This document shows positions 1 through 32,087 of a DNA stretch of 32,087 bases, in pieces. The DNA is from a virus. Each line of letters begins with the position of its first letter. The first letter of the stretch is position 1. Position numbers and translations under genes: made by a program. The stretch covers positions 1 to 32,087 of IMG/VR virus record IMGVR_UViG_3300025806_000116; one strand, given 5' to 3'. The notes under the pieces were generated by a model that was given only the letters and a program-made list of their open reading frames with translations, ran no database searches and was not told where the DNA came from.

Positions 1-969
1 ACCTCTGAGCACAGAGGAGAACTCTTGCAGGGTCTGAGAGGGGAAAGCTTCCTCTGCTTCAAACTCTTGTCTGGCAAGGTCAATACCCCTCTGGGCCTGC
101 GTCTGTCTGGCAGCGCCCACGCCTGAGAGCGCCCCTAGTTCTTTCAACTGTTGAGCAGGTATGGCAGAACCTAGGGAAGCTAGTTGAGTGGCCCCGGAAG
201 CTTCTCTCCCACGTTGCTGCGCTATTCTCTGTTGAGCGTCTTGGAAAGCAGCAAGCTGTCCCTGTGCTTCTATGTCACCCAGCTGCTGGTTCAAGTTCCT
301 CTGTCTCTCTGCCTCTAGTATAGCTGCTCTGGAACCTCCAAAGGCTCCTGCCTGTGCCGCTGCAGCGTCCTGCTTCTGTCCCTGTACATCTGAAACTCTC
401 TCTGCTTCTCTCTTCTGTATGTCAATGACATTCCTGACAAAAGGATTAGAGGCAGCTTGTAGTTCTTCAGCAGTGGGGAGAGGACCAGAAGCACTACGTG
501 CCAGAGTAGTGGCATCGTCAAAGAGTGGTTTAGTAGCACCGGGGATGGCTTCTATCTGCTCAAAAGACTTAGTCTGGGCAGGGTCAAACTCTGCTTGGAG
601 AGGACCTTGGAAAGCTTGGAATCCTTCTGTTTCTTTGTTCTCTTGAATAGCCTGCGCTTTCCCAAAGATATCCTGAATAAAAGGTTTAAGCTCTGTGGGA
701 AACTCACTCTGTTGTACCTGTGTTTGAACAGCGGGAGCAGCAGCTTGCTGACCACCTCCACCACCGCCCACAAATTGCATAAGGTTTGTATTAGGGTTGA
801 CTGTACCTGCACCGCCCATGGCACGGAGTACCGCCATCTCTTCAGGATTTACATGGGCAAGCTCAGTGTCACCGCCTAGTCCTTTTCCAGATAGGTCAGT
901 GTACAAGCAGTTGTACAGTTCAATCTTTTCCCCTATGGAAAAGTCACTGATAAGTTGTTTTACGTCCAT
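1..969 (-). CDS. Putative internal virion / ejection protein (partial, C-terminus beyond window)
   Basis: An open frame of 323 codons begins with ATG at 969 and is still open at position 1, so the C-terminus is missing. The ATG overlaps the stop of the preceding gene by one base (TAATG), and AAGGA sits 12 bases upstream. Features seen: a Gly run and Ala/Gln-rich segment near residues 65-85, then a long Gln/Ala/Glu/Arg-rich part (about residues 130-323) likely to be helical. This part contains AGAFGGSRAAILEAE, a motif I associate with internal virion or tail proteins of marine podo-like phages. Position at the end of the virion module, after the tail hub, fits a protein released into the host with the DNA. 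The family assignment rests on motif recall. A tail appendage protein is the alternative. Confidence 0.72.
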   Translation of the reverse strand, partial: MDVKQLISDFSIGEKIELYNCLYTDLSGKGLGGDTELAHVNPEEMAVLRAMGGAGTVNPNTNLMQFVGGGGGGQQAAAPAVQTQVQQSEFPTELKPFIQDIFGKAQAIQENKETEGFQAFQGPLQAEFDPAQTKSFEQIEAIPGATKPLFDDATTLARSASGPLPTAEELQAASNPFVRNVIDIQKREAERVSDVQGQKQDAAAAQAGAFGGSRAAILEAERQRNLNQQLGDIEAQGQLAAFQDAQQRIAQQRGREASGATQLASLGSAIPAQQLKELGALSGVGAARQTQAQRGIDLARQEFEAEEAFPSQTLQEFSSVLRG

Positions 970-1400
970 TACTTAATATCCTTTACAATGGTAGTATAGT
1001 ACTTTTCAAAGTTGTGCTGTTTAGTGAATTTTAACCAACCGTCTCTTACAGGGTGTTCTAATCTTCTGGCTCCTTGTTCTTTTGCAAACTTCTCCAGAGG
1101 AGAATCTTCACCAAAAATATAAGAATACCATTTCTTTATAGTGTGTGGTTTGGTACCTGCCCAAGGAACCATAAACACTTTGTACTTTGGATATTCCACC
1201 ACCTGTGAAATACAGGCTCCAAATATACCATCTTCTTCACTGGTCAGAACCCACAACTGCATCTGACCATGGAGTAGGGATAGGTAGATATCATCTAGGT
1301 CACGTTCTCCTTTACTAATATCTAAAGCTTTTTTAATAAAGTCTTTTGCATAAGGCCATGTAACCTCAACACAGTTCTGTTCTATTCTTATTAGTTTCAT
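969..1400 (-). CDS. GNAT-like acetyltransferase-fold phage protein
   Basis: A 143-residue protein with ATG preceded by AAGGA. The order of elements resembles the short GNAT-like proteins common in marine phages: a helical N-terminus, a strand with LWVLTSEEDGIFGACIS, the segment YPKYKVFMVPWAG, a helix rich in K/E, then a C-terminal part with RDGWLKFTKQHNFEKYY, which resembles the R-x-GW...L...GF/Y ending of such proteins. A clear acetyl-CoA pyrophosphate loop (R/Q-x-x-G-x-G/A) is not evident, so enzymatic activity is uncertain. It sits between two probable internal virion proteins. T7 also has a small internal virion protein (gp13, about 138 residues) near this place, and a structural role is an equally possible reading. 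No substrate can be inferred. Confidence 0.6.
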   Translation of the reverse strand: MKLIRIEQNCVEVTWPYAKDFIKKALDISKGERDLDDIYLSLLHGQMQLWVLTSEEDGIFGACISQVVEYPKYKVFMVPWAGTKPHTIKKWYSYIFGEDSPLEKFAKEQGARRLEHPVRDGWLKFTKQHNFEKYYTTIVKDIK

Positions 1401-1411
1401 TGTGTCCTTTT

Positions 1412-3847
1412 TTATGCAAGAGAACTAAGTCCTCCGCTCATCTCTGGTGGTTGCTTGGGTCTACCATATTTATCCATTCTAAAGTTATTTATAAACTGAT
1501 CCAAGTCATTTGCACCTGCAGTGCTAGAACCATTTCCTAGCATAGACACCACGTCAGCTGGGATAACGTACTCATCAGGAGAAAGAACGGCAGGTTGCAT
1601 ACCCATCTGTCCCCCTTCTTGTCTCCCTGCTATGACAAAGGGAATGTTATCTGACATGCCGTCCTCTGTGGGGTTACCTGTGGGCATCACTCTACCTTCA
1701 AAGTAAGGGACACTCCCTCCCCCTGCCAGTTGTAGGAGACCACCGTAAGCTCTACCGGAGACTCCTCCTAGGTAGCCGCCTTGTTGGAAACCACCCTCTC
1801 CATCAGCAGCATCACTACCACCATCATCATCCCCTCCAGCACCACTACCACTACCACTATCATCACCCTCTTCACCACCAATACCACCAAAACCTTCATC
1901 ACCAAATCCAGAGCCGGGACCAGAGCCGCTTCCAAACCCACCACCACCAGAACCAGAACCGCCACCGGAGCCAGAACCAGCACCTTCAGAAAAAGTATCC
2001 ATAGACTGAGAAGCTAAAGAAGCTATGCCCTGTGCAACAGATTCTTGAGACCCTTTACCGGGAACTCCAGTATCTTCTGGTGCATCTTCCTCTGCCATGG
2101 CTAAAGACGCTAAACCCATAGCTGCATTAAAACCTTCTTGTGCCTCTGCTTCTTCAGCTTCTGCCAAACCAATATCTAATTCACGCTGAGTTGTTAAGTT
2201 TGTATGCTGCTGTCCAATGGTTGGCCCAAGTCCAAATAAACTTGGAAAGCTAAACTGCAAAGAACCTCGCTGTGCTTCAGGTATCGCAGCATATTGTCCA
2301 GCCTGTGCTATTCCGCTGGCTACTTGCCCTAGACCCGGAGCACCTAGGCCTAACCCCGCAACACTTGCAGCAGTGTTTGCTGCATTGGCAGCATCTATAC
2401 CAGAATTAGTTCCTTGACCTATGCCAAAACCGAAACCTGCACCAGTTGTTCCTCCTGCAGTTCCGGGACCACCGGCTGGACCAGCGCCTACACCTGATCC
2501 TGAGACTCCAGCACCGCTTGCAGGTGAAGGAGCAGTACCACCGAGTCCTGTACCAAAACCACCAGAACCAGTACCATCACTTAGTGCTAGTTCTAAAGCT
2601 GTAGGCCCACCTTCTTGAAAGGGTTGAGGAGGTTGACCACCGCCCACGGCAACACCCGTGGTGGCTGCACCGGGGGCAGTACCTGCTTTGCCCACGGGGT
2701 ACCCTTTACTGATTGATTCTTCTTCTTCATCTTTAGGCTTGACAACTGACTGTGCAATCATGGGAAGCATAGAGGCACCTGCGCCCCCTGTAAGAGAACC
2801 TATGGCCTCTTGAATGTTCCCGCCTGTTTGTAGTCTAAGAAGACCACCTTCTTTAGCTGCCTCTGTAAAGACACCGGGAGTGTAGAACCTAGAACTCTGT
2901 CCCTCTGGTAGACCCTGTACCACCTGTGCAATCTCTTCCTGTGAAACCTTCCCGTCTTCGTCTCTGTCTAGGTCTCTCCTGCTCCGGGTGAAGTCAAAGT
3001 CTTTAGGAGTGAACGGTGTTCTGGAGGGACCAGAGGGAGCTTCTGGGAGAGGCTCATCTAGCTCTCCTGAGAGTGCTGCCACGCCCAGAGGAAGAGCCAC
3101 TCTCTTCATTGGGTCTGCTGCTAGGTAGTTAAAGGCTTCTGTAGGTGACGGAACGTTAGATACAAACTGTTCAATTGAAGGAGAAGGAGCAGCATTTAAG
3201 AAATTTCCTCCTGCAGGTCCTGTATGTAAACTCATGGCTCCTTCTAAATCTCCAACGTAATCAAAAGTAGGTGTAGGTCCGGGAACAGTTACAGAATTTG
3301 CAAAATTTCCTGCTACAGTCTCAGCAGGATTGTAACCTAATGCAGAGTCAACGACTCCTCCCTGAGAACCAACACCTAAATCTCCTGCTGTTGATGTTGC
3401 ACCAGCATCTCCTGCTGCACCAAACCCAGCACCAATACCAGAGCCTGCGCCTGCCATCAGTGCTGCACCTATGTCTAGTTCTTGTCCTCCAATTGCCTGA
3501 CCAGCAAGGTGACCGCCAGCAGCTGCCACACCTGCACCTAGTCCTGCAGCTAAACCTGTTCCTGCTCCCATACTAGCAAACATAGGAGCCGCCGCAGGTC
3601 CTAAGAAGGCACCAGCGCCTATGGCAAGGATGGTGGGAAGAAGCCTCTTAAACATTCCAGCCTCTGGGAGACCTGTCTCTGGGTTAGTTCTCAGTGGTTC
3701 GTTAAATACCAGACCAGAAAGACCATTGAGCGCGCCTATCTCTGAGTCTGTCATATGAATAAGCTGCGTATCAGGACCCCTGCCCATACGCTTCAGAGAC
3801 TCTGCCTGCATTCTAGGGTTTGATACTTCTTGCTGCATACTATTCAT
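1412..3847 (-). CDS. Large Gly-rich virion protein with EF-hand loop and VIPADVV C-terminus
   Basis: An 811-residue protein whose ATG overlaps the stop of the preceding gene (TAATG). Residues 65-160 are a Gly/Ala-rich hydrophobic stretch (AIGAGAFLGPAAAP and similar), able to insert in or cross a membrane. Residues 294-305 (DRDEDGKVSQEE) match the calcium-binding EF-hand loop at every canonical position. Residues 425-500 and 630-690 are very Gly/Ser-rich and flexible. The C-terminal 110 residues hold GMSDNIPFVIAG, LSPDEYVIPADVVSMLGNGS and GRPKQPPE, a conserved ending I recognise from internal virion or tail proteins of marine phages. The protein ends in GGLSSLA, and the preceding gene's product carries GGLSSLS near its end. 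Probably an ejected or tail-tip protein that helps DNA cross the host envelope. The function is inferred. Confidence 0.72.
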   Translation of the reverse strand: MNSMQQEVSNPRMQAESLKRMGRGPDTQLIHMTDSEIGALNGLSGLVFNEPLRTNPETGLPEAGMFKRLLPTILAIGAGAFLGPAAAPMFASMGAGTGLAAGLGAGVAAAGGHLAGQAIGGQELDIGAALMAGAGSGIGAGFGAAGDAGATSTAGDLGVGSQGGVVDSALGYNPAETVAGNFANSVTVPGPTPTFDYVGDLEGAMSLHTGPAGGNFLNAAPSPSIEQFVSNVPSPTEAFNYLAADPMKRVALPLGVAALSGELDEPLPEAPSGPSRTPFTPKDFDFTRSRRDLDRDEDGKVSQEEIAQVVQGLPEGQSSRFYTPGVFTEAAKEGGLLRLQTGGNIQEAIGSLTGGAGASMLPMIAQSVVKPKDEEEESISKGYPVGKAGTAPGAATTGVAVGGGQPPQPFQEGGPTALELALSDGTGSGGFGTGLGGTAPSPASGAGVSGSGVGAGPAGGPGTAGGTTGAGFGFGIGQGTNSGIDAANAANTAASVAGLGLGAPGLGQVASGIAQAGQYAAIPEAQRGSLQFSFPSLFGLGPTIGQQHTNLTTQRELDIGLAEAEEAEAQEGFNAAMGLASLAMAEEDAPEDTGVPGKGSQESVAQGIASLASQSMDTFSEGAGSGSGGGSGSGGGGFGSGSGPGSGFGDEGFGGIGGEEGDDSGSGSGAGGDDDGGSDAADGEGGFQQGGYLGGVSGRAYGGLLQLAGGGSVPYFEGRVMPTGNPTEDGMSDNIPFVIAGRQEGGQMGMQPAVLSPDEYVIPADVVSMLGNGSSTAGANDLDQFINNFRMDKYGRPKQPPEMSGGLSSLA

Positions 3848-4296
3848 TATGAGAAAGTTCCTATTGAGTTACTAAGAGAAGAAAGACCACCCTGCATAGT
3901 CTGGTTCCCCGGATTAGGTGTATTCTGAGAAAGCTGCCCCGTGGTGGTACCCGTGACCATGGACCTCTGGCTCTGATCATACGGAGACATGCCTTGGTTT
4001 TCTTGTATATTCCCTAGTACATTATAACCCTCTGGCATGACATTGGCAAAACTAGCACCGGGGTAGAGAGGAGAAGGTTTAAGAGTATTCAGCATAAAGT
4101 CATAGTCTGCTTGAGCTTGTGGCTCAGAAGGAGGAGGAACCATTCTGTCTCCTAGACTAGCAGTGGGAATAGGAGAAGCAATAATAGGCTGAAGCACCGT
4201 GGAACTCTGTCCTTGAGGAGGCATAAGTGTTCCTCCCTGTGCATAGGAAGAACCTTGACCCAGAATACTCAGTAGTTGATTCATATCATATTGCAT
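3847..4296 (-). CDS. Hypothetical virion-module protein, Pro/Gln/Ser-rich
   Basis: A 149-residue protein, ATG start, with AGGG upstream. It is low in complexity: rich in Gln, Pro, Ser, Gly and Asn, with no membrane segment and no cysteine. A short run near residues 63-78 (QADYDFMLNTLKPSPLYP) may form a helix. The C-terminal part carries GGLSSLS, close to the GGLSSLA that ends the next gene's 811-residue product. This suggests either a shared assembly or processing signal or common origin. Its stop overlaps the start codon of that gene, which suggests translational coupling. No family recognised. Position suggests a tail or internal virion accessory protein. Confidence 0.6.
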   Translation of the reverse strand: MQYDMNQLLSILGQGSSYAQGGTLMPPQGQSSTVLQPIIASPIPTASLGDRMVPPPSEPQAQADYDFMLNTLKPSPLYPGASFANVMPEGYNVLGNIQENQGMSPYDQSQRSMVTGTTTGQLSQNTPNPGNQTMQGGLSSLSNSIGTFS

Positions 4297-4312
4297 CTAT
4301 TTGTGCGCCCTG

Positions 4313-4609
4313 CTAACTAAAAGAATTAAAATCTGACCACCCAATGGTGGTACCTGCTACACTTACATAACCTCTGAACTTACCCGTCTTTCTCTCGTAT
4401 ACTATGTCTCCACCTTGTGCCTGTCCCAGTTCACCAGAGGATACAGCCCTGTTTATTCTAACTGTTCCAGTACGTGCACTGTCTAGGTCTCTTCCCTCTA
4501 GTTCATTTACAATAGCATCTGCCCACTGGCGTATCTCTGTATAGGTCCTGAGAAGTTCATCGTCTGTTAAACCGTAGAGATCAGGAAGGGTAGGGTAAAC
4601 TGCTGCCAT
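4313..4609 (-). CDS. Small conserved phage structural-module protein, function unknown
   Basis: A 98-residue protein with a strong ribosome binding site (AGGAGGGG) seven to eight bases before its ATG, suggesting high expression. Residues 1-45 are helical and acidic (LYGLTDDELLRTYTEIRQWADAIVNEL). Residues 48-98 look beta-rich, with GDIVYERKTGKFRGYVSVAG. The order, an N-terminal helical hairpin followed by a small beta domain, is compatible with a tail plug or minor virion protein. It sits directly behind the gp10-like tail hub gene. No named family recognised. Confidence 0.62.
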   Translation of the reverse strand: MAAVYPTLPDLYGLTDDELLRTYTEIRQWADAIVNELEGRDLDSARTGTVRINRAVSSGELGQAQGGDIVYERKTGKFRGYVSVAGTTIGWSDFNSFS

Positions 4610-4618
4610 CTTCCCCTC

Positions 4619-6718
4619 CTACCTAAGACCATCGTCTTGTATGTCTAGTCTAAGATCACCGTATCTCCACTCTGTACCCGTGGCATTGTTCTCTAGTTTA
4701 ATTCTAGCTTGCCTACCTCTGGACCTGAACCTGACTGTCTCTGTGTTCTGCGTCACGTTGAAAGGTCCTTTTGTTTTAAGAGCACCGTTTGGAAACTCTT
4801 TCGTCTGTATGGTAAAAGAAAGCTGACCGTTGTTAATCTCAACATCAGGGATCAACCTGTCAACAAAGAGCATCTCGTTCCCGTCACCTATGCCAAAGTC
4901 AGCAGACTCAATAAAGGAATCTATCTTCTCTCCCTTCCCTGTGAACAGGTCTTGTATCTCATTATCATATATTCTGGTTGTACCCACAGAGGTACCAGTG
5001 TTTACAATATTATCATATACATCTCTGTCATCCCAAGTAGTCCAGATGGCATCACCGTATACCCAGTAGTTTTCTTCCATGGACCAAGAGACGTACTTGT
5101 TACACTCTGTGGAATCAGCAGAGGGGTACAGCCACGTAACTTCTTTAAACTCTGAGTTGACCCCTGCGTATATCTTGTTCATCTGTTCTCTGTTTATATC
5201 AGAGAAAACATACCTCCTGACAGTGCAGTCTAGTCTCCTGACCCTCCCGTCATAAGCAAAGAAGTTATCGTGGCCCATCCAGACAGGTGTACCGTCCATG
5301 TCTATGCCACCGTGTTGACTGACTCCACCACACCCTGTGCCTAGTTCAGTGAAGGAAAAGATAAAAGGAGGACCAGTGAAGCGCATACCGTATAGAACAT
5401 GATCAGTAAGAACTGCAATTTGGTTTCTACTCCTGATACCTTGTACAATCTGAGTACCACCTGTAAGCGTGTTTTCTCCTGAAGTAGAACTGATAGAAGG
5501 CGTCCAATTAGTATAATCATTTTGATCTGACCACCTGACAAGTAAAGGTTCTCTCGTCCCTGCCACGTTAGAACAACCAAAACAAACAACGTGTCTGTCA
5601 TTGGGAGAGACAATAAATGTATTGACACTGGTAGGTGCATTGGTCACAGCCACTGATCTGACATCTCCTCCTGAAGTGGGGAACCACTGGTAGAGACCCT
5701 GTCCTCTTTTATTGGCCAGTAGTATTTCTCCAAAGGTATCCAGTTGCCAGTTGGCAGCTTCAAAGGTAATGCCAGAAGAAACAGCAGGAGAGTTCCATGT
5801 TCTATACCCAGCAGTGGTACTGACGTTTACAAGGAACTGTGCAGTGGCTAACCCTGCCCCTGCACTGGTGGCAGCAGCAGCAATGGCAGAATTAAATCTA
5901 AAGTTATTAACATCTGTCACAGAGAGAACCTGAAAGATAGGACCTCCTGCAGTAGAGCTTGTCAGGACAATGTTACCACCAACTGTTGTAGCAGTGGTAA
6001 AGTATACAAAGTCATTTACTTCTAGCCCATGGGCATTACTGGTTATACTTACAGCCACCGTGGCAGCTACTACGTTTACAACACTGGTCAGGATAACAGA
6101 GGTAAAGACCTCTGCGTTATAGTTAGAGGCTCCGTACCCTGTGCCTGTGATACCTACAGAAGTTCCAGAAGGTATCAGGTACCGCGCAGTGGCGTGTCCC
6201 GCTGCACTCTGGTTAGAACCTGCTGAGACAGTGTTATCAAAAGCAAAGGTGTTTATACTGATGACACTGACAGAGAATGTGCTATTAAAGGTGTAGTCTG
6301 TAGCGACAGAGGAAGACGTAAACACTGCGTAGTCACCAGTGGTGAGACCGTGGTTAGTGTCTGATACACAGACTCTTACACTGTCCAGAGTAGTTCCAAA
6401 AGCATTGGTCAGGTTTACAGAAGTTCTAACCGGGGTTATATCGTATGTTACCCCGTTGTCATATTCATAGAGAAACTTCTCTGTTCCAGTGGCAAGGTGT
6501 TTCTGCGTGATGTTATCTTGCCACGTAAGAATATCTCTGCCAGTTCCCACCAGAGTTCCAGAAGTTTTAACCTCCCAGCCTCTGATGTTCTCTGGTTTCT
6601 TGTCCCTGAACCTAACCCTGTTCCCGTCATACCAAGAACCCTGCTCCGCGTACTGAGTAGACTCTCTGTGTATGCCTTGCCTAAAGTTAAGCTTTTTTGT
6701 TTGTGATAGTGTAGACAA
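4619..6718 (-). CDS. P22 gp10-like packaged-DNA stabilisation / tail hub protein
   Basis: A 699-residue protein. The N-terminus (LNFRQGIHRESTQYAEQGSW, then YDGNRVRFRDKKPENIRGWE) is characteristic of the Phage_stabilise (P22 gp10-like) family, the hub that closes the portal and holds packaged DNA. P22 gp10 is about 470 residues. The extra length comes from an inserted beta-rich segment (about residues 80-315) with two repeated HGL...D.V.FT motifs (HGLTTGDYAVFTS, HGLEVNDFVYFTT). The C-terminal half holds LTWQ/LVRWSDQNDYTNW-type strands and a final FRSRGRQARIKLENNATGTEWR segment typical of the family. The start is TTG at 6718, with AGAGG about ten bases upstream. No in-frame ATG would keep the conserved N-terminus. 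Confidence 0.87.
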   Translation of the reverse strand: MSTLSQTKKLNFRQGIHRESTQYAEQGSWYDGNRVRFRDKKPENIRGWEVKTSGTLVGTGRDILTWQDNITQKHLATGTEKFLYEYDNGVTYDITPVRTSVNLTNAFGTTLDSVRVCVSDTNHGLTTGDYAVFTSSSVATDYTFNSTFSVSVISINTFAFDNTVSAGSNQSAAGHATARYLIPSGTSVGITGTGYGASNYNAEVFTSVILTSVVNVVAATVAVSITSNAHGLEVNDFVYFTTATTVGGNIVLTSSTAGGPIFQVLSVTDVNNFRFNSAIAAAATSAGAGLATAQFLVNVSTTAGYRTWNSPAVSSGITFEAANWQLDTFGEILLANKRGQGLYQWFPTSGGDVRSVAVTNAPTSVNTFIVSPNDRHVVCFGCSNVAGTREPLLVRWSDQNDYTNWTPSISSTSGENTLTGGTQIVQGIRSRNQIAVLTDHVLYGMRFTGPPFIFSFTELGTGCGGVSQHGGIDMDGTPVWMGHDNFFAYDGRVRRLDCTVRRYVFSDINREQMNKIYAGVNSEFKEVTWLYPSADSTECNKYVSWSMEENYWVYGDAIWTTWDDRDVYDNIVNTGTSVGTTRIYDNEIQDLFTGKGEKIDSFIESADFGIGDGNEMLFVDRLIPDVEINNGQLSFTIQTKEFPNGALKTKGPFNVTQNTETVRFRSRGRQARIKLENNATGTEWRYGDLRLDIQDDGLR

Positions 6719-6729
6719 CTATGATTCCT

Positions 6730-7626
6730 CTAAGTAGCTGTGGAGAAAGCCTTGACAACAAGAGTTGAAATAGCAGTGGTGGTCTGTGCATTATAAACAA
6801 GAAGATCAACTGCGTTAGCCGCTGTGCTAAGTGTAGGAGCAGTGCCACTGACAAAGACGTAGGCATTATTATAAGCAAGTGTTCTACCACCTGTGCCGTC
6901 CTGTACAAGATAGATATGACCTGTCTGTCCCGGTGTTACACCTGTGGGTGCTTCTAATGTTCTATTCCCTGCAAGGGTCAAGGCAAAGTTATTACCAAGG
7001 GCCATATTAACAGCAACAGAGGCAGCGTCTGTCAGGGAGACAACGGGGGTGACTGCTGGCCCTGTAAAGGTGACGGCGCTGGTAAAGGTCTTTGCTGAAG
7101 GCACAGTGGAGGAGACAGAGACTCTGACAAATCTAATATCAGCGGTGGAGACAGGTATAAGATTAGAATCTGCAGTGCCAAAGTCTAATTCTGAAGCAGT
7201 ACCTAGGTTTAGACCAACTGCATTGGACTGATGAACAGACACCCCGTCACAAATAAAGAATCCATTAGCACTGACTCCCACAGTTGCACCTGCCCCTGCC
7301 AGAGTTTTAATCTTGGTAGTTTCAGCGGCTGAACGAGTTGTCTTGTTTTTGATAAAGTAGCTCTTAGATTTTGCAGGTATAACCACATTAACATTATCTG
7401 TTAAATTTCCTTTTAGTTCAATAAAAGCACTTCTGGCTTGATCAGCTTGACCATCAATGTTTGTCAGTGTTACATCTGCACCAGCTAATTCTATTGTGGT
7501 ATAGGCGGCTATTGCATCGTCAACAAGATCAATAACATTCTGATTAAGAACAGTTCCCCAAGAGTTAGGGTTAGCCCCGTCCTCTTGTTTTTCCAAACGT
7601 ATTCTAGTTGTATATGTAGATGCCAT
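6730..7626 (-). CDS. Tail fibre / appendage protein
   Basis: A 298-residue protein, ATG with AAGGA upstream. Its N-terminus (TRIRLEKQEDGANPNSWGTV, then LNQNVIDLVDDAIA) is a conserved attachment domain seen in many marine phage fibre proteins. The middle is beta-rich, with Thr/Val/Ala repeats. The C-terminal 95 residues (LTLAGNRTLEAPTGVTPGQ, GRTLAYNNAY) match the C-terminal domain of the 439-residue protein at 11313-12632 (TLAGNRTLDNPTNC, SRTLAYGTSW). The two genes therefore share an exchangeable tip domain. Likely role: a trimeric fibre or appendage that touches the host surface. Confidence 0.75.
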   Translation of the reverse strand: MASTYTTRIRLEKQEDGANPNSWGTVLNQNVIDLVDDAIAAYTTIELAGADVTLTNIDGQADQARSAFIELKGNLTDNVNVVIPAKSKSYFIKNKTTRSAAETTKIKTLAGAGATVGVSANGFFICDGVSVHQSNAVGLNLGTASELDFGTADSNLIPVSTADIRFVRVSVSSTVPSAKTFTSAVTFTGPAVTPVVSLTDAASVAVNMALGNNFALTLAGNRTLEAPTGVTPGQTGHIYLVQDGTGGRTLAYNNAYVFVSGTAPTLSTAANAVDLLVYNAQTTTAISTLVVKAFSTAT

Positions 7627-7643
7627 CTATTTTGTTCCTTGCT

Positions 7644-7853
7644 CTAAGACGTAAATACTTTTTGTATAATAGCAGACATTGCTGCTCCTATACCAGAGGC
7701 TACTAGAAAAACTCCTAGGATAACTCCCTTACCTTTGTCCAATTGACTTTCAAGTTGATCAAGCCTGACAGAAAGCCTATCAACTTCAGTGCTTAACTGA
7801 TCCACAGCTTGAATCATCTTTCCTAGCTCAACACCTGTCAACTGACTGCTCAC
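7644..7853 (-). CDS. Holin-like / lysis-associated small membrane protein
   Basis: A 69-residue protein starting at GTG, with AAGGA eight bases upstream. Residues 12-40 form a heptad coiled coil (VDQLSTEVDRLSVRLDQLES), followed by a KGK basic spot and one membrane helix (about residues 44-66, VILGVFLVASGIGAAMSAII). This N-coil plus C-terminal membrane anchor layout resembles haemolysin XhlA-type accessory lysis proteins and small holins. It sits beside a predicted secreted protein and between fibre genes. A second membrane-plus-coil protein lies at 14762-15040, so which one is the true holin is not settled. Confidence 0.6.
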   Translation of the reverse strand: MSSQLTGVELGKMIQAVDQLSTEVDRLSVRLDQLESQLDKGKGVILGVFLVASGIGAAMSAIIQKVFTS

Positions 7854-7855
7854 CT

Positions 7856-8230
7856 CTAAATTCCTTTATCTTGTGCTGGTGTTCCAGCAGCTACTATGTA
7901 ACCTGCTACCATATTATCAGGTGTAGTTATTCTCATTATAGAAGTTTCTATCTTGTTATAATCTTTATAGCTTGTAATTACTTCATCAACTATAAATAAC
8001 TTAGGTTGTCCTATAAATCTAATACAATCTCTAGACAGTCTCTTTCTCATAACTTCACTAGCATATACTTCTCTACTTTTAGAATCTGCCAGTGCTAGGT
8101 CCATTATATCTTTCTCTTCTTTACAGATAAAAAATGCAGCTACCTTATCTCCCTTGCTCCATACTTCTTGTGCTGAGATACAAGTGGGCAGTATTGTAAA
8201 ACAAGCAATAAGAAATAATTTAGCAAGCAT
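7856..8230 (-). CDS. Secreted / periplasmic protein of unknown function
   Basis: A 124-residue protein with a clear signal peptide: MLAKLFLIACFTILPTCISA, with probable cleavage after Ala20. The mature part has about 104 residues and two cysteines (FICKEE and RDCIRFIG) that could form a disulphide in the periplasm, plus a C-terminal beta-like segment (KLFIVDEVITSYKDYNKIET). TTAGAGTGAG precedes the ATG, and the stop of the upstream gene lies within it. Next to the holin-like gene it could be an export-dependent lysis, spanin-like or superinfection factor. There is no lipobox of standard form. No family recognised. Confidence 0.58.
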   Translation of the reverse strand: MLAKLFLIACFTILPTCISAQEVWSKGDKVAAFFICKEEKDIMDLALADSKSREVYASEVMRKRLSRDCIRFIGQPKLFIVDEVITSYKDYNKIETSIMRITTPDNMVAGYIVAAGTPAQDKGI

Positions 8231-8231
8231 C

Positions 8232-8789
8232 TCACTCTAAACTTTCTCTAGGATTAGAAGGCCACTCGTCAAACTCTGAGGCTTTCTTACCTGCATCTGC
8301 CATTGCCTGTGTAAACACAGTCATTGCTTCAAGACTTGCAACATCTGACTTTGCATCTATGGCAGTCTCAAGAGCAGCAGCTTTTTCTCTTAGGTCTGTA
8401 CGCCACTGGGCAAGGTCTTCTGGTTTTGCAGTACCATTGTCTTGTTCTCTGATCACAATCCAATCAGTCTGTGCCAAGGTACTCTGAAGAACAGAAGATA
8501 CATGATTCTTCATTGTAATCTTAATAGCATCAATATCTCTAGCAATTTGTGATCTGGTGACAACAACTTTGTCTGCTTGTACAGAAGGTTGAGATTCACT
8601 AGTTTTATAAAACATATTATCTTTATAAGAACCTTCATATACATAAGGTACAATACCCAATGCTTTCCTCTCTTCATCTGTCCATGCTCTGGTAAAGATT
8701 GATTTAGGATATTGAATATCATTAAGTGTCATTGCTTTAGGATTAGAAATTGTTTGTACAATTTTATTATCCTCAATTCTTGCCCACAT
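8232..8789 (-). CDS. Tail fibre assembly chaperone-like protein
   Basis: A 185-residue protein, ATG with AGGAAAG upstream. The N-terminus (MWARIEDNKIVQTISNPK) is a small beta domain typical of fibre-associated proteins. The C-terminal half contains LQSTLAQTDWIVIREQDNG followed by an acidic helix with WRTDLREKAAALE. That pattern (TDW-x-V-I-R plus a downstream R-x-x-R/L-R) is typical of tail fibre assembly and DUF4376-like phage proteins. It follows directly after the 833-residue fibre gene, the usual place for a dedicated fibre chaperone. Confidence 0.6.
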   Translation of the reverse strand: MWARIEDNKIVQTISNPKAMTLNDIQYPKSIFTRAWTDEERKALGIVPYVYEGSYKDNMFYKTSESQPSVQADKVVVTRSQIARDIDAIKITMKNHVSSVLQSTLAQTDWIVIREQDNGTAKPEDLAQWRTDLREKAAALETAIDAKSDVASLEAMTVFTQAMADAGKKASEFDEWPSNPRESLE

Positions 8790-8811
8790 AGTCTACTTTC
8801 CTTTCTTTAAA

Positions 8812-11313
8812 TTATCTACCATACACAGGAGGGAGCGTACCATTTCCTCCTATGTCTGCCATTGCTAGGTACACAAATGTGTTTCCATTGCCATTTATAG
8901 CACTATCTGCGGTGTAGGGCAGAAAGCCATCTGCCAGTACGTCTATGTCATAATCACTTCCACTTGCTGTTCCTCTTGCAGCCTCTGCAATATTTAAGTT
9001 AGGGAACAAGAATTTTTCAGCGGTGTTTATAGGTGTTCTTGCTGTGTCAACAATAACCCAATCTTTTGCCGCAGCAGCATTTTTAATCATAACCCAGCTA
9101 GGTTTAAATCCAACTGAAACATAAGGGGGAGCGGTAGCACTTCCATTTCCTGTGTAGCTTCCTACCTTGCAGACACCGGGAACTGAGCGGAACGCTAGGA
9201 ATGACTTAGGTCTTGTATTGCCATTAGTATTGTTACCTGTGCCGACTGAAAATACTGAAGAAGTGGGTGTTGTGTCATTCCAAAATGTTGCGTTGTCAGT
9301 AGCAGCATCTGTTTGATTCAATAATAAATAATCAGTCGCAGCATCACTGGCTACACCATAATGATACACAGCAATAGAGTTGGCGAATCCCTTGTCCCAG
9401 ACAATCACCATCTCAGCAACGCCACCTAAACCATGCCCTACAGTCCCTGCCGCTGTTTGACCAGTGTATGTCCCAACAGAAAAATGTCCTGCACGTGCAA
9501 CAGAAGAAGTGCTGGCTATAGTACCAGCAGGAGATGTGGTTGAAGTGCTATTAGAGCCAAGCCAGTTCCAACTTACATAGTCTTCTGTGTTGGTGTTAAC
9601 TTGGGCTAGACTGCCAACTGTAAAACCATCAGACCCAAAGGTTGTTAGCCCTTCAGATTCTGTACTTTCGGCAGTAGCGGTATTAGACTCTAGTTGTTTT
9701 GTTACACCTCTGACAATGTCATATAGTGCATGGTCATCTGTAGCATCTCTATTTTTAATCCATACCTCGTCTGGCTTCCAACCAACCCCTGTGACAGCTT
9801 TACCACCAGAACCAATGGCAGTTCCATTGCCTGTGTACAGAACAGGTTTAAAGTAGTCTATTCCTTGATATTCTGGTGCTGTAAGGTTAGCTGTATTTAT
9901 TGTTTTATTGCCAGACCCTATTGTATGAGGAAAATCAGCAGAATCAAAATGTAAAGTAATGTCATAGTTATTGAATCTGGCCACAAAAGCATAATACGTT
10001 AGACCAGCGACTGTAGAAACTGCACTGCCTTGGACAACATTATCCTTTAAGAATGTAATCTCGTTAGAGTCAGCATCGTATCTTACAGTGACAACTGAAT
10101 TAGTCGTAAGTGCAGCGCCTTGTGCAGAGCGAGTGACGCCACTAGAAAGTTGCACAACCTTCTCACCATTTTCTTGATAACCATATGCAGCATTATAATT
10201 AACGCCAAGACCACCAGTAACATTTCGAGATGCACTTGATGAAACAGCTAGTAGATTGTCATAGCAACAAATTCCGACAACCCCATCACCATTATTAAAA
10301 GTTGCTTGAAATTCTGTTGTTCCAGTTGTTACCAATGGCAGCGTTGAAAATGCTCCTCCATCTGAGCCACCAGTGCCAGTGACTCTTGTATTTCCCTCAG
10401 AGAAAACCATTGTTGATGTATTAGCACCATCATTTTTTAGAACATCCATAACAGCATAAGTATGGCTAGGTGTGTTTGTTGACTGATTAGCCGCTGCCAT
10501 ACTGGTAGTTGTGAAATCATTAGCGTTAGAGCTAATATCATTCCCCAGATCAGCACTATCTGCAAAGTCAAGACAGAAGCTAGCACCTCCTACTGTGGAT
10601 GCAAGAGCAGCTATGTCTGCATCAGCTTTTGGAACAAACTGAGAACCATTAGTTCCAAATGTAAATGAATCTAGGAAATCTGTAATAGCATAATCACCAG
10701 CTTGGAATGATTTTCCTTCTAAATAACAAGCTTGTGCATAATAGGCTTTTGGGGGATAGGGGATTCCAGGGTGTTCTGTTCTACCAATTCGTAGATCAGC
10801 GTTTCCAGTCCCACTTCCAAGACAGCTTTGATTGTTAGGAGGTGCAGTGTATGTACCAATATCAGTAATCTCTAGTCCGTTGACAAACAGTCGGTGACGA
10901 GATGCGGCAGTGACTGAAGTATTGGTATTATAGCTGATTAGGACATGATACCAGCTAATGTCTCGATACTTAGCACTGCTAACTTTTTGTCCACCAGATG
11001 ATCCACCACCTCCAACTGAAAATTGCAGTTGATCACCAGCTTGGAATATAAAACGACTCCCATCATTATAGCTAGTAGAACCAGTTGGATATATATCGAA
11101 CTGAGTTTGCGCCCTTCCAAATTCATTTCGTTGAACCCATATAGAAAAGATAAATTCTTTTCGACCATCGGCAGATAATGCAAAATTATCCCTTTTTAAA
11201 AAATCTGCTGATCCATCCAACCAAACAGAGTTACCAATCAGAGTTGGGTCAAATACTGGACCTGTACTCTGTCCACCTGCACCTAGAAGAAGATTGTTAC
11301 TAAAAACACTCAT
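8812..11313 (-). CDS. Large tail fibre / receptor-binding protein with LamG, SPRY-like and DUF7483-like domains
   Basis: An 833-residue protein. Residues about 25-215 look like a concanavalin/LamG jelly roll (SVWLDGSADFLKRDNF, FIFSIWVQRNE, WYHVLISYNT, RHRLFVNGLEI). Residues about 290-465 resemble a SPRY-like beta sandwich (YGYQENGEKVVQL, VTVRYDADSNEITFLKDN, YYAFVARFNNYDITLHFD). Residues about 480-830 contain two related segments with YTGNG, VGWKPDEVWIKNRDA / VGFKPSWVMIKNAAA and FLAFRSVPG, which fit the DUF7483-type repeats of marine phage fibres. The start overlaps the previous stop (TAATG). Likely function: adhesion to host surface carbohydrate. Composition is more AT-rich and less regular than the head genes, as usual for host-range proteins. 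Confidence 0.72.
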   Translation of the reverse strand: MSVFSNNLLLGAGGQSTGPVFDPTLIGNSVWLDGSADFLKRDNFALSADGRKEFIFSIWVQRNEFGRAQTQFDIYPTGSTSYNDGSRFIFQAGDQLQFSVGGGGSSGGQKVSSAKYRDISWYHVLISYNTNTSVTAASRHRLFVNGLEITDIGTYTAPPNNQSCLGSGTGNADLRIGRTEHPGIPYPPKAYYAQACYLEGKSFQAGDYAITDFLDSFTFGTNGSQFVPKADADIAALASTVGGASFCLDFADSADLGNDISSNANDFTTTSMAAANQSTNTPSHTYAVMDVLKNDGANTSTMVFSEGNTRVTGTGGSDGGAFSTLPLVTTGTTEFQATFNNGDGVVGICCYDNLLAVSSSASRNVTGGLGVNYNAAYGYQENGEKVVQLSSGVTRSAQGAALTTNSVVTVRYDADSNEITFLKDNVVQGSAVSTVAGLTYYAFVARFNNYDITLHFDSADFPHTIGSGNKTINTANLTAPEYQGIDYFKPVLYTGNGTAIGSGGKAVTGVGWKPDEVWIKNRDATDDHALYDIVRGVTKQLESNTATAESTESEGLTTFGSDGFTVGSLAQVNTNTEDYVSWNWLGSNSTSTTSPAGTIASTSSVARAGHFSVGTYTGQTAAGTVGHGLGGVAEMVIVWDKGFANSIAVYHYGVASDAATDYLLLNQTDAATDNATFWNDTTPTSSVFSVGTGNNTNGNTRPKSFLAFRSVPGVCKVGSYTGNGSATAPPYVSVGFKPSWVMIKNAAAAKDWVIVDTARTPINTAEKFLFPNLNIAEAARGTASGSDYDIDVLADGFLPYTADSAINGNGNTFVYLAMADIGGNGTLPPVYGR

Positions 11314-12632
11314 TATGAATATGCCTTTGTTACCAGAGCTTGAACATCTGTGGAGGTTTGTACAATATAATCTAGCCTATCAACTCCTGCTGCGTCTGTG
11401 GTAAGCACAGGGGCCTCTCCTCCTATAAAGTCCCAAGAAGTTCCATAGGCCAGTGTCCTACTACCTGTGCCGTCCTGTGTAATAAAGATACTACCCACCT
11501 GTCCAGCTACACAGTTGGTAGGATTATCAAGAGTTCTGTTACCTGCCAGTGTCACTGTAAAGTTCTGGCCTGTGTTAAAATCTACAGAGATGTTTGTACC
11601 ATCTGTTAGTGCTTGTATATCAGCAACTGCTGCTTTCTCAATGTGTAAGTCCTTACCCAAAAGTGCATTTGTACCCACTGCCAAAGCACTGACATATACA
11701 TCTGTGGCGCTAAGAATGCCTGTCAGCGTACCACCTGCCAGAGGTAACCTAGTTCCAATACTAGCTGCCAGTGTAGCAGAGAGAGCCACTGCAAAGTCAC
11801 TTACAGAAGTTATTCTGGTATTTGCAGTTCCTATAGATGTAGCTAGTGTAGCTGAAAGAGCCACTGCAAAATCACTAACAGAAGTAATTCTTGTATTAGC
11901 AGTGTTAATGCTGGTGGCCATTGTGGAAGATACGTTGGCAATGCTGGTGGCTAGGGTAGCTGAGAGTGCCACTGCAAAGTCACTGACAGAAGTTATTCTA
12001 GTGTTAGCTGTGCCAATGCTAGTGGCCAGTGCAGCAGATGCAGCTACAAGAGCATTGTTAGTAGAGGTATGTGCATTGTTGATAGAAGTGATAGCAGCTG
12101 CACTAGGAACAGCAGTACCACCTACAAAAATATTAGTAGAGGCGTAGACATTAGCAGCGGAGACATTCCCAGAGAACTCTGCTGCTACGCCTGATACCTT
12201 GGTGGTGAAGCTACCTGTACCTGCTACAAAGTTAGTTGCGCTGAGAGAGGTGTTAAAGCTACCCGTGGCAGCGTCTACCTCTGTAAGACTAAGCGTAGGA
12301 TTGACTATGACTGTGGCGCTGGTGGTGGCAGTGGATACCGAGACGCCGCCCATCCTGAGAAGAACAGTGTCATTCCCTCCTGTCAAGGCAGTGAAACCAC
12401 CTGCTGCCAGACTATTAAGCTGATCTGCCGTGGCAGTCAAGACAGACCCTGCCAGAGCAAACTGTCCCGTGACGTTTAACTGAGCCGTACTCATGGCAAT
12501 GGGAGAAGCAGTTCCTCCTCCATCTTGAATAGTCCTTACGGTGCCGTCCAACCCTGCATTAGAAGTCTGTGCATTTACCTGTAACAGGTCCTTATAGGTA
12601 TTGGCTATCTTGGCATTTGTTAAGTCTGCCAT
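11313..12632 (-). CDS. Tail fibre protein with tandem repeats and shared tip domain
   Basis: A 439-residue Ala/Thr/Ser-rich protein with no cysteine-rich or catalytic segment, ATG with GAGGAA upstream. Residues 1-20 (DLTNAKIANTYKDLLQVNAQ) are a typical fibre attachment start. The centre (about residues 195-290) has three copies of TANTRITSVSDFAVALSATL, spaced by linkers, which read as an elongated trimeric shaft. The C-terminal 80 residues (TLAGNRTLDNPTN, GSRTLAYGTSWDF) match the end of the fibre at 6730-7626. Function: phage tail fibre. It lies first in a fibre cluster that includes 8812-11313. Confidence 0.75.
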   Translation of the reverse strand: MADLTNAKIANTYKDLLQVNAQTSNAGLDGTVRTIQDGGGTASPIAMSTAQLNVTGQFALAGSVLTATADQLNSLAAGGFTALTGGNDTVLLRMGGVSVSTATTSATVIVNPTLSLTEVDAATGSFNTSLSATNFVAGTGSFTTKVSGVAAEFSGNVSAANVYASTNIFVGGTAVPSAAAITSINNAHTSTNNALVAASAALATSIGTANTRITSVSDFAVALSATLATSIANVSSTMATSINTANTRITSVSDFAVALSATLATSIGTANTRITSVSDFAVALSATLAASIGTRLPLAGGTLTGILSATDVYVSALAVGTNALLGKDLHIEKAAVADIQALTDGTNISVDFNTGQNFTVTLAGNRTLDNPTNCVAGQVGSIFITQDGTGSRTLAYGTSWDFIGGEAPVLTTDAAGVDRLDYIVQTSTDVQALVTKAYS

Positions 12633-12649
12633 GTTGTTCTATTCCTCAC

Positions 12650-12928
12650 TTATATAAAGTTCCACTGTGTAGTCTCTTCACCCCATTCGGTGGTCACTGC
12701 ACTCCAGCTTTGGTTTCTGTCAGAATTATCCGGTGGCCTTGCATCTTTAATAACTTCTTTGTCTATTGGAAATCTTACTCTATTCTGAGGATTGGTTACA
12801 AGATTAAATATACCATCACTTTCAGACTTAGCAACTATAAAGTCTGTTCCCGGTTCTTTCACTCTTTGGTCAAGCCTGTACCTGAAGCCTGATCTATCAC
12901 TGATAAAGAAACCTTTCTTAAAAGACAT
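12650..12928 (-). CDS. Small conserved phage structural protein, function unknown
   Basis: A 92-residue protein. Its ATG directly follows the stop of the upstream gene (TAAATG), with AGGTGG about ten bases before. The opening SFKKGFFISDRSGFRYRLDQ is a beta-rich start that I associate with small virion proteins of marine phages, and the middle has GIFNLVTNPQNRVRFP. The C-terminus is Trp-rich (SWSAVTTEWGEETTQWNF). No membrane segment. It lies between small basic proteins and the fibre genes. Probably a head-tail or tail accessory protein; not identified further. Confidence 0.62.
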   Translation of the reverse strand: MSFKKGFFISDRSGFRYRLDQRVKEPGTDFIVAKSESDGIFNLVTNPQNRVRFPIDKEVIKDARPPDNSDRNQSWSAVTTEWGEETTQWNFI

Positions 12929-13219
12929 TTAACATTTCCACCTTTTTCTAGCTTGTCTAAGTCTTGAGTTAGGATTCTTTGCAGCTTTGGGAAACTTCTT
13001 CATTTGCCCCGCTGATCTGGCACAGTAGCTCTTGCGCCTCTTTGAATCCTTACTACCTTTCTTAACACTCCCTGTCACCGCTGTCTTTAGCTTACTACCG
13101 GGGTTATCTCTCCTGTACTTTACCACGCCTTTCTTGGTCATGCCAGCACCAGACTTGGTGGGTCTCTTCTGTCCACCGCTGATACTGTGACCCTTCATGC
13201 TACCTTTTTTTATAGGCAT
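12929..13219 (-). CDS. DUF6321-like small basic protein
   Basis: A 96-residue, strongly Lys/Arg-rich protein with AGGAAG upstream of its ATG. The C-terminal half (SKRRKSYCARSAGQMKKFP, NPNSRLRQARKRWKC) fits the DUF6321 pattern: basic stretch, S-F/Y-C-AR, K-rich, then alternating basic residues ending in W-x-C. Two cysteines (near residues 67 and 96) are in the conserved places. DUF6321 and the neighbouring DUF5872-like protein are both small and basic and sit inside a structural module. I infer that they bind DNA or are packaged in the head, which is not shown by the sequence. Confidence 0.75.
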   Translation of the reverse strand: MPIKKGSMKGHSISGGQKRPTKSGAGMTKKGVVKYRRDNPGSKLKTAVTGSVKKGSKDSKRRKSYCARSAGQMKKFPKAAKNPNSRLRQARKRWKC

Positions 13220-13221
13220 TC

Positions 13222-13641
13222 CTACTTCTTCCTGCTTGCAAAAGTTTTAACATTGGTGGGCTTACCCCTTACACCTTGCTTAACTGCTCTCTTACGTTGA
13301 ACAGCTGACTTCTTTTCAGAAGATGACATACCTTTTGCCTTGGCAAGAGGAACACACTTAGGATATTTTCTCTTTGTACCTGTAGTAGATTTTCTACCGC
13401 ACGGTTGATATTTTCCATTCTTTTTAGGTGCTCCTATGTCTACCCATTCTTCAGATACCCACTTCCTTAGACCACCTCCTGTCTTGGCCCCTACTACTTT
13501 TTTCTTCTTACCCTTCTTCTTACCACCGGGAGTGACCTTTCCAGAACAAACAGCAGAGGCGTACATATTGGCATAGGCAGAGGGGTATACATCAAACTTA
13601 CGCTTTGCAGCTGCTTTACCTCTGGGACAAAGTTTAGCCAC
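13222..13641 (-). CDS. DUF5872-like small basic protein
   Basis: A 139-residue protein starting at GTG, with AGGTGG ten bases upstream; an initiator one codon later is not available. The key elements of DUF5872 are visible: KFDVYPSAYANMYASAVC, then a Lys-rich linker, GGLRKWVSEEWVDIGA and YQPCGRKSTTGTKRKYPKC. Such proteins occur in phages and also in giant viruses and related genomes. Three or four cysteines (residues 5, 32, 81 and about 95) could bind a metal or form disulphides. Function unknown. The basic charge and virion-module location suggest a nucleic-acid-associated virion protein. Confidence 0.78.
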   Translation of the reverse strand: MAKLCPRGKAAAKRKFDVYPSAYANMYASAVCSGKVTPGGKKKGKKKKVVGAKTGGGLRKWVSEEWVDIGAPKKNGKYQPCGRKSTTGTKRKYPKCVPLAKAKGMSSSEKKSAVQRKRAVKQGVRGKPTNVKTFASRKK

Positions 13642-13645
13642 TTGC

Positions 13646-14335
13646 TTATACCACCTGCAGTCTGGGAGTGATAAAAAGACTCACTCGGTTTCTGTCTGAA
13701 TCCAAAGCACTGGTAAGAAGTTCTTCGTACTTTGCTTTAAGAATAGCTGTTCTCTCTGCAGGGATACCTGCCCTCTTATAACTCAGGTAGTAGGCAAGAC
13801 CGCAGGTCAGAGCAGGGAGAAACCTGAAGGGAACGTCTGCGTTCTGGAGAGCACTCTTGCTAACATCTGCCAGACGTTTCATTCTATAGTTTCTAAAAGT
13901 GTAGGTATCTGCTGCGTCAGGCACAGGGAAGAAGAAAGCACTGACGTTCTCTCTCCCTCTGAGCGTGGCAAACTGTGTGGGCCTACCAGAGGTTGTTTTA
14001 TTGGTGATAGCCTCGTATTCCTCGTAGCCTATTCGGTTCATCTGAAAGTCATTGCTATTGGAGGTCAGTCTGATATACCCAGAGAGAACGTCCACGGTCT
14101 CTGCAGGGAGCGTATACTCTGCTGTCCCTGTGACCAGCGTGGTGCTGGCTAGGTCTGTACCCCAGAGGAGGACACCACGGTTCTGCCAGTCTGTCAGCAT
14201 CAGGTTCAGTGACCTTCTGGCAGTGATAGCATCATTGGCAAGCTCTGCCTGACCACCTAGCATGGCATAGGCTTCTTCTATTACCTCGTCTATAAAGAAG
14301 GTAGTGTCAAAGTCTGATGTGGTTGCAATGGCCAT
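13646..14335 (-). CDS. P22 gp4-like head-tail connector (head completion) protein
   Basis: A 229-residue protein, ATG with AGGTAG upstream. The N-terminal half (TTFFIDEVIEEAYAMLG, ITARRSLNLMLTDWQNRGV, LLWGTDLASTTLVTGTAEYT) matches the gp4-type tail accessory family: a helical pair followed by a beta strand with YTLPAETVDVL. The C-terminal half contains LRGRENVSAFFFPVPD and a helix-rich end. These proteins bind below the portal ring and extend the channel to the hub protein, represented here by the gp10-like product at 4619-6718. Confidence 0.83.
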   Translation of the reverse strand: MAIATTSDFDTTFFIDEVIEEAYAMLGGQAELANDAITARRSLNLMLTDWQNRGVLLWGTDLASTTLVTGTAEYTLPAETVDVLSGYIRLTSNSNDFQMNRIGYEEYEAITNKTTSGRPTQFATLRGRENVSAFFFPVPDAADTYTFRNYRMKRLADVSKSALQNADVPFRFLPALTCGLAYYLSYKRAGIPAERTAILKAKYEELLTSALDSDRNRVSLFITPRLQVV

Positions 14336-14341
14336 TGTGTA

Positions 14342-14587
14342 CTACCTGTTCCTCATGCGTGATGGATTGCCAACCAGACCACCTGCTTTTAAATTAGTTC
14401 TAGGGGCATTGGCCATATAATGCTTTAGCTTTATTTTATTTATTGCACTCTTGGTAGCAGCTTTAGAATCTTTAGTATACAGGTCTCCGGCTTTAGCAAA
14501 AACTTCTTTTCTAGTAAGATCAGGATTATCTTTTGCTACCATATCTATGTAAGCTTCTATTTCTTTTTTATCATCTTTTTCTTTCAT
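14342..14587 (-). CDS. Small basic phage protein ending in MRNR
   Basis: An 81-residue protein, ATG with AGGA about ten bases upstream. The N-terminal 50 residues are charged and helical (EKDDKKEIEAYIDMVAKDN, DLTRKEVFAKAGDLYTK). The C-terminal part is basic with a Gly turn (LKAGGLVGNPSRMRNR). The last four residues, MRNR, are also the last four of the neighbouring 57-residue protein at 14589-14762. No family recognised. Likely a minor virion or packaging-associated protein by location. Confidence 0.58.
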   Translation of the reverse strand: MKEKDDKKEIEAYIDMVAKDNPDLTRKEVFAKAGDLYTKDSKAATKSAINKIKLKHYMANAPRTNLKAGGLVGNPSRMRNR

Positions 14588-14588
14588 T

Positions 14589-14762
14589 TTATCTGTTCCT
14601 CATCCAAGCTGGTTTCACAAGGGTATCCATAACTTTACCTCCTCCCTTCAGGGGAAGAGGTTTCATATAAGGTATCCTCCTACCAGAGGGAAGCTGTTGT
14701 TCTACGTTTACCTTCTTTATACCGTAGGGCTTCACTGTTAAATTATATTTTTCAAAAGCCAT
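14589..14762 (-). CDS. Small basic 57-residue phage protein
   Basis: Not a predicted long frame but well supported: ATG at 14762 shares one base with the TGA of the upstream holin-like gene (TGATG), and the frame runs 57 codons to TAA, just before the next gene's ATG. The product starts MAFEKYNLTVKPYGIKK and ends KPAWMRNR. It is basic, Pro- and Gly-containing, with a GGGK turn. The ending MRNR recurs in the next gene's product. Tight packing with both neighbours (1-base overlap upstream, one base between this stop and the next start codon) argues for a real, coupled gene. Function unknown. Confidence 0.62.
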   Translation of the reverse strand: MAFEKYNLTVKPYGIKKVNVEQQLPSGRRIPYMKPLPLKGGGKVMDTLVKPAWMRNR

Positions 14763-15040
14763 CAGGAACGGTACCTTTCTGTTGTTTCCTTTAGAAGAGG
14801 GTCTGAACGCTGTTGAAGAACTGTGTCCAGCTTAGAATCTATTCTCTGTACTAAAGTTTCTACTCTGTTGCTTTTATCTATCAGAGCAATTATAATATCA
14901 TCTTGTCCTTTCAGAGCAGATGCTACATCTCTTAGCATAAAATGAAGAAGTTTCCAAGCTGCCGCTCCTGCTCCTATGGTGGCAACTATGGCAAGTCCGT
15001 AGTCTGATACAGCTTGAAATACACTAAAGTCTTCCACCAT
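14762..15040 (-). CDS. Holin-like membrane protein with C-terminal coiled coil
   Basis: A 92-residue protein, ATG with AAGGAAA upstream. One membrane segment lies around residues 15-37 (LAIVATIGAGAAAWKLLHFM). It is followed by a helical coiled-coil region (ALKGQDDIIIALIDKSNRVE, TLVQRIDSKLDTVLQQ). N-out membrane segment plus soluble coil is a common layout for small phage holin-like or membrane-anchored virion proteins. There is no nearby lysozyme gene (the lysozyme is at 23605-24630). The coiled coil could equally tether a virion component to the membrane. Confidence 0.55.
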   Translation of the reverse strand: MVEDFSVFQAVSDYGLAIVATIGAGAAAWKLLHFMLRDVASALKGQDDIIIALIDKSNRVETLVQRIDSKLDTVLQQRSDPLLKETTERYRS

Positions 15041-15056
15041 ATATTTCCTTTCTTAT

Positions 15057-15179
15057 CTATTCCTCTGAAGGAACTGGGTTACAAGAACAACCTCCTTCGC
15101 TGGTACAAGAACAATCTTCACAACCTGTGCACTGACAGGAAGGATTAGAACACCTCTTCTTCTCTTGTTCCTCAGACAA
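15057..15179 (-). CDS. Cys-rich metallothionein-like peptide (TTG start)
   Basis: A 40-codon frame starts at TTG (15177-15179) and stops at TAG (15057-15059). AGGA lies seven bases before the TTG, and the start overlaps the TGA of the 69-residue gene upstream, so translation is probably coupled. There is no in-frame ATG, and an in-frame TAG bounds the frame just upstream. After a charged start (LSEEQEKKR) the sequence holds eight cysteines at residues 10, 15, 17, 20, 23, 25, 31 and 33, in the patterns CQC, CEDCSC and CSC. This CxC spacing is like that of metallothioneins, which hold Zn, Cd or Cu through thiolates. Such short Cys-rich peptides occur in some marine phages as far as I recall. 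Metal binding is inferred and the start codon is the weak point. Confidence 0.55.
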   Translation of the reverse strand: MSEEQEKKRCSNPSCQCTGCEDCSCTSEGGCSCNPVPSEE

Positions 15180-15381
15180 CGTCCGGTCCTATTCTAGCTG
15201 CGCCGTAGCCTTGCCCTGTGGGTTTACCGTTGAAGGCGTTTAATTTTTCAGAGTCCACGGGAGGGTTCTGATCAGGAATAAGGTAGTCTTCTTTGTTACC
15301 TCCTGACAAGGCGGAGCCGCTTCCAACCTTTCCTCCTTTTTTAAGTCCTCTCTTCTTGGCACTCATGTAGTTCATAGCCAT
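15172..15381 (-). CDS. Small hypothetical phage protein
   Basis: A 69-residue protein, ATG preceded by AGAGGA (about ten bases). The first 22 residues are basic (MAMNYMSAKKRGLKKGGKVG). The rest is polar and Pro/Gly-rich (LIPDQNPPVDSEKLNAF, QGYGAARIGPDVV). No membrane segment or cysteine. Its stop overlaps the TTG start of the Cys-rich gene 15057-15179. No family recognised. It follows the two basic AALRGF-ending proteins and may be a co-packaged accessory protein. Confidence 0.55.
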   Translation of the reverse strand: MAMNYMSAKKRGLKKGGKVGSGSALSGGNKEDYLIPDQNPPVDSEKLNAFNGKPTGQGYGAARIGPDVV

Positions 15382-15384
15382 TAC

Positions 15385-16569
15385 TTAAAATCCTCTCAGT
15401 GCTGCGCCAGAGCCTCTACCAGAGAACCCAGCTTTACGTTTACCCTTCTTGTTCATACCTTGGGTCTTCATCTTACCCCTGCCCGGTCTGCCACCTGCCT
15501 TCTCACCGTCGTCCATGTTGAAGTCTTTTTCAAACTGCTCCGGAGTGGCGTATTGCATTCCATATTTTCTAGAGAAGTCTCCTAGGCCTGTGCCTTCTTT
15601 ACCGTAGAACTTATAGCCATCGTCTGGTTGCTTAGAAGCTTTCTTAGTTTTTCCACCGGGGCTAATATCTAATTCTTCGTTGGCACCTTTAGATTGACTT
15701 TGTCTATAACCTGTGCGCGGGTTCTGGCTACTACCACCTGACGCCTTCTTAGCCTTCTTAGCCTTCTTAGCCTTCTCGTCAGAGGTCAACAGAGTACCAG
15801 CTGCCACACCTGTGCCTACTCCTATTTTACCGCGATTATTTTTTAATGTTTGTACAAGGGTAGATGGACCTCCTTTAGGCGACTTTATCTTGTTACCTTT
15901 AGAATCTTTTATCTTAATATTATTTAACTCTGTTTTAGAAACTGGTCTAGGCTTTGCATCTACTTTTACATTAGGATTACGAGGTGGTATATTCTTACCT
16001 TTAGAATCTGTTATCTTAATATTATTTAACTCTGTTTTAGAAACTGGTCTAGGCTTTGCATCTTCTTTAATCTTTTTCCCTGTTGATCCCTGCAAAGCTT
16101 TTTTAGCTTTGTTATATATACTTTCAGCTACTTTATATTTACCCATGTCTTTTCCTCCGGGTGTTGTTCTATTTACGTTCTGTGCTACTTTTGCTGCTGG
16201 TGCACCAAGTGTCTTTAGTCCTGCAGCTGTTAAAGCAGTATCTGTAGCAGCAGTTATCATATTCTCTGCTGTAGGTTTATTTAAAACCTCGTTTATAGAT
16301 TCTGCAGGAGTTCCCAAACTTAGCAAGCCTTGTACAGGTTTTGCAGCGGGACCTAGTGCACCAGAAAGAAACTTATCAACAGGTTTTGTAAAGGGGTCTG
16401 TGTACTCTGACCACCAGTATTTACCTTTTTTGTCTACAGGCGTTCTTTCTCTGGCAGCTTTATTACCTGCTATTCTTTGTCTTTCAGTTTCTTCAGAATT
16501 TGTCAAGTGACCCACAGGATTATAAGGTGTAGCTCTACCCCCATTTTGAAACTTAATTTTTCTATTCAC
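15385..16569 (-). CDS. Basic repeat-containing phage protein ending in AALRGF
   Basis: A 394-residue Lys/Gly/Pro-rich protein starting at GTG (16567-16569), with AGAGG about ten bases upstream. Residues about 55-150 are less charged and may fold as helices (SGALGPAAKPVQGLLSLGTP, ENMITAATDTALTAAGLKTL). The segment DAKPRPVSKTELNNIKI occurs twice, near residues 170 and 204. A KAKKAKKAKKASGG stretch follows. The last 36 residues (GGRPGRGKMKTQGMNKKGKR, KAGFSGRGSGAALRGF) are nearly identical to the end of the next gene's product. Probably a nucleic-acid-binding or co-packaged virion protein. No enzyme motif is seen. Confidence 0.62.
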   Translation of the reverse strand: MNRKIKFQNGGRATPYNPVGHLTNSEETERQRIAGNKAARERTPVDKKGKYWWSEYTDPFTKPVDKFLSGALGPAAKPVQGLLSLGTPAESINEVLNKPTAENMITAATDTALTAAGLKTLGAPAAKVAQNVNRTTPGGKDMGKYKVAESIYNKAKKALQGSTGKKIKEDAKPRPVSKTELNNIKITDSKGKNIPPRNPNVKVDAKPRPVSKTELNNIKIKDSKGNKIKSPKGGPSTLVQTLKNNRGKIGVGTGVAAGTLLTSDEKAKKAKKAKKASGGSSQNPRTGYRQSQSKGANEELDISPGGKTKKASKQPDDGYKFYGKEGTGLGDFSRKYGMQYATPEQFEKDFNMDDGEKAGGRPGRGKMKTQGMNKKGKRKAGFSGRGSGAALRGF

Positions 16570-16571
16570 TT

Positions 16572-17696
16572 TTAAAATCCTCTTAGTGCTGCGCCTGCCC
16601 CTTTCCCGGAGAACCCAGCTTTACGCTTACCTTTCTTATTCATACCTTGGGTCTTGAGCTTACCTCTTCCCGGTCTGCCGCCTCTCTTCTCACCAGAGGA
16701 GTCCTCCATCATTTCATCGTAACCTTTTTGGGTCATGCCCATGATACTTTTACTATCTTTAGGAGTGAATGCGTACATTCCCCCTTCTGTGGGATCACTC
16801 TTTATAACAGCTGTAGTTTTGAACTCACCCGGATCAAAACCTTCTCCGCTAGTTTCAGAAGACCTAGCTGTTTTCTTAACTCTACCAGAAGTCACTCCTG
16901 CTGGTGTAGCAAGTAATTCTGCGTCCATACCTCCGCCTGTAAGTCTACTAGGTTTAGATCGAGGTCTAGGAGCTTTCTTAGGAGCTTTCTTAGGTGCAGC
17001 AGATGCAGCAGGTGCAGGTGCAGCTGGTTTAGGTTTAGGACTGACTGGATGAGGAGAAGCCCTTCTCCCTACTGGTTTAGGTGCTGAAGCTTTAGTAGAG
17101 TTACGAGCCTTGCTAATCATACCCTGAGTCTTAAAATCAGAAGAAACTCTTCCCTGTCCTCCTTCATCTTCTATAAAAGGTTTAGCTTTAGATTTACCTT
17201 TAAGACCAACACCACCGGTGCTACTGATGCTCTGGGCTGCTTTTGGGCCTTTTACTGGTTTAGGTGCTGAAGCTTTAGTAGAGTTACGAGCCTTCCTAAT
17301 CATACCCTGAGTCTTAAAATTAGAAGAAGCTCTTCCCTGTCCTCCCTCATCTTCTATAAAAGGTTTAGCTTTTAGTGAAGTAGACTGCTTAATCCTTTCA
17401 GGTTTTTCATATAGCTCAGGATTTGCTTTTATTCGTTTTGCTGAGTCTGCCATCTTAGGATTTACAGGTTTTTTCTTTAATGATCTTGATAAAGCTTTAG
17501 GAGCAGAGCCTATCTTTTTAGCTGGACCCGTGTCATCACTTTGATTTGTGCTTGTTCTTGATCTACCAAGAGGAGTACCCTTTTTAGTAAATGAACTTGC
17601 AGCACCAATATTTTTTTTCTTTTTATTTAGCTTTCTTGTCTTAGCTCTATCAGTGGCTTTCTTCATATAACTACGATTATCTACTGGAACTACCAT
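16572..17696 (-). CDS. Basic low-complexity phage protein with internal repeats, ending in AALRGF
   Basis: A 374-residue, very Lys/Arg/Ser/Pro-rich protein with no predicted globular core, ATG with GGGAG upstream. A 40-residue unit beginning KAKPFIEDEGGQGR and containing FKTQGMI and KARNSTKASAPKPV occurs twice, near residues 108 and 168. A Pro/Ala/Lys-rich section lies near residues 215-250. The last 36 residues match the end of the adjacent 394-residue protein. The short motif KTQGM appears in the repeats and again in the tail. Likely disordered and DNA- or RNA-associated. Function not known. Confidence 0.6.
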   Translation of the reverse strand: MVVPVDNRSYMKKATDRAKTRKLNKKKKNIGAASSFTKKGTPLGRSRTSTNQSDDTGPAKKIGSAPKALSRSLKKKPVNPKMADSAKRIKANPELYEKPERIKQSTSLKAKPFIEDEGGQGRASSNFKTQGMIRKARNSTKASAPKPVKGPKAAQSISSTGGVGLKGKSKAKPFIEDEGGQGRVSSDFKTQGMISKARNSTKASAPKPVGRRASPHPVSPKPKPAAPAPAASAAPKKAPKKAPRPRSKPSRLTGGGMDAELLATPAGVTSGRVKKTARSSETSGEGFDPGEFKTTAVIKSDPTEGGMYAFTPKDSKSIMGMTQKGYDEMMEDSSGEKRGGRPGRGKLKTQGMNKKGKRKAGFSGKGAGAALRGF

Positions 17697-17698
17697 TC

Positions 17699-18352
17699 TT
17701 AATCACTCCCTTTGACCAGTGTATTAGGACCACCGGCTGTACTGAAACTAGTTTGCATATCATCTTGTCTGCTTCTTCTGGCTCTGTTTCTGAGCCTGTC
17801 TATCTCACTCTGGTACTCCTGCTGCCACGCCGGAGTTGTGTTAAAGCTTTTCATAAAGAGAGAAGCCTCTACCATGGAAGCATAGAACAGTGCGTTCTCA
17901 CAGTGAGTAGTAAAGTAGTTTGTAGGGCTTGTAGATGTAATAGTTGTAATCTGTGCAATGAACCCTATCTGAGAATCTACCGTGGCAGAGGGCGTGGGGG
18001 CCACTCTGATCTCTGTGTTGGTCTTAAAGCCATAGTACCTAGGTGTACCAGTGGAAGCTGACACAGGCCAGTAGTCCAGCAGGTACTCATAGGGTCTATG
18101 CTTCAGCTGTGTTCTGGCACCTCCTACTTCTATGGAGAAGGTCTTGATGATCTCTCCACCCACAGGGACAGATACCTCTGCTGTGGAAGCTGATACAGCC
18201 ACACTGGCATAAGAGACCAGACCCTGATCATCCAGATCATTCTGCATCTTCTCCTGTGCTCTCTGTATCATGGCAGGGAGAGCACCTACAAACTCTGAGC
18301 CATCGTTCTCAGTAGTTTCTATGATGATGCTGACAAGAGAATTAAAATCCAC
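17699..18352 (-). CDS. DUF6682-like head-tail adaptor protein
   Basis: A 217-residue protein starting at GTG (18350-18352), with GGAG about ten bases upstream. The N-terminal helical pair (LVSIIIETTENDGSEFVGAL, PAMIQRAQEKMQNDLDDQGL) leads into a beta region with VPVGGEIIKTFSIEVGG and RPYEYLLDYW. The helix HCENALFYASMVEASLFMKS and an Arg-rich C-terminus (RLRNRARRSRQDD) follow. This order matches the phage adaptor family (DUF6682) that sits on the portal ring. Together with the gp4-like and gp10-like proteins it would form the neck of a short-tailed virion. Confidence 0.76.
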   Translation of the reverse strand: MDFNSLVSIIIETTENDGSEFVGALPAMIQRAQEKMQNDLDDQGLVSYASVAVSASTAEVSVPVGGEIIKTFSIEVGGARTQLKHRPYEYLLDYWPVSASTGTPRYYGFKTNTEIRVAPTPSATVDSQIGFIAQITTITSTSPTNYFTTHCENALFYASMVEASLFMKSFNTTPAWQQEYQSEIDRLRNRARRSRQDDMQTSFSTAGGPNTLVKGSD

Positions 18353-18362
18353 AGCCTAGCTC

Positions 18363-18662
18363 CTAGCCATAGTAAACATAAATTTTACCAGCGTTACTTG
18401 CGCCAGCAACAGAGACATTTCCCTTGCACCGGATACCATCGTCCTCCATATAAATACTATCACCAGTGTTAGCAGCTAAAACAGGTTGTTTAATAACAGG
18501 ACCCTTGGAATCTCCTATGACAATTTCTGAAGCAACGGTGACAGCGTAGGTGTACATTCTGATACGAGTGTCAGACAGAGTAACGCTACTGATGGTATCC
18601 ACCAGAAAACCATTACCACCTGCACCTCCCACCACCTGTGCTATTTTAGTTGTAGTACTCAT
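18363..18662 (-). CDS. Small beta-rich phage structural protein, function unknown
   Basis: A 99-residue protein. Its ATG (18660-18662) has AGGAG at a good distance, right behind a transcription terminator-like hairpin. The composition is Val/Ser/Thr/Gly-rich, with many alternating beta-like strands (RIRMYTYAVTVASEIVIGDS, GIRCKGNVSVAGASNAGKIY) and one cysteine. It may be a head decoration or minor neck protein. No family recognised. Confidence 0.62.
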   Translation of the reverse strand: MSTTTKIAQVVGGAGGNGFLVDTISSVTLSDTRIRMYTYAVTVASEIVIGDSKGPVIKQPVLAANTGDSIYMEDDGIRCKGNVSVAGASNAGKIYVYYG

Positions 18663-18677
18663 TCATTTTCTCCTGAG

Positions 18678-18729
18678 TAAAAAAGGGGAGAACCCTGCAA
18701 GGCAAGACTGCCCTCCTGATCCTCCCCTT
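18678..18729 (-). terminator. Terminator-like hairpin before the 99-residue protein gene
   Basis: On the minus strand AAGGGGAG (18722-18729) pairs with CTCCCCTT (18683-18690), with a large 31-base loop that itself contains a smaller pairing. A run of T (18678-18683) follows. It lies between the concanavalin-like gene (stop 18771) and the ATG at 18662, whose AGGAG lies just behind the T-run. It could reduce read-through and set relative amounts of head and neck proteins. Confidence 0.62.
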
Positions 18730-18770
18730 ATTATAGATCAAACTTTATATCTTTCCAAACTGCAGAGGGG

Positions 18771-19484
18771 TTATCTTTCCACCGCTGCAAGAATGTAATC
18801 AATGGTCAGAGTCTTAGCAACTGCCTCACCATTTTGAATACCGAAAGAAATAGTAAGTTCTTCGTCATCAGGAGCATTGGTGGTGCTTGCAATCTCTCCT
18901 ACCTTTACGTTATCTTGGTAGGCGCGGAACACTGGACCACCAGTGGCAACGTCCAGAGGATCATACTCAAAAGAAAGCGTGACAAACGTATCATCTGCCA
19001 TTGCGTTCATCTCCAGAGCACTCAGACTAGAATCATTGTCTTTCTCAATGACAAGATCAGGTTGAGTATCGCCGTCTATTTTTAAGAAGTAGATACCGTC
19101 TGTAATGTCCAGAGGGGTAGTATCAGTGATCTGAAGACCCATGACAATGTCTGACTGCGTAGCATCATTGGTTTTAAACCTAGCCGTAAAGAACATTCTT
19201 TTGCTAGAATCCCATTTGAAAGACTCACCCTTCAACTGGAAGAAGTCTAGATCATTATCTCCTGCAGCGTTGGTGATCAATAGCTGTCCACCTGCACCAG
19301 CAGTGATAGCCTCTGTGGCAGAACCCGTTCCAGCTTCAGTGGTGGTGATGGTGTAGATACCAGAGTGGTACTCAAAGAAATCATCGTAGTACGTGTAGTA
19401 CTTAAAAGGGTCCATGTAAGGGTAATTAAAAAGCGGGTTACCTTTTACTTGGTTAGAAACTCCGTTGGGGAAATGTGTAGGCAT
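18771..19484 (-). CDS. Putative virion protein with concanavalin-like beta-sandwich
   Basis: A 237-residue protein. I chose the ATG at 19484 because AGGAAAGGA precedes it, because the N-terminus MPTHFPNGVSNQVKGNP is a known conserved start in marine phage proteins, and because the 15-codon extension upstream is not supported. The body is beta-rich: FFEYHSGIYTITTTEAGTG, GGQLLITNAAGDNDLDFFQL, RMFFTARFKTNDATQSDIV, ending in LTIDYILAAVER. This gives the pattern of a jelly-roll or concanavalin-like fold. It follows the capsid gene, from which it is separated by a terminator. Probably a head-associated or decoration-type protein. Confidence 0.7.
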   Translation of the reverse strand: MPTHFPNGVSNQVKGNPLFNYPYMDPFKYYTYYDDFFEYHSGIYTITTTEAGTGSATEAITAGAGGQLLITNAAGDNDLDFFQLKGESFKWDSSKRMFFTARFKTNDATQSDIVMGLQITDTTPLDITDGIYFLKIDGDTQPDLVIEKDNDSSLSALEMNAMADDTFVTLSFEYDPLDVATGGPVFRAYQDNVKVGEIASTTNAPDDEELTISFGIQNGEAVAKTLTIDYILAAVER

Positions 19485-19510
19485 AGTGAACAGTCCTTTC
19501 CTAGACCAGC

Positions 19511-19524
19511 ACCCCCTCGGGGGT
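19511..19524. promoter_or_regulatory. Short GC-rich hairpin before the concanavalin-like gene
   Basis: ACCCCC and GGGGGT around a two-base centre. On the minus strand no T-run follows. It sits between the capsid terminator and the ribosome binding site of the 237-residue gene, and may be an mRNA 5'-end stabiliser or processing site. The function is a guess. Confidence 0.35.
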
Positions 19525-19549
19525 ACCATTCAAATATGTAAGTGTGAGT

Positions 19550-19588
19550 GTGAAAAAGTAGTGGAGAGAGTTTTTAGACTCCCTCCAC
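19550..19588 (-). terminator. Rho-independent terminator after the major capsid gene
   Basis: On the minus strand GTGGAGGGAGT (19578-19588) pairs with ACTCTCTCCAC (19561-19571), with one G-T wobble and a six-base loop CTAAAA, followed by TACTTTTTC (19552-19560). It stands about 12 bases after the capsid stop at 19600. It would let the capsid genes be made in larger amount than the downstream connector genes. Confidence 0.8.
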
Positions 19589-19599
19589 TGTAGTAAGAA

Positions 19600-20514
19600 C
19601 TACGCTCCTTGTGAACCGAAGTAACCTCTCCAGTCCGACCAACCAAAGCTGTAGCGTTCTCTGGCCTTGAACCGGAGATTACCCGTGTCAAAGTCAGGCT
19701 CCATCTTGGTGGCAAGCGGCGCTCTGATAAACATCTTTGCTCCGTTGGGAACATCAGTTTTGATAAAGAACGCATCAGGATCACTGAATCGCTTGTTCAC
19801 CATGTAACCAGAGGGGATCATACCCTGATGGTTAATGGAGTTGATGTTGTTATCAGCCGTGTTTGACTGATAGGGGCTGTTCAGAACACGGTCTGCAGTG
19901 AACTGGTTGCTCGGGGCAATGTGCAGAGAAACCGCACCTGCACCGATCAAGATACCTCTATCATCTTTCAACGTCTGAATAGACACCAAAGCAGTTTCTA
20001 GAGCAGCTTCAGAAAGATCAACCGTACCCGTGGTACCAATAAGGTTACTTTGAGTACCGTCACCTACCGTGGGGTGGCTGGCGCTGAACATTGGTTGTCC
20101 ATCTCCACCAGTTACCGCAGCGGCAAAGCCTTGGTTGAACGTCTGAGCAGCTTTCGTCTGCTTAGTACTTGCCATGGAACGAGCAAGCCCTCTGGCACGT
20201 AGCTTGGCAAACGTGTCATAGAGGTTGTCTTCCATAGCTTCCTCCGTTACAGAGAAGGCCAAGGCAACGGTCTCAGCCGTATAACGTGAGGTGTAACTTT
20301 CTTGTGCATTGTCATACTGGACAGCAGCGCCTTCACCCTTGACAGGTGCCTCGCCAAATCCAGTGAAGAGAACTTCTTCTTCAAATGCACGGTCAGAGTT
20401 CTCTACTTCATAAAGAACACTGTATTCATCAGCAACTTCTCCGTACTCAATACCGAAGACGGCATTAAGACCCGGCAGAAGCTGTTTGGCAATACTAGCT
20501 CTATTAATAGCCAT
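19600..20514 (-). CDS. Major capsid protein (Mu gpT-like / HK97 fold)
   Basis: A 304-residue protein with AAAGGAG in front of its ATG. It resembles Mu gpT-type major head proteins: an N-terminal arm (NRASIAKQLLPGLNAVFG), a central P-domain helix (YTAETVALAFSVTEEAMEDN, LRARGLARSMASTKQTKAAQ) and MFSASHPTVGDGTQSNL. The A-domain contains RGILIGAGAVSLHIAPSNQF and the C-terminus ends with RYSFGWSDWRGYFGSQGA. The gene is directly downstream of two smaller head proteins and a scaffold, and is closed by a hairpin terminator. No separate protease gene is seen nearby. Confidence 0.88.
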   Translation of the reverse strand: MAINRASIAKQLLPGLNAVFGIEYGEVADEYSVLYEVENSDRAFEEEVLFTGFGEAPVKGEGAAVQYDNAQESYTSRYTAETVALAFSVTEEAMEDNLYDTFAKLRARGLARSMASTKQTKAAQTFNQGFAAAVTGGDGQPMFSASHPTVGDGTQSNLIGTTGTVDLSEAALETALVSIQTLKDDRGILIGAGAVSLHIAPSNQFTADRVLNSPYQSNTADNNINSINHQGMIPSGYMVNKRFSDPDAFFIKTDVPNGAKMFIRAPLATKMEPDFDTGNLRFKARERYSFGWSDWRGYFGSQGA

Positions 20515-20533
20515 TGTCTAAGCTCCTTTCAGG

Positions 20534-21121
20534 TTAAGCGCCAGAAGACACACGTGTCAACTGGTGGTGGATAAGTTGAACTTCCGCAACTGGGAAGGCA
20601 CGTTCTGCAGCAATGTCAATGTCGTTACCGGGGGTATCAACAAAGTCAACGATGCGGAACATTGCAGCTACGCCACTGGTACGACTGGCAACGTCTAGGC
20701 CAAAGCCTGAACGTCCAGTAAAGGTAGAACCCGCACCTCGGGTAACTTCAAAGTTTAGTTCCATGATATCGCCAACAGAGGCGCTGGCGTCACATTGGAT
20801 TTCAAACGTGGCTTGCGGATCATCACAAACAATTGCATAAGCATTGCTTGCCGACGTTCCCGTGGGCCAGTGTTTACGGAATTTTGGCTCACCGTCTTCC
20901 TCGTAGTAGCAACCCATGAACACACCAATTGGGTGATCAGCGGCACCGGAGTCATTACCAACAACAGATACATAACCACCTCTGACGTGGACAAGATCAC
21001 CCGTGAAGATGTTCCCGGCAGCGCCAGATGCAATACGGTAGTTACGAGTCTGCGTGGTGTTGGAACCAGCAGAGTATCGACGAGAAGGAGTGAGACCGTT
21101 TAGGGCTTTTGTAGTAGTCAT
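20534..21121 (-). CDS. Head decoration / capsid-stabilising protein
   Basis: A 195-residue protein with a strong AGGAG site before its ATG. It opens with TTTKALNGLTPSRRYSAGSN, then TRNYRIASGAAGNIFTGDLV, VHVRGGYVSVVGNDSG and GVFMGCYYEEDGEPKFRKHWP. This order, with a beta-sandwich and a conserved GVF-x-GC-x-Y element, fits the capsid decoration proteins that precede capsid genes in many marine phages. Two or three cysteines are present. It is placed between the 160-residue head protein and the major capsid gene in one operon. Confidence 0.7.
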   Translation of the reverse strand: MTTTKALNGLTPSRRYSAGSNTTQTRNYRIASGAAGNIFTGDLVHVRGGYVSVVGNDSGAADHPIGVFMGCYYEEDGEPKFRKHWPTGTSASNAYAIVCDDPQATFEIQCDASASVGDIMELNFEVTRGAGSTFTGRSGFGLDVASRTSGVAAMFRIVDFVDTPGNDIDIAAERAFPVAEVQLIHHQLTRVSSGA

Positions 21122-21165
21122 ACTACGCTCTCCTTTTAAAGATGAGTAGAATAAGTAGCAGGCAT

Positions 21166-21648
21166 CTAAGCCTGAAATTGTGGCATTCTACCCTTGGTTA
21201 CAGTTGAAGTGCTACTGTTTGAAATGGGCATTTTGGAGTTTGAAGCCGACATAAGTTGTTGGTTTACAGCCTCCATAAGGTCGTTAGCTTTTCCTTCGTA
21301 ATAATCATTTCTGGCAACTGACTTTCCACGGGGCATCTTGGCTAGAGCGACATCCCCCCGTACAACGCAGTTGGTGTAACGTCCGGTATCTAAAACAGTG
21401 GCAGAGTGTAACATCTCAGGAACTTCTTCAGGAGTTACAAATACCCATCCCTGTGTCATCTTGTTACCTACGTTCTTATAGTCATCTTCACCTTTGAGGG
21501 AGATACGCACCCAGCGGAGAACCATGTCTTCATTGGTGAATCTATCTACAACAGGCGCAGGTACATCAAGATAATTTGGTTCTTGATAAGTGTATTCTTT
21601 TGCCTCAGTTTCCCTTGTCTGTGTTGTTCTGCTACTTGCTTTACTCAT
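21166..21648 (-). CDS. Conserved head-module protein, function unknown
   Basis: A 160-residue protein, ATG with AAGGAG upstream. The centre has LRWVRISLKGEDDYKNVGNK, a GWVFVTPEEVPEMLHSA segment and VVRGDVALAKMPRGKSVARN, then YYEGKANDLMEAVNQQLMSA. The C-terminus is Ser/Thr-rich and likely disordered. This pattern occurs in many marine podo-like phages between scaffold and decoration genes. The long helix and Arg/Lys content suggest a head assembly factor or minor capsid protein. No enzyme motif is seen. Confidence 0.68.
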   Translation of the reverse strand: MSKASSRTTQTRETEAKEYTYQEPNYLDVPAPVVDRFTNEDMVLRWVRISLKGEDDYKNVGNKMTQGWVFVTPEEVPEMLHSATVLDTGRYTNCVVRGDVALAKMPRGKSVARNDYYEGKANDLMEAVNQQLMSASNSKMPISNSSTSTVTKGRMPQFQA

Positions 21649-21692
21649 CTTTAAACGCTCCTTCTGCTTTTGTTACGCGCACTTGACTTAAC

Positions 21693-22718
21693 TTACCCAG
21701 TGATGGGTACATACTCTCCTGCTGCACGGTCTGCCCGTGCTTTTTCAGCAGCGTACTTCTCAAGAGGGATGTTCCACTTCTGAGCTAGTCTTACATCTTC
21801 TTGAGTAAGCTTAACTTTTTTAGAAGAGGAGTTGGAGGAAGAACTGCGCGACTGTCCTGCCACCACCTGTTGAGTCTTTCTTTGTGCAGGGGCTTCCTGT
21901 TGCACTTCTTGGTTAAACTTGTGCGGAAACTCCTGCCTCATTCTAGAGTCCACCTCTGAATAAAAACTTTGAGAGGCGGGGTCATAACCTTCTTCTTTAA
22001 GCTGTGCGTCTATTGTAAGAGCCGCCACAGTCATAATGTTATCAGCACCAAACCAATTGTTCTCTGGCTTTTGGCTCCACTCCACTGCTTGTGGATCATA
22101 GTCAGTGGTTTGAGCTTGGGCCTGTACTTGCTGCTGCTCTTGTGCGTACTGTTGCCTCTGTTCTCTTTCTTCCAGAGTTCTTTCGTACTGAGCCAGCTGC
22201 GTTCTATTCTGTTCAATGTTATTCAGGTCAAGTTGAGACTTACTTAAAATCTCTTGGGCCTCTAACATTTTTTCTTTATCGCCTGAGTCATAGGCAGATA
22301 AGTAAGATTGTTTGGCCAGTTCTGTTTGCTTCTGTAGCTGACTCTCTGTTAGGTCAAAGGTATTCTTTTGTAGGTCTACAGTGCTTTTGTCTCTGCTGTT
22401 TACAGTTTGTATCAGAGACTGACGCTCTGCTTCTAACTCTGCAATTTTATTATCACGTTCTTTCTTCTGCTTCACCAGCTGTCTTATTCTTTTCTCTGCG
22501 CCCTTGGTCTCAATACCGTCTAGTTCAGGTAGAGTTTCTTTTGCCTCTACAGGAGGGGCAGGTGCAGGGTCAGATTCTTCCTCCACCTCTGGAGCAGCGT
22601 CTTCAACTTCAAACTCCACTGTTTCTTTTTCTGAGGTAGCTGAAAGATCAACTTCGTTCCAGTCCGTTAGTTCTTCTGCTACGTTTTCTTTAACTTCTGC
22701 TTCTTGTTCTTCGCTCAT
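21693..22718 (-). CDS. Scaffolding protein
   Basis: A 341-residue acidic protein, ATG with GGAG ten bases upstream. Residues 1-65 are Glu/Asp/Pro-rich. Residues 70-200 form coiled coils (EKRIRQLVKQKKERDNKIAE, YERTLEEREQRQQYAQEQQQ) with a run of Gln. The C-terminal part has WFGADNIMTVAALTIDAQLK and ends basic and Ser-rich, with KVKLTQEDVRLAQKWNIPLE. An acidic N-terminus, a long central coil and a helix-turn-helix-like basic end are typical of phage scaffolds. Order (portal, chaperonin, scaffold, decoration, capsid) agrees. Confidence 0.78.
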   Translation of the reverse strand: MSEEQEAEVKENVAEELTDWNEVDLSATSEKETVEFEVEDAAPEVEEESDPAPAPPVEAKETLPELDGIETKGAEKRIRQLVKQKKERDNKIAELEAERQSLIQTVNSRDKSTVDLQKNTFDLTESQLQKQTELAKQSYLSAYDSGDKEKMLEAQEILSKSQLDLNNIEQNRTQLAQYERTLEEREQRQQYAQEQQQVQAQAQTTDYDPQAVEWSQKPENNWFGADNIMTVAALTIDAQLKEEGYDPASQSFYSEVDSRMRQEFPHKFNQEVQQEAPAQRKTQQVVAGQSRSSSSNSSSKKVKLTQEDVRLAQKWNIPLEKYAAEKARADRAAGEYVPITG

Positions 22719-22750
22719 TTATACTTTCTCCATAGTTGCGAAACTAAGAT

Positions 22751-22812
22751 TACGCTTCTTATCTTAATATTAATACCATGATACGCTTCTTATCTTAATA
22801 TTAATACCATGA
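22751..22812. repeat. Perfect 31-bp tandem repeat (two copies) in the chaperonin-scaffold gap
   Basis: Two identical 31-base units at 22751-22781 and 22782-22812, without a spacer. Each holds the 10-base palindrome TTAATATTAA and reads, on the minus strand, ATGGTATTAATATTAAGATA followed by AGAAGCG. The pair fills nearly all of the space between the GroES-like stop (22813) and the scaffold start (22718). AT-rich composition and position suggest a regulatory binding site or promoter element for the scaffold-capsid operon. No -35/-10 pair is convincing. A chance duplication by replication slippage is possible. Confidence 0.85.
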
Positions 22813-23229
22813 TTAGTTTCCTAATACAAGGGTAGTATCTAAATCTTCTGGATCAGAGATTCTCATCAAGACCTGATCATCAAAGATAAGGAGGAGCTTT
22901 ACACCTTTATAGACAAACTTGGTACCTGTGAGTTTCTGGTAGCAAACGTAGTCACCTTCTTTACACCAAGCACCTCCAAGGAATTTATCCTTGTCTTCGT
23001 AGGCCAGTGTTCCTACTTTAAGAACTCTACCAACAGTGGTGAGATAGGCAATATCATCTCTGGCTTTCTCTGGTAGGAGGATTCCTCCTTTTGTTTTTTC
23101 TCTGATAGAGGTAGGTCTAACAAGAACATGATAACCGGGAAGGTCTGGAAGAATCTCTGGGTCCGGTATATCATTCTTGGTAATCCATGCATCATTTGTA
23201 ATAGCCCCGCCTAGTTGAGGATTAATCAT
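22813..23229 (-). CDS. GroES-like co-chaperonin (Cpn10)
   Basis: A 138-residue protein. I chose ATG at 23229 (MINPQLGG): it overlaps the last codons of the previous gene by eight bases and has GAGAGAAG upstream. The GroES fold is visible: PGYHVLVRPTSIREKTKGGI with the mobile loop (about residues 41-57, KTKGGILLPEKA), then TVGRVLKVGTLA, a roof segment with GAWCKEGDYVCYQKLTGTKF, and KGVKLLLIFDDQVLMRISD. It has an extra N-terminal 30 residues compared with GroES (about 97). Phage co-chaperonins such as T4 gp31 replace GroES on host GroEL so that the capsid protein fits. Location between packaging and scaffold genes fits that role. Confidence 0.85.
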   Translation of the reverse strand: MINPQLGGAITNDAWITKNDIPDPEILPDLPGYHVLVRPTSIREKTKGGILLPEKARDDIAYLTTVGRVLKVGTLAYEDKDKFLGGAWCKEGDYVCYQKLTGTKFVYKGVKLLLIFDDQVLMRISDPEDLDTTLVLGN

Positions 23230-23419
23230 AGTTATCTTCTCTCTCCATTCTATTGTTGACAATACGGTTTAGTTCTGTGGAAGCCCACTCAATTCCTGAG
23301 ATAGTTCCCACCAACTGCTTATATTGGTTATAGTCTTCTACCTGTCCGGTTGCAAGCAAAACTTTTAGTTTCTCTTGTTGTTCTGAAAAAGCTTCTTTAA
23401 TCTCCTGAAACATATCCAT
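23222..23419 (-). CDS. Small acidic helical phage protein, function unknown
   Basis: A 65-residue protein with no cysteine and no membrane segment. It is mostly helix: DMFQEIKEAFSEQQEKLKVL, YNQYKQLVGTISGIEWASTE, then LNRIVNNRMEREDNYD. It starts with ATG or an ATG two codons later. The upstream context lacks an ideal ribosome binding site. It overlaps the start of the co-chaperonin gene by eight bases, so the two are probably coupled. This small protein recurs next to co-chaperonin genes in marine phages, as far as I recall. A role in head assembly is inferred only. Confidence 0.62.
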   Translation of the reverse strand: MDMFQEIKEAFSEQQEKLKVLLATGQVEDYNQYKQLVGTISGIEWASTELNRIVNNRMEREDNYD

Positions 23420-23429
23420 GATATGCTAA

Positions 23430-23603
23430 TCATACTACCTTTGATCTGGTCATCCTACGCTTTTTTTTAGAAGGTCTTTTCTTAGACTGCTTAGAGGTAG
23501 ACATGGCAATGGCCACTGCCTGAGACTGTGAGTACCCTTCTCCTTTTAATTTTTTAATATTAGCTGTGATAGCTTTCTTACTTTTACCGGGGGTCAGGGG
23601 CAT
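23430..23603 (-). CDS. DUF6496-like small basic protein
   Basis: A 57-residue basic protein. I chose the ATG at 23603 (MPLTPGKSKKAITANIKKLK), one base after the stop of the lysozyme gene. A 35-codon extension to 23708 lies entirely inside the lysozyme frame and has no better signal. The motif GEGYSQSQAVAIAMSTSKQS and a Lys/Arg-rich tail fit the DUF6496 pattern (Q-AVAIA-x-S-x-x-x-KSKK) common in marine phages. Function unknown. The charge suggests nucleic-acid contact. Confidence 0.65.
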   Translation of the reverse strand: MPLTPGKSKKAITANIKKLKGEGYSQSQAVAIAMSTSKQSKKRPSKKKRRMTRSKVV

Positions 23604-23604
23604 A

Positions 23605-24630
23605 CTAAATAGCTTTCGGTTCGTAGGGGTTAGGGTTACTGGCCATTCTTCCACCTGTGGATCGCTTGGCCACTTGAACTGGGTCATCTCCCATTTTGTC
23701 AGCTTCATTATTTAGTGCTAGGACTACATCGTCCATTCTTGGAACAATTCCTGATCTTCCAAGTTTTTTAGCGTTTTCATATTCTTTATTATTTACAAGC
23801 TCTTTGGCAGCTTCCCTAAACTTTCCTTTGTTGATAAGTTTTCTGGTCTTTGGACTTGCCTTTGGCGTCAGAGTGCCTCTGTAGTAAGACTGGGTTATTT
23901 GCAGTTGTAAGTCTGTAGAGTAGGTGTCAAAGTTAGGATAGGCCCTTTTAATCTCTTTTAGACGAGTGTCTAGGTCTTCTCTGAGCATTTGATCTGCTTG
24001 TTCTTCTGTGATTCGAGTATCTTTAGTTATAGGTTTTCCTTCAAGGTCTCTGGTTCTTCCGTAGCCAATGGTATAAGGATCACCCTTTACAGGCTTTCTT
24101 GCCTTTAGTATAGGTGCTCCTTCGTAGTACTTAATTGTATGAATAAGTGCATCGTCAAAAGAAGGTTCAGCTGCTACACCACCGTCTGCCTCTGGTTCTG
24201 GATGAGGAGAAGTTCTAACCTGTGTTCTAGTAACAGGCTCTTCAAAAGAATCATCAGCTGGAGGACCTCCGTCTGGCTCTGGTTCTGGATGAGGAGAAGC
24301 TCTAACCTGTGTTCTAGTAACAGGCTCTTCAATGGCAGGGGGAGCGCCAGCAGAAGGAGAAAAAAGATTACCTAGATAACTTTTAATTGAATCTACATCA
24401 ATCATAGAGCTTTCCTCATTTGGTTCTTGTACTTGGGGAGTGGCCATTAGTCCTGCAGGAGCAGGAGCAGGCATAGACATAGGAAACCTACTACGCAGAG
24501 TACCACCGGGGTCTTGTTCTTCCTCTACCTGTTGAACAAACTCTTGTTGTTTCTTTGTCAGGGGGCGTCTTTCTAAGTAACTTGGCAGGTTACCTATTAG
24601 TTGTCTCTGAGTTATCGGTGAATCTACCAC
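23605..24630 (-). CDS. Lysozyme-like muramidase with N-terminal extension (T4/GH24-like)
   Basis: A 341-residue protein starting at GTG (24628-24630), with AAAGGA upstream. Residues 1-160 are Pro/Glu-rich, with a perfect-register tandem repeat of 29 residues (101-129 and 130-158, each EEPVTRTQVR plus SPHPEPE). The lysozyme domain spans about 160-300: YYEGAPILKARKPVKGDPYT (Glu170 and Thr187), IGYGRTRDLEG, EEQADQMLREDL and DLQLQITQSYYRG. T4-type enzymes use Glu, Asp nine residues later, and Thr six after that. Here Asp184 comes 14 after Glu170, and the usual Asp place holds Lys or Arg. It lies in the head module, so it may be a virion-associated peptidoglycan enzyme instead of an endolysin. Confidence 0.74.
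   Translation of the reverse strand: MVDSPITQRQLIGNLPSYLERRPLTKKQQEFVQQVEEEQDPGGTLRSRFPMSMPAPAPAGLMATPQVQEPNEESSMIDVDSIKSYLGNLFSPSAGAPPAIEEPVTRTQVRASPHPEPEPDGGPPADDSFEEPVTRTQVRTSPHPEPEADGGVAAEPSFDDALIHTIKYYEGAPILKARKPVKGDPYTIGYGRTRDLEGKPITKDTRITEEQADQMLREDLDTRLKEIKRAYPNFDTYSTDLQLQITQSYYRGTLTPKASPKTRKLINKGKFREAAKELVNNKEYENAKKLGRSGIVPRMDDVVLALNNEADKMGDDPVQVAKRSTGGRMASNPNPYEPKAI
24187..24332. repeat. 87-bp direct repeat inside the lysozyme gene
   Basis: Two near-identical copies of roughly 56 bases starting at 24190 and 24277 (TCTGGTTCTGGATGAGGAGA, then a segment with TAACCTGTGTTCTAGTAAC). The offset is 87 bases, exactly 29 codons. This makes the 29-residue repeat in the Pro-rich linker of the lysozyme-like protein. 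The high nucleotide identity suggests a recent duplication, unlike the diverged repeats in the fibre gene at 11313-12632. Confidence 0.85.
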
Positions 24631-24634
24631 GCTT

Positions 24635-27121
24635 CTATCCTTTCTGTGCCATGGCCAGCAGAGACTTCATGGCAGTGTCCGCTGCCTTAATCTCACTGTT
24701 GTCTTCTGCCTTGTCACGCTCCAGTTCTAGCTTGGCGGCACTCTCCAGAGCCTTCAGGTTGTCCCTGCGTTCCTCTGTTTCCATCTTGCCCACGTTCATA
24801 ACCAGATCGTTCATGTTCTCTTTCTCTCTGAGGTTCATGTCACGCTGTTTCAGGGCAATCTCTGCAGAATCTTTCAGAGTTGCGGCCTGCGCCTTCTCTC
24901 TGTCAAACTCTAACCGCTCTTTCTCCAGTAGGAGCATCTGTTGTTCTGGACTTTGGGCCACGCCCATGGCAGCGTTGGCGTTTGCCACCTCTTCTGCGGC
25001 CTGTGCCATGACCATCTCCGTGGTTTTGGGGTCACTGGCCACTCCAGAGGCTTCTACCATGCCCAGAACCTGCTCTTGGTACTTCATAATCATGTGATCT
25101 CGGATATTTGCGTTGATTATGGGTACAATCTGCTTCATCATGGGGTTTGCCCCGGTGGCAGGGTCCTTCAGGAAGGAAGTTTTGAACTGAATGTGCGCTT
25201 CGTGGTTCTGACCCGGGAAAGCAGCTATGGGGAGGCCCTTGGTAGCTGCCATTATGTCTGCCAGAGGGTCTCTGGGCTCTGGTTTTTGGTCCGGTGGGAG
25301 GATTTCGTCTAGGTTTGGGAAGTTTGCAGCGGTCAGCACCTCTCTGTAGAGGGCTGGCATGTTAAAAGTACCGGGAGGAGTCTGGCTGGCAAGCTGAATT
25401 GCCAGTTGCCCCAGTGCCATACGGTGTGCAGAGGAGGGAATGTTGGGGTCAGAGACAGGAATGATGTCAATTCTCCCGTCAAAGTCCTGTTTGAACACCT
25501 CTTGGTCTCCTCCCACCACCTCGTAGGGGTAGGAAGGGGGTAGATAGTCATAGTTTATCTGGGCCAAGACTGCAAATTCGTCTTTCTGTGCCTTGTGAAG
25601 ACGCTTGTGAATGGCAGAGAAGAACTTTGAAGAGGCTTCCAGTAGGGCCATGGTGGTTCCCACGGGTCCAGAGTTCTTGGAATCTGCAAGCACCTGCTCT
25701 GTGGAATCTGCAAACTTCTGTCCTGCTCCTATGACAAACTGCATCATGGCCATCAGGGTCTGAGAAGGTTCTTTATAGGGGAGAGTTACAATGGCCTTGT
25801 TCAGGTCAATGCCTGTGCTCTCCACCTCCTTGAACTCACCGGGGGCAATTGGTTCATTGTCGCCCACCAGCCTGACGCCTCTGGCCTTGAAACCACCGGG
25901 GAGGTTGGCAAACTGTCCTGCGTCTATCAGAGAGCGCATGGCAGTGGTGGCTGTCATGGTCAGGTTGCCTAGGAAGTGAATAAGACCAAGACCATAAAAA
26001 CCAAACCCCGGTACATACTTGTAGTGGATAAAGTGAAGTTTCTTCTCCTTCTTGGGATCACCCTCTTTGTAGTTTCTTCTGATGCAGAGGACCTTCTTGC
26101 TCTTCTCCTCTATGGTTACAATGTAAGGGTGAGCTATACCGTCTGGGTCAGAATAGGGTTCTGGAAGGTCTAGGTAGCAGTGCTGTTCCAGGAGAACGTA
26201 CTGGGGGTCTTCTAGGTCCATGCCAGAGGAGGTGATGCCCATGATCTCGTCCATCTTCTGGGTCATCTCTGGTAGATCAGGAGCAGAAGGCTTGGAGAGT
26301 TCAACGTCACGGTACATGCCAGAGACAACGTCTTTCCTGAAGTCATTCTCTGAACGGAAGATAAGGTGAGTGTACCTGCTGGCTGTTCTGAGGTCCTTGG
26401 CATTATAGGAAACATAGAAGTGGTCCACGGGAACTAGCTCTGACACTGGTCTTTCCAGTAGCTGGTCATAGTAGATTTTCTTAAAGGCAGACCCCATCAC
26501 AGGGAGGTGGAAGAGAAGTCTCTCCTGCTCCTCAAAGTATTCTGGCATCTGTTCTGTCAGCTGGTAGTTCATAAAGTTCTTGACACGTTGAGCTTGCTTC
26601 TCGCGCTCAATGGTGGAGGAGCCTATGATCTGGGACTTTACAGGTCCTCCGGAGGGGAAGAGTTCCTGAGATGCTTTGCTCTGGAACTTGACCACTGACT
26701 CTATCAGGAGCGGGTGGACAGCTGTGCAGGCACCGTCAAAGGGTTCTGTGGTTTCTTCTAGCTTGAGACCAAGGAGATCAAAACCACGCTCAAAGATTTG
26801 TTCCCACTCTTCTCTGGACTCCTTGTCACTTTCGTAGGAGTCTAGGACCGTGTTTCCTATGTCTACTAGGTCATCTTCTTCTAGGTACTCTGCTAGGTTT
26901 TCAAAGTGAGACCCCATGGGACCAGAGATCATCATCTCTTCCATCTCTCCAAATTCTACCTCTACGCCCCCGTCTTCTGTGGGCATAAAGTTGACGATGT
27001 TCTCCTCTAGCATCTCTGCCTCTATGGAGGGAGTTTCTCCTCTTACGTCAAAGTTAGAGGTGGGCATTTCTTGCTGGAGTTCTGGCTCCATCATCAAGAG
27101 TGGGTTACGTTCAACTGCCAT
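24635..27121 (-). CDS. Portal protein (P22-like family)
   Basis: An 828-residue protein, ATG with AAGG upstream. Residues 1-80 are acidic. The core carries WEQIFERGFDLLGLKLEETT, VHPLLIESVVKFQSKASQEL, FHLPVMGSAFKKIYYDQLLE, the wing-type KKLHFIHYKYVPGFGFYGLG, and GRIDIIPVSDPNIPSSAHRM. This matches the long portals of P22-type and uncultured marine phages (P22 gp1 is 725 residues). The final 130 residues (about 700-828) are a Glu/Lys/Arg-rich helix that likely forms the inner barrel. The order directly after the large terminase gene agrees. The product forms the 12-mer ring through which DNA enters and leaves. Confidence 0.88.
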   Translation of the reverse strand: MAVERNPLLMMEPELQQEMPTSNFDVRGETPSIEAEMLEENIVNFMPTEDGGVEVEFGEMEEMMISGPMGSHFENLAEYLEEDDLVDIGNTVLDSYESDKESREEWEQIFERGFDLLGLKLEETTEPFDGACTAVHPLLIESVVKFQSKASQELFPSGGPVKSQIIGSSTIEREKQAQRVKNFMNYQLTEQMPEYFEEQERLLFHLPVMGSAFKKIYYDQLLERPVSELVPVDHFYVSYNAKDLRTASRYTHLIFRSENDFRKDVVSGMYRDVELSKPSAPDLPEMTQKMDEIMGITSSGMDLEDPQYVLLEQHCYLDLPEPYSDPDGIAHPYIVTIEEKSKKVLCIRRNYKEGDPKKEKKLHFIHYKYVPGFGFYGLGLIHFLGNLTMTATTAMRSLIDAGQFANLPGGFKARGVRLVGDNEPIAPGEFKEVESTGIDLNKAIVTLPYKEPSQTLMAMMQFVIGAGQKFADSTEQVLADSKNSGPVGTTMALLEASSKFFSAIHKRLHKAQKDEFAVLAQINYDYLPPSYPYEVVGGDQEVFKQDFDGRIDIIPVSDPNIPSSAHRMALGQLAIQLASQTPPGTFNMPALYREVLTAANFPNLDEILPPDQKPEPRDPLADIMAATKGLPIAAFPGQNHEAHIQFKTSFLKDPATGANPMMKQIVPIINANIRDHMIMKYQEQVLGMVEASGVASDPKTTEMVMAQAAEEVANANAAMGVAQSPEQQMLLLEKERLEFDREKAQAATLKDSAEIALKQRDMNLREKENMNDLVMNVGKMETEERRDNLKALESAAKLELERDKAEDNSEIKAADTAMKSLLAMAQKG

Positions 27122-27124
27122 GGT

Positions 27125-27274
27125 CTAGACCTTTTCCTTGCTTGGCTTACCGGGTTTGCGGCTTCGCCTTGTATTCTTTGATACTATCTTCTTTCCCTTC
27201 CCTATGGTAGAGGTTTTTATTCTTTTCTTACCACCTCTGAGTTCTCTGGGAATGCTTGCTCTGGATATTGTCAT
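27125..27274 (-). CDS. Small basic protein between terminase and portal genes
   Basis: A 49-residue protein from ATG at 27274 to TAG at 27125-27127. The start lies six bases after the terminase stop, and the stop lies four bases before the portal ATG. It opens MTISRASIPRELRGGKKRIK and is Arg/Lys-rich to the end (KNTRRSRKPGKPSKEK). This position and the RASIPRELRGG start recur in marine phages, in my recollection. A nucleic-acid-linked role or a portal partner is possible. No function can be given. Confidence 0.68.
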   Translation of the reverse strand: MTISRASIPRELRGGKKRIKTSTIGKGKKIVSKNTRRSRKPGKPSKEKV

Positions 27275-27280
27275 AAGTTT

Positions 27281-28822
27281 CTAGTTCCAGTTCCAGTAGG
27301 TTCTCTTTTTAGGTTTGTACTCGTCTTCCTCGTAGGAGGGATCATCAGGGTGAGACAGGTGCCAAGATTCCTTCAAGTAGTGTATGGCCATTGCCATGGC
27401 GTCTACTTGGTCATCGTGTCTGGCATAGGGAAACTGTATGGCCTCTGCAAATAGGTCCTCGGCCCAGTCCTTCCCTCGGGGGAGCCAGACTCTTTCAGAT
27501 TCTAGTATAGGCGTAATTGCGTGTACCCTTGCTACTTTATCACGGTCTGGGAGGTAATCCAACACAGGGAGACCTGCCCTACGCATATCTTGTATCAGGC
27601 TCTGCCCAGAGGCTTTCTTTTCTATGATACAAATGTCAGGTTGGTAGGAGTCGTAGAGGTCTTGCGCTGTCCTTCTTAGCTCTGGGTATTCCAGTCTCTC
27701 CCTGACATTGCCCAGTAGAATCATGTTAGGGGCCATGTACTCTCTCCCGGCTAGGTCAGTGGTGAGGTACTCAAAGATGCCCCATGTCTGGATCACAGAG
27801 TAGTCAGCGGTGCTCCGGGTGGAGAAGGCAGTGTCATAGGTTTGAATGATAAGGTCACACTCTGGCGGGTCTTCCAGTTCCCAGTTCTGAAACCAGTGGG
27901 CCTTGATGGCAGACCCTTCGTCAGGCGTGGGGTTCTGCATGTACAGGGCTTGCCAGTACTTGCCCCCGTTGTTGGCCCTGATCTCTGCCTCGTCTAGTCG
28001 GAGGAGTTCATCAGGTTTCCACTCCGGGAAGTAGGAGGAACCCTCTGGCAGGTTTAGCAGGTCTGCTGAGTCTTCGTCTAGCCACGCTGGGATAGAGATA
28101 ACATCCCACGGTATTGTATCTTCTGTCTCGTTGGAGAGGAGCCAGCCACAGAGATCATCTTCGTGGTACCGAGTGTTGATGATGATGACAGAGCCATTGG
28201 GCATCAGTCTGGTTCTGAGACCAGAGGGGTACCACTCCTTGATATACCTTCTGCCTGCCTCTGAGAAGGCATCTTCCTCTGACATGGCATCGTCTATCAG
28301 TGCAATGTGTGCTCCGCGCCCTGCTATCTGTGAGCGTACCCCCGCTGCGTAGTAGATACCGTTCTGTTTGGTCTTCCACTTACCAGCTGCTCTTACGTCT
28401 TCTCTGAGCGTGGCAGCGGGGAATATCTCTTGGTAGAGGGGCATCTTTAGGATATCTCTGACAGTTCTGCCGAAGTCTGAGGCCAGCTGGTCAGAGTGAG
28501 AGATACTCATTATTTCGTGAGAGGGGTAGTTTCCTATGTACCACGCGGGAAACAGTTGAGAACAGATCAGGCTCTTGGAGGAACGCGGGGGGAGGAATAC
28601 CATGAGCCTCTGTGGGTCAGGTGAGTCCACCACCCTCTGTAGCTTCTGACAGATTACTTCTATGTGTTTTCCTATTTTAAAATCAGGGACCAGAGAAGGA
28701 GCAATGAACTTGGTGAAAGAGAAGAAGTCTAGCTTTGCAGCTTCTATGGCCTGTAGGTAGAGGGTCTCTCTGAGTTTTAACAAGTGTTCTTGCGGTGGAA
28801 GAACTTCTTGAGAAGTGCTCAC
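27281..28822 (-). CDS. terL: Terminase large subunit (DNA-packaging ATPase/nuclease)
   Basis: A 513-residue protein starting at GTG (28820-28822) and overlapping the small-terminase TGA (GTGA). The ATPase half has the Walker A-like loop LPPRSSKS (residues 77-84), Walker B HIALIDDAMS (Asp177, Asp178) and motif III IIINTRYHEDD (213-223). The nuclease half has QTYDTAFS (Asp330), DICIIEKKASG (Glu401) and the metal-binding RHDDQVDA (Asp470, Asp474). All catalytic positions are kept, so it is probably functional. It cuts and drives DNA into the prohead through the portal. Confidence 0.92.
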   Translation of the reverse strand: MSTSQEVLPPQEHLLKLRETLYLQAIEAAKLDFFSFTKFIAPSLVPDFKIGKHIEVICQKLQRVVDSPDPQRLMVFLPPRSSKSLICSQLFPAWYIGNYPSHEIMSISHSDQLASDFGRTVRDILKMPLYQEIFPAATLREDVRAAGKWKTKQNGIYYAAGVRSQIAGRGAHIALIDDAMSEEDAFSEAGRRYIKEWYPSGLRTRLMPNGSVIIINTRYHEDDLCGWLLSNETEDTIPWDVISIPAWLDEDSADLLNLPEGSSYFPEWKPDELLRLDEAEIRANNGGKYWQALYMQNPTPDEGSAIKAHWFQNWELEDPPECDLIIQTYDTAFSTRSTADYSVIQTWGIFEYLTTDLAGREYMAPNMILLGNVRERLEYPELRRTAQDLYDSYQPDICIIEKKASGQSLIQDMRRAGLPVLDYLPDRDKVARVHAITPILESERVWLPRGKDWAEDLFAEAIQFPYARHDDQVDAMAMAIHYLKESWHLSHPDDPSYEEDEYKPKKRTYWNWN

Positions 28823-29361
28823 TCCTTCCCTCCCTTGATCACAGAGTACCCTGAGATGTTGGCCAGTCTCTGTATGTCACTGTCTACGTCCGGGGTAAAG
28901 GTCTCGTCTATTCCTTGGAAGGTGGTGGTGGTGTTCTGCTTGATCTCTTTCTTGTCAATGAACATGCCAAGGTGCTTGCCCATGTTCTCCAGAGAACGGT
29001 TGGCATTGGTATAGTCCTCTGCCTCTGTGGCCCTCATATAGGTCTGGTACATTTTGTCTAGCACCTTCTGTGCGTTCCAAGACACCTTCTCTACAACGTC
29101 CTCTCTGAGGATTTCTATGTAGGCTCTGAGCTTGGGATTGGAGAGGTACTGCTGTGCTCTGCGCCCTGTTCTGGTACGGTCCAGTCTCCCGTCCTTGGTC
29201 TTCACAGGGGCGTACCCTGCCTCCACCAGTGAGTGTATGGGGTCATTGGTTTCTATAAATAGTTCTGCAAATCTGGTCTGTGTCTTGGTAAGATCGTAGG
29301 CCTCTGACCTTGCCTTGGGTCTGGGTTCCTTTCCAGATAGTACTTCTTCTGTTTCACTCAC
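28819..29361 (-). CDS. terS: Terminase small subunit
   Basis: A 180-residue protein starting at GTG (29359-29361), with GGGAG about 12 bases upstream. The N-terminal part (LTKTQTRFAELFIETNDPIH, SLVEAGYAP) is a helix-turn-helix type DNA-binding domain like that of Terminase_2 / P27-like subunits. The segment RTGRRAQQYLSNPKLRAYIE and the helix VVEKVSWNAQKVLDKMYQTY would carry the oligomerisation part. It recognises the packaging site and feeds DNA to the large subunit encoded directly downstream, with a four-base overlap. Confidence 0.83.
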   Translation of the reverse strand: MSETEEVLSGKEPRPKARSEAYDLTKTQTRFAELFIETNDPIHSLVEAGYAPVKTKDGRLDRTRTGRRAQQYLSNPKLRAYIEILREDVVEKVSWNAQKVLDKMYQTYMRATEAEDYTNANRSLENMGKHLGMFIDKKEIKQNTTTTFQGIDETFTPDVDSDIQRLANISGYSVIKGGKE

Positions 29362-29380
29362 TGGTGACTTCTCCCTTGCT

Positions 29381-29938
29381 TTACTGATATGCTCTTGGTT
29401 GTAGAAACTCTTGTTCTATTTCATTTAGTAAGGTATTAAAAGATAAAACTTCTTTGGGTTCGTCAAACTCTAATGTTAATACTAACCTGATACCTAGGTG
29501 GTTTACAACCATATGATCTTCTTGGTTGTTGAATATAAACCTTACTCCGGGCCGGTAGGGTACCTCTATGACCTGATGGTTTGTTGCTTCAGTGTCTCTG
29601 GAGTTCCTGAAGTAGGTGGCGGAGGAGGAAGAGGAGGGAGCACTCCCAGACAGAGGAGGTAAGACAGTGTTTATACAGGTTCCCCTGCTGGAGTCACGGT
29701 GCCAGTTATAGACTGTTTTACTTTCCATGCACAGTACCCCCGCTTTGTACCTGTGCCTCTGGTAGAGCCAAGAATAAAAAGAATCCGTAAGGAGGTGCTT
29801 CTCTGGGTCTATGGAACACGCTGTGAAGTTAAAGTATTTTACCCATTCTGTCTCCGGACTGAGGACTGTAGAGTAGACAGTCTTAGCACAGAACGGTTGC
29901 ACTCCTGCCTCTGTCAGTTCTTTGAAGTAAGGTAGCAT
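29381..29938 (-). CDS. 2OG-Fe(II) dioxygenase-like (double-stranded beta-helix) protein
   Basis: A 185-residue protein, ATG with AAGG nine bases upstream. The centre has NWHRDSSRGTCINTVLPPL (His80, Asp82 of an HxD motif), then ATYFRN, RPGVRFIFNNQEDHMVVNHL (second His at 142 or 147) and RLVLTLEF (Arg151). This is the HxD...H...R pattern of iron/2-oxoglutarate oxygenases on a beta-helix fold. It is short for the family and a Ser-rich run (residues 98-107) is unusual. It is the first gene after the promoter at 29992-30020. Possible roles are modification of a virion protein or of DNA. No substrate is implied. Confidence 0.6.
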   Translation of the reverse strand: MLPYFKELTEAGVQPFCAKTVYSTVLSPETEWVKYFNFTACSIDPEKHLLTDSFYSWLYQRHRYKAGVLCMESKTVYNWHRDSSRGTCINTVLPPLSGSAPSSSSSATYFRNSRDTEATNHQVIEVPYRPGVRFIFNNQEDHMVVNHLGIRLVLTLEFDEPKEVLSFNTLLNEIEQEFLQPRAYQ

Positions 29939-29991
29939 AGACTAAGCCTTGCTGCGCCAGTGAAAGAGAGACACCTCTCTAGAATATTTTT

Positions 29992-30020
29992 ATTATAGTT
30001 TATAAGAAAGGGCCTTGCAA
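29992..30020 (-). promoter_or_regulatory. Near-consensus sigma-70 promoter for the virion operon
   Basis: On the minus strand, -35 TTGCAA (30015-30020), a 17-base spacer, then -10 TATAAT (29992-29997), identical to the consensus at -10 and matching four of six at -35. Transcription would start near 29985 and run left into the dioxygenase-like gene at 29938 and then the terminase genes. The -35 hexamer overlaps the 10-base palindrome CCTTGCAAGG, so a repressor or activator site over the -35 is plausible. Confidence 0.6.
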
Positions 30021-30315
30021 GGTCTTTGTTTACGTGTTACCCTAGCTTCAGCACTCCCCAAGAGAACTCTTATGTGTTATTATGTAATAGTAAAAGAATA
30101 ATAAGAAGAATAATATTATGTGTTATTAGGAGTAGGGAAAAGAACTATTCTTTTTGTTATTTTAAAAATACCCCCGCCTAGTTTCAGAGTGTACCCCCGA
30201 CTTTTGTTTTTTTCAATTTTGGTAAAATTTGCTCCGCTTATGGGGGTCCCTATATATATAATATGTTACATGCAAAACTGTGGTACCCCGGGGGTAGGAC
30301 TCTAGAAGATGACCG

Positions 30316-30382
30316 GCGAGCGACCAGCGAGCACCTTCTCATCTTCTTCCTTGCATAACCTCTTAGCGAGCGACCAGCGAGC
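30316..30382. repeat. Two copies of a GCGAGC-containing 17-mer
   Basis: GCGAGCGACCAGCGAGC occurs at 30316-30332 and 30366-30382, identical and 50 bases apart. Each copy holds GCGAGC twice with an 11-base period, about one DNA turn. The related GACCAGCG and its complement-like CGCTCGCT also form part of the terminator stem at 30413-30442. This is GC-rich in otherwise AT-rich surroundings. It may be a protein-binding site array or a remnant of DNA transferred with the 257-residue gene. Confidence 0.75.
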
Positions 30383-30399
30383 TTCCTTTAGAAATTTTT

Positions 30400-30442
30400 G
30401 GACAAAAAAGAACCCGGACCAGCGCTCGCTTGCCAGTCCGGG
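30400..30442 (-). terminator. Rho-independent terminator of the 257-residue gene
   Basis: On the minus strand CCCGGAC (30436-30442) pairs with GTCCGGG (30413-30419), with a GC-rich inner part, and is followed by TTCTTTTTTG (30403-30412). This lies about 20 bases behind the stop at 30461. The long GC stem followed by a T-run is a classical bacterial terminator, so this gene is transcribed as its own unit. Confidence 0.82.
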
Positions 30443-30460
30443 CTGAGTTTGCAGCAATTC

Positions 30461-31234
30461 CTATTCTGGCAGGAAAGCATCCAAGCTGCGGATTGGTGTG
30501 CTCTCGATCTTGCGGCGAATCACTGTTGCCAACGTATCGATGCTCTCAGGTGTGATCTCAATCTTGTTAAGGCGTCCGGTCCCGCTGTTGTGGTAATCGT
30601 TCCACGCTGCCAGCTTGGCCACCTCCAGATTGTCGCCCATGCGTTCCCAAGCTTTGCGCGGGCCTTTGGACTTCCCGATGCGATGGTTGAACTTGGCCAT
30701 TGGTCCATGGTCCAGTTCATTCTTGTCCAGACCAAATGCCCGGCCCAGCGCAACTGCGGAAACAAAGATGGACTTTCCGCGATACGTTGGGATGTCCATT
30801 TCCGCTCCAGTGTTACCGACTTCCCACAAGCCTAGGTTGGGATCAATGAATCGGCGAACGCCCCAAACCGTTTCTTTTAAAGTGCTGGTGATGAACTCGG
30901 GGGTGCCAGCGATTGCATGGATAAGTTGGGTCTTGCTGTTGCTGACCGGAGCAGAACCAGCAGTCTCGTTGATCAGGGAAGCATCGTTTACACCATCGAA
31001 GGCGCTGTATAACTTCGTGCGAACCACGCCATGGGCAAAAGTGGAACGCGCTGTCGTCTGCCACATGGCCGTCCGCAGGTTCTCTGTCTTGCCGGTTTGC
31101 TTGTTCAAGGTCAGCAAGCCCATGTAAACATTGTTGGCCATCAGTTGGTATGCGCCATCGCCAGTGTATCCCATCAGGATATGGGTGAGGTGGTTCTCTT
31201 TTTGGTCGTCTGCTGCTAAAAGATACTTTGTCAT
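30461..31234 (-). CDS. Protein of unknown function (257 residues), composition unlike neighbours
   Basis: Starts ATG at 31234 with GGA about nine bases upstream, and is clearly coding. I do not recognise the family. Seen: no signal peptide, no membrane segment and no cysteine; one possible beta/helical N-terminal part (LTHILMGYTGDGAYQLMANN, VYMGLLTLNKQTGK), a Trp-containing centre (ETVWGVRRFIDPNLGLWEVG), a KGPRKAWERMGDN stretch and a C-terminal charged helix (RRKIESTPIRSLDAFLPE). Codon use is richer in GC at third bases (GCG, CGC, GGC and CTG-type) than the virion genes. It is not in the operon, has its own terminator, and is flanked by long non-coding repeat-rich DNA. It may be an acquired accessory (moron) gene. 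Confidence 0.68.
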   Translation of the reverse strand: MTKYLLAADDQKENHLTHILMGYTGDGAYQLMANNVYMGLLTLNKQTGKTENLRTAMWQTTARSTFAHGVVRTKLYSAFDGVNDASLINETAGSAPVSNSKTQLIHAIAGTPEFITSTLKETVWGVRRFIDPNLGLWEVGNTGAEMDIPTYRGKSIFVSAVALGRAFGLDKNELDHGPMAKFNHRIGKSKGPRKAWERMGDNLEVAKLAAWNDYHNSGTGRLNKIEITPESIDTLATVIRRKIESTPIRSLDAFLPE

Positions 31235-31287
31235 GGTCTTAATTCCATATGTTGTTTTCCGATCCCGTTTGAACCGGTGATTAAGAT

Positions 31288-31314
31288 TCTATAGGGGGGC
31301 CTGTCAGCTGTCTA
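31288..31314 (-). promoter_or_regulatory. Possible weak promoter for the 257-residue gene
   Basis: Minus strand TAGACA (31309-31314) and TATAGA (31288-31293) with a 15-base spacer, about 55-80 bases before the ATG at 31234. The spacer is shorter than the usual 16-18, so support is weak. Confidence 0.22.
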
Positions 31315-31407
31315 GCACTAATTGCATGGGTGCGACACCTTGCCGCACTAAACAAATTCCTTGCTTGCAAGGTTTATATAGTGCAGGCTGCGGGCCGCTT
31401 GCCAGTC

Positions 31408-31430
31408 ATAGGTCAATGGTGCTGACCTAT
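31408..31430. promoter_or_regulatory. Perfect inverted repeat, candidate operator
   Basis: ATAGGTCA (31408-31415) and TGACCTAT (31423-31430) are exact reverse complements around a 7-base centre. Half-site spacing of 15 bases centre to centre and placement between two divergent genes fit a dimeric regulator site. No following T-run is seen, so it is not a terminator. Confidence 0.55.
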
Positions 31431-31470
31431 ACCTGCTCGCCTGCCAATCTCCGCGCCCATACTTCAGCAC

Positions 31471-31563
31471 GTGGACGTGGACGTGGACGTGGACGTGGAC
31501 GTGGACGAAACAGGACGTAGACGTAGACGTAGACGAAACAGGACGTGGACGTAGACGTAGACG
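31471..31563. repeat. Hexamer tandem array GTGGAC/GTAGAC
   Basis: Six copies of GTGGAC (31471-31506), spacer GAAACAG and GAC, three copies of GTAGAC (31517-31534), the same spacer again, one GTGGAC and two GTAGAC (31545-31562). Every unit junction creates the ACGT core. The array is directional and built of two unit types separated by the same 10-base spacer (GAAACAGGAC), so it has a higher-order structure that simple slippage alone does not give. Possible roles are iterated protein-binding sites or an origin. It is not a CRISPR array, as repeats and spacers are far too short. Confidence 0.9.
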
Positions 31564-31690
31564 CAGGGAAAACAGAACAAACGCAGAACAGAGCGGTACT
31601 CCGGGAGGGACAAGGTGAAGGCGCAAGGGGAAAGGCTAGGGAAAACAAGGGGATAGCCCCCATATTAATTAAATATAAATAAAATCATAA

Positions 31691-31720
31691 TTGCTCTTTA
31701 CCTTATCTATGTGCTATGCA
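31691..31720 (+). promoter_or_regulatory. Weak candidate promoter for the GP88-like gene
   Basis: Plus strand TTGCTC (31691-31696), an 18-base spacer, TATGCA (31715-31720), about 40 bases before the ATG at 31761. Matches to consensus are partial. Confidence 0.25.
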
Positions 31721-31760
31721 ATAATCCTAACACCTTAAACAACTATGAAGGCCTTAGAAC

Positions 31761-32087
31761 ATGGCAAAGTATAATCTTATAGGCGTCGGCACCAATGCAA
31801 AGACAATTAAGGGGGACGGGAGCGAATACCTAACGGGTATCCTCTACCTTATCCCTGAATTAGAACTATGCCCGTTCTCTATGATAGCAGGTTGTCACGA
31901 ACCTTGCCTAGTATCTGCAGGGCGCGGCGCTTTTAATAGTGTACGCGCGGCACGGGAACGGAAAACTAGATTGCTCCTGACTAACCCGGAGGAATTCAAG
32001 CGGCTCCTACGTCAGGACCTAGGCAAGTTCGCGGCCTATTGCAAACGTAAAGGGGTACAGCCTGTTATCCGGCTCAATGGGACAAGC
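31761..32087 (+). CDS. GP88-like (Gene product 88 family) protein, partial
   Basis: The only convincing plus-strand gene. ATG at 31761 with AAGG about ten bases upstream; 109 codons and still open at the window end. The start GVGTNAKTIKGDGSEYLTGI, then LYLIPELELCPFSMIAGCHE, PCLVSAGRGAFNSVRAARER and VIRLNGTS, follow the GP88 family pattern: KT-x-K-G-x-G near the start, CP...A-GC...CL-x-x-AGRG in the middle, and RLNGTSD at the end. The three conserved cysteines (CPFSMIAGCHEPC) suggest an iron-sulphur or zinc site, which is inference. GP88-like proteins occur in mycobacteriophages and marine phages with unknown function. It probably opens the early or replication arm. Confidence 0.72.
   Translation, partial: MAKYNLIGVGTNAKTIKGDGSEYLTGILYLIPELELCPFSMIAGCHEPCLVSAGRGAFNSVRAARERKTRLLLTNPEEFKRLLRQDLGKFAAYCKRKGVQPVIRLNGTS

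Follow-up and report, generated by a model that had tools for sequence, protein, structure and literature searches.

Does a short, cysteine-rich open frame inside the virion module of a contig from an uncultured marine phage constitute a gene, and if so, what might its product do? The window analyzed here, the whole 32,087-nt stretch of the IMG/VR virus record IMGVR_UViG_3300025806_000116, carries such a frame of 40 codons on the minus strand from 15179 to 15057 (the plus-strand reading of 15057-15179 is interrupted by a stop). The preliminary description had reported a 40-residue frame with eight cysteines and a TTG start at this place; it is present, on the minus strand. The frame begins with TTG, ends with TAG and encodes MSEEQEKKRCSNPSCQCTGCEDCSCTSEGGCSCNPVPSEE, in which the 8 cysteines among 40 residues are spaced C-x4-C-x-C-x2-C-x2-C-x-C-x6-C-x-C. 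The N-terminus is charged, the window copy has no F, W or Y, and no signal peptide was found in its sequence. Nor was any transmembrane or hydrophobic stretch; the peptide is charged and cysteine-rich throughout, and thus does not look like a holin or lysis peptide. The frame and its surroundings are as follows.

15057..15179, minus strand: gene for the cysteine-rich, metallothionein-like microprotein (40 aa), conserved at 65 of 65 linked loci, core pN/pS 0.25
15187..15190, minus strand: AGGA, ribosome-binding-like site within the upstream gene, 7 bases before the TTG
15172..15381, minus strand: upstream 69-aa basic, Gly-rich protein, with relatives in the same order and no Pfam or PHROG match
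14762..15040, minus strand: downstream 92-aa "holin-like" protein with one hydrophobic helix and a coiled-coil-like tail (phrog_18771, 1.5e-10, a PHROG of no assigned function)
13646..14335, minus strand: SU10-type head-tail adaptor, a virion-module marker (PF24175, 7.4e-11)

The frame had been described as coupled to the gene upstream, with its TTG overlapping that gene's stop codon. Coupling is borne out by the AGGA 7 bases ahead of the TTG and by an 8-nt overlap between the two genes, the upstream gene ending at 15172, but the stop codon itself is clear of the TTG, which sits 2 nt ahead of the upstream TGA. The 92-aa gene starts 16 nt downstream of the peptide's stop codon. The frame had also been expected to escape standard gene callers, but the common ones allow TTG as a start and genes as short as 123 nt.

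The neighborhood is a virion module comprising terminase, portal, major head protein, SU10-type adaptor, a large virion protein, GroES and endolysin. The nearest named phages, judged by the terminase and a phrog_3287 protein, are Pelagibacter phages HTVC023P and HTVC027P, phage DSL-LC04 and Roseobacter phage CRP-902, at ∼30-40% identity; no C.NP.C.C frame was found within the stretches of these four phages that were read. No tRNA or RNA families were found within the window. Two adjoining minus-strand genes (15385-16569 and 16572-17696) encode basic low-complexity proteins whose C-termini are almost the same (GRPGRGK.KTQGMNKKGKRKAGFSG.G.GAALRGF), and their DNA is 86% identical across 123 bases. 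The simple repeat-like stretch at the contig end (31326-31663), whose frames read RGRGRGRG and HVHVHVHV, may be an end effect of assembly.

Cysteine content by itself says little about whether the frame is a gene: as many as 8-9 cysteines per 33 residues occur in open stretches elsewhere in the window, and simulation gave 8 in 4 of 60 windows. We used the downstream 92-aa one-TM protein, which is neutral with respect to cysteine, as a linkage anchor for searching IMG/VR contigs. The anchor was found on 41 contigs, 40 of which held upstream DNA, and a wider profile added 25 more with upstream DNA, giving 65 loci with 31 distinct peptides; since the contigs are metagenomic, these loci may include the same virus sampled repeatedly. 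A cysteine-rich homologue lay immediately upstream of the 92-aa gene in all 65. The start codon was TTG at 62 loci and ATG at 3, and every locus had a purine-rich ribosome-binding-like site (AGGA, GGAG, AAGG or GAGG) upstream of the peptide. One relative (L032) has ATG at the equivalent place with AAGGAGG ahead of it, which supports the start assignment.

Selection was assessed on the ungapped core of 18 codons in 17 distinct sequences. Variable sites at codon positions 1, 2 and 3 numbered 8, 5 and 17, and pN/pS was 0.25 in the peptide frame, whereas neither of the other forward frames fell below ∼1. Cysteine codons switch silently between TGT and TGC, without loss except in one clade where one Cys has become Ser. 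Conservation owing to an antisense frame was rejected, as the mirror frame contains stops in 10 of the 17 sequences. The preliminary description had named three patterns that would speak against the gene, namely loss of the Cys codons in close relatives, synonymous and non-synonymous changes at equal frequency, and in-frame stops. When these were looked for, the cysteines proved to be kept apart from a Cys-to-His and a Cys-to-Ser clade, the in-frame substitution pattern was far from equal, and no in-frame stop occurred among the relatives. We conclude, with near certainty, that the frame is a genuine gene, based on its conservation at all 65 loci, in-frame purifying selection, and the conserved start and ribosome-binding-like site, and not on its cysteine count. 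A chance open frame, which the cysteine-rich stretches elsewhere in the window would allow, has a negligible probability given this conservation, the codon-position bias and the persistence of TTG or ATG at the start.

The peptide had no match at E ≤ 1 in Pfam (including the PF02069 metallothioneins) or NCBIfam and none at 0.1 in PHROGs. A PDB profile search returned no true match, its one hit being a toxin matched by chance at E 0.95. Nothing useful came from querying named phages at the protein level with the peptide and four relatives, short cysteine-rich queries being poorly suited to BLAST. A genome scan with the narrow alignment gave no confirmed member. The family is thus absent from Pfam, PHROGs and NCBIfam and is uncatalogued, although metallothioneins themselves are known.

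Beyond the window lineage, we defined a wider family by C-x-N-P-x-C-x-C followed by further CxC pairs, a definition that includes the window peptide, and scanned IMG/VR with the DNA-level patterns C.NP.C.C.GC and then C.NP.C.C..C.C..C.C. The latter pattern occurred on at least 120 viral contigs but on only 1 when the dipeptide was reversed (PN), which shows NP to be a genuine hallmark of the peptides. A profile of the window family reached a second phage group at ∼1e-6, with 0 decoys among 82,185 reversed frames, and found some cellular copies at 3e-4 to 8e-3, whereas the T4-like members lie beyond its reach and are linked to the others only by the signature. The wider members were picked by their cysteine pattern, and short cysteine-rich peptides can converge; judged by profile, the window family is only weakly tied to the T4-like and cellular copies. 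In the second phage group, homologues of a 124-aa window protein with a signal-like N-terminus (7856-8230, minus strand) directly precede the cysteine microprotein; in the window the two genes are 7 kb apart. Five viral proteins (L218, L228, L260, L262 and L265) combine a signal-like N-terminus, a CxxCxGxG zinc-ribbon-like part and a C-terminal C-x-NP-x-C-x-C module.

Among 119 viral sites examined, an iscU-like gene was nearby at 24 and an iscA-like gene at 24 (with Pfam support), and at most isc-associated loci the peptide directly follows the iscU-like gene, whose stop lies ∼50 nt before the first Cys. L183, L292, L205 and ∼20 more marine phage contigs carry iscA- and iscU-like genes, in most followed by the C-x-NP-x-C-x-C microprotein. 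At 11 of the 119 sites the peptide directly follows a virion adaptor-type gene and at 4 it lies upstream of a T4-type DNA polymerase gene (gp43). The earlier view that such peptides are rare in phage structural operons therefore does not hold: a widespread unannotated family exists in many marine viruses and some bacteria, with the 11 loci after an adaptor gene among its members.

The same pattern was found in 65 stretches of a genome collection, several of them fusions. The module is joined to a heavy-metal-associated domain (HMA; PF00403, 3.5e-13) in L276, L298 and L334, and to a 4Fe-4S ferredoxin (1e-12) in L299. In six proteins it forms the N-terminus of BlaI/MecI/CopY-type repressors (PF03965, 3e-19); five of these are from Acidimicrobiia or Acidimicrobiales (L272, L291, L300, L312 and L322) and one is from Dormiibacterota (L308), and repressors with this N-terminal cysteine module are likely to be metal sensors. 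The SAR11 copies (L281, L270, L337, L338 and L339), present in 4 of 99 genomes of that family, lie between a metallo-beta-lactamase-fold-like gene and cysE/cysK-like genes in an operon-like array, one of them with a sulphide:quinone reductase-like frame upstream; context gene names without Pfam support, such as SAR11 cysE/cysK, were assigned by reading the sequences.

What, then, would the peptide do? The preliminary description had called it metallothionein-like, an idea largely supported by its composition (40 aa, 8 Cys in CxC and CxxC) and by retention of the cysteines across the 65 loci. Metallothioneins are shorter than 100 aa, with ∼20-30% Cys in CxC/CxxC, and the peptide fits this class: it keeps its putative cysteine ligands throughout apart from the His and Ser clades, its aromatics are few (none in the window copy), and its predicted fold is slight. 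The AlphaFold2 model is poor (mean pLDDT 62.6, two short strands), which would weakly fit a peptide that folds around metal; one relative (L379) carries an FWF insert. The 31 distinct peptides contain 7, 8, 9 or 10 cysteines, which therefore cannot all be paired, and at 9 loci the signature reads C-x-NP-x-C-x-H, with His at the same position. Replacement of Cys by His is a typical swap between metal ligands and is senseless for a disulphide. Together, the Cys-to-His clade and the clade with 7 cysteines favor metal ligands over paired disulphides, and on these sequence grounds the peptide probably binds metal.

We favor, with rather less confidence, an intracellular role in which the peptide, made late in infection, would buffer soft metals through its thiolates. 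Initiation at the TTG would occur by translational coupling to the virion-module genes, for which reason the peptide is probably produced late. Its charged N-terminus, together with the lack of a signal peptide, of aromatics and of much predicted fold, makes a location in the reducing cytoplasm most likely. There the clustered cysteine thiolates would bind soft metal ions in metallothionein fashion, the peptide wrapping around Cu(I), Zn(II) or Fe(II)/Fe-S; it may buffer or hold metal released from dismantled host metalloproteins and in this way protect phage assembly or supply metal to phage proteins. We consider this role the most likely because the module, wherever its neighbors are informative, accompanies copper-type, iron-sulphur and cysteine/sulphur genes and because the cysteine changes are of ligand type. 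Several points weigh against it: the peptide resembles no known metallothionein model or PDB chain, one clade lacks one Cys, so that the exact cluster is not fixed, the wider family was gathered by a cysteine pattern open to convergence, and the genes beside the window-lineage copies are virion genes or of unassigned function, with no metal genes among them.

The preliminary description had named a virion metal carrier and a structural Zn protein among the possible roles. The same virion setting could indicate a structural or assembly factor, with one or two Zn ions holding the peptide as a small knuckle in the virion or docked on the neighboring TM or adaptor proteins. In favor of such a factor, the peptide never leaves its place just ahead of the same 92-aa gene in the window lineage (65/65), and at 11 other loci it comes right after an adaptor gene. 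However, the module also occurs away from virion genes (in the iscU arrays, near gp43, in the SAR11 cys operon and in the HMA and repressor fusions), the predicted fold is poor, with a pLDDT of 62.6 and two short strands, and the cysteine number drifts from 7 to 10, unlike that of a fixed Zn knuckle; we judge this reading unlikely. Constant adjacency to the TM gene could also mean that lysis or superinfection exclusion involves a secreted or membrane-linked, disulphide-rich peptide together with the one-TM protein encoded downstream, and the T4-like phages L170 and L178 likewise have a small TM protein downstream. This is very improbable, since the peptide has no signal peptide, odd cysteine numbers (7 and 9) and the Cys-to-His swap are unsuited to disulphides, and the window has an endolysin gene elsewhere (23605-24630). 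Profile comparison did not support kinship between this one-TM protein and its T4-like counterparts (probability 1%).

In another reading, the peptide would serve not as a metal buffer but as a carrier of Fe-S precursors, persulphide or sulphane sulphur. The iscA/iscU-peptide arrays (∼24 of 119 loci) and the ferredoxin fusion are in line with such a helper, as are the SAR11 neighbors, namely the metallo-beta-lactamase-fold gene (persulphide dioxygenase-like by eye) and the cysE/cysK-like and sulphide:quinone reductase-like genes. Yet no such genes lie near the window copy, the HMA and CopY-like fusions suggest copper-type metal handling, and the paper on phage IscU and ATC genes (PMC5332604) mentions no such peptide, so that we regard a sulphur-trafficking role as doubtful. 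The metal-buffering role that we favor may have a broader counterpart. Tentatively, several unrelated marine phage lineages, along with SAR11, SAR202 and other bacteria, could share a metal-thiolate module that phages produce during infection to control the host copper, zinc or iron-sulphur pool, in which case metal handling would be a general oceanic viral strategy.

No report of phage metallothioneins was found in the open literature searched. If the peptides bind metal, this family of at least 120 viral contigs would be, as far as that literature shows, the first recognized metallothionein-like family in phages, and viral management of trace metals in metal-poor seawater would become directly testable with peptides short enough to synthesize. 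In addition, C-x-NP-x-C-x-C provides a clean signature for annotating overlooked small genes, including those in iscA-iscU arrays and in fusions to copper-type domains.

Among known systems, the bacterial metallothioneins SmtA/BmtA (PF02069) and mycobacterial MymT are likewise short, with ∼20% Cys in CxC/CxxC and few or no aromatics, and similar soft-metal thiolate chemistry would be expected of the peptide. In contrast to them, it bears the C-x-NP-x-C-x-C signature and has no PF02069 match at E ≤ 1; to our knowledge, it also lacks a His/zinc-finger core of the SmtA type. Bacterial CopY/BlaI repressors (PF03965) and HMA metallochaperones (PF00403) with cysteine tails contain the same module, but the phage peptide is a free-standing protein that lacks any regulator or chaperone domain. 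Marine viruses are known to carry Fe-S genes (iscU and an A-type carrier; PMC5332604), in a report whose main text does not contain the word cysteine and describes no Cys-rich companion peptide. Whereas ∼24 of 119 members of the present family examined have iscA- and iscU-like genes in the vicinity, none were seen among the window genes examined. Finally, the Ferrojan or Trojan Horse hypothesis places iron at His-x-His sites in phage tail fibres (PMC11705849). Common to that proposal and ours is the pairing of marine phage and metal, with His-x-His tail-fibre sites there and a cysteine microprotein here.
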